64,000 nt of DNA from Confluentibacter lentus. GTDB taxonomy: Bacteria; Bacteroidota; Bacteroidia; Flavobacteriales; Flavobacteriaceae. Position numbers and translations under genes: made by a program. Shown here piece by piece: positions 1 through 64,000 of this stretch. The notes below the pieces were generated by a model. That model was not told the origin of the DNA. It was given only the letters and a program-made list of their open reading frames with translations, and did no database searches. How positions within the stretch are numbered: the first letter of the stretch is position 1; every line of letters begins with the position of its first letter. The DNA lies in contig NZ_NIHE01000003.1 in NCBI RefSeq assembly GCF_002806995.1, positions 310,001 through 374,000 on the forward strand, given 5' to 3'.

Positions 1-34
1 AATATTTTACGGTTTCTTTAAAAAAAGAGATTAA
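1..34 (+). CDS. Possible 3' end of an upstream gene
   Basis: Reading from base 2, an open frame gives the tail IFYGFFKKRD and ends at a TAA at 32-34. A short basic tail after aromatic residues is plausible for a real C-terminus. A second frame from base 1 also stays open until a TAA at 19-21, so the assignment is weak. No function can be given. Confidence 0.25.
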   Translation, partial: IFYGFFKKRD

Positions 35-90
35 AAATTATGAATTTAGACCTAGCTTAGCACTCTTTTGATTTTAAATAATATTATTTT

Positions 91-852
91 TTGAAAGTAA
101 CATTTTTAGGAACCGGCACATCCCAAGGTATTCCAGTAATTGGAAGCACCCATCCTGTTTGCTTAAGTAAGGACAAAAGGGACAAACGGTTACGGGTTTC
201 TGCTTTAATTGAACTTGATGGACACACATATTTAATTGACTGCGGGCCAGATTTCAGACAGCAAATGTTAGCTTGTGGATGTGAAAAAATCGATGCTATT
301 TTATATACCCATGAGCACTCAGACCATGTTATGGGACTCGATGATATTAGGCCTTTTTATTTTAAGCAAGGTGATATTCCTATATATGCCCATAAGCGTG
401 TGTTAAAATCGTTAAAAAAAAAGTTTGACTATATTTTTAAGACAGAGAACAAGTATCCAGGAGCACCAACGGTGTCTCCCAATAAAATTAAAAACAGGCC
501 CTTTGTTATAAATAACCAAGAGATAATCCCTATTAACCTAAAACATTTTGAACTTCAGGTTTTTGGGTTTAGGATTAATGATTTTGCATATTTAACAGAT
601 ATGAAGACCATAGAAGATAAAGAAGTTGAGAAGCTAAAAGGTCTCAAGGTTTTAGTGGTTAATGCGCTCCGTATAGAGCCTCATTATTCCCATTTAAATC
701 TGGAGGAAGCCTTGCGGTTTATTAAAAGAGTAAATCCTGAAAAAGCCTATTTAACGCATATAAGTTATAATTTAGGATTTCATGAAACTGTTGAAAAAAC
801 ATTGCCAAATAATGTATTTTTGGCATACGATAATTTACAAATCACCATTTAA
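91..852 (+). CDS. Metallo-beta-lactamase-fold hydrolase (PhnP-like)
   Basis: A 253-residue protein that looks like a cytoplasmic metal-dependent phosphodiesterase of the PhnP/RNase Z-like branch of the metallo-beta-lactamase fold. The N-terminal strand MKVTFLGTGTSQGIPV and the metal motif HEHSDH at about residues 74-79 are clear. A later aspartate in YLTDM (about 167-171) and histidines in LTHISY and FHETV complete the usual ligand set. The start codon is TTG at 91, because the family's conserved first strand begins directly there. The gene stands alone, with about 100 bases before the next gene. Family assignment is secure; the natural substrate is not visible from sequence. Confidence 0.85.
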   Translation: MKVTFLGTGTSQGIPVIGSTHPVCLSKDKRDKRLRVSALIELDGHTYLIDCGPDFRQQMLACGCEKIDAILYTHEHSDHVMGLDDIRPFYFKQGDIPIYAHKRVLKSLKKKFDYIFKTENKYPGAPTVSPNKIKNRPFVINNQEIIPINLKHFELQVFGFRINDFAYLTDMKTIEDKEVEKLKGLKVLVVNALRIEPHYSHLNLEEALRFIKRVNPEKAYLTHISYNLGFHETVEKTLPNNVFLAYDNLQITI

Positions 853-880
853 AACTGAATTATGAAATCGCCATTAACAA

Positions 881-898
881 TTTGTTTGTGTAAACAAA
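881..898. repeat. Small inverted repeat between two genes
   Basis: Arms TTTGTTT and AAACAAA are separated by GTGT, in the 103-base gap between the hydrolase and the next gene. There is no T-run after it, so it does not look like a terminator. It could be an operator or chance in AT-rich DNA. Confidence 0.3.
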
Positions 899-955
899 CA
901 TAGATAAAATAAAGCGATACCATATGACCATTAAAAAAACAATAAATATCCTCAT

Positions 956-1456
956 ATGAAACAAAGAATTTTTATGTATCTGTTTGTTTTTTCATTGCTA
1001 TTAGCTTTGTTTATGTACGTAAACTCCAAACGTTTATTGGAAATTGAAAAGAAACAAGCAGAAACATCTAAGCATCAGATTGAAAAATATAAAGATTCCG
1101 TTACTACGCTGCAAAACGAAGTTTTAGACCTATCACATTTTAATTTAGATAGGAACGAAGATGCTATTTCATACTTTGAAGATAAAGGCTATAAGATTGA
1201 TGAATTAATGCCTCTAATAAAAGATGAACTTTACAAATTAAATGAAGCTAAGGGAGAGCATCCGATAGTTCCTTATGCTTCCAGTGAGGGAAGACGCATG
1301 ATGATTAATACGGTTAAATTATTGAATCACAAGTGGATCATAGCCGATTTTTCGGATGGGGAATATTGGGGAGAGCTTTTTTTGACTTATGAAATCACGG
1401 ATTCTAATGAGTTGAAATTTAATTTAGTGGAATCTTTTCTGTATCCGTTCAATTAG
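956..1456 (+). CDS. Hypothetical membrane-anchored protein with coiled coil
   Basis: A 166-residue protein I do not assign to a function. A hydrophobic segment at about residues 6-22 follows a short basic N-terminus and should act as an uncleaved signal anchor. It is followed by a charged, heptad-like stretch at about 27-58 that probably forms a coiled coil. The C-terminal half is globular and rich in aromatic residues (HKWIIADFSDGEYWGELF), ending LYPFN. The topology suggests a periplasmic domain tethered to the inner membrane. Its stop overlaps the stop of the convergent lipoprotein gene by 4 bases. Confidence 0.7.
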   Translation: MKQRIFMYLFVFSLLLALFMYVNSKRLLEIEKKQAETSKHQIEKYKDSVTTLQNEVLDLSHFNLDRNEDAISYFEDKGYKIDELMPLIKDELYKLNEAKGEHPIVPYASSEGRRMMINTVKLLNHKWIIADFSDGEYWGELFLTYEITDSNELKFNLVESFLYPFN

Positions 1457-1824
1457 TTTTTAACCTTAAAAGCAATGCCTTTTTGCTTTTTTGTATCACC
1501 AACATATGAATACTCATAAGTATATGAGGAATCGGTTGTTGTTAAAATTTTCAAGTGGATATCTTTTCTTTCAGCCATGCTTTTTGGATTGATGGTTTTA
1601 TAGATGACTTCACAATCGTTTATCCATCGTACTTCAGAAGAATCCTTTTTTCCGTTGTAAGTTTCTACCTGTAAAGCATCCGTTCTTGAAAACGTGGATT
1701 TGTATAATTTGCCATCAATAGTCACTTCACTATAAAAATCACCAGTTTTAAAATCTTTGCAATGTCTTTCGCTATTATAGCAGCTAAAAAAGCAAAGCAT
1801 TAAAATGAATATAAGCTTCTTCAT
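1453..1824 (-). CDS. Small lipoprotein of unknown function
   Basis: A 123-residue protein with a short basic start, a hydrophobic segment and a lipobox-like end (CFFSC, candidate lipidated Cys near residue 15). It is therefore predicted to be a membrane-attached lipoprotein facing the periplasm or cell surface. The rest is a single small domain rich in beta-type alternation, with no motif I recognise. It is convergent with the coiled-coil membrane protein and the two share 4 bases at their stops. Similar short flavobacterial proteins sometimes carry a topoisomerase label in databases; nothing in this sequence supports that. Confidence 0.65.
   Translation of the reverse strand: MKKLIFILMLCFFSCYNSERHCKDFKTGDFYSEVTIDGKLYKSTFSRTDALQVETYNGKKDSSEVRWINDCEVIYKTINPKSMAERKDIHLKILTTTDSSYTYEYSYVGDTKKQKGIAFKVKN
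1468..1492 (+). terminator. Possible intrinsic terminator inside convergent gene end
   Basis: AAAAGCAA (1468-1475) pairs with TTGCTTTT (1483-1490) across a 7-base loop, and the T-run continues to 1492. It lies just past the stop of the plus-strand membrane protein gene, inside the last codons of the minus-strand lipoprotein gene. The position fits termination of the plus-strand transcript. Confidence 0.4.
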
Positions 1825-1868
1825 ATAAATGGAATTTATTGCAAAATTACTAAACTAAGTTTACAATA

Positions 1869-2243
1869 CTAGTTTTGGAAGTTTTTAAAAGTACCATCCG
1901 AATAAAAAATAACGATACGCTCAATCTGCTTTTCATCATTAGTATCCAAATTTAATTTGGTTTGGAGTTCTAAAGGAACTTCCATTTTCTTTAGTACGTC
2001 TTTGGTCAGCGCATTTGAAACAGGGAATGAGCCTTTGCCATTTAGTAACCAATACAATTCTACTTCTTGATAGGTGGATAAAATTTTCAGCACAAAATCC
2101 AAACTAGGTTTGTTTCTTCCAGAGAGTATATGCGAAATACTAGAGCGTTGAACGCCTATTTTTTCGGCAAAAGAAGAGGCGGATTCTCCATAAAAGTCGA
2201 TGACTTCCTGAAGCCTTTTGGCAAAATCCTCATTGTTTATCAT
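1869..2243 (-). CDS. XRE-family helix-turn-helix regulator
   Basis: A 124-residue cytoplasmic DNA-binding protein. Residues about 7-66 form a Cro/C1-type helix-turn-helix, with FAEKIGVQRSSISHILSGR covering the helix-turn-helix core and KPSLDFVLKIL the following helix. The C-terminal half (about 67-124) is a short tail without a recognised effector domain. The start at 2243 is an ATG. A perfect-arm palindrome TTTACA-AA-TGTAAA lies 27-40 bases upstream of this start, and more copies lie before the divergent carboxypeptidase gene. Autoregulation and control of the neighbour are therefore plausible; the pairing of this regulator with those sites is inference. Confidence 0.8.
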   Translation of the reverse strand: MINNEDFAKRLQEVIDFYGESASSFAEKIGVQRSSISHILSGRNKPSLDFVLKILSTYQEVELYWLLNGKGSFPVSNALTKDVLKKMEVPLELQTKLNLDTNDEKQIERIVIFYSDGTFKNFQN

Positions 2244-2269
2244 TGTAAATAGTTATAGGCGATTAGGGT

Positions 2270-2283
2270 TTTACAAATGTAAA
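2270..2283. promoter_or_regulatory. Palindromic operator-like site 1
   Basis: TTTACA-AA-TGTAAA, with perfect 6-base arms and a 2-base spacer, upstream of the XRE regulator start. It is the first of three related sites in this intergenic region. Confidence 0.5.
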
Positions 2284-2482
2284 TAAATATATTTAAGAGT
2301 CATAAATAAACCTAAATAATATAACTATAATATAAATAAAAACTTTATATAAATAAATTTAAAATACTGAAAATAAATCATTTAATAGTGTTTTTAAATT
2401 TATCCAACAACTAGAGGCTATTTAATGTTGATTACATTACATTTTTGTTGACCAATGTAAACACATTTGAATCGGGCATGTG

Positions 2483-2496
2483 TTTACAAATGTAAA
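2483..2496. promoter_or_regulatory. Palindromic operator-like site 2
   Basis: A second TTTACA-AA-TGTAAA with the same sequence and spacer as the site at 2270-2283. It lies 38 bases upstream of the preferred ATG of the M14 carboxypeptidase. A half-site TGTAAA also occurs at 2456-2461. Confidence 0.5.
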
Positions 2497-2506
2497 AAAG
2501 TAATTG

Positions 2507-2520
2507 TTTACATTTGTACA
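2507..2520. promoter_or_regulatory. Palindromic operator-like site 3 (imperfect)
   Basis: TTTACA-TT-TGTACA differs from the other sites in its spacer and at one arm position. It starts 24 bases after the start of site 2, close to two helical turns plus a few bases, which would suit cooperative binding next to the carboxypeptidase start. Confidence 0.4.
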
Positions 2521-2533
2521 TCAATTATTTTTA

Positions 2534-3685
2534 ATGAAAGTAGAAGCCATCCTGACACTGTTTTCTAAGTTTAAAGAAGACACCTTACACCATAGATATA
2601 TCACCAATGATCACATAGAACCGCTTTTAAAAAAATTAGAAGATTCTGTTGACATTAGAACTATTGGGGAATCTGTTTTAAAGCGACCTATTTATTCAGT
2701 AACTATAGGTACTGGGAAAAAAAGAATCCTCATGTGGTCGCAAATGCACGGTAACGAATCAACCACGACAAAAGCTATTTTCGACCTTTTAAATACGTTT
2801 ATTTCCGCAGAAGCATCCGTTAAGCATATCTTGGAGGCTTGTACCATATATATTGTTCCCATATTAAATCCGGATGGCGCTAAAGCCTTTACACGTGTGA
2901 ATGCCAATGAGGTTGATTTGAATAGGGACGCACAATTAAGAACACAGCCCGAAAGCAAGGTTTTAAGAACAGTTTTTGAAGATTTTAATCCGCATTTTTG
3001 CTACAACCTTCATGGCCAACGAACTATTTTTAGTGTTGGTAAGACCAACAAGCCAGCAACGGTATCTTTTTTGGCCCCCGCTCAAGATGAAGCCTGCACC
3101 ATCACGCCCAATAGGATGATAGCTATGGAGATTATTAGCAAAATGAATGATATGCTCCAACAGGTTATTCCAAACCAAGTAGGGGTTTACGATGATGCCT
3201 TTAACTTGAATTGTGTGGGTGATACGTTTCAAAGTGAGAATAGGCCAACCATATTATTTGAAGCGGGGCATTATTTTAATGACTATGGGCGTGAGCAAAC
3301 AAGAAAATACATTTACATGTCTTATTTAACGTCTTTAGATTATATATCAAAAGTGAATGTAGATGGAAGTTTGTACAAGTCTTATTTTAATATTCCAGAA
3401 AACGACAAATGCTTTTTGGATATCATCATTAGAAATGCAAAAATTGATTTAAATTCAGAAGTGACAGATATTGGCATCCAGTTTCAAGAGCGATTGGTAG
3501 ATAACAGAATTGTTTTTTCACCAAAAGTTGAAAAAATTGAAAATTTAGAGTTGTATTATGGTCATAGAGAGATTGATGCAAAAGAACACATAGTGTTAGA
3601 TGCTGATTTTTTACCCATTAAAATAAATCACGAAAACGATTTCGTTATCATTAATAATAAAAAAACACCATTATTATTGAAATAA
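2534..3685 (+). CDS. M14-family zinc carboxypeptidase-like protein
   Basis: A 383-residue enzyme of the M14 metallocarboxypeptidase family, expected to trim C-terminal residues from peptides or related amides. The zinc ligands are visible: HGNE (His72, Glu75) and a second histidine in NLHGQR (His160). The general-base glutamate is in FEAGHY (Glu243), and the substrate-binding segment NPDGAKAFTRVNANEVDLNRD is typical. I use the ATG at 2534. A longer reading from a TTG at 2504 would begin inside operator site 3 and adds no conserved sequence. There is no signal peptide, so it is probably cytoplasmic. The C-terminal 130 residues are a separate, less conserved domain. Confidence 0.85.
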   Translation: MKVEAILTLFSKFKEDTLHHRYITNDHIEPLLKKLEDSVDIRTIGESVLKRPIYSVTIGTGKKRILMWSQMHGNESTTTKAIFDLLNTFISAEASVKHILEACTIYIVPILNPDGAKAFTRVNANEVDLNRDAQLRTQPESKVLRTVFEDFNPHFCYNLHGQRTIFSVGKTNKPATVSFLAPAQDEACTITPNRMIAMEIISKMNDMLQQVIPNQVGVYDDAFNLNCVGDTFQSENRPTILFEAGHYFNDYGREQTRKYIYMSYLTSLDYISKVNVDGSLYKSYFNIPENDKCFLDIIIRNAKIDLNSEVTDIGIQFQERLVDNRIVFSPKVEKIENLELYYGHREIDAKEHIVLDADFLPIKINHENDFVIINNKKTPLLLK

Positions 3686-3723
3686 AATGACGTAATTATG
3701 TATAATTATTGATGAAAATGTAG

Positions 3724-3731
3724 TAATTTTG
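3724..3731 (+). promoter_or_regulatory. Candidate -7 box (TAATTTTG)
   Basis: It matches the Bacteroidetes TAnnTTTG consensus and lies 25 bases upstream of the Lrp regulator ATG. No convincing -33 TTTG lies at the usual distance. Confidence 0.35.
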
Positions 3732-3755
3732 GTTTTTAATTAAGAATAATTAATT

Positions 3756-4235
3756 ATGGGGAAAATTAAATTAGACGAAATCGACCACCAAATTCTTGAC
3801 ATGTTAATAGACAATACAAGAATTCCTTTTACAGACATAGCCAAAAAATTGCTAATATCCGCAGGAACAGTACACGTTCGTGTAAAAAAGATGGAAGAGT
3901 CTGGTATCATCAAAGGATCTTCTTTGACTTTAGACTACAAAAAGCTAGGATATTCATTTATCGCTTATGTAGGTATATTTTTAAACAATACCTCTCAAAC
4001 CAAATTTGTATTAGAACGAGTTAATGAAATACCATTTGTAACAGTGGCCCACATTACTACTGGAAAATTCAATATTTTTTGTAAAATAAGAGCGAGAAGC
4101 ACAGAACACGCTAAAGAAATTATTTTTAAATTAGACGATATTGAGGGTGTTTACAGAACAGAAACCATGATTTCTCTTGAAGAAAGTATTAATGATAAAA
4201 AACGTTTGATGCATTCTATATTTAATGAAATGTAA
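3756..4235 (+). CDS. Lrp/AsnC-family transcriptional regulator
   Basis: A 159-residue regulator. The N-terminal winged helix-turn-helix (about residues 5-65) carries the family pattern DxxDxQILDMLIDNTRIPFTDIAKKLLISAGTVHVRVKKME in broken form, and the rest is the RAM effector-binding domain (about 70-150). Such proteins usually form octamers and respond to amino acids. The gene is single, with its own candidate -7 box upstream and a strong terminator 24 bases downstream, so it looks monocistronic. The ligand and the regulon cannot be told from the sequence. Confidence 0.9.
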   Translation: MGKIKLDEIDHQILDMLIDNTRIPFTDIAKKLLISAGTVHVRVKKMEESGIIKGSSLTLDYKKLGYSFIAYVGIFLNNTSQTKFVLERVNEIPFVTVAHITTGKFNIFCKIRARSTEHAKEIIFKLDDIEGVYRTETMISLEESINDKKRLMHSIFNEM

Positions 4236-4258
4236 TTTGCCAAACAGATACAATATCT

Positions 4259-4281
4259 AAAAGCCCTTTATGGGCTTTTTT
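4259..4281 (+). terminator. Intrinsic terminator after the Lrp gene
   Basis: AAAAGCCC pairs with GGGCTTTT across TTTAT, and the T-run continues. It lies 24 bases after the Lrp stop codon and separates it from the polysaccharide locus. Confidence 0.8.
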
Positions 4282-4302
4282 ATTTTAGTGTAGATTAAAG
4301 TT

Positions 4303-4331
4303 TAATTTTGACTTTTAAAAGAATAATTTTG
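4303..4331 (+). promoter_or_regulatory. Two tandem -7-like boxes before the O-acyltransferase
   Basis: TAATTTTG occurs at 4303-4310 and again at 4324-4331. Both match TAnnTTTG and lie about 80-105 bases upstream of the first gene of the polysaccharide locus. Confidence 0.35.
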
Positions 4332-4408
4332 ATAGGATTAATTTAAAATGTGAAGTTTGTGCAGCAGATAAAATCAACATCTCAACTAATTGTTTTTTAT
4401 AGATTTTT

Positions 4409-5860
4409 ATGATATTTAATTCTATCGAGTTTTTTATTTTCCTTCTTATAGTTTATTTCCTTTATTGGTTTGTCTTTAAAAAAAGTTTAAAAACCCAAAA
4501 CATCCTAATTTTAGTTTCTAGCTATTTGTTTTATGGCTGGTGGGATTGGAGGTTTTTATCTTTAATTTTACTTAGTACCGTGGTCGATTATTTGGTGGCC
4601 ATTCAAATAAACGGAAGTGCGAATCAACGAACACGAAAATCATGGCTTTGGGTAAGTGTTATATTCAACTTAGGCCTTCTAGGGTTTTTTAAGTATTATA
4701 ACTTTTTTGTTGATTCCTGGGTAGATATGGTTTCCATGCTTGGGTATGATATAAAAAGCACGTGGACCTTAAAAGTTATCTTACCAGTAGGCATTTCGTT
4801 TTACACCTTCCAAACCATGTCATACTCGTTTGACGTGTATTATAAAAAATTAAAACCTACAACCGATTTTTTATCGTTTGCTGCTTTTGTTAGCTTTTTT
4901 CCTCAATTGGTGGCTGGACCCATTGAGCGGGCTTCAAACCTGTTGTCACAAATTTTAGAGGAACGTAAGTTTGACTATAAGCAAACAGTCGATGGAATAA
5001 AGTTGATTCTTTGGGGCTTGTTCAAAAAAATTGTTATAGCCGACTCTTTGGCTCCTATGGTAGATGATATTTTCGCAAATTACAGTACGTACCCAGCATC
5101 AACACTTATTTTGGGTGTTACATTGTTCAGTTTTCAGGTGTATGGCGATTTTAGTGGATATTCCGATATCGCTATAGGCACGTCTAAGCTTTTTGGGGTA
5201 GAGTTGATGTCTAACTTTAAATTCCCCAATTTTTCAAGAAATGTTGCCGAGTATTGGCAGCGTTGGCACGCATCTTTATCAAATTGGTTCAGGCATTATG
5301 TCTATATTCCTTTAGGAGGTTCTAGAACGAGCAAATTAAAGTCGGTTAGGAACATTGCTATCGTGTTTTTATTAAGCGGATTTTGGCATGGTGCTAACTG
5401 GACATTTATTTTTTGGGGGGCATTTCACGCAGTAGCCTTTATTCCTGTTTTTTTAATGGGAAGAAATGCCATTTATAAAGACTCAGTAGTTGCTGAAAAC
5501 ACCATATTTCCATCGCTAACGGAATTAGGCCAAGTTCTTTTAACATTTGCCATCGTTACATTCTCAAGGATATTTTTTAGGGCAGAGTCCATTACTGTGG
5601 CATTCGATTTTATTGATAAAATTTTCACCGATTTTTCATTCGGAACTTACCAACATCCCATGGGGTATCGCATGGTTGATTATTATGTGCTTATCATTCT
5701 ATTTACTTTATATGAATACATTATAAGAAAAGATGAGCGTTCACCTTTTGGTTTTAAATCCAAAATCGTGCGATTCATGGTATATACTATTGTAATTTTA
5801 TGCTTGCTCATGTTTTATGATAGTGGTGTAGATAGGTCTTTTATTTATTTTCAATTTTAA
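4409..5860 (+). CDS. MBOAT-family membrane O-acyltransferase (AlgI-like)
   Basis: A 483-residue polytopic inner-membrane protein of the AlgI/DltB-type MBOAT family, which moves acyl groups across the membrane for O-acylation of extracellular polysaccharide. Hydrophobic helices cover most of the length. Family landmarks are YFLYW near the start, FFPQLVAGPIERA (about 163-175), YWQRWHASLSNWFRHYVYIPLGG (about 282-304, shown here only as a region) and GFWHGANW, with the invariant His at about 327. The length is normal for AlgI. The next gene, 5 bases downstream, is an SGNH-type protein, the usual partner (compare AlgX/AlgJ), so the two probably acylate the local polymer together. Confidence 0.9.
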   Translation: MIFNSIEFFIFLLIVYFLYWFVFKKSLKTQNILILVSSYLFYGWWDWRFLSLILLSTVVDYLVAIQINGSANQRTRKSWLWVSVIFNLGLLGFFKYYNFFVDSWVDMVSMLGYDIKSTWTLKVILPVGISFYTFQTMSYSFDVYYKKLKPTTDFLSFAAFVSFFPQLVAGPIERASNLLSQILEERKFDYKQTVDGIKLILWGLFKKIVIADSLAPMVDDIFANYSTYPASTLILGVTLFSFQVYGDFSGYSDIAIGTSKLFGVELMSNFKFPNFSRNVAEYWQRWHASLSNWFRHYVYIPLGGSRTSKLKSVRNIAIVFLLSGFWHGANWTFIFWGAFHAVAFIPVFLMGRNAIYKDSVVAENTIFPSLTELGQVLLTFAIVTFSRIFFRAESITVAFDFIDKIFTDFSFGTYQHPMGYRMVDYYVLIILFTLYEYIIRKDERSPFGFKSKIVRFMVYTIVILCLLMFYDSGVDRSFIYFQF

Positions 5861-5865
5861 AAAAA

Positions 5866-6831
5866 ATGAAAAAGTTATTTTTTAAGATTTTTATATACAG
5901 CATTCTTATACTTTTGGCGCTAGAAGTGTATATAAGGGTTTTTCATCTTACCAAAGATTATCCTGTGCGTTATGTAGATGAATTTGGAGTTGAAAAATGG
6001 ATGCCTAATCAAGAAGGGTATTCCGTAACTGGAAATAGAAGGCAAAACTTTTCAGAATATAAAATTAATAGTTTTGGATATAATTCTTACAGAGAATTTA
6101 GTCCATCTAAAGATAAGGTTGAAATAGCCTTGGTAGGAGACTCTTTTATTGAAGGGTTTCATCAAAATTATTACAATTCCATAGGCAGTAAAATTGAGAA
6201 TAAATTAAATGGTGTAGAAGTCTATGAATATGGATATGCAGGATACGATTTGGCTGATCAATTACATTTAATAAGCCAATATAAAGAGCATTTCAATTTA
6301 ATTGATCATGTTATCTTGGGTATTAAATTTGAAAATGATTTAACTAGGGGCGAATATCATATTGTTAAAGAACGAATGGCTCTAGAATCTCCTTTTAATA
6401 AGGCCTTACGTCAAATTAAATTATTGGTTTATTTAAACAGCATCGGTATTTTAGATACCCCAAAAGATCTTGTAAAGAAACTATTTTCAAATAATAAAGA
6501 GAAAGCCCCCAAGGTGTCAAAATTAGAGGAAGACAAGCAACAGAAAGCATTGGAAGTGGAATATTTAGAAAACTTTAAAAGTTTAATAAAGATATATGGT
6601 TTTGATAAAAATAGATTTGTGTTTCTTTTGGATTCTGAAAAGACACCTGAACTTTTTTTAAACTATTTAAATGAATACGATTATAAATATATCGATTTTT
6701 CTAAGACCCTCAAAAAATCAAAAAGGCCTACAACACTAATTTATGATATGCATTGGAATAACAATGGAAGAACTTTAATAGCCGAATTAATTACTAATTA
6801 TGTAAAGCAAATGAAAAGTATCCAAAAATAA
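5866..6831 (+). CDS. Membrane-anchored SGNH/AlgX-like acyltransferase partner
   Basis: A 321-residue protein with an N-terminal hydrophobic anchor (about 6-20) and a periplasmic SGNH-hydrolase-like domain. The nucleophile block LVGDSFIEGF places Ser at about 93. The catalytic Asp and His sit close to the C-terminus in YDMHWNNNGR (about D294, H296), the DxxH arrangement seen in AlgX/AlgJ-type acetyltransferases. It follows the MBOAT gene by 5 bases and should finish the acyl transfer to the sugar on the periplasmic side. A charged insertion at about 200-220 (KKLFSNNKEKAPK) is probably a flexible loop. Confidence 0.75.
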   Translation: MKKLFFKIFIYSILILLALEVYIRVFHLTKDYPVRYVDEFGVEKWMPNQEGYSVTGNRRQNFSEYKINSFGYNSYREFSPSKDKVEIALVGDSFIEGFHQNYYNSIGSKIENKLNGVEVYEYGYAGYDLADQLHLISQYKEHFNLIDHVILGIKFENDLTRGEYHIVKERMALESPFNKALRQIKLLVYLNSIGILDTPKDLVKKLFSNNKEKAPKVSKLEEDKQQKALEVEYLENFKSLIKIYGFDKNRFVFLLDSEKTPELFLNYLNEYDYKYIDFSKTLKKSKRPTTLIYDMHWNNNGRTLIAELITNYVKQMKSIQK

Positions 6832-6885
6832 TGGCTACGTACATGCTTTTAACTATTTTTATTATTTAAAACTTACAAACCCTAT

Positions 6886-7851
6886 ATGAATATATTAATT
6901 ACATCAGCAGGAAGAAGAGTCTCTTTGGTTAAAGCCTTTCAAACGGAACTAAAAAAAATAATTCCAGAAGGAAAAGTAATGACTACAGATTTTAACACCC
7001 TTATGTCAGCCGCCTGCCATGTTTCAGATAGAGCCTTTCAATTACCATTGATTATCGACAACGATTATATAAACAAACTTCTTGCAACATGTTTGGATAA
7101 TCAAATAAAATTAGTGATCCCAACCATCGATACAGAATTATTATTGTTGTCTAAAAACAAGGATATTTTTTTAAAGAAAGGCATTATTCCCATAATCTCG
7201 TCTTCAAAATTTATAAATATTACAAGGGATAAAAGAGAGACCCATGCTTTTTTTATTGAAAAGGATATTAGAGCTGCAAAAGAATATTCGAAGTATGAAT
7301 ACAAATTGCCGCTATTTATTAAGCCAATAAATGGCAGCAGGAGTGTTGATAATTTCATCATTAAAAATCAGGAAGATTTAACCGAATATCACTTTAAAAA
7401 CAATGAATTGATGTTTTTGGAATATTTAGACCATAGCTGTTTTGAAGAATTTACCTGCGATTTGTATTATGATAAAAAAAGCGATTTAAAATGTGTTGTT
7501 CCAAGAAAGCGCATCGAAGTTAGGGATGGAGAAGTTAATAAAGGAATTACCGATAAAAATTTGCTAATCGATTATATCAAGACACGTTTAGGCCATGTTG
7601 AGGGCGCTATTGGGTGTTTAACATGTCAGTTTTTTAAAAATATTGATACCCAAGAGATTTACGGCATTGAAATCAATGCTAGGTTTGGTGGGGGGTATCC
7701 ATTGTCATATTTTGCTGGTGCCAATTTCCCAAAGTGGATCCTTCAGGAATATCTACTTAATCAGGACATAGCTTTTTTTGATGGCTGGGAAGATCAATTG
7801 TTAATGTTGCGTTACGATAACGAAGTATTGGTCCATAATAATGAAAAGTAA
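6886..7851 (+). CDS. ATP-grasp ligase-like protein
   Basis: A 321-residue cytoplasmic protein of the ATP-grasp superfamily, resembling the carbamoyl-phosphate-synthase-like group. The N-terminal Rossmann-like start NILITSAGRR and the pre-ATP-grasp domain are followed by a lysine-bearing strand (LPLFIKPINGSRS) that should bind ATP. Metal-binding residues lie near the end (IEINARFGGGYPLSYFAGANF). Such enzymes join a carboxylate to an amine or another nucleophile through an acyl-phosphate. The gene overlaps the HAD gene by 11 bases and is followed by a FemAB-like gene, so a joint role in adding an amino acid or similar group to a sugar is plausible but unproven. Confidence 0.8.
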   Translation: MNILITSAGRRVSLVKAFQTELKKIIPEGKVMTTDFNTLMSAACHVSDRAFQLPLIIDNDYINKLLATCLDNQIKLVIPTIDTELLLLSKNKDIFLKKGIIPIISSSKFINITRDKRETHAFFIEKDIRAAKEYSKYEYKLPLFIKPINGSRSVDNFIIKNQEDLTEYHFKNNELMFLEYLDHSCFEEFTCDLYYDKKSDLKCVVPRKRIEVRDGEVNKGITDKNLLIDYIKTRLGHVEGAIGCLTCQFFKNIDTQEIYGIEINARFGGGYPLSYFAGANFPKWILQEYLLNQDIAFFDGWEDQLLMLRYDNEVLVHNNEK

Positions 7852-8509
7852 AACAGTATTGGTTTTTGATTTGGATGACACACTTTATAAAGAAATAGAT
7901 TTTTTAAAATCGGCTTTTAAAGACATAGCGAGTTATCTTTCAAGTATAAAAAACAAGCCTTCAGAAATCATTTTATCCGATATGAAGCAGTATTATGAAA
8001 GTGGATTAAATGTATTCGATAGCATATTGGAAACGTATGAAATAAGTCATGTTAGTAAAAAGGATTTAACCCATATGTACCGTAACCATAAACCCCAAAT
8101 TAGCATGTCCCAAGAATTAATGGTATTACTTATTAAGCTAAAAAAGGCTGTGTTTAAAGTAGGATTGATTACCGATGGAAGAAGTACGCAACAACGAAAT
8201 AAAATTGAGGCATTAGGTTTGTCAGGCTATTTTGATGATATCATCATTTCAGAAGAATTTGGTTCAGAAAAGCCCAATATTAATAATTTTAAATTTTTTG
8301 TAGATAAGTATGGCACTTCCTTGAGGTATGTTTATGTAGGAGACAATACAAAGAAGGACTTTATAGCTCCAAATTATTTAAACTGGTGCACTATATGCCT
8401 TATGGATAATGGGAAGAATATCCATAAGCAATCATTTGATCTTGATATTACCAATAAACCCCATTATGTTATTAATGATTTAAATGAGATTGAAGCCATA
8501 TTAAATTAA
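7841..8509 (+). CDS. HAD-superfamily hydrolase
   Basis: A 222-residue HAD-type phosphatase. Motif I is FDLDDTLY (Asp nucleophile near residue 10), motif II is LITDGRS, the lysine of motif III is in EEFGSEKPN, and the acidic motif IV is in YVGDNTKKDF. The cap lies between motifs I and II, as in subclass I phosphatases. Its start lies inside the last codons of the ATP-grasp gene (11-base overlap), which suggests translational coupling and a shared pathway. A sugar- or nucleotide-phosphate substrate is likely in this setting, but the sequence does not say which. Confidence 0.8.
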   Translation: MKSKTVLVFDLDDTLYKEIDFLKSAFKDIASYLSSIKNKPSEIILSDMKQYYESGLNVFDSILETYEISHVSKKDLTHMYRNHKPQISMSQELMVLLIKLKKAVFKVGLITDGRSTQQRNKIEALGLSGYFDDIIISEEFGSEKPNINNFKFFVDKYGTSLRYVYVGDNTKKDFIAPNYLNWCTICLMDNGKNIHKQSFDLDITNKPHYVINDLNEIEAILN

Positions 8510-8528
8510 ACCAACCAACGATTAAATA

Positions 8529-9626
8529 ATGAAATTAATAGTTAATAAAATATCAAATGAAAGCGATTTTGAATCTTATTTAAAAATCATAGAATCATTT
8601 GATGTCATCAATCCGTTCTATAAAATTTTGGGCTCCGATTTTAATGATATTATCGAAGACAAATTGAGATATTTCACTTTTATTAATGATGCGAAAGAGG
8701 TTTTAATTTTAATGCCTTTCATCTTAAGAAAAGTGCCTTATAAAGACCAAGATGAGATGTATTTTGATGTTATTTCTCCATATGGTTATAGCGGTCCGCT
8801 ATTTAATGAAGATATGTCTAGAGGATACCTCATTAAGTTTTGGGAAGCCGTAGATGCTTGGTATAAACAAAATAATATTATTTCTGAGTTCATAAGGTTT
8901 AGTTTGGACCATAATTACCAATTTTATTCAGGGGTTTTAATACCTACCTTAATAAACGTTAAGGGTAAATTAATTGATGAAGAGACCCAATGGAATAACT
9001 TTAAACCCAAAGTTAGAAATAATTACAGAAAAAGCTTAGATAATAAATTAATGGCAAAATTTGTAGGTAAGGAAGCCACTAATAAGGATATCGAGACGTT
9101 TTATGATATTTATATAGGAACGATGAGTAGGATAGGTGCCGATGATGACTATTTTTATGATATTGATTATTTTAAGAATATCATTAAACTAAGCAAAGAT
9201 AATTTTTTGATAGCCTTTGTATTTAAAGACAATGTGGCCATATCTACGGAGTTAATATTGATTTCCGGAAATACTCTATATTCTTATTTAGGGGGTACTT
9301 TAGCTGATTATTTTAATTTACGTCCAAATGATTTTTTAAAGATTGAAGTCATGAAGTGGGCTAGGGCAAATAATTATGAGTATTATTTATTGGGTGGCGG
9401 CCGCGAAGATTACGATAGTCTATATCATTACAAAAAATCTTTTTTCCCAAACGACAACGATGTTATTTATTATACGGGCAGAAAAATAGTGAATAAAAAA
9501 GTATACGATAAATTGGATAAAATAATGAATGCCCATATTGTTTTTGATGGTAGTACTAGTAATACCGATATAAAGCATGAGAAAATAAAATTTTTTCCAG
9601 CTTACAGAATTAGGAATAAACAATAA
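8529..9626 (+). CDS. FemAB/GNAT-fold acyl- or aminoacyl-transferase-like protein
   Basis: A 365-residue protein with the double-GNAT architecture of the FemAB/Acetyltransf_6 group. Diagnostic parts are the basic central segment FKPKVRNNYRKSL (about 158-170) and the C-terminal signature LLGGGREDYDSLYHYKKSFFP (about 287-307). Members transfer amino acids from tRNA to peptidoglycan or acyl groups to polysaccharide. It begins 19 bases after the HAD gene on the same strand, so ATP-grasp, HAD and this gene form a small operon. Convergent with it lie two more GNAT-fold genes. The donor and acceptor are unknown. Confidence 0.75.
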   Translation: MKLIVNKISNESDFESYLKIIESFDVINPFYKILGSDFNDIIEDKLRYFTFINDAKEVLILMPFILRKVPYKDQDEMYFDVISPYGYSGPLFNEDMSRGYLIKFWEAVDAWYKQNNIISEFIRFSLDHNYQFYSGVLIPTLINVKGKLIDEETQWNNFKPKVRNNYRKSLDNKLMAKFVGKEATNKDIETFYDIYIGTMSRIGADDDYFYDIDYFKNIIKLSKDNFLIAFVFKDNVAISTELILISGNTLYSYLGGTLADYFNLRPNDFLKIEVMKWARANNYEYYLLGGGREDYDSLYHYKKSFFPNDNDVIYYTGRKIVNKKVYDKLDKIMNAHIVFDGSTSNTDIKHEKIKFFPAYRIRNKQ

Positions 9627-9655
9627 TTATAAGAGCCAATTTACCAAGAGTTTGC

Positions 9656-10897
9656 CTATTTTCCATGGCACCTTATGAGCTCCATGGAATCTTTTGCTTG
9701 AACAATATAAGTATGGTTTTCGTTTTTTACCTCAAAGATGGAGATACTATTAATGGATTCAGATTTTTTATATAGGAAATCTATCAATGCTTTCTTTAGG
9801 GACTCATTTGAAATGCTGCCAAAATCCATTTTAATCAAGGTATCTTCATTTGGAAGCTTGTCTATTTCTTTACTCTCATAATCCAAAGGGGTTACCACAT
9901 CTTTTTTGCCTTTTATAAAATAGATGGCTTTATGGAATAGGATGTTAACATTTAAATCCCTTAGATATTGTTTGCCTTTAAAGTATAGAAAAATAAATTG
10001 GGCAAGTGTTGTGGCTAATATGGATTTAGAATCATATAAGATATGATAATCAAAATGATACGCTTTATTTGCTAACCGTTTTTTATAATCGTAATCACCT
10101 TTCGAGAAGTCGAAAATGTCAATCTTATTTTCAATGCACCATTCTATATGTTTTATATTGTCAATATAGCCAATATTAAATTTAGAATAATCTGGATCAA
10201 ATACAGGCAAAGCCGAATATAAAATAGTAGGTGATACGTAATTCAAATATACTGAAATGGGTATGTTGTCATTATAAATAACAAACAAAGCGGCTTTATT
10301 TTCCAAAATCATGTGATAGATAACATCCTGCAAGTAGGTCCATTTTTTTTGGGACAAATAGTGGTTATTTATCTGTTTTTCAGTAAATCTTTTTACCAAA
10401 AGTTTATGGAAATACCCAAAGGCAAAATCAAAGTCATCCTTCGTAGTGTCTTTTCCATATAGAACACCGTACTTTATGTTGAAACATGCTTCCAAACGGC
10501 GCTTGGATTTTTTTATTTTCCATCGGCTATTTGTACTGAATTGATCATTTAAATAGTCATCAATACTTTTATATGAGTTTAGGTTAGCCAAGTAGCCCAC
10601 ATACTGCCTTACGGTTTTTAACTTTAAAGCCCTATGTGGCTGATTTTGGACATTAAAATATTCTGGAATATCATAAATAAAAAAAACCTTGTTATTAAAG
10701 TCTGTTTCCTTTTCATCCAATTCATAGATTATCCCATTGGTTAAGTTTTTGCCCACGTTTACATATAAAGGAAGGAACTTATTTTTAACAAAACTAACGT
10801 CTTTTATAAATTTAAATGAGTATGCAGGTTTGGAATTGTTAAAATGTTTTAACCAAATGGACACGAATGTATTTGAAAGAAAAGGGTTGGATTTCAT
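9656..10897 (-). CDS. GNAT-fold (CelD/BcsL-type) transferase, paralog A
   Basis: A 413-residue protein with the Acetyltransf_6/FemAB-like fold. The core signature is IDIFDFSKGDYDYKKRLANK in the second half, with a central basic segment (STNSRWKIKKSKRRLE) that resembles the FemAB linker. A C-terminal tail of about 60 residues (from about 350) looks like a small extra domain that it shares with its neighbour. Its first 20 codons are identical at DNA level to those of the next gene upstream, while the rest has diverged to roughly half identity at protein level. The gene lies 7 bases after paralog B and is transcribed with it. Function is likely modification of the surface polymer. Confidence 0.7.
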   Translation of the reverse strand: MKSNPFLSNTFVSIWLKHFNNSKPAYSFKFIKDVSFVKNKFLPLYVNVGKNLTNGIIYELDEKETDFNNKVFFIYDIPEYFNVQNQPHRALKLKTVRQYVGYLANLNSYKSIDDYLNDQFSTNSRWKIKKSKRRLEACFNIKYGVLYGKDTTKDDFDFAFGYFHKLLVKRFTEKQINNHYLSQKKWTYLQDVIYHMILENKAALFVIYNDNIPISVYLNYVSPTILYSALPVFDPDYSKFNIGYIDNIKHIEWCIENKIDIFDFSKGDYDYKKRLANKAYHFDYHILYDSKSILATTLAQFIFLYFKGKQYLRDLNVNILFHKAIYFIKGKKDVVTPLDYESKEIDKLPNEDTLIKMDFGSISNESLKKALIDFLYKKSESINSISIFEVKNENHTYIVQAKDSMELIRCHGK

Positions 10898-10904
10898 ACT
10901 ATTA

Positions 10905-12158
10905 TTATTCTTTTGTGTTTTTTAAAACAACCTTTACTTTATGATTTTTACCAATAAAAATAAAAGGCTCATTTAAATTATTTGTTGAAAACACTTTAAT
11001 ATCATTAATTGATTCTGAAAATCTAAATAAAAAGTCATAAATAGAGTTTTTTAAAAAAGAATATTTAGTATTTCTAAAATCTATTTCAACAAAATTTAAA
11101 TTATCATCAACTTCATTTATTTCTTTAGTTTCATGATTTTCTGGAAGTATATCGCTTTTTTGTGGTTTTTTTATAAAATATATGATGCTATGAAATAAAA
11201 TATTTATTTTTCTATCTCTTAAATACTGAATGAATTGATATTTATAAATTAAAAAGAAAGCAATAATGACACTTGTAATTGATTTTGAATCATATAAAAT
11301 GTGATATTCAAAGTCGTAAACTTCATCCCCCCATCTTTTTTTATAATCATGATCTCCTTTTGAAAAATCTAGGATATCAATTTTTTCTTTAAAACAAAAT
11401 TTCAGTCGCATCAAAATTTCAATAAAACCAACATGAAATTTTGAATAATTTGAGTCAAAAGCCATTAATGAATTAGAAAAAATATTATTAGATACGTACG
11501 ATAAGGAAATAGAAATGGGAGTATCATCACTATAAATTATGATTATAGCAGCTTTTTTTTCTAAAATCATTGGATAAATTAGTTCATGTAAAAAACACCA
11601 TTTTTCAGTAGCTAAAGCTTCGTTTACAATTTTTTTTTCTTCGCTTTGCTTTTTTAATAGGTCATTAAACGCTTGAAATATATTATCATAGTCATCTTTA
11701 GAAATATTATTTCCAAAAAAACAAGAATATTTTATATTAAAGCATTTCTCAAGTTTTTTTTGATATTTAAAAATTCTCGATCTGCTTTTTGAACTAAAAT
11801 TAGCACATATAAAATTTTCTAGATTATCATATTTATTTAGATTGGCTAAATAACCCTTATATTGTCTAATTTTTTTTAATCTTAAAATATTGTCCTCTGG
11901 AGTGTTTGTTACATAATAGGAAGGTACATCCATAATTATAAAAACTTTATTCTTATAATCTTTAGTTCCATTATCATTCAATGTATAGGAAATCCCATTG
12001 GTTTGATTTCTTCCCGTATTAAAATAAATCGGGAATTTTTTCTTTTTAAGAAAGGATAAATCTTTTATAAAATCAAAAGTAATGGCCGGGTTAGAACCAT
12101 TAAAATGTTTTAACCAAATGGACACGAATGTATTTGAAAGAAAAGGGTTGGATTTCAT
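10905..12158 (-). CDS. GNAT-fold (CelD/BcsL-type) transferase, paralog B
   Basis: A 417-residue paralog of the adjacent downstream gene with the same layout: identical first 20 residues, basic central segment (SSKSRSRIFKYQKKLEK), signature IDILDFSKGDHDYKKRWGDE, and the same C-terminal add-on. The DNA is visibly richer in A and T than paralog A, with long runs such as those near 11130-11250. The identical 5' end therefore contrasts with a body of different composition, which hints at recombination or separate origin. It overlaps the PLP-enzyme gene by 4 bases, so the whole minus-strand set from 13835 down to 9656 appears to be one transcription unit. Confidence 0.7.
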   Translation of the reverse strand: MKSNPFLSNTFVSIWLKHFNGSNPAITFDFIKDLSFLKKKKFPIYFNTGRNQTNGISYTLNDNGTKDYKNKVFIIMDVPSYYVTNTPEDNILRLKKIRQYKGYLANLNKYDNLENFICANFSSKSRSRIFKYQKKLEKCFNIKYSCFFGNNISKDDYDNIFQAFNDLLKKQSEEKKIVNEALATEKWCFLHELIYPMILEKKAAIIIIYSDDTPISISLSYVSNNIFSNSLMAFDSNYSKFHVGFIEILMRLKFCFKEKIDILDFSKGDHDYKKRWGDEVYDFEYHILYDSKSITSVIIAFFLIYKYQFIQYLRDRKINILFHSIIYFIKKPQKSDILPENHETKEINEVDDNLNFVEIDFRNTKYSFLKNSIYDFLFRFSESINDIKVFSTNNLNEPFIFIGKNHKVKVVLKNTKE

Positions 12159-13234
12159 ATCATTTCATGTTTAAGCCAAGTTTCTATTAAATAAATAATA
12201 TAATCCATATCGGTTAGTGTGTATCTATAATCAATATGGATATTTAAAAAATAACGCCATTCCAAATCCAGATGGTTATCAGGCCATAGGGATGATGGAT
12301 ATACATGGTTAGCGACTAAAAATTGTCTAAGGGCGTTAAAATCCATAGCATTTTTAAAAAGCAAATGGAGTCCGAATGCAGTAAAACCAGGTCTTTTAAC
12401 AATCTTAAAATAAGCGGTGTCCCGCAATTTATTATACAGATAGTTTAGATGGGTTTCTTTTATTTTTCGGGTATCAAAACGCAAATAAGATTCAATAAAG
12501 TGCCTATGTTCATCTTTTAGATGTACAAAATCGGTATGTATATTTAAGGCTTCCTCAACCTCATAAAATAAGGGCAAATAGTCAGCGCTAGTCACACTGG
12601 TATCACCGGCAATAAAGTCCGATTTCAATGACATGGCATCTAGCATGGTATCCCATATTTTATAAAAATGTGTATCTGTTTTAAAGTTTAAGGTATTTCT
12701 AAATCCTATTGCACGTGGTTTCCAATACATACCTCCTAATGGAATGGGCAAGGACTTTCGTAATGATACAAAACAATAATCCGCGGTGCTATGTAAGCAA
12801 GCGTCGCTTAACCAGCCATGGGAATGATCTTCAATAATTATGGGTCCATTGGCATCTGCATTGGATGTCATACTGCTCAACCCCCAATAATTATTGATTA
12901 ATACCACATCGTTTTTAGTGGCGAACTTCTTAACATCTATAGCATCAGATGTAAACTCAAAGGGGTTGATGTTATAAATATGGATATGTGGGTAAAATTT
13001 TTTTATCCAACCTAAGGTGTGTTGGCAGTAATAATTTGGAAACCAAATTTTAGATAGGGTATTGGTATTGTTAATCTCATTTAGAATGTATAAAAGTGCC
13101 TCTCTCCCTGTGTAAAATAGGTTGTAATCTAAATCCAACGGCACCGTTACATTCTTAAAACGTTCATGCTTTTCAAAATGAAAATAAGATCCAATGCCTT
13201 CTTTTCTAACTACATTATCACTCATTATCGCCAC
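12155..13234 (-). CDS. PLP-dependent aminotransferase-like protein
   Basis: A 359-residue protein with a fold-type-I PLP enzyme pattern related to DegT/DnrJ/EryC1. PNYYCQHT follows the cofactor-binding region. IIIEDHSHGW supplies the Asp that pairs with the pyridine nitrogen (Asp136) and a following His, and SLRKSLPIPLGG carries the probable Schiff-base lysine (Lys160). The N-terminus is shorter and the overall similarity to standard sugar aminotransferases weak, so it may have an unusual substrate. It overlaps the sugar-phosphate transferase gene upstream by 17 bases. In this setting it may make an amino sugar or act on the first sugar laid down by that transferase. Confidence 0.7.
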   Translation of the reverse strand: MAIMSDNVVRKEGIGSYFHFEKHERFKNVTVPLDLDYNLFYTGREALLYILNEINNTNTLSKIWFPNYYCQHTLGWIKKFYPHIHIYNINPFEFTSDAIDVKKFATKNDVVLINNYWGLSSMTSNADANGPIIIEDHSHGWLSDACLHSTADYCFVSLRKSLPIPLGGMYWKPRAIGFRNTLNFKTDTHFYKIWDTMLDAMSLKSDFIAGDTSVTSADYLPLFYEVEEALNIHTDFVHLKDEHRHFIESYLRFDTRKIKETHLNYLYNKLRDTAYFKIVKRPGFTAFGLHLLFKNAMDFNALRQFLVANHVYPSSLWPDNHLDLEWRYFLNIHIDYRYTLTDMDYIIYLIETWLKHEMI

Positions 13235-13835
13235 CCGTAAATGTAGTCATGTTTAAATTTTCAGAACTATTAACCCCATCTTTAATAATCACTTTTTTAA
13301 TGGTTAATAGGAGTATTTTTATATCGAGCATTAGCGATACGTTATCAACATACCAAACATCATACTCAAACTTTTTAACCCATAAAATGGCGTTTCTGCC
13401 ATTTACCTGTGCCCAACCCGTAATACCGGGTTTTACATCATGCCGTCTTTTTTGCGTATCATTGTACAAAGGTAAATATTCAACCAATAAGGGTCTTGGG
13501 CCAATCAAGCTCATATCTCCTTTAAGCACATTAAACAATTGGGGGATTTCATCAAGGGAATATTTCCTTACAAATTTACCCAGTTTGGTGACCCGTTTAT
13601 CAAAATCCAAGAAATTACCCTGCGCATCCTTCTTATCGTTCATGGTTTTAAATTTGATAATTTTAAACAGCTTTTCGTTCTTGCCTGGACGGATTTGAAA
13701 AAAGAAGGGTTTACCACCATTGGAAATGGCCAAAGCAATAAACACGATTAAAAAAATGGGAAATAATAAGACCAGTGCTGTAAAGGCTATAACCAAGTCC
13801 ATCATTCTTTTAATAACATTTTTGTATAAGTTCAT
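13218..13835 (-). CDS. Initiating sugar-phosphate transferase (PglC-like)
   Basis: A 205-residue membrane enzyme that should place the first sugar-1-phosphate on undecaprenyl phosphate. One re-entrant or transmembrane helix spans about residues 12-35. The catalytic core shows KFKTM, SLDEIPQLFNVLKGDMSLIGPRP and RHDVKPGITGWAQVNGRN in order, which is the monotopic PglC class of about 200 residues rather than the long WbaP type. The DE pair in LDEIPQ is the expected catalytic dyad. It heads a minus-strand unit with the PLP enzyme (17-base overlap) and two GNAT-fold genes. With a PglA-like GT4 just upstream, a bacillosamine-type priming sugar is possible. Confidence 0.9.
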   Translation of the reverse strand: MNLYKNVIKRMMDLVIAFTALVLLFPIFLIVFIALAISNGGKPFFFQIRPGKNEKLFKIIKFKTMNDKKDAQGNFLDFDKRVTKLGKFVRKYSLDEIPQLFNVLKGDMSLIGPRPLLVEYLPLYNDTQKRRHDVKPGITGWAQVNGRNAILWVKKFEYDVWYVDNVSLMLDIKILLLTIKKVIIKDGVNSSENLNMTTFTGGDNE

Positions 13836-13888
13836 TTTGTTTTTATTTTAAAACGGAATCTATTAGTTATGGCAAAAAACCAAATTAA

Positions 13889-13945
13889 GCTCAGTTGCCA
13901 GTCTCAGCCTTTTGGCTTCGCTCAAGATAAACTAAAGTCGAAGAC
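13889..13945. repeat. Degenerate intergenic palindromic repeat
   Basis: The stretch contains a hairpin AGCC-TTTT-GGCT (13906-13917) next to a second inverted pair CTTCG (13916-13920) and CGAAG (13939-13943). The G/C-rich words stand out against very AT-rich surroundings. Short mosaic inverted repeats of this kind are common between flavobacterial genes. No ORF runs through it. Confidence 0.4.
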
Positions 13946-14042
13946 CTCGTAAATTATAGTTTTTAATGACATTTGTAAGCTGCGTATTTATTTTCAAATA
14001 AAAATATATTTTCATTTTTTATAATGCTCAATGTGGCATTCT

Positions 14043-15191
14043 TCATTTTCTATCATCTACCAAAACGGAATTTACAATGTTCAATAAAGTAGCATTAATG
14101 ATGTTGACATCAAATTTTTCTTCAGCATACTTTCTACTATTTATACCCATGTCTTTTATTTTAGAGGGATTGATTAGAAAATATTCCATAGCGGTTATTA
14201 ATGCATCCAAACTTTGGGGCTCGATTAAAAAGCCATTCTCGTTTTGTCTCACTGTTTCTTTACAGCCCGGTGTATGGGTTGTTATAATTGGTAATCCAAC
14301 CGATAAAGCTTCCAAAATAGATCTTGGCACACCCTCTCTATAATAAGTTGGCAATACAAATACATCGCTTTTAAATAAGTGGTCCTGCACGTTATCTTGA
14401 TGTCCATGGAATATAATGATGCCTTGGTCGTGCAATTCGGTTAACTCATCTTCTTTCAAGGCAGAAGGGGTATCATAAATGTCTCCAACGATGTGGAATT
14501 CAGCTTCTGGATAGCTCTTTTTCAAAACCGTTGCCGCCTCAATAAACAATGAGATCCCTTTTTCCCTAATCAATCGGGCCACTAAAAGAAAACGTATCTT
14601 TTTGGTGGTATTGTTGTTTATTCGGTAAGTGTATAAATTAAGATTGACGCCCGAACCACTCACAAAGCCAACAGGCTGTTTTTTTGAAATAATATGCCTA
14701 TCTAAAAACAACTGGTAATCATCACGATTTTGAAAAACGATCACTTTATTGCTACGAATGGATAGTTTGTATAAAAACTCGTTGAGGATTTGTAAAGCCC
14801 TTGCCTTAAACGTTAAGCCGGTAAAAGTAAACCCCAATCCGGTGATTAATGAAATAACTGGAACGTTACAAAATCTGGCCGCAATCGAGCTATATATAAC
14901 GGGTTTAACAGTATAGGGAAACACTAAATCGATATTATTTTGGGTGATGATGCGTTTTAAATCCATAACGGATGCCAGGTCCTTAAAAGGATTCAATCCA
15001 ACTCTTTGTAGCTTATATTCTATGGGTATGGCACCATAATCAATAAGTTTGTCATATATCTTTTTCTCGAAGTCTGGAGCCGCTGCAAACACTTCAAAAC
15101 CATCTGCTATCAAACTTTTAATAAAATCGCCTCTAAAAGAGATTAGGGAACCATCTGAAGAAGCAACCATTAGAATTCTTTGTTTTGTCAT
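14043..15191 (-). CDS. Glycosyltransferase family 4 (PglA-like)
   Basis: A 382-residue GT-B fold glycosyltransferase. The N-terminal acceptor domain starts RILMVASSDGSLISFRGD, the pattern of the PglA/CapM-like group. The GT4 donor-binding half shows LLVARLIREKGISLFIEAA, then the EX7E-type region FVLPTYYREGVPRSILEALSVGLPIITT. It is expected to add the second sugar to the lipid-linked primer at the inner face of the membrane. The gene lies just upstream of the PglC-like transferase on the same strand, separated by about 200 bases with a repeat. The sugar cannot be fixed from the sequence. Confidence 0.85.
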   Translation of the reverse strand: MTKQRILMVASSDGSLISFRGDFIKSLIADGFEVFAAAPDFEKKIYDKLIDYGAIPIEYKLQRVGLNPFKDLASVMDLKRIITQNNIDLVFPYTVKPVIYSSIAARFCNVPVISLITGLGFTFTGLTFKARALQILNEFLYKLSIRSNKVIVFQNRDDYQLFLDRHIISKKQPVGFVSGSGVNLNLYTYRINNNTTKKIRFLLVARLIREKGISLFIEAATVLKKSYPEAEFHIVGDIYDTPSALKEDELTELHDQGIIIFHGHQDNVQDHLFKSDVFVLPTYYREGVPRSILEALSVGLPIITTHTPGCKETVRQNENGFLIEPQSLDALITAMEYFLINPSKIKDMGINSRKYAEEKFDVNIINATLLNIVNSVLVDDRK

Positions 15192-15457
15192 TCTATAACA
15201 TCATTTTTTTTAAATTCCAAAGTTATCATAATGTAAGTTCAGAAATTTATGTATTTATAATCTTAATTTGTTATCAAATATGCTACAAATATCTTTCATT
15301 TTAATTGGGTTATCAAAATTATTCTTTTAACTGCCATATTAAAACTTCAACCCACATTAAATACATTTTAAAATCTAAAGATATGCCAATAGCGTTTTGT
15401 CTTATTCCAAGGTTAATTAGATAAGGTTATTTAGCATAAATTATAATATTAAACTAA

Positions 15458-15475
15458 TTTAGCTTGTAAGCTAAA
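15458..15475. promoter_or_regulatory. Perfect palindrome upstream of the hexapeptide acetyltransferase
   Basis: TTTAGCTT-GT-AAGCTAAA has 8-base perfect arms and a 2-base spacer, ending 14 bases before the ATG at 15490. A T-run is absent, so it resembles an operator more than a terminator. It could instead be a small 5' UTR hairpin affecting translation. Confidence 0.45.
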
Positions 15476-15489
15476 CGAAATATTGAATT

Positions 15490-16071
15490 ATGATTAAATC
15501 AAAACAAGACTATCTGTATTATTTGCAAGAAGATAAAAAAGCTTTGAATATTACTTATAAACCAAATTGGCTAAAAGAAATTATACTGCCTAATTATATT
15601 TGGGTTTTTCAAAAAAGATTACGCAAATTAGAATATTTAAAAAATTGCAGAAAGGATTTATGGGCAAAGGCTTATTATGTTTTTTTAAAAATTAGATTTA
15701 GAAAATTAGGAATTCGCCTGGGGTTTTCAATTCCTGAGAACGTTTTTGGCCCTGGTCTTTCTATTGCCCATTACGGAACAATCGTTGTTAATTCCAAAGC
15801 TAAAGTGGGTAAAAACTGCCGTATTCATGTTTGTACCAATATTGGTGCTTCTGGTGGAAATCCTAAGGTGCCCATAATTGGGGATAATGTTTATATTGCC
15901 CCTGGGGTTAAAATTTATGGTGATATAGAAATTGGCAATAATATAGCTATTGCTCCTAACTCATCTGTTAATAAAACATTTTTAGAGCCCAATGTATTAA
16001 TTGCTGGTTCACCAGCTAAGATTATTAAGAAAATAGATATTGGTAAATTAATTCCAAATTTTAAAGAATAG
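15490..16071 (+). CDS. Serine-acetyltransferase-like hexapeptide transferase
   Basis: A 193-residue left-handed beta-helix acetyltransferase. An alpha-helical N-terminus (about 1-75) precedes hexapeptide coils from about 85 to 185. LSIAHYGTIVVN contains the histidine expected for catalysis, and GASGGNPKVPIIGDNVYIAPGVKIYG is the classic CysE-like stretch. The length and the N-terminus are those of the short serine-acetyltransferase-like enzymes found in capsule loci rather than true cysteine-pathway CysE. It is isolated on the plus strand among minus-strand genes. O- or N-acetylation of a polysaccharide precursor is the likely role. Confidence 0.75.
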   Translation: MIKSKQDYLYYLQEDKKALNITYKPNWLKEIILPNYIWVFQKRLRKLEYLKNCRKDLWAKAYYVFLKIRFRKLGIRLGFSIPENVFGPGLSIAHYGTIVVNSKAKVGKNCRIHVCTNIGASGGNPKVPIIGDNVYIAPGVKIYGDIEIGNNIAIAPNSSVNKTFLEPNVLIAGSPAKIIKKIDIGKLIPNFKE

Positions 16072-16099
16072 ACTATTATCGCTTATTATTTCCTGAAAA

Positions 16100-17299
16100 C
16101 TAAATGAAATCATAACCCTCCTTGTTATTTATATCAACGATATATCCAATATACACAAATAAAGCTATTAAATATTGTTGATTAATGACCGTTTGCAATG
16201 ATAGCATAAAAACACACAAAACGGTTAATATTGAAAGAGAAAAATAACGGATGTTAGAAGGGTTTTTAATGGCATTTTTAAAATAATTACCAAGCATGAT
16301 TATAAAAGCCAATAAGGCAAAAATCCCGGCATCTGCCCAAACACCAATGATGGTATTATGGCCTCTTAGTGAATTTGCAAAATTTAACCCATTGCCTATT
16401 ATGGGGTTTGCGTAAACATAGTTAAGCAAATTAGTAAGAAGTGAATCCCTCCCAGAGCTATTTACTTCAGTCACATTAAAAGTCAGTACATTTACAATAT
16501 TCTTTATTTTTAAACGCTGAGGAACAGTTAAATCCAATCCTGATGTTAAGCTATCTAAATTTATTAATATAATATAAAATAAGGGGAGTAAAATTGTAAA
16601 CAACACGATTCTTTTTGGAGTGAAAAACTTAAGGTTTAGCATTATAATTGAAATTATAAATACAACAAATCCAGTTGTAGAAAACGTAATCACCAAGGAA
16701 TAAAATAGTAATATTAACAAGAGTAATTTAAATAGTTTAAATAGTTTCGTTTGTGGTTGATAAATTACATACAACAAAATAAAAGCAATTACAGCTACCA
16801 AGGCAGCATTATTAGCGTCTCCTAAAACACCCCCTGATCGATCCACATTATATATATAAATACCACCTTGATCAAGATCCCAATTTATTTTGAAGAGAAA
16901 AATACCCAGAAGTGATGAGGATACAAATGACACCAAGGCCACTTTTTTGAATAAAGTTCTGTTTTCGGGAACACTTAAATAAATATAGAAGCCAAAAAAA
17001 TAGATTATTGGAACAAGACTAGCCAAAAAATTAATAGGAAAATCGTAAATAATACTTGCAACTATTGCAAAACCATAATAAATAATATAAAAAGCTATCC
17101 AGCCCCCAGCGGTTTTGGAAAGTGTTCCCATATTTTTTAAACTTAAAAAAATTCCAACAGCTAGGAGGGCTAAAAATCCATACGCCATAGCTTGTGAAAC
17201 AGAAACCGAAATATAGAGTACCGATAATCCTTGTAAATTAAATACTGTTGCTACAAAAGGCAGTAAAAAGAAAATACTAATTAAGGTTTTGGCTTTCAT
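16100..17299 (-). CDS. O-antigen polymerase/ligase-like membrane protein (Wzy-type)
   Basis: A 399-residue protein made almost wholly of hydrophobic helices (about ten to eleven). It has a larger polar periplasmic loop near residues 250-300 containing NSSGRDSLLTN and GNGLNFANSLRGHNTIIGVWADAGIFALL. The GHN plus upstream Arg in a big loop is the mark of the Wzy/WaaL polymerase-ligase group. It should polymerise lipid-linked repeat units on the periplasmic side. Its start overlaps the stop of the upstream GT4 gene by 4 bases, and the flippase gene lies one gene further upstream, so the transport and polymerisation genes are co-transcribed. Confidence 0.8.
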   Translation of the reverse strand: MKAKTLISIFFLLPFVATVFNLQGLSVLYISVSVSQAMAYGFLALLAVGIFLSLKNMGTLSKTAGGWIAFYIIYYGFAIVASIIYDFPINFLASLVPIIYFFGFYIYLSVPENRTLFKKVALVSFVSSSLLGIFLFKINWDLDQGGIYIYNVDRSGGVLGDANNAALVAVIAFILLYVIYQPQTKLFKLFKLLLLILLFYSLVITFSTTGFVVFIISIIMLNLKFFTPKRIVLFTILLPLFYIILINLDSLTSGLDLTVPQRLKIKNIVNVLTFNVTEVNSSGRDSLLTNLLNYVYANPIIGNGLNFANSLRGHNTIIGVWADAGIFALLAFIIMLGNYFKNAIKNPSNIRYFSLSILTVLCVFMLSLQTVINQQYLIALFVYIGYIVDINNKEGYDFI

Positions 17300-18366
17300 A
17301 TTTTTAAAATATTATGAAAAATATTTAAATACTTTTCATAGATAATATCTATTTGAAATTTATCCAATGAATCAATTCCATTGCTGGACAATTTAATTCT
17401 TAATTCTTTATCATTTATTAAAATGTTTAATTTTTCCTGCATGGCTAGTTGATTTTGGTTTTCTACCAAGATGCCATTGACATTGTCATTAATGATATCT
17501 GAAGGACCTGTAAAACAATCATAAGAAATACATGCCATCCCTTGGGACATGGCTTCTAGTAATACCATGGGTAAGCCTTCAAATCTAGAAGTCATGATGA
17601 ATATTTCTGATACCCTCATTATTTTTTGAACTTCATTGGAATACCCTTCAAAAACAACTTGATGGGATATATCATGTTGTTTTGCTAAAGTTTCAAGAAA
17701 TTCTAAGCCCATGGTACCACCACCTACTATTTTCAAAGTCCAATTGGGATTCTTTTTTAATACGGGTGCTATTATAGGTATTAAATTATCAAAACCTTTA
17801 TGGTGATATCTATCAAGATCACCAACTGCTAAAATTACGTTTTCCCTATTTCTGGTTTTTTCTTTGAAGATTTCAAAAGTACTCGGATTAGGCATAACTT
17901 CAACCTTAACCCCACGTTTTTTATAGAAACCTACATCATGATTAGTAAGTACGGTTAATACATCGGTAAAATAATATAAATATTCTTTGGTTATTTTACC
18001 TATAAAATCAGTTTTTTTTAAATGATTATTATGTTCAGAGGAAATAATTTTAATACCAAAGAATTTGCTAACAATGATACCTATAAAATTTATTTGGGTT
18101 ATAAATGGAATCATTACATCTGGTCTGTTATTTTTCTTTTTATAATAACAATATAAAATTTTAATTCTCCTTATTGTATGGTTTTTAATTTTGTCTGTGT
18201 GCAATTTAATGTGTTTTACCCTTTGATTTGGTATAAAATCATTAGGCTCATTAAATGTAATTATGGAAACGTCATGTCCTTTATCAGCAAAATGATTTGC
18301 TAGAAGGATCATAACTCTTTGAGCACCTCCAATAGATAAAGAACCTATTATAAAATGTATTTTCAT
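17296..18366 (-). CDS. Glycosyltransferase family 4
   Basis: A 356-residue GT4 enzyme. The N-terminus KIHFIIGSLSIGGAQRVMILLANHFADKG is the glycine-rich acceptor-domain start (quoted as a landmark). The donor domain carries ILAVGDLDRYHHKGFDNLI and the catalytic-region glutamates in IMTSRFEGLPMVLLEAMSQG. It overlaps the flippase stop by 1 base and the polymerase start by 4 bases, so the three genes are tightly coupled. It should add one sugar of the repeat unit. Donor specificity is unknown. Confidence 0.88.
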   Translation of the reverse strand: MKIHFIIGSLSIGGAQRVMILLANHFADKGHDVSIITFNEPNDFIPNQRVKHIKLHTDKIKNHTIRRIKILYCYYKKKNNRPDVMIPFITQINFIGIIVSKFFGIKIISSEHNNHLKKTDFIGKITKEYLYYFTDVLTVLTNHDVGFYKKRGVKVEVMPNPSTFEIFKEKTRNRENVILAVGDLDRYHHKGFDNLIPIIAPVLKKNPNWTLKIVGGGTMGLEFLETLAKQHDISHQVVFEGYSNEVQKIMRVSEIFIMTSRFEGLPMVLLEAMSQGMACISYDCFTGPSDIINDNVNGILVENQNQLAMQEKLNILINDKELRIKLSSNGIDSLDKFQIDIIYEKYLNIFHNILKI

Positions 18367-19706
18367 TATACGAGTTTTTTATATTGCTTATAAGTATACC
18401 CAAAATAAAAACAACTACTTATAATTAAAACCAGCGTAGTACTTATTGCAAGACCATAGACATCAAAATACTTTACTAAAATTATATTTAAAACAGTATT
18501 TGTTATAAGATTTAGAAGGGATACCCAAGCCATAAAATGATTTTTATTAATGCTAGTTAAAAATTTCACAATTATTAAGGTAGATAAGTAAAATGGGACA
18601 TAAGCTAAGGTTATTTTTTGTATGAGGGCTACTTTCAATGTATCATCATGGGTAAATTCATTTCTTTCAAATAATAATTCCACGATGAAATCAGACATGA
18701 ATATACCTATAACAATTAAAATCAAGCTTACACCAACCACCCATTTTAAAATTCTGAAAAGGTGACCGTAAGCCATTTTTAAATTGTCATTTACCAATCT
18801 TGAAAAATGGGGCAATAACACACTTCCCAAAGCGGTTATAACAATAGAGACTGCAAATGAGGGAATTTTGATGCCATAGTTTATAGCTGCTATAGAACCA
18901 ATGGCCAATTGTGCTGCAAAAAACTGGTCAATATAATTATTCATGGCAGTAAGAAAACTAGATGACATTTTTGGAGGCAATTGCCTTAACATTAATTTGG
19001 TATTATAATTAATTGTTGGTTTGGCTAATGAAAGATGTTTATGCTTTAATATTACTGCCAAAAGGAAAATGAAACCTAAGGCATTACCAATAAGAGTCCC
19101 CATAGCCAAAACCATATTTCCTAAGCTTTCTTTTAAAAACAACAAGAAAAAAATCATTGTAAGCAAAGGAAAAATTGTTGATATGCTTGATATAAAAAAT
19201 TTATTGGACATTTCCAGCAAACCACTAAACACCGACGATAGGCTCCAAAATATAAGACAAGGAAGTATAATGAATAACTGGTCCTTAATTAATTGATAGT
19301 AAGACTCCGTATGCCCGGGATAAATGAGTTCTAAAAAAAAATCAGTTGTTAAATAAGCTAAGACAATAGAAAATAATGTGATGCCAAGAGTTACTAAAAA
19401 TATGACTGATTGTAGGCTAGATGTATTTCCTCCTTGTTTAATCTCGGCTATGTAATTGGGAATAAATATATTTGTTATGGAACTTATAAAGACACTTTGT
19501 ACAAAGGATGGCACTAAAATAGCTATAAAAAAGGTGTCCAATAATTCAGATAGTCCAAAACTACTGGCAATCATGGTTTCTTTATAAAAGCCTATAACCT
19601 TAAATAGTAAAGATATTACACCTACAATAATAATATTTCTTATCAGTGGATTACTGAAAGATTTTTTTAGGGTTTCTGGTAACTTTTTTAATTCAAAAGA
19701 AATCAT
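18366..19706 (-). CDS. Lipid-linked oligosaccharide flippase (Wzx/MurJ-like)
   Basis: A 446-residue polytopic membrane protein of the MOP exporter superfamily. About twelve to fourteen hydrophobic helices are visible. The N-terminal part (VGVISLLFKVIGFYKETMIASSFGLSELLDTFFIA) resembles MurJ more than classical Wzx, a common finding in Bacteroidetes capsule loci. It probably flips the completed undecaprenyl-linked repeat unit to the periplasm for the Wzy-like polymerase two genes downstream. It is the first gene of a three-gene minus-strand unit and has a 500-base AT-rich region upstream. Confidence 0.85.
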   Translation of the reverse strand: MISFELKKLPETLKKSFSNPLIRNIIIVGVISLLFKVIGFYKETMIASSFGLSELLDTFFIAILVPSFVQSVFISSITNIFIPNYIAEIKQGGNTSSLQSVIFLVTLGITLFSIVLAYLTTDFFLELIYPGHTESYYQLIKDQLFIILPCLIFWSLSSVFSGLLEMSNKFFISSISTIFPLLTMIFFLLFLKESLGNMVLAMGTLIGNALGFIFLLAVILKHKHLSLAKPTINYNTKLMLRQLPPKMSSSFLTAMNNYIDQFFAAQLAIGSIAAINYGIKIPSFAVSIVITALGSVLLPHFSRLVNDNLKMAYGHLFRILKWVVGVSLILIVIGIFMSDFIVELLFERNEFTHDDTLKVALIQKITLAYVPFYLSTLIIVKFLTSINKNHFMAWVSLLNLITNTVLNIILVKYFDVYGLAISTTLVLIISSCFYFGYTYKQYKKLV

Positions 19707-20206
19707 TTAATATTTGGGTTTTACTGTTTGTTTAATGTTTTTGAAAACCCATTGATATTGTATATTGATATGAAAGACTGTAATTAAATATTAAATTCAT
19801 ACTATTTCTGTTTTTTGCTAAGATATTATTGTGATGATAATTATTATAAATTTTATTTTTTAATTAATAAAATGAAAAAAATCAATTACATAGTCCCAGT
19901 ATATTTTTTAGTTCCCTAAAAAAGTAATTGCCTGTTCCTTAACCGAGCATTTCAGTTGTTAAAGACTTATTTTGATAGATCACTAAACTTTGCACAAATA
20001 TGATAAAAAACAATTTAAAAATTCAGTTCTTTCGTTGAGTTTAATAGATATAACGATAAAACCATATTGAATTTGTTAAAAACCGCTATTAGGTATTTCG
20101 CTATATATTTAATTGTATTTTTATAAACAAAGTTATGTTATAAATTAGATTTATTTTCATATTTATAATCAGTTATTGAATAAGAAGTGTTTTAAGTCAT
20201 TGAATC
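19707..20206. other. Gene-free AT-rich divergent region
   Basis: Five hundred bases separate the flippase gene and the beta-helix gene, which read away from each other. I see no ORF with coding character, no clear terminator and no large repeat. A near-consensus promoter-like word TAAACTTTG occurs near 19984 (one base too long between TA and TTTG). The region should hold promoters for both directions. Confidence 0.5.
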
Positions 20207-21517
20207 ATGGATAAACTAAAAATGAAGTTTAGTAACAACTTATTATTTTTTTTTGGCATCATATTTTTATTCTTTTTAATTCCTACAATAACATTTGGGC
20301 AAAAGGTTAATGCCTCAACGTTCGGGTATAACGAGAATGATGCAACTAAGGCCTTCAAATTGGCCATAGAATCTTCTAATGATACTATAGTATTTGATAA
20401 AGGTATTTGGAACATAGGTCCCATCAATTTAAATAACATAAGCGGCAAAACCATAATTTTTGAATCAGGAGTCATAGTTAAATCGTTGCCAGACAAATTT
20501 AAAGCTACTAATGCTTCACTTTTGAAAATGATTAACTGTAATAATATTGAAATTATTGGTTATGGTGCTGAGTTCAAAATGAATAAAGAAGAGTACTCAA
20601 AGTACAATGATAGTGAGCATCGTATGAGTATTGCTTTATATGGGGTAAACAATGTAAAAATAAAAGGTTTGTTAATTAATGAAAGTGGGGGTGATGGTAT
20701 TTATATCAGTAGTACTGGGAATCCAGAAGACCAGAAACCGTCCAAAAATATTGAGATTCAGGATTGTGTTATTAAAAATCAGTATCGCCAAGGCATGAGC
20801 ATCATTAGTGTTGAAAATTTAGTTGTTAAAAATTGTATTTTCACAAAAACAAGCGGAGTATTGCCGGGAGCAGGACTAGATATAGAACCCAACAATAAGT
20901 ACAATAAGCTAAAAAACATCTATTTTGAAGGATGTTCCTTTACATATAATGACCATGCAGGAATAGCGTTGAGTTTATCCAATTTGGACATTAATTCTGA
21001 TCCTTTGGATATTACATTTAATAAGTGTTATTTGAGCATGAATCATTCTGAAACCAATACATATGCCGCTGGAGAAATAGTCATCGGTGCAAATGATTTA
21101 AGTCCAGTTAAGGGACGTGTCCAATTTGATGAGTGTTTTATTGATGGTAGTAAGTGGGGCATATTATATACCAGAAAATCGAGCAACGCTTTTCATGTTA
21201 CCTTTAACAATTGTGCCGCAATTAATATTTGTCAAGCAGGATCTTATAACCCCATACTAATGGAAGTTCCAAATTATAGAAGCCCATCAGGTCCATTAGG
21301 AGGCTTTACTTTTCAAAATTTATACTTAGAATTCAATAATGAACTTCCTTTTTTACAAATAAGAGGGTCAAAATTAAGAACATTAAAAGGATTGGAAAGC
21401 GTACATGGCCATATTACAGTTAAGGCTCCTTATAAAATAGCGGAGCCTATTAACTATATAAATTATAATGCTTCAAATAATAAAAATGTAGATTTTGAAT
21501 ATACCATTCTAGATTAA
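20207..21517 (+). CDS. Secreted right-handed beta-helix protein
   Basis: A 436-residue protein with a signal peptide (hydrophobic core about 13-30, ending TITFGQ) followed by a right-handed parallel beta-helix. Repeated coils such as NNIEIIGYGAEFKM, NNVKIKGLLIN, KNIEIQDCVI and ENLVVKNCIF run from about 100 to 330. The start NASTFGYNENDATKAFKLAI matches the opening of Pectate_lyase_3-type proteins. These often bind or cleave acidic polysaccharides, but no catalytic set is certain here. A second ATG at 20222 gives a better signal peptide and may be the true start. It sits alone on the plus strand, convergent with the dehydrogenase gene. Confidence 0.75.
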   Translation: MDKLKMKFSNNLLFFFGIIFLFFLIPTITFGQKVNASTFGYNENDATKAFKLAIESSNDTIVFDKGIWNIGPINLNNISGKTIIFESGVIVKSLPDKFKATNASLLKMINCNNIEIIGYGAEFKMNKEEYSKYNDSEHRMSIALYGVNNVKIKGLLINESGGDGIYISSTGNPEDQKPSKNIEIQDCVIKNQYRQGMSIISVENLVVKNCIFTKTSGVLPGAGLDIEPNNKYNKLKNIYFEGCSFTYNDHAGIALSLSNLDINSDPLDITFNKCYLSMNHSETNTYAAGEIVIGANDLSPVKGRVQFDECFIDGSKWGILYTRKSSNAFHVTFNNCAAINICQAGSYNPILMEVPNYRSPSGPLGGFTFQNLYLEFNNELPFLQIRGSKLRTLKGLESVHGHITVKAPYKIAEPINYINYNASNNKNVDFEYTILD

Positions 21518-21533
21518 GATGTTTAAGAATTAT

Positions 21534-22814
21534 TTATAATCTTTTATTGGTATTTTCTTTAAGGATACCCTTTACATCATATATCAACCCTTTTGCATTT
21601 AATAAATCCTTAAAATCCATATTAAGAAACTCTTTATGGGCAACACCTAACACAATCGTGTCAAATTGATTTTTTGGTAGTTGAGAGGTAGTCGTTAAAT
21701 GATATTCATTTTGTACTTCCAAGGGATTAGCCCATGGGTCGTAAATAGTGATGTCGAGCCCATAGTCTTTTAAATGCTTGATAACATCTACAATCTTAGT
21801 ATTCCTAACATCTGGGCAGTTTTCTTTGAATGTGATACCCAACATTAACAATTTAGCACCATTTACCTTGATATCATTTTTAAGCATCATTTTTACCACT
21901 TCACTGGCAATGTATTGACCCATACTGTCATTCACGCGACGGCCCGCTAAAATAATTTCAGGATGGTAGCCCACTTCTTGTGCTTTTTGTGCTAGGTAAT
22001 AAGGGTCTACACCAATACAATGACCACCTACAAGCCCAGGTTTAAAGGGTAAAAAATTCCATTTAGTACCTGCGGCTTCTAGTACCGCATGGGTATCAAT
22101 ATCTAAAAGGTTGAATATTTTTGCTAATTCATTTACAAAGGCAATATTGATATCGCGTTGGGAATTTTCAATAACCTTAGCGGCCTCGGCAACCTTAATG
22201 CTAGGGGCGAGGTGCGTACCCGCCGTAATCACACTGGCATATAAGGCATTCACTTTTTTGCCTATCTCTGGAGTAGAACCAGAGGTGACTTTTAAAATTT
22301 TTTCAACGGTATGCTCTTTATCCCCAGGATTGATACGTTCGGGTGAATAACCTGCAAAAAAATCTTTATTAAACACCAAACCACTTATCTTTTCTAGAAT
22401 GGGCACACACTCATCTTCCGTAACGCCCGGATATACGGTGGACTCATAGATAACAATATCGCCTTTTTTTAAAACACTTCCCACAGTGTCACTTGATCTA
22501 TATAAAAATGATAAGTCGGGCTTATTATTTTTATGAACAGGAGTGGGAACTGTTACAATATAGTAGTTGCAATTTTTAATATCATCAATATTTGTGGAGC
22601 AATACAAACCTATGTCATCATTTGCTGTGTCCTTTAAAACCGATTTTAAAAGCGGCTCCTCAACTTCTAAAGTAACATCCTTACCCTGCTGTAATTCCGA
22701 AATCCGTTTGGTGCTGATATCAAATCCTACAACAGGATATTTTGTTGCAAAAAGACGCGCTAAAGGTAATCCGACATATCCTAAACCTATAATCGCAATC
22801 TTTATTGTCTCCAT
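21534..22814 (-). CDS. UDP-HexNAc 6-dehydrogenase (TviB/WbpO-like)
   Basis: A 426-residue NAD-dependent nucleotide-sugar dehydrogenase. The Rossmann loop is GLGYVGLPLA (about 10-19), and the catalytic cysteine is in GGHCIGVDPYYLA (Cys266), which attacks the C6 aldehyde. The sequence around KYPVVGFDIS and the GGHCIGVDPYY motif place it with the TviB/VipA/WbpO branch that oxidises UDP-GlcNAc or UDP-GalNAc to the uronic acid. It is adjacent to Ugd (5-base gap) and in line with the epimerase gene, so three acidic-sugar enzymes share one strand. The exact substrate needs an assay. Confidence 0.88.
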   Translation of the reverse strand: METIKIAIIGLGYVGLPLARLFATKYPVVGFDISTKRISELQQGKDVTLEVEEPLLKSVLKDTANDDIGLYCSTNIDDIKNCNYYIVTVPTPVHKNNKPDLSFLYRSSDTVGSVLKKGDIVIYESTVYPGVTEDECVPILEKISGLVFNKDFFAGYSPERINPGDKEHTVEKILKVTSGSTPEIGKKVNALYASVITAGTHLAPSIKVAEAAKVIENSQRDINIAFVNELAKIFNLLDIDTHAVLEAAGTKWNFLPFKPGLVGGHCIGVDPYYLAQKAQEVGYHPEIILAGRRVNDSMGQYIASEVVKMMLKNDIKVNGAKLLMLGITFKENCPDVRNTKIVDVIKHLKDYGLDITIYDPWANPLEVQNEYHLTTTSQLPKNQFDTIVLGVAHKEFLNMDFKDLLNAKGLIYDVKGILKENTNKRL

Positions 22815-22819
22815 CTTTA

Positions 22820-24199
22820 TTATTGGCCTATGGAATAATATTCAAATCCTATGGTCTCCATGTCCGATTTATTCAAGATATTCCTGCCGTCAAATATAAA
22901 TGCTGGTTTTTTCATATCCGAATAAATACGCTTCCAATCATAAGTTTTAAATTCATCCCACTCGGTCATAATGGCTACCGCATGGGCGTCCTTTAAGGCA
23001 TCGTAAGGCGTTTTAGCTGATTCTACATGGTTCAGGTTTTCTGCTTCAGTTCTTGTGTTTAGGTAGTTTAGGTCCGTTTGAATTTTAACAGCCGACACTT
23101 TAGGGTCATAAACAGCAATATGCGCTTGTTCGCTTACTAAATGATCGGCAACATAAATGGCGGCAGATTCCCTGGTGTCGTTGGTGTCCTTTTTAAAAGC
23201 CCAACCTAGCAAACCTATTTTTTTTCCGGAAACCGTATTGTAAAGTGTTTTTATCAAGCGATCGGAGAAGCGTCTTTTTTGATGGTCATTCATGACGATG
23301 ACTTGTTCCCAATAATTAGCTACTTCATTTAAACTGTAACTTCTAGCAATGTAGACTAAATTCAAGATGTCCTTTTGAAAGCAAGACCCACCAAATCCAA
23401 CAGAAGCTTTTAAAAATTTAGAGCCAATTCTGGAATCCATGCCTATGGCTTTAGCCACTTCATTCACATTGGCTTCGGTGTGCTCGCAAAGTTCGGAAAT
23501 GGCATTGATGGACGATATCCGTTGCGCTAAAAACGCATTGGCCGTTAATTTAGATAGTTCTGAAGACCAAACATTGGTTCTTAAGATTCTGTCTTGAGGT
23601 ACCCAGCTACCATAAATGGACGCTAGACTGTCTATAGCTGCTTCCGATTCGCCTCCAATCAATATCCTGTCAGGATGTAATAAATCCTCAATCGCCGTGC
23701 CTTCCGCCAAAAACTCCGGATTTGATAAAATATCAAATCTAACACCGCTGCCCGTGTTTTCAAGAATACTTTTAATTGCTTGGGCGGTTCTAACGGGTAG
23801 TGTGGATTTTTCAACAACTATTTTATCGGTTTTTGCGATGTCTGCAATATTTCTGGCGCAAAGTTCTACATACTTTAAATCGGCTGCCATCCCTTTTCCC
23901 TTACCATAAGTTTTTGTAGGGGTATTTACTGATATAAAAATCATTTCAGATTCTGCAATGGCTGCATTGATATCTGTTGAAAAAAATAAATTCTTATTCC
24001 TGGTTTCCTTTACGATGTCTGCCAAGCCCGGTTCATAAACGGGTAGTTTAGATACATCGGCATCATTCCATGCTGCAATGCGTTCGGCATTGATATCAAC
24101 GATGGTTATTTTTATATGCGGGTTTTTTTTCGCAATCACTGCCATAGTGGGGCCACCAACGTACCCAGCACCAATACAACATATTTTTGTTATTTTCAT
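22820..24199 (-). CDS. ugd: UDP-glucose 6-dehydrogenase
   Basis: A 459-residue enzyme that oxidises UDP-glucose to UDP-glucuronate with two NAD. It belongs to the long, animal-like UGDH branch: IGAGYVGGPTMAVIA at the start, FISVNTPTKTYGKGKG, LSNPEFLAEGTAIEDL and the catalytic GFGGSCFQKDILNL with Cys273. The C-terminal UDP-binding domain has LGWAFKKDTNDTRESAA. The product feeds the UDP-glucuronate epimerase encoded about 600 bases upstream on the same strand. The full length and all key residues are present. Confidence 0.93.
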   Translation of the reverse strand: MKITKICCIGAGYVGGPTMAVIAKKNPHIKITIVDINAERIAAWNDADVSKLPVYEPGLADIVKETRNKNLFFSTDINAAIAESEMIFISVNTPTKTYGKGKGMAADLKYVELCARNIADIAKTDKIVVEKSTLPVRTAQAIKSILENTGSGVRFDILSNPEFLAEGTAIEDLLHPDRILIGGESEAAIDSLASIYGSWVPQDRILRTNVWSSELSKLTANAFLAQRISSINAISELCEHTEANVNEVAKAIGMDSRIGSKFLKASVGFGGSCFQKDILNLVYIARSYSLNEVANYWEQVIVMNDHQKRRFSDRLIKTLYNTVSGKKIGLLGWAFKKDTNDTRESAAIYVADHLVSEQAHIAVYDPKVSAVKIQTDLNYLNTRTEAENLNHVESAKTPYDALKDAHAVAIMTEWDEFKTYDWKRIYSDMKKPAFIFDGRNILNKSDMETIGFEYYSIGQ

Positions 24200-24818
24200 T
24201 ATATAATATTGTTAAGAGTATTAAAAGAATAGAACAACTGATAATCACATGTGTTTTGATTCTTTGTTATTCGGTTATTGTTGAATTTGAAAATTCGGGA
24301 TACTATAAATTGTTTCTTTGGTATTATTTCCTGTAGTACATCAAATAAATAAGTAGCCATTTAATTGGGGTTTAATTTAAGCCGACACAAATATGTAAAA
24401 AAATAATTGAAACCATTACTATTATTATACCAATTTAGTCTTTTTAACGATGAATGTACATTTATTAAATTGAGTATGGGTATTTGAAACGTGTGTTTTA
24501 TTCTCCTTTCTTTTAAGATACAAAGTTTCTTATGGTTTTTGGCAGCCGTTTTTCATATAGCCACACTAGAAGGGATGTCGCATCCATCCAACAATACTCT
24601 AATTGTCAACTAGAAAATAATTGTATTCTTAGTCGGTTCGTCAATTCCAGCGACATAGCGAGGTACGAGCTATTTTGTATTGAGAATCTTTTGGTTGAGT
24701 TGCTTCTCGATACTTTTTTGTTCTACTCGTTCCAAAAAAATACTCGAATTGACATTTAGGTTACTAATTGTATGGTAGTTGGTTAGCCTGTCCGTTCGAT
24801 TTCAAAATGTATCCGTTA
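24200..24818. other. Gene-free region carrying a palindromic element
   Basis: The 619 bases between ugd and the epimerase gene are AT-rich and hold the nested palindrome described at 24640-24753. An open frame at 24532-24759 runs through the palindrome and has no protein-like character, so I do not call it. No clear terminator or promoter was seen in the rest. Confidence 0.5.
24640..24753. repeat. Nested palindromic (REP/MITE-like) element
   Basis: Three nested inverted pairs share one axis. The outer pair is GTCAATTC (24640-24647) with GAATTGAC (24746-24753). The middle pair is GGTACGAG (24662-24669) with CTCGTTCC (24726-24733), 7 of 8 matched. The inner pair is GTATTGAGAA (24677-24686) with TTCTCGATAC (24704-24713), 9 of 10 matched. 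The element is richer in GC than its flanks and would fold into one long imperfect hairpin. I see no ORF or transposase of its own. Confidence 0.6.
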
Positions 24819-25841
24819 TTAATTATAATACATTTTAAACCAATCAATAAACTTTTTAACCCCTTCTTTAATGGGTGTATTCGGACTGTAGCCATAATCT
24901 TTGATAAGCGCATCGACATTGGCCCAAGTACGTTCTACATCACCTGGCTGCATAGGTAACATATCCTTTTTGGCTTCCATGTTTAAATTAGCTTCTATTT
25001 CCTTAATAAAATCCAATAGTTTCACCGAGCGATTGTTACCAATATTATACAATTTGTATAGGTCATTATTCTCAACCCGTTCTGTGGTTGGTTTTTCTAT
25101 GATACGTACAACGCCTTCCACAATATCATCAATGTATGTAAAATCACGTTCCATATCACCATGATTGAATACCTTGATGGGTTGGTGCTTTAAAATGGCA
25201 TCGGTGAATAAAAACATGGCCATATCGGGACGTCCCCAAGGACCATAAACGGTAAAAAACCGCAAGCCCGTGGTTGGGAATTGGAACAAATGGCTATAGG
25301 TATATGCCATGAGCTCATTGCTTTTTTTGGTGGCAGCGTATAAACTGATAGGGTGGTCTACGGCATCATCTGTTGAAAACGGGATTTTTTTGTTTAATCC
25401 ATACACACTGGAGCTACTGGCATACACCAAATGCTTGACACCATAATGCCTGCAACATTCCAAAACATTAAGAAAGCCCACCACGTTGGAGTCCACATAC
25501 GTTTCAGGATTTTCCAAACTGTAGCGTACACCAGCTTGTGCTGCCAAATTGCATACCACATCAAAGCGTTCTGTCTCGAATAATTTAGGAAGTGCAAATC
25601 GATCTTCCAAATTCATTTTTATAAAGGTAAAATGCGTTGTGGAAGTGCTTTTACAAATGCGATTGTTATTGGCAGCCTCGGCTTTGTGGATCCCTAATTC
25701 TTGTAATCGGGCATATTTTAGGTTCACATCGTAATAATCATTGATGTTATCCAAACCAACCACCTGATGTCCTTTATCCAATAATACTTTAGAGACATAA
25801 AAACCTATAAATCCTGCGGCTCCTGTTACTAATACTTTCAT
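24819..25841 (-). CDS. UDP-glucuronate 4-epimerase-like SDR protein
   Basis: A 340-residue extended SDR. NAD binding is by GAAGFIG (8-14), the active site has SSSSVYG and YAATKKS (Tyr168, Lys172), and YSLENPETYVDSNVVGFLN and TGLRFFTVYGPWGRPDMA are the usual signatures of the GAE/CapI-type UDP-glucuronate 4-epimerases. I start it at the ATG at 25841. An in-frame extension of 17 codons to 25892 precedes the conserved strand and is unlikely. With Ugd, the pathway would yield UDP-galacturonate, a building block for pectin-like acidic polymers. Confidence 0.87.
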   Translation of the reverse strand: MKVLVTGAAGFIGFYVSKVLLDKGHQVVGLDNINDYYDVNLKYARLQELGIHKAEAANNNRICKSTSTTHFTFIKMNLEDRFALPKLFETERFDVVCNLAAQAGVRYSLENPETYVDSNVVGFLNVLECCRHYGVKHLVYASSSSVYGLNKKIPFSTDDAVDHPISLYAATKKSNELMAYTYSHLFQFPTTGLRFFTVYGPWGRPDMAMFLFTDAILKHQPIKVFNHGDMERDFTYIDDIVEGVVRIIEKPTTERVENNDLYKLYNIGNNRSVKLLDFIKEIEANLNMEAKKDMLPMQPGDVERTWANVDALIKDYGYSPNTPIKEGVKKFIDWFKMYYN

Positions 25842-26395
25842 TTTTAATATGTTTAAAGGTATTGCTTTAATTGGCAATGATTCATTACCCATTATTTAAA
25901 TTAAAGTAAGCCAAAGATGAAAAAAAGTATTTAAGAAAAAAAACATATTGCTATATAAAATATAATTAATTGTATGCCGTTTCCATAAATCAAGACCTTT
26001 TTCGTTAAGGTTTTTTTAAGTATAAAATTTGGTCATAAAATAGATGTTTGGTGATATTGATGTATTTTATGAAAATATAGGGCAGATGATTAAAAGCTGT
26101 TAGGGCATGATGGCATGTAATTTATCATAAGTTATTAACAATGCGATAAGCTTTTAAATCCCTCTGTTATATTTGTAACCTCTTTTTAAGGTAAAGTAAT
26201 CCAGCTATAATTGGTTTTATTTTACTACAATAATAAACAATTCATGTAATTTATCTTATTTAAATGTATTTTAACGATTTTTACCTAAAAAATAGACTGC
26301 ATTTCATCGAAAAAAAAGACAATTTGAACGTTGATTTAAAGTTTAATATTAATATTGAACCATTATTTAGTCCCCAAATCTAATTACTGGTTTTT
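25842..26395. other. Gene-free divergent region before the pectate-lyase-like gene
   Basis: About 550 AT-rich bases lie between the epimerase and the PL1-like lipoprotein genes, which diverge. A TATATTTG at 26168-26175 fits the TAnnTTTG -7 consensus and would leave a long untranslated leader of roughly 210 bases before the lyase. I found no stable hairpin or open frame in that leader. Confidence 0.45.
26168..26175 (+). promoter_or_regulatory. Candidate -7 box (TATATTTG)
   Basis: Exact match to TAnnTTTG. No clear -33 TTTG at the usual distance. The predicted leader to the lyase ATG is long. Confidence 0.35.
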
Positions 26396-27916
26396 ATGAA
26401 GATTATTCTTAAATTAACGTACGCAACGTATGTTATGTTAACATGTTATATTTTATTAGTATTCTTTTCTTCTTGTAATAATGAAGAATTATTTGTTGAA
26501 CAGGTTCAACTTCCTGTAGAAGATACCGAAATAGATACAGGCAAAAGTCCTTTGCCAGAAGACACCCCTGAAGATGCCCCTGATGACAATATGGCTACAG
26601 TACTTAAAGCCTTTCCAGAAGCAGAAGGGTTTGGTAAAAATTCAAAAGGGGGTCGTGGAGGAGAAGTATTTAAAGTAACAAATCTAAATGATAGTGGAGC
26701 TGGAAGTTTTAGGGCCGCATTGGAAGCATCATCATCATCTAGAACCATTATTTTTGAAGTTTCAGGAACAATAAATCTTTCAAGTCCATTGAAAGTTCCA
26801 AGTAATACAACTATAGCTGGTCAGACAGCCTTCAGAAATGGAGGACAAGGCATCACTATTAAATCAAATGGCTCGTATGACTCTACCTTAATGTCTATAA
26901 GCAATAGTGATATAATAATAAGATATATAAGATTTAGAAGAGGTAGAGGAGTGAATAATGAGCAAAATGGTGATAATGTTACTGTGACATCAGGAAATAA
27001 TATTATTTTTGACCATTGCTCATTTTCATGGAGTACAGATGAAAGTTTTAATACTTGGGGAACAGTAACAAACCTTACCTTACAAAATTGCATATTTAGT
27101 GAATCTTTAATGTATAGTAGCCACGAATATACAACAGATCCCAATCATATTAACTATACAGACCCACATAGTATGGGGTCATTAATTGGTTTAGATTCTG
27201 ATAAGATTAGTTTTTATCAAAACTTATTTGCCCATAACAATCAACGAAACCCGTTAATTGGTGGTGTACCACCACCTAAAACAGATTTTGAATTGGTTAA
27301 TAATTATATCTATAATTGGGGTCAAATTCCAACTGTTATTGAAGGAAATAATGCAGGGTACAGAATTAATTTAATAGGAAACAAATGGAAAAGAGGAAAC
27401 AATTCCTCTAAAAGATATGCCATTACATTTTTGGAATCAAACGGTAATAAATTATTTGCCAAAGGCAACATAAGCCCTGAAAGAACCTCATTATCACAAA
27501 ATGAATGGTTAGTGGTTGGTAGTGGAACCGCACCCTTTACAAACAACGCATCTACGTCCTACCAATCTCTATCCCCATTCAATTATCCAATTTCGGAGAG
27601 CTTAGCCATTTCGGCTAATGATTTAGAAACGCAAATGCTAACAAAAGTTGGGGCTTCCCTAAACAGGGATGCTGTCGATATCAGGATTGTTAATGATGTG
27701 ATTAACGGGACTGGTTCTTTGATAGATGACCCCAGTGATGTTGGAGGTTGGCCTACAATATCGAGCATGATTAGTGTGCCCATAGATACTGATAATGATG
27801 GTATGACAGATGACTATGAAATTCTAAAGTTTGGTAATTTAGATAGGGATGGCAAAGGAGATATTGACAATGATGGATATACCGATTTAGAAGAATTTTT
27901 AAACTCTATTATATAA
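26396..27916 (+). CDS. Pectate-lyase-like (PL1-type) lipoprotein
   Basis: A 506-residue surface-type lipoprotein. A hydrophobic segment ends in LVFFSSC (lipidated Cys near residue 27), followed by an acidic, Pro-rich linker (about 35-65). The beta-helix domain opens with AFPEAEGFGKNSKGGRGG and VTNLNDSGAGSFR, the standard PL1-family opening. IIFDHCSFSWSTDE (about 203-216) carries the calcium-site Asp/His block and IIIRYIRFRRGRG the basic groove. The tail (about 463-503) contains two acidic DxDxDG-type calcium loops before the stop. It should cleave or bind uronate-rich polysaccharide outside the cell. It is flanked by biosynthesis genes rather than by a susC/susD pair. Confidence 0.82.
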   Translation: MKIILKLTYATYVMLTCYILLVFFSSCNNEELFVEQVQLPVEDTEIDTGKSPLPEDTPEDAPDDNMATVLKAFPEAEGFGKNSKGGRGGEVFKVTNLNDSGAGSFRAALEASSSSRTIIFEVSGTINLSSPLKVPSNTTIAGQTAFRNGGQGITIKSNGSYDSTLMSISNSDIIIRYIRFRRGRGVNNEQNGDNVTVTSGNNIIFDHCSFSWSTDESFNTWGTVTNLTLQNCIFSESLMYSSHEYTTDPNHINYTDPHSMGSLIGLDSDKISFYQNLFAHNNQRNPLIGGVPPPKTDFELVNNYIYNWGQIPTVIEGNNAGYRINLIGNKWKRGNNSSKRYAITFLESNGNKLFAKGNISPERTSLSQNEWLVVGSGTAPFTNNASTSYQSLSPFNYPISESLAISANDLETQMLTKVGASLNRDAVDIRIVNDVINGTGSLIDDPSDVGGWPTISSMISVPIDTDNDGMTDDYEILKFGNLDRDGKGDIDNDGYTDLEEFLNSII

Positions 27917-27940
27917 TTAAGAATTTCTACCAAATTAAAA

Positions 27941-27978
27941 AACAGCATTAGAGTATTCCCTAATGCTGTTTTTTTTTC
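27941..27978 (+). terminator. Intrinsic terminator after the pectate-lyase-like gene
   Basis: AACAGCATTAG (27941-27951) pairs perfectly with CTAATGCTGTT (27960-27970) and is followed by a run of T. It lies 24 bases after the stop codon. Confidence 0.88.
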
Positions 27979-28126
27979 CATTTTTTTGTTTTTATATTTA
28001 TTTTCAATGAAGCTTATTAATTTTAAAGATAAATTAAAATCTAGTAATTAATATTTTATTGAGGTTATTTTTAAATGTTTTAGTTATTCAATACTTAATT
28101 ACTATTTTCGCCCAATAAATTAAAAA

Positions 28127-29206
28127 ATGGAAAATAGAATAAAGGTTACATTTGTTATCCCTTCATTAAGGCCCGGTGGAGCAGAGCGAGTGATGTCTTA
28201 TATTGCTCAAAATTTAAACAAGCATCTTTTTGAAGTCACCCTATTAGTTATTGGGTATAGCAAAAAGGCATCTTATGATATTACTGGCATTAATTTGGTG
28301 TTTCTTAATAAGCCTAGAGTCTTAGTAGCTTTCTGGCCTATTTTTAAACACTTGTATAAATCGAAACCCGATATTGTTATTAGTGCCATTACGCATGTAA
28401 ATACTTTAATGGGAATACAATCATTATGGTTTAAAAAAACAAAGTTTGTTGGGAGGGAGGTAAATGTTTTAAGTGTATTGAATAATGTTCAAGCGGCTTC
28501 AAGAAAGTACCCTTTTTCAATTTCTGGATTAACCGAAAGAAGCTATAAACTATTGGATATTATTCTTTGCCAATCTCAAGACATGGCAACAGATATGATA
28601 CATAATTTTAATGCTCCTAAAGATAAAATAAGGATTATTAACAATCCTATTTCCGATCTTTTCAAACCCAAGGAGAAACAAGTTGATAACAAAATATCTA
28701 AATTTATTACCGTAGGAAGTTTAGTGACGCGTAAAGGACACGATAGATTATTGAATGCCTTGTCAAAATTTGAAGGGCCATTCGAATACTATATAATTGG
28801 TGATGGGGACAAATCAGGGGAAATTTTTGGTTTAGCTGAGGTACTAAGTTTAACAAATAAAATTATTCATATACCCTTTACAAAAGATGTATCAAAATAC
28901 TTAAAGGAATCAGATGTGTTTTTGCAAGGCTCTTATGTTGAGGGATTTCCTAATGCCCTATTGGAAAGTTGTGCGGTTGGCACTCCTGTTTTGGCTTTTG
29001 ATGCCTTAGGAGGTATCAATGAAATAGTTGAAGAGGGTATTAATGGGTTTGTTGCTAAAGATGAATCAGATTTTTTATTAAAGCTTGACTTAATTACAAA
29101 GCGAACATGGGATCCAAAAGAGGTAAGTGATTCTGTAATAAAAAAATACAACAAAGAAAAAATCCTTAAAGATTACGAGAACTTATTTTTAGAATTAACA
29201 AAATAA
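28127..29206 (+). CDS. Glycosyltransferase family 4
   Basis: A 359-residue GT4 glycosyltransferase. Landmarks are VTFVIPSLRPGGAERVMSYIA at the start of the acceptor domain (cited as a region), FITVGSLVTRKGHDRLLNAL at the start of the donor domain, and FLQGSYVEGFPNALLESCAVGTPVLAF with the two conserved glutamates. It leads a two-gene plus-strand unit with the next GT4, 11 bases downstream. It probably adds a sugar to the lipid-linked repeat unit on the cytoplasmic face. Confidence 0.88.
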   Translation: MENRIKVTFVIPSLRPGGAERVMSYIAQNLNKHLFEVTLLVIGYSKKASYDITGINLVFLNKPRVLVAFWPIFKHLYKSKPDIVISAITHVNTLMGIQSLWFKKTKFVGREVNVLSVLNNVQAASRKYPFSISGLTERSYKLLDIILCQSQDMATDMIHNFNAPKDKIRIINNPISDLFKPKEKQVDNKISKFITVGSLVTRKGHDRLLNALSKFEGPFEYYIIGDGDKSGEIFGLAEVLSLTNKIIHIPFTKDVSKYLKESDVFLQGSYVEGFPNALLESCAVGTPVLAFDALGGINEIVEEGINGFVAKDESDFLLKLDLITKRTWDPKEVSDSVIKKYNKEKILKDYENLFLELTK

Positions 29207-29217
29207 TAATTTTTCAA

Positions 29218-30315
29218 TTGAAAGTACTACAAATAATTAATTCCCTTTCGGCTGGAGGAGCCGAAAAACTTCTTGTAAATTCGGTTGTTGAATATAGAAA
29301 GATGGGCATAGATGTAGATATTCTTGTCCTCAAAGGGGGAGTTTCGCCTTTTTTAGATAAACTAGAGCCATTTCAAGAAATAAACGTTTTCGCACTTGGC
29401 GACCAGACAAATGTTTACAACCCACTTCATATATTTAAAATATATGATTTCCTTAACAATTATAATGTAGTTCATGTACATTTATTTCCAGTGCTATATT
29501 GGGTAGCTCTTGCAGATATGTTAAGAATAGGAAAAAGGAACTATAAATTGGTTTATACGGAGCATAATACTACGAATAGACGACGTGACAAATTACTTTT
29601 TAAATTTATTGATAAAATTCTTTACAGGAGATTTCACAAAATAGTCAGTATTTCGGATGCTGTTGATGTAAATTTGAGAAATCATCTAGGAAAAAGTTTT
29701 GATAATATTATTAAAATTTATAATGGGATTGATTTAAAGGAAATTTATGAGGCCATTCCTTACTCAAAAGAGGCATTGGATTTTACTGAAATGGACAAAC
29801 TTATTATTCAGGTATCAAGTTTTACGGCGCAAAAGGATCAATTAACATTAATTAAAAGTCTAGAATTCCTACCAAAAAATTATTTTTTAATATTGGTTGG
29901 TGATGGAGAATTAAAATCATCTTGCATTAAAAAGACAGAAGAGTTAAGGCTGAGTGATAGAGTGAAATTTTACGGAATTAGAAAAGATGTACCAAAATTG
30001 CTTAAATCTGTTGATGTTATTGTGCTTTCTTCTCATTTTGAGGGGTTATCATTATCCAGTGTGGAAGGCTTAGCATCTGGAAAACCCTTTATTGCCTCAG
30101 ATGTACCTGGACTTACAGAGGTTGTTGAAGGCGCAGGGTTGCTTTTTGAAGATGCTAATGAAAACCAGTTAGCCGAATTAATATTAAAGCTTTTTGACGA
30201 CAATCAATATTATTCTGAGACAGTAAATCAATGCATGGCAAGGGCCAAGAAGTTTGATATTATAAAAATGACCAAAGAATATTATAATTTGTATAAAGAA
30301 CTAAGTCTGGTCTAA
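29218..30315 (+). CDS. Glycosyltransferase family 4 (TTG start)
   Basis: A 365-residue GT4 enzyme with VLQIINSLSAGGAEKLLVNS at the acceptor-domain start and IQVSSFTAQKDQLTLIKSL opening the donor domain. VLSSHFEGLSLSSVEGLASGKPFIA holds the conserved glutamates. The start codon is TTG at 29218, chosen because the family's first strand begins immediately there and no earlier in-frame ATG fits. It follows the previous GT4 by 11 bases. Together they suggest at least four glycosyltransferases in the locus beyond the initiating enzymes, which fits a repeat unit of four or five sugars. Confidence 0.87.
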   Translation: MKVLQIINSLSAGGAEKLLVNSVVEYRKMGIDVDILVLKGGVSPFLDKLEPFQEINVFALGDQTNVYNPLHIFKIYDFLNNYNVVHVHLFPVLYWVALADMLRIGKRNYKLVYTEHNTTNRRRDKLLFKFIDKILYRRFHKIVSISDAVDVNLRNHLGKSFDNIIKIYNGIDLKEIYEAIPYSKEALDFTEMDKLIIQVSSFTAQKDQLTLIKSLEFLPKNYFLILVGDGELKSSCIKKTEELRLSDRVKFYGIRKDVPKLLKSVDVIVLSSHFEGLSLSSVEGLASGKPFIASDVPGLTEVVEGAGLLFEDANENQLAELILKLFDDNQYYSETVNQCMARAKKFDIIKMTKEYYNLYKELSLV

Positions 30316-31002
30316 ATTAGCTTAATATAATTTAAGGTACTTTAGCGTGAAATTTATAAAACCTTTTGTGCTTAGAGGCTTTTATAAAAAACATATATCT
30401 AAAATCTTCTTTACTAAAGCCTTTTATTATGGAAATTTGACCACTGTATCTATATAAATCGGCTTTAATTTTTTTTAATATTATTCATAATGACCCCTTT
30501 AATTAATATTTTTTTAATTCTTAAAATACTTATTTATTGCCATATTTTTATTTGCAGTAGCTTTATTAACGTCTTGAATATAGTCTGTGAAAATTAAAAA
30601 AAAAGGGTCAAAATCAACAAGTCAAACACGCTAATTGTATTTAACCGACTATAAATAGGTTTTTAGCGAAATAACAAAAAACTTCTCTGATAACACTAAA
30701 ACTATTGCTAAATTTGCTTCATTAATACAAAATTGAATTGATTAATAGCAACATTAATTTAACTGTATTAAATGTTACATATGAATCCCTCTATTTTTAT
30801 CTAATTCCCATAACAGATAGAAGATATAACATTTAATAACGAATTAATTAAGCTAATAATAAGTAGTATGTTGATTTTGTTTTATATACACAACGTAAAG
30901 AGGGTACAAGCAGAACAGATTTTTGTTTTAAAAGACATGGTTTTTAATTTACCAAGGATGCCTTTTTATGTGAAAAATTTAAAGAGATTAAATGCTTAAT
31001 AA
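30316..31002. other. Long gene-poor leader region
   Basis: 687 AT-rich bases lie between a GT4 and the aminotransferase gene, both on the plus strand. A TAAATTTG at 30709-30716 fits the -7 consensus. A short open frame of 43 codons runs 30868-30999 and ends 3 bases before the aminotransferase ATG; it lacks clear protein character. The region may be the main promoter region for the export operon (31003-37319). Confidence 0.45.
30709..30716 (+). promoter_or_regulatory. Candidate -7 box (TAAATTTG)
   Basis: Matches TAnnTTTG, about 290 bases upstream of the aminotransferase that heads the PglF/Wza/Wzc operon. No good -33 element. Confidence 0.3.
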
Positions 31003-32133
31003 ATGTTGACAAAAACTAAAATATATTTATCATCACCTCACATGGGCGGCGCAGAGCAAAAATTTGTTAATGAGGCCTTTGATACCAATTGGATAGCGCC
31101 TTTAGGCCCCAATGTAGATGGTTTTGAAAAAGATATCCAAAATTATGTAGGAAAGCATACCCATGTAGCTGTATTGAGTTCTGGAACAGCTGCCATTCAT
31201 TTAGCATTGCAATTATTAAACGTTTCTAAAGGTGATGAAGTTTTATGCCAAAGCTTTACGTTTTCTGCTTCGGCAAACCCCATTGTATACCAAGGTGCCG
31301 TTCCTGTATTTATCGATAGTGAACCAGACACTTGGAACATGTCGCCCGAATTACTTGAAATCGCCATTAAGGATCGGATTGAAAAATATAAAAAACCAAA
31401 GGCCATCATCGCAGTTCATTTATATGGCATGCCCTACAATGCAAATGCCATAAACGCTATTGCCCAAAAATATGATATCCCTGTGGTGGAAGATAGTGCC
31501 GAAGCTTTGGGAAGCCATTATTTTGGAAAGGCTTGTGGCTCATTATCCGATATTGGAATTTTATCTTTTAATGGAAACAAAATAATAACCACGTCTGGCG
31601 GTGGTGCTTTAATAGCCCATACGGAAGCCTTAAAGAACAAAGCTGTATTTTTATCGACACAGGCTAGAGATAACGCCCCACATTATGAACACTCTGCGAT
31701 TGGATACAATTACAGGATGAGCAACGTGCTAGCGGGTATTGGTCGTGGGCAAATGGAAGTTCTTAACGAAAGGGTTGCTGCTAGAAGACTAAATTATGAG
31801 TTTTATAAAAAACACTTATCGAAATATCCATCCATATCATTTCTGGAAGAACCGGAAGGAAGTTTTTCAAATAGATGGATTACCTGTGTAAAAACAGAGT
31901 CGTTTAAGTTAAGGGAACAAATAAGGCTGGAATTGCAACAGGACGATATTGAGTCTAGGCCCTTATGGAAGCCCATGCACATGCAGCCTATTTTCAAAGA
32001 TTGCTTACATTTTACCGATGGTACCTCTGAAACGCTTTTCGACAAAGGACTGTGCCTACCTAGTGGATCTAATTTAACCCAAGAAGATTTATTTAGAATT
32101 TTAGATACGATTACAAAAACCCTAAACCTATGA
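31003..32133 (+). CDS. DegT/DnrJ/EryC1-type sugar aminotransferase (PglE-like)
   Basis: A 376-residue PLP enzyme that aminates a keto-sugar nucleotide. VLSSGTAAIHLALQLL (about 57-72) binds the cofactor phosphate, VVEDSAEALGSHY (about 161-173) holds Asp164, and SFNGNKIITTSGGG carries the Schiff-base Lys193. QARDNAPHYEHSAIGYNYRMSN is the usual substrate-loop sequence. Its 3' end overlaps the PglF-like dehydratase by 4 bases. The pair should turn UDP-GlcNAc into UDP-4-amino-4,6-dideoxy-HexNAc, as PglF and PglE do. Confidence 0.88.
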   Translation: MLTKTKIYLSSPHMGGAEQKFVNEAFDTNWIAPLGPNVDGFEKDIQNYVGKHTHVAVLSSGTAAIHLALQLLNVSKGDEVLCQSFTFSASANPIVYQGAVPVFIDSEPDTWNMSPELLEIAIKDRIEKYKKPKAIIAVHLYGMPYNANAINAIAQKYDIPVVEDSAEALGSHYFGKACGSLSDIGILSFNGNKIITTSGGGALIAHTEALKNKAVFLSTQARDNAPHYEHSAIGYNYRMSNVLAGIGRGQMEVLNERVAARRLNYEFYKKHLSKYPSISFLEEPEGSFSNRWITCVKTESFKLREQIRLELQQDDIESRPLWKPMHMQPIFKDCLHFTDGTSETLFDKGLCLPSGSNLTQEDLFRILDTITKTLNL

Positions 32134-34073
32134 TTAACAACTACTTTACCTATTATTCCCAAAAATACGCCTCAAAATGGCTCGTTTTTGCTATTGATTT
32201 ATCAATAATTATGGTCAGTTTCTTTATGGCCTATTTCATTAGATTTAATTTTACATTAAACTTTGATTTAAATCAGTTATCATTACAAATACCTTTTCTA
32301 TTGATGGTATCGGTCATTAGTTTTTTAACTATCGGTTCTTTTAAAAGTGTTATAAGACATACTGGTTTTACCGACATCATAAATCTTCTCAAATCAGTAT
32401 CACTAATTACGCTTATTAGTGTTTTATTTGTTTTAATAAATAGGTTAACAAGTATGGTTCCAGGATTTACCATACCACTTTCTATATTAGTCATACATGC
32501 CGTTTTCAGTTTTGTTTTTTTAAGTTTAAGTAGGCTTCTTTTTAAAATGGCCTACAACCACGTGAAATGCAAATATGTGGCATCAAAAAACATTCTTATT
32601 TATGGAGCAGGTGACGCCGGCATGGTTACTTACAATGCCTTAATAAATAATGTTAAAGAAAAATTTAATGTTGTTGGCTTCATTGATGATAGCTTTAGCA
32701 AGAATGGGAAGTCCATTAATGGCATTTCTATTTTACATAAGAGCAAAATAGATCAGAATTATATAGATAGGCATCATATTGATGAAATTATTGTCACCTC
32801 TGAAAATATAGTTAAAGATAGACTTATTAGTTTGGTGGGCTTAAATGTTAAAATAAATAAAGTGCCACCTATTGAGAAATGGATTAATGGGGAATTGAAT
32901 ATCAGACAAATAAAGCAAGTTCAAATTGAAGATCTTTTAGGACGTGAGCCCATTCAAATTGATAATCCAAATCTGATTAACGAATTTAAAGGAGAAACCA
33001 TATTAATAACAGGAGCAGCCGGATCTATAGGTAGTGAGCTTGTTAAGCAATTGTCTAATTTTGATGTGAATCAATTAATATTGGTGGACCAAGCAGAGTC
33101 TCCATTATATGATTTGCAACAAGAATTAAAACAAAACAATAAATTCAACTTTATCTCTATTGTTGCAGATATAAGAGACGGTTTAAGATTGGATGGTATT
33201 TTTCAAGATTATAAGCCTACCATGGTTTTTCATGCGGCTGCTTACAAGCATGTGCCATTAATGGAAGATTCTCCATATGAATCCATTAAAATAAATATCC
33301 ATGGCACCAAACTTTTAGCAGATACTTCATCGCGATATCATGTTAAGAAATTTGTTTTTGTATCGACCGATAAAGCTGTAAACCCAACAAGTGTTATGGG
33401 TGCTACTAAAAGAATAGCTGAAATGTATATTAGTTGTTTACAGAAAGAAAGTAACACAAAGTTTATTATTACCCGATTTGGTAATGTTTTAGGCTCTAAT
33501 GGTTCTGTTATTCCTTTATTTAAAAGACAAATAGAGAATGGTGGCCCAATAACATTGACGCACAAGGATATTACTAGATATTTTATGACGATTCCAGAAG
33601 CTTCCCAATTGGTTTTAGAAGCAGGAACGATGGGTAAAGGTGGTGAAATATTTATTTTTGACATGGGTGATTGCGTTAAAATCTATGACCTAGCCAAGAA
33701 TATGATTAAATTATCTGGGTTAAAATATCCTGAAGACATTGAGATTAAAATCACTGGTTTACGTCCTGGCGAAAAGCTTTATGAGGAATTATTGGCGAAC
33801 GGAGAAAACACCTTATCTACATATCATAAAAAGATATTAATAAGCAAGACCAGGGAACTTGATTATGCTAATGTTAAATCCCAGATTGAAGCATTATGCA
33901 TCACTAACCGCTTCCAAAATAACAATATAGTAATGAAAATGAAAGAATTGATACCAGAATACAAATCAAACAATTCTGAATATGAGCGATTTGATAAAAG
34001 AGTTCAAATCTATAAAAAATCCAAAGGTCTTTTGGAAGAACAACAAAAGAAACCATTCGGTAACTTATTATAA
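32130..34073 (+). CDS. Membrane nucleotide-sugar 4,6-dehydratase (PglF/WbpM/CapD-like)
   Basis: A 647-residue two-part protein. About four N-terminal membrane helices (about 15-135) and a first nucleotide-binding region (NILIYGAGDAGMVTYNAL) precede the catalytic SDR domain. That domain has GAAGSIGSEL near residue 295, FHAAAYKHVPLMEDSPYE and DKAVNPTSVMGATKR, where a methionine stands in place of the usual SDR tyrosine, as in PglF and WbpM. It should make the 4-keto-6-deoxy UDP-HexNAc used by the aminotransferase one gene upstream. The long membrane form is standard for this family in Bacteroidetes capsule loci. Confidence 0.9.
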   Translation: MINNYFTYYSQKYASKWLVFAIDLSIIMVSFFMAYFIRFNFTLNFDLNQLSLQIPFLLMVSVISFLTIGSFKSVIRHTGFTDIINLLKSVSLITLISVLFVLINRLTSMVPGFTIPLSILVIHAVFSFVFLSLSRLLFKMAYNHVKCKYVASKNILIYGAGDAGMVTYNALINNVKEKFNVVGFIDDSFSKNGKSINGISILHKSKIDQNYIDRHHIDEIIVTSENIVKDRLISLVGLNVKINKVPPIEKWINGELNIRQIKQVQIEDLLGREPIQIDNPNLINEFKGETILITGAAGSIGSELVKQLSNFDVNQLILVDQAESPLYDLQQELKQNNKFNFISIVADIRDGLRLDGIFQDYKPTMVFHAAAYKHVPLMEDSPYESIKINIHGTKLLADTSSRYHVKKFVFVSTDKAVNPTSVMGATKRIAEMYISCLQKESNTKFIITRFGNVLGSNGSVIPLFKRQIENGGPITLTHKDITRYFMTIPEASQLVLEAGTMGKGGEIFIFDMGDCVKIYDLAKNMIKLSGLKYPEDIEIKITGLRPGEKLYEELLANGENTLSTYHKKILISKTRELDYANVKSQIEALCITNRFQNNNIVMKMKELIPEYKSNNSEYERFDKRVQIYKKSKGLLEEQQKKPFGNLL

Positions 34074-34112
34074 ATTAAATTTTTATTACTTTCCCCAAAT
34101 ATAATCTTAAGA

Positions 34113-34892
34113 ATGAGAATTTTAAATTCATTAAAAACGTCGCACGTATATAGAACTATTGTTTTAGCGTTATTATTAACGTCTTGTGCATCTAAAAGAG
34201 AGGTTGTTTATTTTCAAAATGCCAAAGATTTCGAAACAATAGTCGATACCGATACCTTCGCACCCAGATTTAAAATTAATGATATTGTTTCCATCAATGT
34301 TTCTACGTTCGATCTAGAAGCCGTAAAGCCATTTAATTTGATTAAAAGCTCGGGAAGTGAAAATGGAAGTGTTAAAGAGCTCGATTATTTAATCGACAAT
34401 GAAGGTAACATAGATTATCCCGTTTTAGGTAAAATTAAATTATTGGGATTAACAGTAGAAGAAGCTAAGTTATTATTTAAAGAAAAACTGAATGATTATC
34501 TTACGGATCCCATCATTAACATTAGAATCCTCAATTTTAGGGTGACCGTTTTAGGTGAGGTTGGAAAACCGGGTACGTATTCTGTATCAGGGGAAAGAAG
34601 CAGCATCCTTGAAGCGATTGGATTGGCAGGTGATTTAACAATTAAAGGCAGACGCGATAATGTAATGGTAATTAGGGATTTTAATGGAACAAAAACCTAT
34701 ACCCGAATAGATTTAACAACTAAAGAAGCGTTTAATTCGCCCGTATATTTCCTAACCCAAAATGATGTGGTGTATATAGAGCCTAATAAGTCGGCCATCA
34801 GCTCTTCATCATTCGATTCAAGGGTATCGGTAGCCATATCAATCGCATCCATTTTAATTACATCAACAGTGATCTTACTAACCCGACGTTAA
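34113..34892 (+). CDS. Polysaccharide export lipoprotein (Wza-like)
   Basis: A 259-residue export protein. A signal segment ends in ALLLTSC (lipidated Cys near 25). The poly-export domain (about 40-135) has FKINDIVSINV and LDYLIDNEGNIDYPVLGKIKL. An SLBB repeat follows from about 140 (NFRVTVLGEVGKPGTYSVSGE), and a C-terminal hydrophobic helix (about 237-256) would cross the outer membrane as in Wza. It lies 39 bases after the dehydratase and 15 bases before the Wzc-like kinase. Wza and Wzc together form the export channel. Confidence 0.9.
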   Translation: MRILNSLKTSHVYRTIVLALLLTSCASKREVVYFQNAKDFETIVDTDTFAPRFKINDIVSINVSTFDLEAVKPFNLIKSSGSENGSVKELDYLIDNEGNIDYPVLGKIKLLGLTVEEAKLLFKEKLNDYLTDPIINIRILNFRVTVLGEVGKPGTYSVSGERSSILEAIGLAGDLTIKGRRDNVMVIRDFNGTKTYTRIDLTTKEAFNSPVYFLTQNDVVYIEPNKSAISSSSFDSRVSVAISIASILITSTVILLTRR

Positions 34893-34907
34893 AAATTAGT
34901 ATCATAT

Positions 34908-37319
34908 ATGGTTTCAAGTAATCAACAAAATCAATCTAAAAATAGCATGCCAGAAGAAGTTAATTTAAAGAAAATATTATTTACGTATATCAGGCAATGG
35001 AAATGGTTTGTTTTTAGTTGTATTTTATGTGTTTTAGCTGCATTTGTTTATTTAAGGTATACGCCTCAGCAATACAGTGCTCAAGCAAAAATAATGTTCG
35101 TTGATGAAGGCTCATCTTCTGGTGCCAGTAATGAAATACTTAAAGATTTAAGACGTTTTTCTGAGCCCGACGTAACAACAACTGAAGACCAAATTGAAGC
35201 GTTACGTTCAAGAAAAGTCATGGAAGCTGTTATTAGAAAACTCTCTTTGAACATTCAATACAGTTCGAAAGGTAAAATACACGAAACGCCACTATACAAA
35301 AACTCGCCTATAAAAATTAATTTTACGGTTGCCGATTCGATTGTTGAAAATTCAAAATTTAGTTTTTCTATAAATATATTATCTGAAACCACTTTTGATT
35401 TTGAAGTTGAGAATGACCAAAAGGAAATCGTGAGCATTAAATCTGCTTTTGGTAAAAATTTAGCAACGCCCATGGGTGATATCATCATTTTACCAACAGC
35501 CGATAACATATCTAAATTGATTGGTCAAACTATTTATGTAAAGATAGTTCCTGTTAGTGAATTAGCTGAATTTTATAAAAATGAAATATTGGTTGGTCAA
35601 ACCGTGGAGTTTTCCAAAGTTATTGACTTGTCGATTAAAGACGTTGTTTTAAGCCGCTCCAAAGACATACTGAACACGCTCATTGAAGAGTATAATAGAA
35701 TTTCCATTGAAGAGAAAAATCAGAAATCAGTAAATGCGGCAAATTTTATAAATGAGCGTATAAATTTGATTTCTAGGGATTTATCAAGTGTAGACGATAA
35801 AATTGAAAACTTTAAAACAGGAAATAGGCTGACCGATATAACATCTGAAGCCTCTCTATATTTAAATTCGAGTTCTCAAACAGAAGAAGAAATTTCTAGG
35901 GCTAAGAGTCAATTAAACCTTGTAAATTACATGAAGAATTATGTGGATGATGCATCATCGTCTTTTGAGCCAATCCCATCAAATGTTGGTTTGTCTGATG
36001 AATCCATAAATAGTGTGACTTCAAGATATAACGATCTTTTAAGGGAACGCAATGCCCTTTTAAAAGGATCAACAAAAGAGAAGAACCCCATTATAGTAAA
36101 TTTAGATCAGCAGCTGTCCGGTTTAAAGCAAAGTTTAGTACAAAGTTTGGCCAACTCCTCAAAAGCGATTTCTTTTCAAATTAATAGTTTAGAAAATAGG
36201 GCATCTTCTATTAACTCTAAAATTTATCAAGTACCTGGTCAAGTAAGGGAATCTAGGGATATAGAACGTGAACAGGGCATTAAGGAATCTTTATATCTTT
36301 ATTTACTCCAAAAAAGAGAGGAAGCAACCATATCGCTTACATCTACTTCGCCAAGTGCCAGAATCATTGATGAGGCCTACAGTACAGGATTGCCTGTTTC
36401 GCCAAAGAAAAATATTGTTTTTTTAGCGGCAATTATTATAGGGCTTAGTATTCCTTTTGGTGTCATATACGCGAATAATCTTTTAGATACTAAAATTCAC
36501 AATAAAGAAGATTTAGAGCGAGTAATAAATAATATTTCTGTATTGGGTGAAGTTCCAAAAATAAAAGATGATTCTAAAAAAGGTAAAGGTTTATTAATAG
36601 AAAAGAATGATAGATCCATTTTTTCTGAGTCTTTTAGAATCATACGAACAAATTTTGATTATATAAGAAGGGGCAGGAATATAGACAAGTATGAAAATGT
36701 AATGTTCGTAACATCAACTATAAGTGGTGAAGGAAAATCATTGTTTAGTTTAAACATGGCGCTTACTATTGCTAATACCAATAAAAGGGTGTTATTGATA
36801 GAAGGAGACATTAGGAATCCACAAATACACCCAGCCATTAAGAACCAGATGGATACTAGTAAAAATAAAGTTGGACTAACGGAGTATTTGGTTGATAAAT
36901 CTACTTTGGCCGGACAAATTATAGATACGTACACAATTAATGATATAAAAATAGATATTTTACTTTCAGGTAAAGTACCGCCAAACCCAGCAGAATTATT
37001 AATGAGCGATAGGCTTCAAGAATTATTTGATTATGCTTCTAGTCATTATGATTTTGTGATTGTCGATACAGCACCTGCCATGCTGGTTACAGATACGTTA
37101 TTAATAAGCCAATATGCAGGCCATACCATCTATATAGTTAGAGCAGATTATACCGAAAAACAGGTGCTTAATTATGCCAAAGAATTGCATGCAGATAAAA
37201 AACTTAGCGGTATGATGATGGTGGTAAATGATGTAAAACAGTCCAATTTTGGTTATGGTGCTCAATACGGTTATTATGGAACTCCAGCTAAAAAAGGCTT
37301 TTTCAGAAGAAAAAATTAA
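34908..37319 (+). CDS. Polysaccharide co-polymerase with tyrosine kinase (Wzc-like)
   Basis: An 803-residue inner-membrane protein. A Wzz-type chain-length domain lies between two membrane helices (about 30-50 and 500-520), with long coiled regions and a GNVR-like end. The cytoplasmic BY-kinase domain has Walker A ISGEGKS (about 606-611), Walker A' LLIEGDIRNP (about 628-637) and Walker B FVIVDTAPA (about 713-721). The C-terminus has a tyrosine cluster (NFGYGAQYGYYGTP), the usual autophosphorylation tail. Its stop overlaps the stop of the convergent PHP phosphatase by 4 bases. It should set chain length and gate Wza. Confidence 0.93.
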   Translation: MVSSNQQNQSKNSMPEEVNLKKILFTYIRQWKWFVFSCILCVLAAFVYLRYTPQQYSAQAKIMFVDEGSSSGASNEILKDLRRFSEPDVTTTEDQIEALRSRKVMEAVIRKLSLNIQYSSKGKIHETPLYKNSPIKINFTVADSIVENSKFSFSINILSETTFDFEVENDQKEIVSIKSAFGKNLATPMGDIIILPTADNISKLIGQTIYVKIVPVSELAEFYKNEILVGQTVEFSKVIDLSIKDVVLSRSKDILNTLIEEYNRISIEEKNQKSVNAANFINERINLISRDLSSVDDKIENFKTGNRLTDITSEASLYLNSSSQTEEEISRAKSQLNLVNYMKNYVDDASSSFEPIPSNVGLSDESINSVTSRYNDLLRERNALLKGSTKEKNPIIVNLDQQLSGLKQSLVQSLANSSKAISFQINSLENRASSINSKIYQVPGQVRESRDIEREQGIKESLYLYLLQKREEATISLTSTSPSARIIDEAYSTGLPVSPKKNIVFLAAIIIGLSIPFGVIYANNLLDTKIHNKEDLERVINNISVLGEVPKIKDDSKKGKGLLIEKNDRSIFSESFRIIRTNFDYIRRGRNIDKYENVMFVTSTISGEGKSLFSLNMALTIANTNKRVLLIEGDIRNPQIHPAIKNQMDTSKNKVGLTEYLVDKSTLAGQIIDTYTINDIKIDILLSGKVPPNPAELLMSDRLQELFDYASSHYDFVIVDTAPAMLVTDTLLISQYAGHTIYIVRADYTEKQVLNYAKELHADKKLSGMMMVVNDVKQSNFGYGAQYGYYGTPAKKGFFRRKN

Positions 37320-38062
37320 ATCACTGTAAATGTATTATTTGTAGTTTCAATAATCTTTTTAAGTTTATTGATGCTACTTTCGTTGACATGCAGTTCTGTT
37401 ATTTTATTTATGTGATTCTCATTGTGCACATCACTGCCAATAAAATCAATTAATTTTTCATCAAGCAAGTTAAGAGCTACTTTCTCGACACTTTTGCCAT
37501 AATGGTCGCCTAATGATAATAGGTTAAGTTGGAAAAGGCAGCCAATATCCTTTAATTTTTTATAGTACTCAAGCTTGTTATGGTAAAATGAATACCGTTC
37601 AGGATGTGCCAAAACAGGTATGTAGCCTTTTGTTTTTAATTTGAATATGATGTTTTCAAGATTTATAGGCGCTTGAAAATAAGACATTTCAATCAAAACA
37701 TACAACCCTTTTAGAGTGTATAAATTTTCATGTTCCAACAAAACATCAAAATGGTTATCCAACATATACTCTGCCGCTGGATTAATAGTAATGTCCTTTT
37801 GTATTTTACGCGGTAAGGCCTCTAGTAATTCTTGATATGAATCTCCAATGGTTTCAAATGTATTGGGATAAAAATCCTGCATGATGTGCGGCGTGGGTAT
37901 AAACTGCTTAATCCCCAAATCCATTAATCTTTTAATTAAGATTAAAGACTCTTCGGTATTTTTAGCGCCATCATCTATTCCGGGGAGGACGTGATTATGT
38001 ATATCAACAAATCCTTCTAACAGATCTTTGATGAAATATTTTTTTGTAAAAATGCTAAGCAT
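37316..38062 (-). CDS. PHP-type tyrosine-protein phosphatase (CpsB/YwqE-like)
   Basis: A 248-residue metal-dependent phosphatase of the PHP family, the kind that dephosphorylates BY-kinases in capsule loci. DIHNHVLPGIDDGA (about 20-33) gives the first His pair and acidic residues, PTPHI, VLAHPERY and GSDVHNENH supply the remaining metal ligands. It faces the Wzc gene tail to tail with a 4-base overlap. Its probable substrate is the tyrosine tail of that Wzc, so phosphorylation and dephosphorylation would control polymer length or export. Confidence 0.88.
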   Translation of the reverse strand: MLSIFTKKYFIKDLLEGFVDIHNHVLPGIDDGAKNTEESLILIKRLMDLGIKQFIPTPHIMQDFYPNTFETIGDSYQELLEALPRKIQKDITINPAAEYMLDNHFDVLLEHENLYTLKGLYVLIEMSYFQAPINLENIIFKLKTKGYIPVLAHPERYSFYHNKLEYYKKLKDIGCLFQLNLLSLGDHYGKSVEKVALNLLDEKLIDFIGSDVHNENHINKITELHVNESSINKLKKIIETTNNTFTVI

Positions 38063-38189
38063 TATAAAAAATTAATTGTTAACTAAATGTTTGAAATAAA
38101 TAATCGCAAATGTCATGCTGAACTAGTTTCACCATTTCAAATAAATAACAAATGGGATACTTTAAGAATTGGGTTAAAAATGATTTGTA

Positions 38190-39257
38190 TTATAGAGAAT
38201 AGTACTTAAACGCGTCAATTATTATAGATTCATCAACTAAACAATCAATTTTTGGCTTACCAATAGCTTCTAACAAAACAAAATTCACATTGCCATGATT
38301 GTTTTTCTTGTCATATTTAAGCAACTCAATTATTGGTGAATAATCGCTTTCAATAATATCTACTTTTCCATAATAGCCGCCAAATAATTGTTTTATATCA
38401 TTAGTGCTATCTTCTGGAAAACCAACCAATTGGGTTGATATATAACTCGCTAAAACAATACCTATGGCGATGGCTTCTCCGTGTAATAGTGATGTTTTAT
38501 TCGGATTCGTTAAAAAATAAGATTCTATGGCATGTCCCAAGGTATGTCCGTAATTCAATGTTTTTCGCAAGCCATTTTCAAAAGGGTCTTGATCTACAAC
38601 CACTTTTTTAATCAATACGGATTCATAAATTAAATCATCTAAATCATCAATTTTTAATTTAGACAAATCTTTGAATTTATTCCAATACGCTTCGCTAATA
38701 ATCAAACCATGTTTTAACATTTCGGCCAAACCAGATTTCATCTGATTTTGTGGTAATGTTTGTAAAAATAAGGTGTCGATTAATACCATATTTGGATTGC
38801 TTATAACCCCAATTTGATTCTTTAAATTTCCCAAATCAACACCGGTTTTTCCGCCAACAGACGCATCAACCATCGCCAGTAAGGATGTTGGCACATTAAT
38901 GTAAGCAATACCACGTTTAAATGTAGAAGCCACAAATCCGCCTAAATCGGTAACAACACCACCGCCAACGTTTATAAGGAGACTTTTTCTATCAGCATCT
39001 AACTCCGAAAGTGTATTCCAAACCCCCACACAAGTATCAATGTTTTTGTTGATTTCCCCTTCTTCAATTTCTATGATTTCTATAACGGAACCCGTTTCTA
39101 GTTTTTCAAGAAAAAGAGGTAGGCAATAACTATGGGTATTGGTGTCAACTAAAATAAATATTTTAGAAAAATTATTAATCTTAATATGCTCATTTAATGA
39201 TGTATAGCATGCTTCATTAAAATGAATTATGCAATCATTTGCGGTAATGGATTTCAT
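38190..39257 (-). CDS. aroB: 3-dehydroquinate synthase
   Basis: A 355-residue NAD-dependent enzyme that makes 3-dehydroquinate in the shikimate pathway. GGGVVTDLGGFVASTFKRGI and PTSLLAMVDASVGGKTGVDL bind NAD and substrate, and GLAEMLKHG plus LNYGHTLGHAIES supply the metal ligands. I use the ATG at 39257; a TTG four codons earlier is possible. The gene diverges from the proline dehydrogenase and is not a functional member of the polysaccharide locus, although it sits inside it. Confidence 0.93.
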   Translation of the reverse strand: MKSITANDCIIHFNEACYTSLNEHIKINNFSKIFILVDTNTHSYCLPLFLEKLETGSVIEIIEIEEGEINKNIDTCVGVWNTLSELDADRKSLLINVGGGVVTDLGGFVASTFKRGIAYINVPTSLLAMVDASVGGKTGVDLGNLKNQIGVISNPNMVLIDTLFLQTLPQNQMKSGLAEMLKHGLIISEAYWNKFKDLSKLKIDDLDDLIYESVLIKKVVVDQDPFENGLRKTLNYGHTLGHAIESYFLTNPNKTSLLHGEAIAIGIVLASYISTQLVGFPEDSTNDIKQLFGGYYGKVDIIESDYSPIIELLKYDKKNNHGNVNFVLLEAIGKPKIDCLVDESIIIDAFKYYSL

Positions 39258-39363
39258 CTGTAAAAACAATCTGTATTATTAATATTAATCATGATATTCC
39301 ATTAAATCATTAACGTTATTTAATGAAATAAATCGGTCGTCATAATGGGCGAAATTAAGGATT

Positions 39364-39398
39364 TTTGAACAAAATGACACTAGTAATATTTATCTTTG
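39364..39398 (+). promoter_or_regulatory. Promoter of the proline dehydrogenase gene
   Basis: TTTG (39364-39367), then 23 bases, then TATCTTTG (39391-39398), in line with the Bacteroidetes -33/-7 pattern. The ATG follows at 39414, so the leader would be very short. Confidence 0.5.
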
Positions 39399-39413
39399 TA
39401 TAAATTTCCCAAA

Positions 39414-40598
39414 ATGACTTCTGAAAGAATTTTTGATAATACCGAAATCGCTTTTTCACTTAAAAGCGATACGGAATTAGAGCGTGCTTATTTTTTATTT
39501 AAAATGATATCTATTGAGCCGTTGGTTAGAATTGGAACAGCAGCGACGAACTTTGCGCTAAAAGCCCATTTGCCTATTGAAGGCCTTATACGCTCGACGG
39601 TTTTCGATCATTTTTGTGGTGGTGTTAATGAGGAAGATTGTTTACCTGTTATACATAAAATGTTTGAAAAAGGGGTGAGTTCTGTATTGGATTATTCCGT
39701 TGAAGGAAAAGAGAATGAAGCGGAATTTGATTTGGCCATGCAAACGGTTCTAAAAATAATGGATTTTTCAAAAGAAATAAATGCCATCCCTATAGCTGTT
39801 TTCAAGCCTACAGGACTGGGACGATTGGATTTGTACGAGAAAAAGGGTAGAGGCGAAGCATTTACTAAAAAAGAACAAGAGGAATGGGACAACATTATAG
39901 CTAGATATGATGCTATCTGTAAAAAGGGTCAGCAAAATGACATAGCTGTTTTAATTGATGCAGAAGAAAGTTGGATGCAGGATGCAGCAGATGATTTAGT
40001 TACCAATATGATGCAAAAATACAATACAGAGAAGCCCATTGTTTTTAACACGTTACAAATGTACAGACATGATAGACTTGATTTTTTAAAAAATCAGCAT
40101 GATTTAGCAAAATCGAAAGGGTTTTATCTAGGGTACAAGTTGGTCCGTGGCGCCTACATGGAAAAAGAAAACGATAGAGCCGCCGATAATAATTATAAAT
40201 CGCCCATTTGTAAGAATAAATTTGAAACAGATAAAAATTTTAATGACGGTCTGGAGTACATCATAAAAAATATAGATACCATCTCACTTTTCGCAGGAAC
40301 GCATAATGAAGAAAGCTCTTATTTTTTAATGACCTTAATGAAAGATCATAGGTTAGAAAATAATGACGAGCGTGTTTGGTTCGGACAATTGTATGGGATG
40401 AGCGATAATATAAGTTTTAACCTTGCCAATAAAGGTTACAACGTTGCAAAATATATGCCTTTTGGTCCTGTAAAAGATGTGATGCCCTATTTAATAAGAA
40501 GGGCAGAGGAAAACACTTCTGTTGCTGGGCAAACAGGAAGAGAATTAAATTTAATAACCAAAGAGAAACAACGTAGAAAACTAAGTCTTACTAGCTGA
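39414..40598 (+). CDS. Proline dehydrogenase
   Basis: A 394-residue FAD enzyme that oxidises proline to pyrroline-5-carboxylate. The TIM-barrel signatures are visible: VLDYSVEGKE, PIAVFKPTGLGR, IDAEESWMQDAADD, YKLVRGAYMEKEND and FAGTHNEESS, with FGQLYGMSDN and PYLIRRAEEN near the end where substrate and FAD bind. It is a stand-alone ProDH without the P5C dehydrogenase half of PutA. The ATG at 39414 is preferred over a TTG six codons upstream, because that TTG is part of the -7 box. Promoter and divergent aroB suggest independent control. Confidence 0.92.
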   Translation: MTSERIFDNTEIAFSLKSDTELERAYFLFKMISIEPLVRIGTAATNFALKAHLPIEGLIRSTVFDHFCGGVNEEDCLPVIHKMFEKGVSSVLDYSVEGKENEAEFDLAMQTVLKIMDFSKEINAIPIAVFKPTGLGRLDLYEKKGRGEAFTKKEQEEWDNIIARYDAICKKGQQNDIAVLIDAEESWMQDAADDLVTNMMQKYNTEKPIVFNTLQMYRHDRLDFLKNQHDLAKSKGFYLGYKLVRGAYMEKENDRAADNNYKSPICKNKFETDKNFNDGLEYIIKNIDTISLFAGTHNEESSYFLMTLMKDHRLENNDERVWFGQLYGMSDNISFNLANKGYNVAKYMPFGPVKDVMPYLIRRAEENTSVAGQTGRELNLITKEKQRRKLSLTS

Positions 40599-40625
40599 AA
40601 ACGTTTTAAAACAAACTACCGAGGT

Positions 40626-41219
40626 TTATTTTGTCCAAACTTTTGTGATGGTGATAATGATGAGTTTTAAGTCGTAAAACAAATTTTGTTTTTTAATGTA
40701 TTCCTTATTGAGTTTCAATTTATCTGGAATAATGGTGTTAATAAAAAAGCTTTCTGGGTCTTCAGAAGCTGCTAAAAGCTCTACCTCGTCACGGTATTTT
40801 AATGATGCAAGGCTTGTTATACCTGGCCTTACAGAAAAAATGATATGATCTTCTTCATTATAAAAATTCACATAATGCCTCAACTCTGGTCTTGGACCCA
40901 CAAAACTCATATCACCAATTAAAATATTTATCAGTTGGGGGAATTCATCAATTTTATAGCGTCGTAAAAAATAACCGATTCTCGTAATTCTAGAATCGTG
41001 ATTTCCTAATGTAAGTAGTCCTTTTGTTTGGGAGGCCACATACATAGTCCTAAATTTATAAATATTGAAATTCTTATTATTTTTTCCAACACGCTCTTGA
41101 ATAAAAAGAACAGGTCCCTTGGAATCTAGTTTGATTACAATCGCAATTATGAATAAAATAGGGAAAAGGATTATTAAGGCAATTATTGAAAGAATAACAT
41201 CAAAACTGCGTTTTATCAT
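40626..41219 (-). CDS. Second initiating sugar-phosphate transferase
   Basis: A 197-residue monotopic phosphoglycosyl transferase of the same class as the one at 13.2 kb. A hydrophobic segment (about 8-30) precedes KFRTM, YKIDEFPQLINILIGDMSFVGPRPE and VRPGITSLASLKYRDE. The Asp-Glu dyad is in IDEFPQ. The SLASLKYRDE segment replaces the GWAQVNGRN of the other copy, so the two probably use different sugars. It overlaps the small membrane protein upstream by 4 bases. The second primer could serve a different polymer or the same locus under other conditions. Confidence 0.87.
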   Translation of the reverse strand: MIKRSFDVILSIIALIILFPILFIIAIVIKLDSKGPVLFIQERVGKNNKNFNIYKFRTMYVASQTKGLLTLGNHDSRITRIGYFLRRYKIDEFPQLINILIGDMSFVGPRPELRHYVNFYNEEDHIIFSVRPGITSLASLKYRDEVELLAASEDPESFFINTIIPDKLKLNKEYIKKQNLFYDLKLIIITITKVWTK

Positions 41220-41593
41220 TCTTCTTTGATGGATAAATTTAATAATGTAGCAATGCTGTCACAGTTTTCAACGGACAAAAGAATGTCCTTTTCATTAAAA
41301 TCACCTTCAATGCTATAAATAGCACACGGTTTTTGTCGTGGATCACTTTTAGAAAAATTGATGTCCCCTTTTTTAAGGACATGGCTTATCATGGAGGTAT
41401 CTAGTTTGTGTTCATTCATAAACACTTGAATAGCATCACTATAAACTATTTTTTTTGAATTGATGTTTTTAAGAACGCGGGCATCAGGACCATAACTGCA
41501 TGATACTTTTTTTCCGTTTAAAAAGAATGCTAAAATGATTAATCCTATGGAAAATCCACCAAGATAATACCCAATTCGCTGTAATAATGTCAT
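41216..41593 (-). CDS. Small membrane-anchored protein of unknown function
   Basis: A 125-residue protein with one N-terminal membrane helix (about 8-25: LGGFSIGLIILAFFL) and a soluble domain with ARVLKNINSKKIVYS and FSKSDPRQKPCAIYSIEGDF. Similar short proteins are found next to alanine dehydrogenase in related genomes, and some carry a DUF4258 label; that is recollection, not shown here. It overlaps the sugar transferase by 4 bases and lies 28 bases after the alanine dehydrogenase stop, so the three may be co-transcribed. Confidence 0.65.
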   Translation of the reverse strand: MTLLQRIGYYLGGFSIGLIILAFFLNGKKVSCSYGPDARVLKNINSKKIVYSDAIQVFMNEHKLDTSMISHVLKKGDINFSKSDPRQKPCAIYSIEGDFNEKDILLSVENCDSIATLLNLSIKEE

Positions 41594-41621
41594 TTAATGT
41601 GTTTAAAATGGCAAAAATGGT

Positions 41622-42821
41622 TTAAAATACGAGCAGGTTAATGTCGCTATATTTTAAATCGAACCATTCGCCAACAGATTTACTGGTTAAAATACCGTGG
41701 TAAAAATACAACCCATTTTTTAAACCTTTATCAAATCGAAGAGAATTTTCTATACCACCATCTTCCGCTATTTTCAATAAATAAGGTGTAAAAATATTAC
41801 TGATGGATATGGAAGCCGTACGCGAATAGCGGGCAGGAATATTGGGCACACAATAATGGATAACACCATGTTTTATAAAAGTTGGATTTTTATGTGTTGT
41901 TACTTCACTTGTTTCAAAACATCCGCCAGTATCAATACTTACATCAATAATGATGGATCTTTTTTTCATGGATTGAACAAGCGCTTCAGATACGATGATG
42001 GGAGACCTATTATTTCCTCTTACGGCACCTATAACAACATCACATCGCTTTAAGGCTTTGGTTAAATTTTTCGGCTGAATGGTCGAGGTATAAAGAGGCC
42101 TACCCAAATGTGTTTGTATTCTACGTAACTTGGTTATGGAATTATCAAATATTTTCACATTGGCTCCTAATCCTATGGCGCTTCTTGCAGCAAATTCCCC
42201 AACGGTTCCAGCACCTAATATGACAACTTCAACAGGTGGTACACCACTTATATTCCCGAACATTAAGCCATTTCCTTCTATATCATTTGATAATAATTGG
42301 GCGGCAATTAAAATAGATGCTGTTCCTGCAATTTCACTTAATGACCTTACAGCCGGGTAAGAGCCATCACCATCACGGATAAATTCAAAAGCAAGAGCAG
42401 TGATCCGTTTGGAGGCCAAAGCTTCAAAATATTTTTTGGTTTGAATTTTTATCTGCAGTGCAGATATTAAAATGGTTTGCGGATTTAAAAGTTTAATCTG
42501 CTCTAAACTTGGTGGTTCCACTTTTAGTACCATGGGGCAGCCAAATACTTTGGCTGTATCTTTGGTTATTTCTGCGCCTGCTTCACTATACTCCCTATCT
42601 GTAAAACTAGCACCGTCACCAGCACCAGATTCCATAAGCACCTTATGTCCATTGCTTATAAGTGCAAAAACGGCATCGGGCGTTAAACAAACCCTCTTTT
42701 CTTGAAAGGCAGTTTCTTTTGGAATGCCTATATATAGTTCTCCTTTGCGTTTTAATATTTCAAGTTTTTCTTCTTGAGGCAGTAGTTGCTGTTTGGTAAA
42801 AGGAGATGGTAAATCCGACAT
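41622..42821 (-). CDS. ald: Alanine dehydrogenase
   Basis: A 399-residue NAD enzyme that interconverts alanine and pyruvate plus ammonia. The N-terminal substrate domain has GIPKETAFQEKRVCLTPDAV and VLKVEPPS. The NAD domain has PPVEVVILGAGTVGEFAARSAIGLGANVKIFD, and later DVVIGAVRG and IIDVSIDTGGCFETS. The latter parts are typical of the Bacteroidetes branch that lies between Ald and the transhydrogenase alpha subunit. It heads a minus-strand unit with the small membrane protein and the sugar transferase. About 170 bases separate it from the divergent outer-membrane protein gene. Confidence 0.87.
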   Translation of the reverse strand: MSDLPSPFTKQQLLPQEEKLEILKRKGELYIGIPKETAFQEKRVCLTPDAVFALISNGHKVLMESGAGDGASFTDREYSEAGAEITKDTAKVFGCPMVLKVEPPSLEQIKLLNPQTILISALQIKIQTKKYFEALASKRITALAFEFIRDGDGSYPAVRSLSEIAGTASILIAAQLLSNDIEGNGLMFGNISGVPPVEVVILGAGTVGEFAARSAIGLGANVKIFDNSITKLRRIQTHLGRPLYTSTIQPKNLTKALKRCDVVIGAVRGNNRSPIIVSEALVQSMKKRSIIIDVSIDTGGCFETSEVTTHKNPTFIKHGVIHYCVPNIPARYSRTASISISNIFTPYLLKIAEDGGIENSLRFDKGLKNGLYFYHGILTSKSVGEWFDLKYSDINLLVF

Positions 42822-42966
42822 TTTTTTAATTTTAAGGAAAATGAAATTACGAATATTTTTTTTGTTAAATCAACTCAAATAAATAAATATTTCAACAAAA
42901 TAATATCATAAGAAAAAGTTTCATTATGATATACAATTACTGCATCACTTTTTAAATAAATTGTTA

Positions 42967-42974
42967 TAAGTTTG
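42967..42974 (+). promoter_or_regulatory. Candidate -7 box (TAAGTTTG)
   Basis: Exact match to TAnnTTTG, 18 bases upstream of the outer-membrane protein ATG. No firm -33 box seen. Confidence 0.4.
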
Positions 42975-42991
42975 TAGTTATAAGCCGATTT

Positions 42992-45430
42992 ATGCACTTA
43001 AAATCAATAGTTTATTTGTTTTTTATGTTTTGCTCCTCTTTGGTTGCTCAAGACCTAACGTTAAGTGGAAAAGTAGTAGATGCAAATAAACTCCCGCTAG
43101 TCTATACGAACGTGGTTCTACTAATGGATGAAGATGATACGTCATTAAAAGGCACCATAACAGACAATACTGGTTTTTTTAAAATAGATAACCTAAAAAG
43201 CGGTAATTATCAACTTAAAATAACGTATTTGGGTTTTAAAACATATATACAAACCATTAATCTTAACTCCAATACAAATCTTAACACCATTGTTTTGGAA
43301 GAAGATACCGAAGAATTAGGAGGTGTTTTGGTAGTAGCAAAACGACCTACCGTAAAACGTTTGGTAGATAGATTGGTATTTGATGTTGAAAACTCCACGC
43401 TTTCTAATAATAATGTATTGGATGTTTTAAAGTTCTCGCCAGGGGTTTTTGTGAATGACGGCAAAATTACCGTGAAAAACAGTGAACCTATAATATACAT
43501 AAACGACAGAAGAATACATTTGTCATCAAGCGAAGTCCAGCAACTTTTAGAGGGGACTTCTGCGGCCAACATAAAATCCATAGAAATTATTACAAATCCA
43601 CCAGCTAAATATGAAGCTGAAGGAGGAGCCGTTATCAATATTGTAACGAGCAAAAATATTATTGCTGGCTATAATGGAAGTGTTTTTGGGAATTACAAAC
43701 AAGGTTTTAAGTTCCCTAAGTATGCTTTAGGCACAAGTCATTTTTTTAAGACAGAAAAACTGAATACTTATTTGAATTATAATGCAAGTCCGAGAAAGGA
43801 TTTTAGACATAATGATGAATTTGTTAATTTTTTTGATTCAAATAATTTAAATACATCAAGTTGGGAAACGGATTATGATAGAATAAAAAAATCTTCTGAC
43901 CATAATTTAAACGCTAATATTGATTATGAATTCAATGAGTTTAATAGTTTGGGCTTTTCAACAAATATGCTCATATCTCCAAGAGAAGACACTAAATTTA
44001 ATGCGAATTCGATTACCAGAGTACTTGGGCCCAACATGGCATTGGATTCTCTATTTATAACCGATAAACTATCTGTTACAGAAGTGCTTAATTTTGCGTT
44101 TACGTTAGATTATGTTCACAAGTTTAAACGGGAAGGTGAGAAGCTATCAGTAAGTGCCCATCATACCAATTATGATTATTCCGATTTCCAGAATGTAGAC
44201 ACTGGTTATTTTTTTCCAAATGCTCAAACTTCTTTTCGGGATAATAGATTTCAAACATTTTCTAGTCAGTATATAAAATTATACACTGGGCAAATTGATT
44301 ATGAATTGCCCATAAGTGATTCTTCACAATTAGAAATAGGTACTAAAGTTTCTAGTATTGATTCCGAAAGTATTTTAAGTCAGTTTAATTTTGAAAATGG
44401 AGTAGGTGTTGAAGATTTACAAAATTCCGACACGTTTTTATATGATGAAATGAACTACGCTGCCTATGTGTCCTATTCAAAAGATTGGGAACACTGGAGC
44501 TTGCAAACAGGCCTAAGGGCAGAGTACACAGATATATTTGGTTATTCATTGTTGAATAATGAATTGAATAAAAGTGATTACTTAAAAATGTTTCCTTCTA
44601 TTTATATTTTAAATCACATCAATGAAAATAGCAGTATTTATTTCAATTATAAAAAACGTATTTATAGACCACGCTACAATGAATTAAATCCCTTTAGATA
44701 TTATTTTAATGATAACACCTATAGCACAGGCAATCCCAATTTAAAACCCCAAATAGATGATGTTATTACCTTGGGCTACACATTTAATAAAAATTACACA
44801 TTTGAATTATATTATCGTTATGAAGATAGTCGCACCTTGGAAATAGTATATCAGGACAACCTAGAAAATGTTATAAAGTATGTCAATACAAACATAGATC
44901 ACAGCATCTCTTATGGGCTTGATTTTACAACCTATACAAAAATAATTCCACGTTGGTATTTGTATGCCCTAACGTCCGTTTTTTTTGATGACAACATGTT
45001 TTTTGCGCTTGAGAGTAATAATCAATTGGTTTCAAACGAAAGATGGTCATCATACGTCCAAATAAACAATTATTTTAGTTTTTTGAAAGATGAAAGTCTG
45101 ACTCTAGATGTGTCATACAATTACATTTCTCCATTAGCAGAAGGTGCTAGGATAATTAGCGAACGCTCGGGATTTAATTTAAATATAAAAAAAACGTTTT
45201 GGAATAATAGAGCCTCTGTAAACATAGGGGTTGAAGACATGTTTAATACTCAAAATTATAATACAACAACAAAATATTTAAATCAAGATGTACTGTTTAA
45301 ATCAGAAATGGAAAACAGATTACTTGTGTTTGGGTTTAATTATAAGTTTGGTAATACAGGATTAAAAACCAACCAGCGGCAAATTGATTTGGACGAATTA
45401 GAGCGGCTTGAAAAAGAATCTGATATTTAA
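42992..45430 (+). CDS. TonB-receptor-like outer membrane beta-barrel protein
   Basis: An 812-residue outer-membrane protein. A signal peptide (about 1-19, ending LVAQ) precedes a carboxypeptidase-regulatory-like domain (about 22-105). A plug-like region follows (RPTVKRLVDRLVFDVENSTLSNNNVLDVLKFSPGV), then a long barrel rich in alternating aromatic residues, matching the OMP_b-brl_3-type family. IIEIITNPPAKYEAEGGAVINIVT-like sequence near residue 195-220 is the family hallmark. These proteins resemble TonB receptors but lack a SusD partner, and no TonB box is sure. The ligand is unknown. It is single and convergent with the next membrane protein (4-base overlap). Confidence 0.85.
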   Translation: MHLKSIVYLFFMFCSSLVAQDLTLSGKVVDANKLPLVYTNVVLLMDEDDTSLKGTITDNTGFFKIDNLKSGNYQLKITYLGFKTYIQTINLNSNTNLNTIVLEEDTEELGGVLVVAKRPTVKRLVDRLVFDVENSTLSNNNVLDVLKFSPGVFVNDGKITVKNSEPIIYINDRRIHLSSSEVQQLLEGTSAANIKSIEIITNPPAKYEAEGGAVINIVTSKNIIAGYNGSVFGNYKQGFKFPKYALGTSHFFKTEKLNTYLNYNASPRKDFRHNDEFVNFFDSNNLNTSSWETDYDRIKKSSDHNLNANIDYEFNEFNSLGFSTNMLISPREDTKFNANSITRVLGPNMALDSLFITDKLSVTEVLNFAFTLDYVHKFKREGEKLSVSAHHTNYDYSDFQNVDTGYFFPNAQTSFRDNRFQTFSSQYIKLYTGQIDYELPISDSSQLEIGTKVSSIDSESILSQFNFENGVGVEDLQNSDTFLYDEMNYAAYVSYSKDWEHWSLQTGLRAEYTDIFGYSLLNNELNKSDYLKMFPSIYILNHINENSSIYFNYKKRIYRPRYNELNPFRYYFNDNTYSTGNPNLKPQIDDVITLGYTFNKNYTFELYYRYEDSRTLEIVYQDNLENVIKYVNTNIDHSISYGLDFTTYTKIIPRWYLYALTSVFFDDNMFFALESNNQLVSNERWSSYVQINNYFSFLKDESLTLDVSYNYISPLAEGARIISERSGFNLNIKKTFWNNRASVNIGVEDMFNTQNYNTTTKYLNQDVLFKSEMENRLLVFGFNYKFGNTGLKTNQRQIDLDELERLEKESDI

Positions 45431-45969
45431 AAATACTGTTTTATTTTATCCCAAAAGTTTTTAGGAGACATTTTAAACTCATCCTCTAGTTCTTCCATAG
45501 ATTTGCTTACCATATTAATTTCATTAAATAATCTAGCTCTTATCAAATAAATTGAAGGAATTACTATAGCCATAATAGGAATCATGTAAATTAATTGAAA
45601 CTTATCTAGATACTGATCATCGTAAAAGACGCTTATTAATTGATAAATATACATAGCAATAGGCACTAAAAGCGCATGGTACCACCAATGCCTATTAGTA
45701 AAAAACCATATGAAAATTAACATCAGAGGAATTGCTTTTCCAGTAATAATCCAAAATGCAACATTTGCATTTTCAAAGTTACCGCTTGTGTAAGTGCCAA
45801 AAAAAGTGTCCCATGACTTAGTAGTTGGGACACTTTCATAAAGTGAAAATAGATAAGGTGTAATAGCTATAATAGTAGCGATAATACTACCTATAACCAA
45901 ACTTTTTTTATCCGTTTGTTGGAACTTTAATTTTTGATCTTTCAACTTTTGCTCCATCTTGGCTAGCAT
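45427..45969 (-). CDS. Conserved multi-pass membrane protein of unknown function
   Basis: A 180-residue protein with about four membrane helices (about 24-45, 68-88, 92-112, 123-145) and a charged C-terminal tail (MEELEDEFKMSPKNFWDKIKQYF, described only as a region). The polar N-terminus of about 22 residues lies in DNA shared with a small upstream peptide gene on the same strand in another frame. The true start may therefore be at the listed ATG, at a second ATG four codons later, or further in. No functional motif recognised. Confidence 0.6.
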   Translation of the reverse strand: MLAKMEQKLKDQKLKFQQTDKKSLVIGSIIATIIAITPYLFSLYESVPTTKSWDTFFGTYTSGNFENANVAFWIITGKAIPLMLIFIWFFTNRHWWYHALLVPIAMYIYQLISVFYDDQYLDKFQLIYMIPIMAIVIPSIYLIRARLFNEINMVSKSMEELEDEFKMSPKNFWDKIKQYF

Positions 45970-46039
45970 TTACTGCTTGAGCTGTAAACAAGATACCTCC
46001 TAAGATTGCGATTGCGATTACATACTTTTTAGTCTTCAT
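45908..46039 (-). CDS. Small secreted peptide (43 residues)
   Basis: This frame begins ATG at 46039 and stops at 45908. It has a clear signal peptide: MKTKKYVIAIAILGGI, a hydrophobic core, then AQAVNA as a probable cleavage site before SQDGAKVERSKIKVPTNG. The mature peptide would be about 18 residues and basic. It overlaps the start of the downstream membrane protein gene by 62 bases in a different frame. It is too short for many gene callers. No function is recognised; such peptides occur in Bacteroidetes as small envelope or cell-surface products. Confidence 0.55.
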   Translation of the reverse strand: MKTKKYVIAIAILGGILFTAQAVNASQDGAKVERSKIKVPTNG

Positions 46040-46194
46040 AATTATAAGGGATTAATTAATTAATACCCAAATTTAAATAAAGACCATTTTGCCGTTTGTC
46101 CTAAAATGTTAAAATTATGTTAAAAACATTGATTTTTAAAATTTAAGCTGTGGGTTTTCCGTAAAATCACAAAATTTGAAGACATTATGGTTGG

Positions 46195-46644
46195 TTACAT
46201 GTTACCGCTCTGCATATTTATTAGGTTAAATTCGTTTTTATTTTTCAGTTTTAACGTTCTGGAATTATCAGAATTTAATTCCAAATCAATTCTATCATAG
46301 TATGTTGGAACGATTTCTTCAATTTTTTCTGGCCATTCGATGATTGACCAATTATCAGAAAACAAATAATCTTCGATACCGAAATTATAAAGCTCTTCAA
46401 CATCTTTTATTCTATACAAATCAAAATGATAAATTAATATGTTTTTCGCTTCATATTCATTAACTATTGAAAACGTTGGGCTGCTTACTTCATCATTGCT
46501 CCCAAGTAATTTTACAATAGCTTTAACCAAAGTTGTTTTGCCAACGCCCATATCACCATAAACCAATAATGTCTTGGTTGTTAAGTTGTCTATGAGCTGT
46601 TTTGCTACCTCATTAATGTCTTCAATGTTATAAATTATTTCCAA
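46195..46644 (-). CDS. tsaE: tRNA threonylcarbamoyladenosine biosynthesis ATPase
   Basis: A 149-residue P-loop protein of the TsaE/YjeE family, which with TsaB and TsaD makes t6A37 in tRNA. Walker A is GDMGVGKTT (about 30-38), followed by SSPTFSIVNEY, IYHFDLYRI and SIIEWPEKIEE, the usual family blocks. Length is normal. In flavobacteria it is commonly a neighbour of porX and alanine dehydrogenase, and that arrangement is broadly seen here. Confidence 0.92.
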   Translation of the reverse strand: MEIIYNIEDINEVAKQLIDNLTTKTLLVYGDMGVGKTTLVKAIVKLLGSNDEVSSPTFSIVNEYEAKNILIYHFDLYRIKDVEELYNFGIEDYLFSDNWSIIEWPEKIEEIVPTYYDRIDLELNSDNSRTLKLKNKNEFNLINMQSGNM

Positions 46645-46735
46645 CTCTAATATAATTTTGATACAATATTATAAATAAAATTTTAATAAAACTAAAAAAT
46701 CATGTATTTTATCGATGTTTTTTGCGTTACATGGA

Positions 46736-48289
46736 TTATTTTGGACTAAACACCACAAATGGGATAATCATTTCCTCAAGAGAAATACCACCATGTTGGT
46801 AGGTATTTCTATAATAGCTAACGTAGTGGTTATAGTTGTTTTGATAGGCTAAAAACATATCGTTCTTCGCAAAAATAAAGGAACTGCTCATGGTAATGGA
46901 AGGCAAATGTATGCTTTTTGGGTCTTTTGCCACGAGTACATCCTTTGATTCGTAACTTAAACTCCGACCAGTTTTGTACCGAAGGTTTAAACTCGTATCT
47001 CTATCTCCAATAACTTTTGATGGATTTTTAACGTTTATAGTGCCGTGATCGGTGGTTAGAATAAGCTTAAACCCTAATAAATGGGCCTGATGAATCATCT
47101 CTAATAAGGGTGAATTTTTAAACCAGCTAAGTGTTAAAGAACGATAGGCTTTATCGTTGGCGGCTAATTCTTTAACAACATCCATTTCTGTTTTTGAATG
47201 GGAAAGCATATCAACAAAATTATAGACAACAACCGTTAAATCATTATTCTTTAATGATTTAAAGTTTTCCAATAATTTTTTTCCTGATTTTAAATTGGTG
47301 ATTTTATGGTATTCGTGTGTTAAATGATTTAATCCAAGACGTTTCATCTGTGTTTCTAAAAATTCGGCTTCAAATAGATTTTTACCTCCTTCATCCGTGT
47401 CATTTTTCCAATATTTAGGAAACAATTTTTCCATGTCACTTGGCATCAATCCAGAAAAAATGGCATTTCTAGCATATTGCGTTGCTGTTGGTAAAATGCT
47501 GAAAAAAGCATCTTCTTTTTCTTTTTTATAATAATTATTTATTATGGGTTCAAAAACTTTCCATTGGTCATATCGTAAATTATCAACCACAACCAAAAGG
47601 GTTGGTTGTTTTTTACTGAGCTCTGGAACTACTTTTTCTTTAAAAAGGGTATGGGACATTACTGGTGCATCTGTTTCCCCTTGAAACCATTTGAAATAAT
47701 TTTTTTCTATATATTTCCCGAATTGCGTATTTGCTTCAGTTTTTTGGGACTCTAAAATTTCGGCCATGCCAACATCTTCAATATCTTCAAGCTGAATTTC
47801 CCAATAAATCAGTTTTTGGTACAAATTTACCCATTCTTCATAGGTGTTTACCATAGCCAATTCCATCGCAATTTTTCTAAATTCTTGTTGATAATTGGAT
47901 GTTGTTTTCTCTGAAACCAATCTGGAATGATCCAAATTCTTTTTTAAACTTAACAGAATCTGGTTTGGATTTACGGGTTTTATAAGATAATCAGCTATCT
48001 TATTGCCAATAGCTTCTTCCATAATATACTCTTCTTCACTCTTAGTAATCATAACAACAGGCAAATTATCCCTTCGTTCTTTAATTTCATTTAAAGTTTC
48101 AAGACCTGTCAACCCCGGCATATTTTCATCTAAAAAAACGATATCGAAATTAGAGTCTTCAAGAATTTCAATAGCTTCTGTACCACTTTTGCACGTAGTT
48201 ACGTTATAATTTTTTTTCTCAAGGAACAAAATGTGAGGTTTTAACAAATCAATTTCATCATCAACCCAAAGTATATTTATGTTATTCAT
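46736..48289 (-). CDS. porX: Response regulator with PglZ domain (PorX)
   Basis: A 517-residue two-domain protein matching PorX, the response regulator for type IX secretion and gliding genes. The receiver domain has the acidic pocket DDE (10-12), phospho-acceptor Asp54 in VFLDENMPG and the conserved Lys104 in DYLIKPVNP. A helical linker follows, then an alkaline-phosphatase-fold PglZ domain with PTLLVVVDNLRYDQW (metal-site DN), LTVVVYNFVDMLSHSK and LILTTDHGTINVKNP. The last segment carries the DHG metal ligands. It is monocistronic or heads tsaE by about 90 bases. It implies the organism has a PorY/T9SS system. Confidence 0.93.
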   Translation of the reverse strand: MNNINILWVDDEIDLLKPHILFLEKKNYNVTTCKSGTEAIEILEDSNFDIVFLDENMPGLTGLETLNEIKERRDNLPVVMITKSEEEYIMEEAIGNKIADYLIKPVNPNQILLSLKKNLDHSRLVSEKTTSNYQQEFRKIAMELAMVNTYEEWVNLYQKLIYWEIQLEDIEDVGMAEILESQKTEANTQFGKYIEKNYFKWFQGETDAPVMSHTLFKEKVVPELSKKQPTLLVVVDNLRYDQWKVFEPIINNYYKKEKEDAFFSILPTATQYARNAIFSGLMPSDMEKLFPKYWKNDTDEGGKNLFEAEFLETQMKRLGLNHLTHEYHKITNLKSGKKLLENFKSLKNNDLTVVVYNFVDMLSHSKTEMDVVKELAANDKAYRSLTLSWFKNSPLLEMIHQAHLLGFKLILTTDHGTINVKNPSKVIGDRDTSLNLRYKTGRSLSYESKDVLVAKDPKSIHLPSITMSSSFIFAKNDMFLAYQNNYNHYVSYYRNTYQHGGISLEEMIIPFVVFSPK

Positions 48290-48292
48290 GTA

Positions 48293-48300
48293 TATTTGTT
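48293..48300 (+). promoter_or_regulatory. Candidate -7 box (TATATTTG)
   Basis: Exact TAnnTTTG match about 28 bases upstream of the HD-domain gene, in the short gap to the divergent porX start. No clear -33 element. Confidence 0.35.
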
Positions 48301-48327
48301 TATATATAAATCATTAAAAATTATAGT

Positions 48328-49554
48328 TTGCCTACTAATAACAAACTCAAAATATTAAACGACCCAATTTACGGATTTATTACCATTCCAAATTCTTTAA
48401 TTTTTGATTTAATACAGCATAAATATTTTCAACGTTTACGACGGATTACCCAAATGGGCATGTCTTATTTAGTGTATCCTGGCGCTCATCACACACGTTT
48501 CCATCATGCCATTGGGTGCGTACATTTAATGCAGCAAGTAGTTAATGTACTTCGCTTTAAAGAAGTTAGCATTTCAAAAGAAGAAGAAAAAGCGCTATAT
48601 ACTGCTATTTTATTGCACGATATTGGTCATGGTCCTTTTTCTCACGCTATGGAACACAGTATTGTAAATAATGTATCGCATGAGGAAATTTCCTTATTGT
48701 TTATGGAGAAGTTGAATGCTGAATTTAACTCAAGTTTAACGCTTGCCATTCAGATTTTTAAAGGAGACTACCACAGACCGTTTATGTGTGAACTTATTTC
48801 TGGACAATTGGATATGGATAGGGCCGATTATTTGAAACGTGATAGTTTTTATACGGGAGTTGCGGAAGGCAATATCAACAGCGAACGATTGATAACCATG
48901 CTAAATGTAGTTGATGATAAGTTGGTTATTGAAGAAAAAGGCATTTATAGCGTCGAAAAATTTATTAATGCTAGACGCTTTATGTATTGGCAAGTGTATC
49001 TTCACAAAACAGGAATTGCTGCCGAACAATTGTTAATTAGAGCGTTGCAACGAGCCAAAGAATTAAACAAAATTGAAAAACTCGGGACCAGTAGCGCGTT
49101 ACAATATTTTTTAGATAATGAAATTTCTTTAGAAAACTTTAATGATGACACATTGGAAATATTTTCTGAATTAGATGATTATGATGTGATTTCGGCATTA
49201 AAGGAATGGCAACATCATAACGATTTTGTTTTAAGCCATTTATCTGGAATGATACTCAATAGAGATTTATTAAAAATAAAACTCAAGGATAAAAAGATAA
49301 AGGAAGAAGATTTAAAAACCCATCTTCAAGACCTAATAAATACCTATAAAATATCAGAAGCTGAAGCTAAGTATTTTGTGTTTACAGGAGAAATTTCCAA
49401 TCAAGCTTACAAACTTAACCATCATAAAATTAACATTTTGCGCAAGTCGGGAAAAATAGAGGATATTGTAAAAGCATCCGACCAACTTAATGTGAAGGCT
49501 TTGGCAAAACCCATCACTAAATATTATATATGTTATCCTAAAGAAAAACTTTAG
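48328..49554 (+). CDS. HD-domain phosphohydrolase
   Basis: A 408-residue protein of the HD superfamily, SAMHD1/dGTPase-like branch. Metal ligands are seen in HTRFHHAIG (about 55-63) and LLHDIGHGPFSH (about 96-106, with the HD pair at 97-98), and the later Asp in QLDMDRADYLKRD. The C-terminal half is helical with no second domain I can name. The start codon is TTG at 48328. Such proteins hydrolyse nucleotides. Here it diverges from porX and precedes lpxD, a common flavobacterial order. Confidence 0.83.
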   Translation: MPTNNKLKILNDPIYGFITIPNSLIFDLIQHKYFQRLRRITQMGMSYLVYPGAHHTRFHHAIGCVHLMQQVVNVLRFKEVSISKEEEKALYTAILLHDIGHGPFSHAMEHSIVNNVSHEEISLLFMEKLNAEFNSSLTLAIQIFKGDYHRPFMCELISGQLDMDRADYLKRDSFYTGVAEGNINSERLITMLNVVDDKLVIEEKGIYSVEKFINARRFMYWQVYLHKTGIAAEQLLIRALQRAKELNKIEKLGTSSALQYFLDNEISLENFNDDTLEIFSELDDYDVISALKEWQHHNDFVLSHLSGMILNRDLLKIKLKDKKIKEEDLKTHLQDLINTYKISEAEAKYFVFTGEISNQAYKLNHHKINILRKSGKIEDIVKASDQLNVKALAKPITKYYICYPKEKL

Positions 49555-49565
49555 GACATTTTTCC

Positions 49566-49573
49566 TATTTTTG
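49566..49573 (+). promoter_or_regulatory. Candidate -7 box (TATTTTTG) for lpxD operon
   Basis: Exact TAnnTTTG match, 39 bases upstream of the lpxD GTG start. No clear -33 TTTG was seen at the usual spacing. Confidence 0.4.
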
Positions 49574-49611
49574 CGTGATTCATTTAACAAAAAGAAATAA
49601 AGAATAAGCTT

Positions 49612-50640
49612 GTGAAATTTACAGCACAACAAATAGCGGGTATTTTAGAAGGTGATGTCGTAGGGAACCCAGATGTTGAAGTTTCTAAATTATCCAAAAT
49701 AGAAGAGGGTATAGAAGGGTCTCTTACCTTTCTATCCAATCCAAAATATAAGCAATATATATACTCAACGAACGCTTCCATAACCATAGTCAATAAAACG
49801 TTCATTCCAGAAAACGGTATTAAAACGACACTCATAAAAGTGGATGATGCTTATATGGCATTTTCAAAAATTCTGGAGTATTATAATTCTGTTAAGTTTA
49901 TTAAGGTTGGTATAGAGCAACCTTCGTTTATATCAGATTCAAGTATTTACGGTGAGAATATTTATGTCGGAGCGTTTTCTTATGTGGGAAATAATGTGGT
50001 TATTGGAGATAATGTTAGAATCTTCCCGAACACCTATATAGGTGATAATGTCACTATCGGAAACAATACCATGATTTTTTCTGGAGCAAAAATTTATGCC
50101 GATACGGTTATAGGAAATAATTGTGTTTTAAACTCTGGAGTTATTATTGGTGCTGATGGTTTCGGATTTGCACCAAACGATGATGGAAGCTACAGTAAAA
50201 TTCCTCAAATAGGCAATGTAATTATAGAAGATTATGTTGATATCGGTGCTACGACAACCATAGATAGGGCTACTTTGGGTTCTACTGTCATAAGACAAGG
50301 TGTTAAGCTAGATAATCAAATTCATATAGCCCATAATGTAGAAATCGGAAAAAATACGGTTATTGCCGCCCAAACAGGAATAGCGGGTTCAGCTAAAATC
50401 GGAGAAAATTGCCAAATTGGCGGGCAAGTTGGTATTGCGGGTCATATTACTATTGGTAACAATGTGAAAATACAAGCGCAATCAGGTATTGGGAAAAATA
50501 TAAAAGATGATGAGATTATACAAGGAAGCCCCGCGTTTGCTCTTAGCGATTATAATAAATCCTACGTGCATTTTAAAAATTTACCTAAAATTGTTAAAAA
50601 TATAGATGATTTAGAAAAAAAAATACATGGGAATAGTTAA
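49612..50640 (+). CDS. lpxD: UDP-3-O-acylglucosamine N-acyltransferase
   Basis: A 342-residue lipid A enzyme that adds the N-linked 3-hydroxyacyl chain. The N-terminal uridine-binding domain (about 1-100) precedes hexapeptide coils (about 105-310), with the catalytic His241 in IAHNVEIG. The start is GTG at 49612. The 3' end overlaps lpxC-fabZ by 14 bases, so the lipid A genes are translationally coupled. The length is normal. It is one of two LpxD-like genes in the window; this one has the canonical context. Confidence 0.93.
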
Positions 50641-52033
50641 TACAGAAATCAAACAAAAAACAATATCTAAAGAAATATCCTTAACAGGGGTTGGTTTGCA
50701 TACAGGTAAAAATGTAACCTTAACGTTTAAACCTGCTGAGGCAAATTTCGGACTAGCATTTAAACGAATTGATTTAGAAGGTGCTCCAGTGATTGAAGCA
50801 GATGCTACGTATGTTACAAATACCCAACGTGGCACTTGTTTAGAAAAAGATGGGGTAATCATCCAAACCTCTGAACATGTACTTGCGGCTTTGGTTGGAT
50901 TGGATATTGATAATGCGATTATTGAATTAAATGCTTCTGAACCACCTATTATGGATGGCTCTTCCAAGTTTTTTGTTGAAGCCATTGAAGAAGCTGGCGT
51001 TGTTGAACTTGATGATTTCAGGGAAGAATATGTTGTTACCGAAGTTGTTTCCTATACAGATGAAGAAACTGGAAGCGAAATTTTAGTGATGCCTTCAAAA
51101 GAATACCAAATTACCACCATGGTAGATTTTGGAACAAAAGTTTTGGGAACCCAAAATGCAACATTAAATCAGATTTCAGATTTTAAAAATGATATTTCCA
51201 ATTCCAGGACCTTTAGCTTTTTGCATGAAATTGAAATGTTGTTGCAAAATGGTTTAATAAAAGGGGGCGATTTAAACAATGCTATTGTTTATGTAGATAA
51301 ACCTTTATCTGCCGAAACTATGGAAAAACTTAAAGTAGCTTTCAAGAAGGACTCCATAGCTGTTAAGCCTAATGGCATTCTAGACAATCTCACATTACAT
51401 TATCCAAATGAAGCTGCAAGACATAAATTATTGGATGTTTTAGGGGATTTAGCACTTATAGGCACTAGAATTAGAGGTAAAGTTATTGCAAATAAACCAG
51501 GACATTTTGTTAATACACAGTTTGCTAAAAAACTTTCAAAAATTATTAAAAACGAAAAGCGCAATAATGTACCAAACATAGATTTGAATCAGCCGCCATT
51601 AATGGATGTTAATCAAATTATGGCTATGTTGCCGCACCGGCAACCATTTTTGTTGATAGACAAAGTTTTTGAGCTGACCGATAATCACGTAATAGCCCAA
51701 AAAAATGTGACCATGAATGAATCTTTCTTTGCGGGTCATTTTCCAGGTGCTCCAGTAATGCCAGGTGTTTTAATCGTGGAAGCTATGGCGCAAACTGGCG
51801 GAATTTTGGTATTGAATACCGTGCCAGATCCAGAGAATTATTTAACTTTTTTCATGAAAATGGATAATGTTAAGTTTAAACAAAAAGTAGTTCCAGGCGA
51901 TGTTTTAATATTTAAATGTAGTTTAATCACACCTATACGCCGTGGTATTTGCCATATGCAAGGGTATGCCTATGCAAATGGAAAATTATGTGCCGAAGCG
52001 GAACTCATGGCACAAATTTCTAAAGTGAAATAA
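50627..52033 (+). CDS. lpxC-fabZ: Fused LpxC deacetylase and FabZ dehydratase
   Basis: A 468-residue bifunctional enzyme. The N-terminal LpxC part (about 1-305) deacetylates UDP-3-O-acyl-GlcNAc, with zinc ligands in SEHVLAAL (His84) and HKLLDVLGD (His266, Asp270). The C-terminal FabZ part (about 315-468) dehydrates 3-hydroxyacyl-ACP, with the hot-dog motif [12 protein letters not shown] and His371. The fusion is characteristic of Bacteroidetes. It overlaps lpxD upstream and precedes lpxA by 52 bases, so three steps of lipid A and one of fatty acid synthesis are linked. Confidence 0.95.
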
Positions 52034-52085
52034 TTATTATATGTTTGCTAACATTTCACACTTTAAATAAAATAAATAATAAGAA

Positions 52086-52871
52086 ATGAATCAACCCCTA
52101 GCATATGTGCACCCAGGTGCAAAAATTGCAAAAAATGTTGTTATAGAACCTTTTACAACAATCCATAATAATGTAAAAATTGGAGATGGCACTTGGATTG
52201 GTAGTAATGTAACTATTATGGAAGGTGCCAGAATCGGAAAGAATTGTAATATTTTCCCAGGTGCTATCATTTCCGCAATTCCTCAGGATTTAAAATATAA
52301 TGATGAAGATACTACCGTTGAAATAGGCGATAATGTTACCATTCGTGAATGTGTCACCATTAATAGAGGGACTTCTGATAGAATGAAAACCGTTATTGGT
52401 GATAATTGTTTGATTATGGCGTATTGCCATATTGCTCACGATTGTGTTGTTGGAAACAATTGTATTTTCTCAAATAATACCACGCTTGCTGGACACATCA
52501 CTGTTGGTGATTACGTTGTTTTGGCGGGGATGGTGGCCGTACACCAATTCTGTTCCATTGGTAATCATGCCTTTGTAACAGGTGGGTCCTTGGTAAGAAA
52601 AGATGTTCCTCCATATGTCAAAGCGGCACGTGAGCCATTATCCTATGTAGGCATTAACTCTGTTGGATTAAGAAGACGTGGGTACTCAACCGATAAAATA
52701 AGGGAAATTCAGAATATATACAGAATTCTCTATCAAAAACATTATAATAATACCCAAGCTTCTGAAATTATTGAAGCCGAAATGGAGGCAACACCAGAAC
52801 GTGATGAAATTCTTCAGTTCATCAAGAATTCGCATCGTGGTATTATGAAAGGGTATTTTAAATCAAATTAA
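52086..52871 (+). CDS. lpxA: UDP-N-acetylglucosamine acyltransferase
   Basis: A 261-residue trimeric left-handed beta-helix enzyme that starts lipid A synthesis. Hexapeptide coils fill about 1-190, with catalytic His118 in IAHDCVVG and the GLRRRGYS segment in the helical C-terminal domain (about 190-261). It lies 52 bases after lpxC-fabZ and 4 bases before efp. All family features are present and length is normal. Confidence 0.95.
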   Translation: MNQPLAYVHPGAKIAKNVVIEPFTTIHNNVKIGDGTWIGSNVTIMEGARIGKNCNIFPGAIISAIPQDLKYNDEDTTVEIGDNVTIRECVTINRGTSDRMKTVIGDNCLIMAYCHIAHDCVVGNNCIFSNNTTLAGHITVGDYVVLAGMVAVHQFCSIGNHAFVTGGSLVRKDVPPYVKAAREPLSYVGINSVGLRRRGYSTDKIREIQNIYRILYQKHYNNTQASEIIEAEMEATPERDEILQFIKNSHRGIMKGYFKSN

Positions 52872-52875
52872 TTAT

Positions 52876-53442
52876 ATGGCAACTACAAGTGATATTAGAA
52901 ACGGATTATGCATCCGCTACAATAATGATATTTACAAAATAATTGAGTTTTTACACGTGAAACCCGGTAAAGGCCCAGCATTTGTAAGAACAAAAATGAA
53001 AAGTGTTACTAATGGAAAAGTATTGGATAATACATTTTCCGCAGGACATAAATTAGAAGATGTACGTGTCGAAACCCATAAATTCCAATTTTTATATAAT
53101 GATGGTGAATATTATCATTTTATGAATACAGAGGATTTTAGCCAGATTCAATTACGCGAATCAGCGCTTGATAATCCCCAGCTTATGAAAGAAGGTGAAG
53201 TAGTTACCGTAATTATCAACACAGAAGATAATGTGCCTCTTTCCGTTGAAATGCCTGCTAGCGTTATTTTAGAAGTCACTGCAACTGAGCCCGGTGTTAA
53301 AGGCAACACGGCTACAAACGCTACGAAGCCAGCAACTGTTGAAACGGGAGCCATTATAAATGTGCCTTTGTTCATCAATGAAGGTGATAAAATTAAGGTT
53401 GAGACAGAAAAAGGAACTTATAAAGAACGTGTAAAGGAATAA
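52876..53442 (+). CDS. efp: Elongation factor P
   Basis: A 188-residue translation factor that relieves ribosome stalling at proline runs. The N-terminal KOW-like domain has FLHVKPGKGPAFVRTKMK, with the exposed Lys32 at the tip of the PGKG loop. The two OB domains follow, with LDNTFSAGHKLEDV and the conserved end GTYKERVKE. Co-location with the lipid A genes is a usual flavobacterial order. No separate promoter seen; it appears to be read from the lpx operon. Confidence 0.95.
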   Translation: MATTSDIRNGLCIRYNNDIYKIIEFLHVKPGKGPAFVRTKMKSVTNGKVLDNTFSAGHKLEDVRVETHKFQFLYNDGEYYHFMNTEDFSQIQLRESALDNPQLMKEGEVVTVIINTEDNVPLSVEMPASVILEVTATEPGVKGNTATNATKPATVETGAIINVPLFINEGDKIKVETEKGTYKERVKE

Positions 53443-53508
53443 AAAGTTTATTTGTTGATTCGTTTATTAGTTTAAACTGTTCAACAACTCAACGATTAAA
53501 CACTAAAA

Positions 53509-54453
53509 ATGAAGTTTCCAAAACCACATACCCTAAAACAAATTGCACAATTAATTGATTGTAAATTTATTGGCAATGATGATTTTTCGGTTTTAGGCAT
53601 GAACGAAATTCATGTAGTTGAATCTGGAGATATTGTATTTGTAGATCATCCTAAATATTACGATAAAGCTTTAAATTCAAAAGCAACAATTGTTTTGATT
53701 AATAAAGTGGTCGAATGCCCAAAAGGAAAAGCACTTCTTATTAGCGATGACCCTTTTAGGGATTTTAATAAACTCACCAATCACTTTAAGCCTTTTCAAT
53801 CCGCAAATAAATCCATTTCAGAATCTGCTATCATTGGAAAAAATACGGTGATTCAACCCAATTGTTTTATAGGCAATCATGTGACTATTGGCAACAATTG
53901 TATCATTCATTCAAACGTGAGTATTTATGATGGAACTGTCATTGGAAATAACGTCACCATTCATGCTAATACGGTTCTAGGAGCTAATGCTTTTTATTAT
54001 AAAAAACGGACTGAGGGATTTGATAGATTGCTATCTGGTGGTAGAGTTGTTATCGAAAACAACGTCGATATTGGTGCGTCTTGTACCATAGACAGAGGAG
54101 TTACTGGTGATACCATCATTGGTGAAGGTTCTAAATTAGATAATCTAATACAAATAGGTCACGATACAGTCATTGGAAAAAAATGTTTAATTGCCTCACA
54201 AGTAGGCATAGCTGGGTGCGTTATTGTTGAAGATGAAGTTACTATTTGGGGGCAAGTAGGTTGTACTAGTGGTATCACTATCGGAAAAAAAGCCGTTGTT
54301 CATGCACAGTCTGGCATCAGCAAGTCATTGGAAGGAAATAAAACCTATTGGGGAACGCCAGCACAAGAAGCGCGGACAGAGTTAAAAGAAATGGCATCCA
54401 TAAAACAGATTCCTGACATTTTAAATCAAATTAAAAAAAATAACAAAATTTAA
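53509..54453 (+). CDS. Second LpxD-like acyltransferase paralog
   Basis: A 314-residue hexapeptide transferase with the LpxD layout: an N-terminal domain (about 1-95), beta-helix coils (about 100-290), and a catalytic-type His in IGHDTVIG (Q-I-G-H-D in place of the I-A-H-N of the first copy). It is shorter than LpxD (314 against 342) and carries a loop [20 protein letters not shown] inserted into the coils. It lies 66 bases after efp on the same strand. It may act on a different acceptor or chain. Flavobacteria often carry two copies in this position; whether both work in lipid A is not shown. Confidence 0.82.
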
Positions 54454-54476
54454 ATAGAAAACTAACCACAATAAAG

Positions 54477-54484
54477 TATTTTTG
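54477..54484 (+). promoter_or_regulatory. Candidate -7 box (TATTTTTG) for sucD
   Basis: Exact TAnnTTTG match 31 bases upstream of the sucD ATG. No clear -33 element found. Confidence 0.4.
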
Positions 54485-54514
54485 CACTGCTTTATTTAAA
54501 AAAAACAATATAAA

Positions 54515-55387
54515 ATGAGTGTTTTAGTAAACAAAGATTCAAAAATAATAGTACAAGGATTTACAGGTAGTGAAGGAACATTCCATGCAAGTCAAATGAT
54601 TGAGTATGGAACCAATGTTGTGGGTGGTGTTACACCTGGCAAAGGTGGTCAAACACATTTAGACCGACCTGTTTTTGATACGGTTTTGGAAGCTGTTCAA
54701 AAAGCGGGTGCAGATACTACTATTATTTTTGTTCCACCAGCCTTTGCTGCTGATGCCATTATGGAAGCTGCTGATGCTGGGATTAAGGTGATTATTACTA
54801 TTACAGAAGGTATTCCAGTGGCAGATATGATTACAGCTGCCGAATACATAAAAGGCAAAGATTGTCGTTTAATAGGCCCTAATTGTCCAGGTGTTATTAC
54901 ACCAGGTGAAGCGAAAGTGGGTATCATGCCTGGTTTTGTATTCAAAAAAGGAAATGTTGGTATTGTTTCTAAATCGGGAACTTTAACGTATGAAGCTGCT
55001 GATCAAGTTGTAAAACAAGGTCTTGGAATTACTACAGCTATTGGTATTGGTGGCGATCCAATTATTGGAACAACGACAAAACAAGCGGTTGAATTATTGA
55101 TTAACGACCCAGAAACGAAAGCGGTGGTTATGATTGGAGAAATTGGAGGTCAGTTAGAAGCCGATGCTGCATTTTGGTATAAAGCTAGTGGCAGTAAAAA
55201 ACCAATTGTTGGTTTTATAGCGGGAGAAACGGCGCCTGCTGGACGTACTATGGGACATGCTGGCGCTATTGTTGGAGGTAGTGATGATACTGCTCAGGCT
55301 AAAAAGAAAATCATGAGAGAATGTGGTATTCATGTAGTGGATTCTCCTGCTGAAATCGGTAAAAAAGTAGCTGAAGTTTTAGCTTAA
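54515..55387 (+). CDS. sucD: Succinyl-CoA ligase alpha subunit
   Basis: A 290-residue TCA-cycle enzyme subunit. CoA binding is by [30 protein letters not shown], the strand [13 protein letters not shown] follows, and the phospho-histidine is in [13 protein letters not shown] (His248). Full length. sucC is not adjacent, as is common in this family. It has its own candidate promoter and a strong terminator, so it is monocistronic. Confidence 0.95.
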
Positions 55388-55407
55388 AAAACATATAAAT
55401 TATACAG

Positions 55408-55435
55408 ACCTCGCAAGATTTTGTGAGGTTTTTTT
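55408..55435 (+). terminator. Intrinsic terminator after sucD
   Basis: ACCTCGCAA (55408-55416) pairs with TTGTGAGGT (55421-55429) across GATT with one G-T pair, followed by T-run to 55435. Confidence 0.88.
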
Positions 55436-55436
55436 A

Positions 55437-55465
55437 TTTGATACAGTTTGTAATTACTATATTTG
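55437..55465 (+). promoter_or_regulatory. Promoter of fabG
   Basis: TTTG (55437-55440), 17 bases, then TATATTTG (55458-55465), matching the Bacteroidetes -33/-7 layout. The ATG is at 55492. Confidence 0.5.
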
Positions 55466-55491
55466 AAAATCAACTTTTTTATAAAAATTAA

Positions 55492-56238
55492 ATGAAATTA
55501 TTAGAAGGAAAAACAGCCATTATAACGGGTGCTAGCAGGGGCATAGGTAGAGGAATCGCCCAAGTATTTGCAGAGCAGGGGGCTAATGTTGCTTTTACAT
55601 ACAGTTCTTCTGTAGAAGCTGCTAATGAATTAGAAAATGAATTAAACGCCTTGGGTGTAAAAGCCAAAGGTTATAAAAGTAACGCTGCTAGTTTTGACGA
55701 CGCTCAAAAATTAGCTGATGATGTGGCGACCGAATTCGGGAGTATTGATATATTGGTCAATAATGCCGGTATTACCAAAGATAATTTATTGATGCGGATT
55801 AGTGAGGCGGATTTTGATACTGTTATTGAAGTCAATTTAAAATCGGTTTTCAATATGACAAAAGCCGTGCAAAAAACGATGTTGAAACAACGAAAAGGCT
55901 CTATTATTAATATGAGTTCTGTGGTTGGTATTAAAGGAAATGCAGGGCAGACCAATTATGCGGCATCAAAAGCGGGAATTATTGGATTTTCAAAATCTGT
56001 GGCTTTAGAATTGGGTTCTAGAAATATCAGAAGCAACGTGATTGCGCCTGGTTTTATTGAAACGGAGATGACAGCCAAACTAGATGAAAATGTTGTTAAA
56101 AGTTGGAGAGATGGGATTCCTTTAAAACGCGGGGGAACTCCAGAAGATGTTGCCAACGCTTGTGTGTTTTTAGCTAGCGACATGAGTGCTTATATTACCG
56201 GACAAACATTGAATGTTGATGGTGGTATGTTAACTTAA
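55492..56238 (+). CDS. fabG: 3-oxoacyl-ACP reductase
   Basis: A 248-residue classical SDR that reduces 3-oxoacyl-ACP in fatty acid synthesis. NADPH binding is by GASRGIGRGIA (about 13-23), the active site by INMSSVVG with the Ser, Tyr156 and Lys160 in NYAASKAG. The tail YITGQTLNVDGGML is family standard. Length normal. A 20-base gap leads to a large membrane protein gene on the same strand, so read-through is possible. Confidence 0.93.
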   Translation: MKLLEGKTAIITGASRGIGRGIAQVFAEQGANVAFTYSSSVEAANELENELNALGVKAKGYKSNAASFDDAQKLADDVATEFGSIDILVNNAGITKDNLLMRISEADFDTVIEVNLKSVFNMTKAVQKTMLKQRKGSIINMSSVVGIKGNAGQTNYAASKAGIIGFSKSVALELGSRNIRSNVIAPGFIETEMTAKLDENVVKSWRDGIPLKRGGTPEDVANACVFLASDMSAYITGQTLNVDGGMLT

Positions 56239-56258
56239 TATTTGAAAGTAAAATTTTA

Positions 56259-58292
56259 ATGAGTTCCATAACTCTTATTTTTATCATACTTGCAGGAATA
56301 TTAGCGCTATTTTTAGCGCTTTTTCAGTATTGTAACAAATTAAAACAACATTCCAAACTATATTGGACATTCATTTTTTTAAGATTTCTTACGCTTTTTG
56401 CGATTTTGTTACTTATAATCAACCCTAAGTTTGAACATCTCGAAGTTTATACTGAAAAGCCTAATCTAGTTATAGCTGTTGATAATTCTAGTTCAGTAAA
56501 ACATTTAAATCAAGATGGAAATGCTCTAAAAATTGTTGAATCTTTAACCAATAACTCTGATTTAAACAATAAATTTAATATCGAATTATATTCATTTGGG
56601 GATGATATAAATTCGGAAGATTCTTTGAATTTCAACAAGCAACAAACCAATATTAGTAATGCCATCAATCAGTTATTCCAAATTTATAAAGAATCCATTT
56701 CCCCAACCGTCTTAATTTCAGACGGAAATCAAACCTATGGTAGTGATTACGAATTTAGTTCAAATTCCTATAAACAACCCATCTATCCCATCATTTTAGG
56801 AGATACCGTTAACTATACTGATTTAAAAATTCAACAGTTAAACGTTAACAAATATGCTTTTCTAAAAAACAGTTTTCCTATTGAAGCATTTTTAATTTAT
56901 AACGGGAGCAGCAATATCAATTCCCAATTCACTGTCACTAGAGGAAATAATATGGTTTATTCACAGCCCATTACGTTTTCAAAAAGTAACAACTCCAAGA
57001 TTGTCAATTTTACATTGCCTGCAAACAGCGTAGGGGTAAGCGCGTACAAAGCGACACTTGAGCCATTGGACAATGAGAAAAACATTGTAAATAACACCAA
57101 AAATTTTGCGGTAGAAGTCATTGATCAAAAGACTAAAGTAGCCCTCGTAAGTGACTTTTTGCATCCAGATTTGGGCGTGCTTAAAAAGAGTATCGAAAAT
57201 AATGAACAACGGGAAGTTGTATTCATAAAACCAAATGAGGTTATTAATCAAATAAATGATTTTCAATTAGTTGTATTATATCAACCAAATAATAAGTTTA
57301 AACAATTATTTGATGCTTTAAACAAAGAAAATAAGAATAAAATGATCATTGTTGGAACTAAAACTGACATTGGTTTCTTAAATTCAATAGATAAAAATTA
57401 CAATCAACAAATAACAAATCAGTCTGAAGATTATCTAGCCGAGCTTAATTTAAATTTCGCTCCTTTCATAATAAATGAGATGGATTTTGAATCCTTTCCG
57501 CCATTAAAATCGAATTATGGAGACGTTACATTTTCAGTACCTTTTGAAACCATTCTTTTTAAAAAAATCAATAACATTTCCACCAAAGAACCATTATTGG
57601 CGACTTTTGAAACAAACGGAAAACGGGAAGCCGTTTTATTTGGCGAAAATATATGGCAATGGCGAGCGCAAAGCTACATCAATGCAAAATCATTCAATGA
57701 CTTTGATAATTTCATTGGGAAATTAGTACAGTATCTAGCCTCCAATAAAAAAAGAAACCGACTTAATGTAGATTATGAATCTTTTTATAATGGAAATGGA
57801 AATATCATCATTAAAGCACAATTCTTCGATAAAAACTTTGAATTTGATGCTCGTGAAACGCTTATAATTTCAGTAAAGGATAAAATTACAAACGAAGAAA
57901 AAAGTTTTCCTTTCATATTAAAAAATAATAATTACCAAGTTGATTTAAGCAATTTAATGCCTTCTGAATATACTTTTAAAGTCTTTGCAAAAAATGAAAA
58001 CTTATCACAATCGGGTAGTTTTCAAATCTTGGAATATAATGTAGAACAACAATTTTTAAATGCCGACGTAACTAAATTGCAACGTTTAGCAAACAATAGT
58101 GATGGTAAAAGTTATTTTGCTGATGATACTAATGCTTTGGTAAATGATTTGTTAAATGATAATCGTTTTGTATCAATCCAGAAAAGCAATAAAAATACCA
58201 TACCTTTGATAGATTGGAAATATCTACTCTTTTTAATAGCCTTGACTTTAACCGTCGAATGGTTTTTAAGGAAATATAACGGATTAATCTAA
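56259..58292 (+). CDS. Membrane protein with VWA-like domain
   Basis: A 677-residue protein. Two N-terminal membrane helices (about 5-23 and 35-55) lead to a large soluble domain that opens with VIAVDNSSSV (about 71-80). This DxSxS is the start of a von Willebrand A-type metal-ion site, followed later by TVLISDGNQTYGSDY as in VWA domains. A final membrane helix (about 650-670) precedes a short basic end. It may act as a scaffold or adaptor at the envelope. It precedes the prohibitin-like gene by 11 bases, so the two are likely co-transcribed. Function unknown. Confidence 0.75.
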   Translation: MSSITLIFIILAGILALFLALFQYCNKLKQHSKLYWTFIFLRFLTLFAILLLIINPKFEHLEVYTEKPNLVIAVDNSSSVKHLNQDGNALKIVESLTNNSDLNNKFNIELYSFGDDINSEDSLNFNKQQTNISNAINQLFQIYKESISPTVLISDGNQTYGSDYEFSSNSYKQPIYPIILGDTVNYTDLKIQQLNVNKYAFLKNSFPIEAFLIYNGSSNINSQFTVTRGNNMVYSQPITFSKSNNSKIVNFTLPANSVGVSAYKATLEPLDNEKNIVNNTKNFAVEVIDQKTKVALVSDFLHPDLGVLKKSIENNEQREVVFIKPNEVINQINDFQLVVLYQPNNKFKQLFDALNKENKNKMIIVGTKTDIGFLNSIDKNYNQQITNQSEDYLAELNLNFAPFIINEMDFESFPPLKSNYGDVTFSVPFETILFKKINNISTKEPLLATFETNGKREAVLFGENIWQWRAQSYINAKSFNDFDNFIGKLVQYLASNKKRNRLNVDYESFYNGNGNIIIKAQFFDKNFEFDARETLIISVKDKITNEEKSFPFILKNNNYQVDLSNLMPSEYTFKVFAKNENLSQSGSFQILEYNVEQQFLNADVTKLQRLANNSDGKSYFADDTNALVNDLLNDNRFVSIQKSNKNTIPLIDWKYLLFLIALTLTVEWFLRKYNGLI

Positions 58293-58303
58293 ACTATAAT
58301 ATC

Positions 58304-59119
58304 ATGGAAAAATTACCAAAAATCACCATACCTGCTATAATAACAATAATTATACTCATTATCGTATTGGCAAAATCTGCAGTAACTATAGGTTCTGGTC
58401 AAGCCGGTGTGCTTTACAAAACATTTGACAATGGTGTTGTAACAGACGAGTCCCCATTAGGGGAAGGCTTTCATATAGTAGCGCCTTGGAATAAAGTATT
58501 TATTTATGAAGTACGTCAACAGGAGCTTTTCGAAAAAATGAAAGTATTGTCATCTAACGGATTGGAAATTCAAATTGATGGCTCAGCTTGGTATCAACCA
58601 ATTTATGGCGATTTAGGAAAATTACATCAGAATTTAGGGGAAAATTATTTACAACGTGTTATCCAACCTGCTATTAGAAGTGCAGCCAGAAGTGTTGTGG
58701 GAAGATATACTCCAGAACAATTGTATTCTAGTAAACGGGATGCCATTCAAGATGAAATATTTGAAGAAACTAAAAAGATTCTAAAAGATCAATATGTACA
58801 ACTTAATGAGTTTTTAGTGCGTGATGTGACATTACCTGCAACAATTAAAGATGCTATAGAACGTAAATTAAGGCAAGAACAAGAATCTTTAGAGTATGAA
58901 TTTAGATTGGTAACGGCAGCTAAAGAGGCTGAAAAAGTCATTATTGAAGCAGAAGGTAAAGCAGAATCCAATAGGATATTAAGTGCCTCGTTAACTGATA
59001 AAATTTTACAAGATAAAGGTATTGATGCCACTATGAAATTAGCGGAATCTCCCAATAGCAAAGTCATTGTAATAGGTTCGGGCGATAGTGGGTTACCAAT
59101 TATTTTGGGAAATCAATAG
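58304..59119 (+). CDS. Prohibitin-like SPFH-domain membrane protein
   Basis: A 271-residue protein with one N-terminal anchor (about 8-27) followed by an SPFH/band-7 domain. VTIGSGQAGVLYKTFDNGV, PLGEGFHIVAPWNKV and AIRSAARSVVGRYTPEQLYS are the prohibitin signatures. The C-terminal third is helical (TLPATIKDAIERKLRQEQESLEYEF, then AAKEAEKVIIEAEGKAESNRI) and should form the coiled coil of the oligomeric ring. Such proteins organise membrane domains and often partner with FtsH-type proteases. It lies 11 bases after the VWA-like gene. Confidence 0.88.
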   Translation: MEKLPKITIPAIITIIILIIVLAKSAVTIGSGQAGVLYKTFDNGVVTDESPLGEGFHIVAPWNKVFIYEVRQQELFEKMKVLSSNGLEIQIDGSAWYQPIYGDLGKLHQNLGENYLQRVIQPAIRSAARSVVGRYTPEQLYSSKRDAIQDEIFEETKKILKDQYVQLNEFLVRDVTLPATIKDAIERKLRQEQESLEYEFRLVTAAKEAEKVIIEAEGKAESNRILSASLTDKILQDKGIDATMKLAESPNSKVIVIGSGDSGLPIILGNQ

Positions 59120-59165
59120 TTTTTTAGACTTATATATCATGCATAATTAAGTTTTGTTGAAATTA

Positions 59166-59198
59166 TTTGGAATTTTAAACTTAATTTATAGATATTTG
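59166..59198 (+). promoter_or_regulatory. Promoter of the his operon
   Basis: TTTG (59166-59169), 21 bases, then GATATTTG (59191-59198), 7 of 8 against TAnnTTTG-like -7 boxes. It lies about 18 bases before the ATG of the His leader peptide, so it is well placed to drive the attenuator and operon. Confidence 0.5.
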
Positions 59199-59215
59199 CA
59201 CATAATAAATAAAAC

Positions 59216-59272
59216 ATGACATTTATTCAAGCACATCATCATCATTTTCAAATTTGCACTCAAGCGAACTGA
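59216..59272 (+). CDS. hisL: Histidine operon leader peptide
   Basis: An 18-codon open frame from ATG 59216 to TGA 59270-59272 encodes MTFIQAHHHHFQICTQAN. Four consecutive CAT histidine codons occupy 59234-59245. It sits between a candidate promoter and an intrinsic terminator directly upstream of hisG. Its function would be to sense charged tRNA-His through ribosome position. The symbol hisL is used by analogy with enterobacteria; the sequence is not similar beyond the His run. Confidence 0.85.
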   Translation: MTFIQAHHHHFQICTQAN

Positions 59273-59335
59273 AGATGTATTGAATAAATTCAACATATTT
59301 TTTAAACCCGTTTGAGACAATCAAGCGGGTTTTTT
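59260..59335 (+). promoter_or_regulatory. Transcription attenuator of the his operon
   Basis: The terminator stem is AAACCCGTTTGA (59304-59315) with TCAAGCGGGTTT (59321-59332), 12 pairs with one G-T, loop GACAA, then T-run to 59335. The word TCAAGCG, which forms part of the 3' arm (59321-59327), also occurs at 59260-59266 at the end of the leader peptide frame. That upstream copy can pair with CGTTTGA (59309-59315) and so block the terminator. A ribosome stalled at the His codons leaves 59260-59266 free; a ribosome that reaches the stop covers it. This is the logic of classical amino-acid attenuation. Confidence 0.8.
59304..59335 (+). terminator. Leader terminator before hisG
   Basis: A 12-pair stem with one G-T pair, 5-base loop and six T, between the leader peptide and hisG. 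It is the terminator half of the attenuator. Confidence 0.88.
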
Positions 59336-59381
59336 AATTTTAATGCCAACTAGATTGTTTCAAACTCATAAAAACAAGACA

Positions 59382-60239
59382 ATGAGTAAATTAAGAATTG
59401 CAGTTCAAAAAGCGGGTCGTTTACACGACGAATCCATGGAAATTTTAAATGATATCGGCGTTTATATCGATAACGGAAAAGACCAATTAAAAGCATCTGC
59501 CAAAGGATTTCCTGTTGAAGTATTTTATTTAAGAAATGGTGATATTCCTCAGTATTTAAAGGATGGTGTTGTTGATGCGGCCATCATTGGGGAAAATATT
59601 TTAATAGAAAAAGGGGAAGGAATCACGATTGCCGAAAAATTAGGATTTTCTTCATGTAAGGTTTGTATTGCCGTTCCAAAGTCTATGAAATATAATAGTA
59701 TCAAGGATTTGGATGGAAAACGTATTGCCACGTCTTATCCAAATACCGTCCAAAGTTATTTAGATAAAAATGGGATTACTGCTAATCTTCACATTATTAA
59801 TGGTTCAGTTGAAATTGCTCCTAACATCGGACTTGCCGATGCTATTTGCGATATTGTTTCAAGTGGAAGTACGCTTTTCAAAAACAATTTAAAGGAAGTT
59901 GAAACCATTTTAAAATCCGAAGCTGTTTTAGCAGTGTCACCCGTTTTAAGTAAAGAAAAACAGGCTATACTAGACACGATTCAGTTTCGTATTCAGTCGG
60001 TTTTAAAAGGAAGACAATCTAAATATATATTATTGAACGCTCCTAACGACAGAATTCAAGACATTATTAATGTGTTACCGGGCATGAAGAGTCCGACAGT
60101 ACTTCCTTTAGCTGAAGTTGGTTGGAGTTCGGTACATTCTGTAATAAGCAAAAATGAATTTTGGGACGTGATAGACGAGTTAAAAAAGAATGGTGCCCAA
60201 GGTATTTTGGTGTGTCCTATCGAAAAAATGGTTTTATAA
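59382..60239 (+). CDS. hisG: ATP phosphoribosyltransferase
   Basis: A 285-residue first enzyme of histidine synthesis. LRIAVQKAGRL opens the first domain, GITIAEKLGFSSCKVCIAVP and ADAICDIVSSGSTLFKNNL (PRPP site) follow, and a C-terminal ACT/PII-like regulatory domain (about 210-285) has SPTVLPLAEVGWSSVHSVI. This is the long, histidine-inhibited form. The ATG at 59382 is preferred to that at 59343, because the family begins MSKLRIAVQ and the earlier ATG overlaps the attenuator's trailing region. It is the first structural gene of the operon. Confidence 0.93.
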   Translation: MSKLRIAVQKAGRLHDESMEILNDIGVYIDNGKDQLKASAKGFPVEVFYLRNGDIPQYLKDGVVDAAIIGENILIEKGEGITIAEKLGFSSCKVCIAVPKSMKYNSIKDLDGKRIATSYPNTVQSYLDKNGITANLHIINGSVEIAPNIGLADAICDIVSSGSTLFKNNLKEVETILKSEAVLAVSPVLSKEKQAILDTIQFRIQSVLKGRQSKYILLNAPNDRIQDIINVLPGMKSPTVLPLAEVGWSSVHSVISKNEFWDVIDELKKNGAQGILVCPIEKMVL

Positions 60240-60249
60240 GATTTGTTTA

Positions 60250-60684
60250 GTGAAAGCAGAGTTTAAAATAGAGTTGATTTCTTATGAAAAAATGGAAACT
60301 ATTCTTCCTCTCGTTGTTTTACTTAATGAAGGCAGATTTGAATATCAAATCTTGAAACAACGCCTTGATGATATGTTATCTATGGGTAATTATCAATGTA
60401 TCGGGGTCTATCGTGAAAATGAATTGATAGGAATTAGTGGATTTTGGGTATTAAACAAGCTTTACGCAGGAAAGCATATAGAACCAGATAACGTTTATGT
60501 CAAGCCTGAATTTCGTAGTAAAGGCATTGGCAATTTGATGATGCAATGGTTGTTTGACTACGCTAAGCAGATGGATTGTGAGGGGTTAGAAGTAAATTGC
60601 TATGCAAAAAATATAAAAGGCAAGAAGTTTTGGGAATCTCAAGGTTTTAATGCTTTAGGACATCACATGATTAAAAAATTTTAA
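60250..60684 (+). CDS. GNAT-family acetyltransferase within the his operon
   Basis: A 144-residue GNAT protein. The acetyl-CoA loop is in VYVKPEFRSKGIGNLMMQWLF (motif R-S-K-G-I-G), and CEGLEVNCYAKNIKGKKFWESQGF is the usual C-terminal part. I start it at GTG 60250, 10 bases after the hisG stop; an upstream in-frame ATG at 60190 lies inside hisG, and an internal ATG at 60292 is possible. It is placed between hisG and hisD with a 2-base gap to hisD. A role in histidine metabolism is not known; it may simply have entered the operon. Confidence 0.75.
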   Translation: MKAEFKIELISYEKMETILPLVVLLNEGRFEYQILKQRLDDMLSMGNYQCIGVYRENELIGISGFWVLNKLYAGKHIEPDNVYVKPEFRSKGIGNLMMQWLFDYAKQMDCEGLEVNCYAKNIKGKKFWESQGFNALGHHMIKKF

Positions 60685-60686
60685 AG

Positions 60687-61967
60687 ATGCAAATAATTGA
60701 TAATCCGAGTCAAACTACTTGGACCGACATATTAAAACGACCAACCCAAACGGTAGATGACATTGAAGCTACAGTCAATGTTGTTTTTAATGAAGTGCGT
60801 TCAGATGGGGATTTAGCCGTTAAAAAATATACTGAACGTTTTGATGGCGTAAAGTTAGATTTCAATTTAGTGACTCCAGAAGAATTTCAAGAAGCGTCAA
60901 CTTTGGTTTCAGATGCGTTGAAGAATGCCATTGATTTAGCAAAGTTAAATATTCTAGCATTTCATTCGGCCCAAAAAACGACTCGAGTTAGTTTAGAAAC
61001 TACTGAAGGTGTTAGCTGTTGGCAAGAAAAACGCCCTATTGAAAAAGTCGGTTTATACATTCCAGGCGGCACGGCACCTTTATTTTCTACGGTTTTAATG
61101 CTAGCAATTCCTGCTCAAATTGCTGGTTGTAAAGAAATTGTATTATGTTCGCCTCCAAATGAACAAGGCAAAATAGCCCCAGAAATCATATATACGGCAC
61201 AACTTTGCGGAGTGACTAAAATTATTAAAGTCGGTGGCATTCAAGCCATTGCTGGTTTAACCTTTGGCACGGAATCCATTCCTAAAGTGTATAAAATTTT
61301 CGGACCTGGTAATCAATTTGTTACGGTTGCAAAACAATTGGCGACAAAATATGGTGTTGCCATCGATATGCCCGCAGGACCAAGTGAATTATTGGTAGTT
61401 GCAGATGAAACCGCCAATGCATCTTATGTGGCATCGGATTTATTAAGCCAAGCCGAGCATGGTACCGATAGCCAGGTTATTTTGGTTTCAACGTCAAAAG
61501 ATTTAATTAAAAATGTTTCTCAAGAAATTGAAAAGCAGTTGGAAGTCCTTCCGCGGAAAGCGATTGCTGAAAAATCCATTGCAAATTCTAAACTGATTTA
61601 TATTGAAAGTGACGACATCGCTTTGGAATTGATAAACGAATACGGTCCAGAACACTTTATTATTTGTACAAAAAATGAAGATTTTTATGTAGATGGAATA
61701 TCCAACGCTGGGTCTGTTTTTATTGGTAATTACACGCCAGAAAGTGCGGGTGATTATGCATCAGGAACCAATCATACTTTACCAACTAACGGTTTTTCTA
61801 AAGCGTATTCTGGAGTGAACTTAGATAGCTTTTTAAAGAGCATGACGTTTCAGAAAATATCAAAAGGAGGATTAAAAAATATAGGAAAGGCCATTGAACT
61901 CATGGCAGAAGCAGAAGGTCTGCAGGCACATAAAAATGCGGTTTCCTTACGATTAAAGGATTTATAA
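60687..61967 (+). CDS. hisD: Histidinol dehydrogenase
   Basis: A 426-residue zinc enzyme of the last two steps. PIEKVGLYIPGGTAPLFSTVLM, VYKIFGPGNQFVTVAKQ, DMPAGPSELLVVADE and LSQAEHGTDSQVILVS are the standard blocks. The catalytic Glu/His pair is in NEYGPEHFII (about 320-329), and SAGDYASGTNHTLPT binds the metal. Length normal. It lies 2 bases after the GNAT gene and 2 bases before hisC, so all are co-transcribed. Confidence 0.95.
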   Translation: MQIIDNPSQTTWTDILKRPTQTVDDIEATVNVVFNEVRSDGDLAVKKYTERFDGVKLDFNLVTPEEFQEASTLVSDALKNAIDLAKLNILAFHSAQKTTRVSLETTEGVSCWQEKRPIEKVGLYIPGGTAPLFSTVLMLAIPAQIAGCKEIVLCSPPNEQGKIAPEIIYTAQLCGVTKIIKVGGIQAIAGLTFGTESIPKVYKIFGPGNQFVTVAKQLATKYGVAIDMPAGPSELLVVADETANASYVASDLLSQAEHGTDSQVILVSTSKDLIKNVSQEIEKQLEVLPRKAIAEKSIANSKLIYIESDDIALELINEYGPEHFIICTKNEDFYVDGISNAGSVFIGNYTPESAGDYASGTNHTLPTNGFSKAYSGVNLDSFLKSMTFQKISKGGLKNIGKAIELMAEAEGLQAHKNAVSLRLKDL

Positions 61968-61969
61968 TA

Positions 61970-63013
61970 ATGAACATACAAAACTTAATACGGCCAACCA
62001 TCAAGGCATTGAAACCCTATTCATCCGCAAGAGATGAATTTCAAGGTGTGCCTGCTGATATGGTGTTTTTAGATGCTAATGAGAATCCATTTGAAAATGG
62101 CGTCAATCGTTACCCAGATCCGCAACAAGGAAAGTTAAAAGCTATTTTGTCAGAGATTAAAGGAGTGCCTTCAAAGAATATTCTTTTAGGAAATGGTAGT
62201 GACGAAGTATTAGATTTGATTTTCAGGGCATTTTGTGAGCCTAACCAAGATAATATCATTATTCTGCCACCAACCTATGGTATGTATGAGGTTTTGGCAA
62301 ATCTGAATGCCATTGATATTATTAAAGTGGATTTGGATGGCACTTTTCAGCCGAAAGTCAATGCCATTTTAAATGCTGCTACTGAAAAAAGTAAAATCTT
62401 ATTTTTGTGCTCACCAAATAATCCAACGGCAAATAGTTTTGAAAGCTCTAAAATAGAAAAATTAATTACCGAATTTGAAGGATTGGTAGTAATTGATGAA
62501 GCGTATATCGATTTTTCAAATGAAGCTAGTTGGCTCAGTAGATTAGATGAATTTCCGAATTTAATCGTTACCCAAACCTTATCAAAAGCCTATGCCATGG
62601 CAGGAATTCGCTTAGGGATTTGCTATGCTTCCGTAGAAATCATTACTGTTTTGAATACGATTAAACCGCCTTATAATATCAATGAGCTGACTCAGAAAAA
62701 AGCCGTTGAATTGCTTAATATCAAAGATTTAGCTTCTAGCCAAATCAATGATATTTTAAAGGAACGAAGCACATTAATGGATGAGTTAAAAAACGTTACT
62801 TTTATTTCAAAAATTTATCCTTCAGATGCTAATTTTATTTTGGCAAAAGTAGATGATGCCAACAAACGTTATACGCAACTTATTGAAAAAGGCATTGTGA
62901 TTAGAAATAGAACCACGCAGGTGGGTTGCGAAAATTGTTTGAGATTTACTGTGGGCACATCTGAAGAGAATGAGAAATTAATAAAAACCCTTTTATTAAT
63001 TTCGAAATCCTGA
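61970..63013 (+). CDS. hisC: Histidinol-phosphate aminotransferase
   Basis: A 347-residue PLP enzyme. FLDANENPFENG and YPDPQQGKLKA open the protein, GNGSDEVLDLIFRAF and PPTYGMYEVLA bind the cofactor, and the Schiff-base lysine is in TLSKAYAMAGIRLG (Lys206). VIRNRTTQVGCENCLRFTVGTSEEN is the C-terminal substrate site. Its stop codon TGA (63011-63013) lies inside the first of two TCCTGAA palindromes that flank the next gene. The final residues SKS may therefore have been shaped by insertion of that repeat. Confidence 0.95.
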   Translation: MNIQNLIRPTIKALKPYSSARDEFQGVPADMVFLDANENPFENGVNRYPDPQQGKLKAILSEIKGVPSKNILLGNGSDEVLDLIFRAFCEPNQDNIIILPPTYGMYEVLANLNAIDIIKVDLDGTFQPKVNAILNAATEKSKILFLCSPNNPTANSFESSKIEKLITEFEGLVVIDEAYIDFSNEASWLSRLDEFPNLIVTQTLSKAYAMAGIRLGICYASVEIITVLNTIKPPYNINELTQKKAVELLNIKDLASSQINDILKERSTLMDELKNVTFISKIYPSDANFILAKVDDANKRYTQLIEKGIVIRNRTTQVGCENCLRFTVGTSEENEKLIKTLLLISKS

Positions 63014-63026
63014 ACTTGTTTCAGGA
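63008..63026. repeat. Left palindrome flanking the GIY-YIG gene
   Basis: TCCTGAA-CTTGT-TTCAGGA, 7-base arms and a 5-base loop. It contains the hisC stop codon. The same arms recur at 63342-63360. Confidence 0.65.
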
Positions 63027-63054
63027 ACTTATCATTAAAGAAGAATTATTATGA

Positions 63055-63336
63055 ATGAAAAAATGTTATTGTTACATATTAACAAATAAAAATAGAAGTG
63101 TATTATACATTGGCTATACTGATAATTTGCAGAAAAGAATTAGCCAACACCAAAAAGGAACAGGAGCGGTATTTACCAAAAAGTACAATGTAGTTGATTT
63201 AGTTTATTATGAGGAATTTGAAGAAATGAAAGTTGCTAAATCTCGTGAAAAACAATTAAAAAATTGGCATAAGGACTGGAAATGGAATTTAGTTAAAGAA
63301 ACCAATCCTAAATTAGAGACATTAATATTAAATTAA
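63055..63336 (+). CDS. Small GIY-YIG nuclease-like protein
   Basis: A 93-residue single-domain GIY-YIG protein of the UPF0213-like group. The signature is spread over YCYILTNKNRSVLYIGYTDNLQKRI (YIL near 6-8, YIG near 19-21), with Arg and the downstream Glu in SREKQLKNWHKDWKWNLV. Such proteins are widespread in Bacteroidetes genomes as solitary genes. Here it interrupts the his operon between hisC and hisB and is bordered by matching palindromes, which suggests a mobile or domesticated cassette. Whether it cuts DNA is unknown. Confidence 0.82.
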   Translation: MKKCYCYILTNKNRSVLYIGYTDNLQKRISQHQKGTGAVFTKKYNVVDLVYYEEFEEMKVAKSREKQLKNWHKDWKWNLVKETNPKLETLILN

Positions 63337-63340
63337 AAAG

Positions 63341-63361
63341 GTCCTGAAATAAATTCAGGAC
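63341..63361. repeat. Right palindrome flanking the GIY-YIG gene
   Basis: GTCCTGAA-ATAAA-TTCAGGAC, 8-base arms and a 5-base loop, 17 bases before the hisB ATG. Arms TCCTGAA and TTCAGGA are the same as at 63008-63026. No T-run follows, so it is not a normal terminator. Confidence 0.65.
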
Positions 63362-63377
63362 ATATAACTAAAGTTAT

Positions 63378-64000
63378 ATGAAAAAAGTATTGTTTATAGA
63401 CCGAGATGGCACCATCATTAAAGAGCCAGGCGATGAGCAAATCGACTCTTTCGAGAAATTGGAATTTTACCCTAAAGTATTTCAATATTTAGGTAAAATC
63501 GCTAAGGAACTGGATTATGAAATCGTTATGATTACCAATCAAGATGGTTTGGGTACATCTTCTTTTCCTGAAAACAACTTTTGGCCTGTTCACAATTTCA
63601 TCATTAAATGTTTTGAGGATGAAGGAGTTGTTTTTTCTGAACAGTTTATTGATAGAACGTTTGCTAAGGACAATGCACCGACAAGAAAACCAAATACTGG
63701 GTTACTGACTAAATATTTTTCAGAAGCATACGATTTAGAGAATTCTTTTGTAATAGGAGATAGGCTAACAGATGTTGAATTGGCTAAAAATCTTGGAGCT
63801 AAAGGTATTTACATAAACGATAATACCCATTTGGGAACCAATGAAATCACCGTAAAACGCGAAGAATTGGATGCTTATATTGCTTTAGAAACCAATGATT
63901 GGTCCAAAATATATGGTTTTTTAAAGGCTGATGATCGATCAGGTGGCATTATTAGAAACACTAATGAAACTAAAATTGCCATCCAAATGAATCTTGATGG
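63378..64000 (+). CDS. hisB: Bifunctional histidinol-phosphatase/IGP dehydratase, 3' end outside window
   Basis: The visible 207 codons open with KKVLFIDRDGTIIKEP, the HAD phosphatase motif I (Asp8, Asp10), followed by VMITNQDGLGT, KDNAPTRKPNTG and FVIGDRLTDVELAKN. These form the histidinol-phosphatase half (about 1-165). RNTNETKIAIQMNLDG at the window edge is the start of the imidazoleglycerol-phosphate dehydratase half. The fused form is usual in Bacteroidetes and Proteobacteria. The gene runs off the end, so the C-terminal domain cannot be checked. Confidence 0.92.
   Translation, partial: MKKVLFIDRDGTIIKEPGDEQIDSFEKLEFYPKVFQYLGKIAKELDYEIVMITNQDGLGTSSFPENNFWPVHNFIIKCFEDEGVVFSEQFIDRTFAKDNAPTRKPNTGLLTKYFSEAYDLENSFVIGDRLTDVELAKNLGAKGIYINDNTHLGTNEITVKREELDAYIALETNDWSKIYGFLKADDRSGGIIRNTNETKIAIQMNLD

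Follow-up and report, generated by a model that had tools for sequence, protein, structure and literature searches.

In the trp attenuator of Escherichia coli, leader RNA strands pair alternatively as a protector (1:2), an antiterminator (2:3) or a terminator (3:4), and the E. coli his leader, hisL, has more His codons and a less compact layout than the element described below. The proteobacterial his leader is catalogued as Rfam family RF00514 (the name is as given in the part of PMC9413887 used here). Firmicutes have his-leader attenuators of their own, in which three to five consecutive His codons, a terminator and an antiterminator lie upstream of his operons (PMC9413887, same part); the string 'bacteroid' has 0 occurrences in its text. 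Closer to the present case, a 2021 study of Flavobacterium psychrophilum reported structured 5' elements, those upstream of pheA and hisG among them, that recur in other Flavobacteriaceae genera and have no Rfam matches, together with 'strong clues' to leader-peptide attenuation ahead of amino-acid operons (PMC9723704, main text in part); section 19, where this account is given, contains no hisG leader sequence, strands or covariation and leaves the operons with such clues unnamed. From Bacteroides thetaiotaomicron, short ORFs reminiscent of leader peptides have been described, his not being named among them in the portion considered (PMC7366714). Within the literature searched, in which sources were covered in part, PMC9723704 alone ties a flavobacterial hisG to such an element; strand anatomy, covariation, a ribosome ruler and the spread within Bacteroidota were not found there, where openly accessible text was covered.

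Here an element upstream of hisG is analysed within a stretch of 64,000 nucleotides of the Confluentibacter lentus genome (termed here the window). It is almost certainly a ribosome-mediated leader-peptide transcription attenuator of the his operon that follows the classical alternative-strand logic--that is, an RNA switch ahead of hisG that very probably senses histidine shortage via a stalling ribosome. The same gene in the same family carries the F. psychrophilum element mentioned above, whereas the Firmicutes attenuators belong to another phylum. Like RF00514, the window element combines a His-run leader with an alternative antiterminator and terminator upstream of hisG, but it falls below the gathering score of that family and lacks an evident Shine-Dalgarno sequence. 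With the E. coli trp attenuator it shares the strand logic, including the freeing of strand 2 by a stalled ribosome; it differs in the amino acid concerned, in that strand 2 lies within the last codons of the leader, and in an additional 5' lock helix, through which the start of the leader pairs with a stretch past the stop codon. The first-pass annotation, made from the DNA letters of the window, had presented the attenuator as a flavobacterial addition to known systems; it is indeed present, but it is not restricted to this flavobacterium, nor is it a novelty there. Rather, a textbook type of switch is conserved in a phylum where it has hardly been described.

Table 1. Positions, within the window, of the his attenuator, its component strands and the genes that follow
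Feature	Position	Strand	Description and basis
Candidate promoter	59166..59198	+	TTTG 59166-59169, 21-nt spacer, GATATTTG 59191-59198; by eye
Leader peptide ORF MTFIQAHHHHFQICTQAN*	59216..59272	+	18 sense codons, ATG at 59216, TGA end at 59272
Lock strand, leader codons 1-5	59217..59230	+	pairs with 59280-59292 when ribosome-free; minimum-energy fold, duplex energies
His codons CAT CAT CAT CAT, putatively regulatory	59234..59245	+	sequence; HHH conservation
Strand 1 (protector)	59253..59257	+	less strongly supported; pairs with 59264-59268 in strand 2
Strand 2, last leader codons CTCAAGCGAA, copy of terminator 3' arm	59259..59268	+	59259-59266 pairs with strand 3 as antiterminator
Internal hairpin between strands 2 and 3	59271..59302	+	contains lock partner 59280-59292; fold, pair counts
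Strand 3 AAACCCGTTTGAG, terminator 5' arm, also antiterminator	59304..59316	+	folds, pair counts
Strand 4 TCAAGCGGG plus T run, intrinsic terminator 3' arm	59321..59335	+	fold, pair counts
hisG, ATP phosphoribosyltransferase	59382..60239	+	ORF list; PF01634, PF08029
GNAT acetyltransferase gene	60190..60684		between hisG and hisD
hisD, histidinol dehydrogenase	60687..61967	+	PF00815
hisC-like aminotransferase	61970..63013	+	PF00155

The his operon of the window runs in the order hisG, GNAT acetyltransferase, hisD and hisC-like aminotransferase (Table 1). An ORF variant starting at 59343 probably represents an earlier, unused ATG of hisG, and the listed start of the acetyltransferase gene, which overlaps hisG, is probably too early. 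Directly 3' of the hisC-like gene there is a small gene with a GIY-YIG nuclease domain (63055-63336), after which an ORF on the same strand extends from 63378 to the end of the window. By hisG the nearest named species among the matches listed is Confluentibacter flavum (95% identity), and a Flavobacteriales assembly reaches 96% identity to the window's hisG; most of the other genera in the match list are Flavobacteriaceae.

The coordinates given in the first-pass annotation for an 18-codon frame (59216-59272) with four consecutive CAT codons (59234-59245) are borne out: ahead of the biosynthetic operon stands a short ORF with consecutive codons for the amino acid that the operon makes. The duplication of TCAAGCG that it described, at 59260-59266 and 59321-59327, is likewise real, and is recovered here as the slightly longer repeat CACTCAAGCG/CAATCAAGCG (9/10 identical); the upstream copy can pair with 59309-59315 as had been suggested, CGTTTGA being its complement with one G-U pair. 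As for the reported 12-pair stem followed by six T, the stem (59304-59332) does comprise 12 pairs, one of them G-U, around a 5-nt loop, and T occupies 59330-59335, but the first three T also close the stem. By sequence, then, an intrinsic terminator lies between the leader and the first gene, and it has an arm in common with a mutually exclusive antiterminator, the choice between the two being set in silico by ribosome position. Folding of 59200-59345 (146 nt) gives z = -6.72, with 0/200 shuffles as stable, and the segment 59256-59322, which is nearly devoid of the terminator 3' arm, folds as the antiterminator (-16.8 kcal/mol, z = -4.19). The supported strand logic is fuller than one duplication: it comprises the antiterminator, the terminator and the 5' lock helix, together with a protector hairpin that is more weakly supported.

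The segment 59166-59198 is likely, from its sequence, to be a promoter, with the upstream TTTG, as we assume, forming one of its elements. Between -25 and -15 of the ATG, TTTG occurs in 60/64 loci of the 'FIQ' type and in 21/68 others, as compared with 5.7% of mononucleotide shuffles. In the window, GATATTTG (59191-59198) differs by one base from the flavobacterial sigma-A box TAnnTTTG, which is placed at -12 to -5 in the part of PMC9723704 considered; on this basis transcription is predicted to start at about 59203, leaving a 5' UTR of about 13 nt. The leader has an A at -3 and no evident Shine-Dalgarno sequence; across the family, Shine-Dalgarno-like words occur in 5/130 loci with an ATG start, and an A-rich stretch precedes the ATG. 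Their absence, to which the first-pass annotation had drawn attention, is thus correct but is no peculiarity of this leader, inasmuch as it is normal for the phylum: Bacteroidetes mRNAs are described as lacking Shine-Dalgarno sequences, with initiation favoured by an A at -3 (PMC6847099, in the part covered).

By analogy with the established trp and his mechanisms, we infer the transcription start, stalling, termination and histidine response of the element as follows. The transcript would begin about 13 nt upstream of the leader's ATG. Under a shortage of charged His-tRNA, the ribosome would stall at the four His codons with its front edge short of strand 2, of which 59259-59266 could then pair with 59309-59316 of strand 3; this antiterminator would block the terminator, and RNA polymerase would proceed into hisG and the following genes. 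When histidine is sufficient, the ribosome would instead reach the stop codon and cover strand 2, leaving strand 3 to pair with strand 4 (59321-59332), and transcription would end at about 59335. In the absence of a ribosome, strand 1 and, in this genome, the lock helix (59217-59230 with 59280-59292) would hold strand 2, so that the terminator would also form.

Conservation was explored in the Flavobacteriaceae, where hisG is present in 5/5 genomes of the genus and in 175/199 genomes of the family. The main set (n = 132) consists of upstream sequence from 130 of these 175 family genomes plus two further members of the genus; L005 (the fifth genus locus) and L182 were excluded as lacking upstream sequence, their contigs beginning inside hisG. 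The 45 of the 175 genomes outside the main set are mostly more diverged, and the best-scoring 30 loci were taken per search, which tilts the sample towards closer relatives; two of the 45 (G114 and G150) both have an ORF with a His run. Using as criterion an ATG or GTG, three to seven residues and then a His run allowing one other residue, the leader was found in 132/132 loci; in other words, the element is kept across all examined Flavobacteriaceae loci with upstream sequence. The first-pass annotation had named conservation of the His run in relatives as a check on its reading, and the run is indeed conserved: 126/132 loci have, ahead of hisG, an ATG ORF of 8-30 codons that contains HHH, as compared with 3/2640 dinucleotide shuffles, and the next commonest three-residue run in short upstream ORFs, that of Asn, occurs in 5/132 loci. 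Among 80 named hisG loci, 79 have upstream sequence, and the leader was found by script in 78 (16 of which duplicate a main-set element exactly) and by eye in L187, where the run reads His-Tyr-His-His. A strict motif (CATCAY, 15 nt, CARGCG, 30-60 nt, CCGTTTGA) matches 113 sites in 112/199 family genomes, the reversed pattern matching 0 sites in the same 199 genomes; those of the 113 sites that were compared by eye with hisG coordinates lie just upstream of hisG. One genome has the motif twice, with identical matched sequence (G124:C81 and G124:C126). A terminator-like stem accompanies the parsed leader in 131/132 family loci, and in L062 a hairpin is seen by eye. Ribosome-mediated attenuation needs a ribosome close behind RNA polymerase. 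The conservation of the element in the family, with comparable layouts elsewhere in Bacteroidota, offers a natural test of transcription-translation coupling in a phylum whose sigma factor is unusual and whose mRNAs lack Shine-Dalgarno sequences.

The distance from the last His codon to the CARGCG core of strand 2 is 15 nt in 126/132 loci, 18 nt in five and 9 nt in one, the offset for each locus being whichever of 9, 12, 15 or 18 nt gave the best pairing; so nearly fixed a distance is a ready ruler for locating the ribosome's front edge in flavobacteria. The geometry was modelled by masked folding, in which an assumed footprint, reaching from 14 nt upstream to 15 nt downstream of the first P-site base, was hidden, the remainder was folded up to the end of strand 3, and an antiterminator was called at five or more expected pairs. 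The antiterminator is predicted in 131/132 loci when the ribosome occupies the last His codon and in 0/132 when it occupies the stop codon, as would be expected if, as first proposed from the window's sequence, ribosome position chooses between terminator and antiterminator; because the 15-nt rule was used to place strand 2, these counts illustrate the geometry and are not independent of the spacing count. A modelled ribosome one codon, and partly two codons, past the last His still leaves strand 2 free, and the antiterminator fades over the second and third codons past the run; in the window itself the fold changes between Phe11 and Gln12. Without a ribosome an antiterminator is predicted in 57/132 loci, so the branch in which no translation means termination is not uniform. 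For the full-length transcript, folding favours the terminator over the antiterminator even when a ribosome sits at a His codon; being thermodynamically disfavoured in the complete RNA, antitermination would have to be kinetic, with the switch occurring during transcription.

Pairing was counted for each helix in 66 of 131 distinct family sequences (every second one) in alignment A1, using shuffles, which leave shared ancestry in place as a confounder, and slid versions of each helix, which keep ancestry and for every helix score lower on cells paired and on covariation score; the counted structures were drawn from the window's own fold and are thereby favoured over the slid versions. With this in mind, the antiterminator, terminator, lock helix and internal hairpin each exceed all 500 shuffles and all slid versions in cells paired and in covariation score. 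For the antiterminator, 97.9% of cells are paired (96.9% in shuffles), with three pairs showing two-sided changes (0.5 in shuffles); for the terminator the corresponding values are 98.2% (96.3%) and five (1.0). The lock helix has 73.2% of cells paired as compared with 63.9%, and 78 two-sided cells as compared with 40.4; its two-sided-change pairs number 11 as compared with 9.5, a value reached by 58/500 shuffles. The internal hairpin has 77.6% of cells paired (74.3% in shuffles) and eight two-sided-change pairs (6.1 in shuffles, reached by 62/500), some slid versions having more such pairs. The protector has 83.3% of cells paired as compared with 79.5%, but a single two-sided-change pair as compared with a shuffle mean of 1.1 (412/500 shuffles reach one), and further pair types are rarer than in shuffles; over the 132 loci its varying pair takes the form C-G 68 times and U-A 41 times, with C never opposite A, a variation that could stem from a single split in the tree. 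The energy of the lock duplex is -9.24 kcal/mol for a locus's own strands and -7.03 (sd 0.21) when strands are permuted among 131 loci; loci of other than the common FIQ type (n = 68) likewise favour their own partner (-7.55 as compared with -6.56 when swapped), whereas for the 63 FIQ loci the own partner is hardly better than a swapped one (-11.06 as compared with -10.66).

That covarying pairs should be sought around the TCAAGCG duplication had also been proposed beforehand, and both conservation and covariation are found: the antiterminator covaries, and the strand-2 hexamer is paired with the strand 3 of its own locus at 6/6 positions in 123/132 loci, 5/6 in seven and 4/6 in two. Strand 3 is CCCGTTTGAG in 110/128 parsed loci; more variation is seen in strands 2 and 4, mostly A/G exchanges that leave the position paired, which is the pattern expected of a strand 3 constrained by two partners. 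At the level of sequence, the comparison shows the strands of the switch, their conservation, their covariation and their spacing, and it indicates that the RNA pairing, rather than the peptide, is what is conserved. This bears on the possibility that the ORF encodes a functional His/Cys-rich micropeptide (e.g., a metal-binding one) and that the terminator is a separate matter, a reading to which the conservation of the His run and, in many loci, of a nearby Cys lends something, although that Cys is replaced in other loci, often by Gly. Conservation instead tracks base pairing: 125/132 leaders use GCG at the Ala position, as compared with 68/604 Ala codons in hisG (counted in 31 loci passing a 3 kb filter); in three loci, useful as natural variants, a stop codon falls within strand 2 and shortens the peptide, with pairing still 6/6 (L042, L048, L077); three others have Met, Val or Thr for Ala with strand 2 still 6/6 paired (L099, L105 and L089, respectively); and in L105 strands 2, 3 and 4 are all altered with pairing retained. 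Since stop codons or other residues replace Gln-Ala while pairing stays, the micropeptide was rejected as an explanation, and we give it very little credence.

Marginally more credible, though still very improbable, is a switch that acts on hisG translation or on RNA stability, the hairpin not being a transcription terminator: the end of the T run is only 8 nt from the ATG at 59343 and 47 nt from the likely hisG start. That likely start lies outside the hairpin, however; the T run directly follows the hairpin in the window; and the terminator-like stem recurs in all but one of the parsed family loci. Least probable of all, to the point of being negligible, is a ligand- or protein-binding element (a T-box, riboswitch or repressor site) beside which the His ORF would be incidental. 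T-boxes and a repressor do control his genes in other phyla (PMC9413887, in part), but the near-fixed spacing from the His run to strand 2 would then have no role. No Rfam family reaches its gathering score anywhere in the whole window, and neither the T-box nor RF00514 is among the 16 Rfam matches at E up to 10 in 59150-59400. A T-box, riboswitch or known leader family was accordingly rejected, the sub-threshold matches (among them RF02579, E = 0.015, and RF00513, E = 0.31) being far under their gathering scores. The element thus has no Rfam family, and alignment A1 could seed one.

Beyond the Flavobacteriaceae, hisG was found in 103/118 genomes of the phylum, part of which were read, yielding 78 loci from other Bacteroidota families. 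A short ORF with at least three His in six residues precedes hisG in 51 of these 78 loci (26/1560 shuffles), and one with at least four His in six residues in 46 (0/1560 shuffles). In 35 loci a leader and a terminator are both present, and for 24 of the 35 the complementarity of leader to terminator arm has p<0.05 against mononucleotide shuffles; the mean score of the 35 for their own partners, 8.84, exceeds all 5000 permutations (mean 6.02). The paired sequences often are unrelated to CAAGCG, as in L156 (GCGGTAGGCT with GGCTTACCGC) and L179 (GAGCCGGG with CCCGGCTT). The complementary strand begins 10-18 nt past the last His in most distant loci and 5-8 nt past it in several nearer non-family loci, the latter often being an effect of the script, which takes in one more His beyond the run. 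By the criteria used, 16/78 loci have a His-rich ORF and no terminator, and 27/78 have no His-rich leader, namely four from 0.6 Mb genomes, all 16 loci read in which HisG is 27-36% identical to that of the window, and seven others. The four from 0.6 Mb genomes (L159-L162, same order) keep hisG, but the 330 nt upstream of it contain no His-rich leader. Comparable layouts, built from other sequences, occur in part of the remaining Bacteroidota. We lean towards regarding the attenuator as an ancestral, vertically kept device in Bacteroidota, or in a large part of the phylum. Its sequences would have turned over completely, but the ribosome ruler would have stayed: a His run, then about 12-18 nt, then the antiterminator strand, in mRNAs whose 5' UTR is very short and which have no Shine-Dalgarno sequence. 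If so, tight transcription-translation coupling in Bacteroidota would be implied.

Attenuation in the genome of the window probably is a small regulon embracing his, trpE and pheA, given that the latter two genes, read in this genome alone, also have candidate leaders with hairpins. Upstream of trpE (L262:1318-1380, G000:C12; trpE from about 1444) the leader MNTILNNTWWWSFRNLNFVK, with three Trp codons, is followed by a terminator-like hairpin, as is, upstream of pheA (prephenate dehydratase; L261, reverse strand 1355-1432, G000:C1), the Phe/Tyr-rich leader MRTAYYTYFSNFYFFFSKRIEALYV. By eye, the last codons of the trpE leader (TTCGTGAAG) look complementary to TTCACGA of the hairpin, and the later codons of the pheA leader include ATCGAG, complementary to CTCGAT in the terminator arm.
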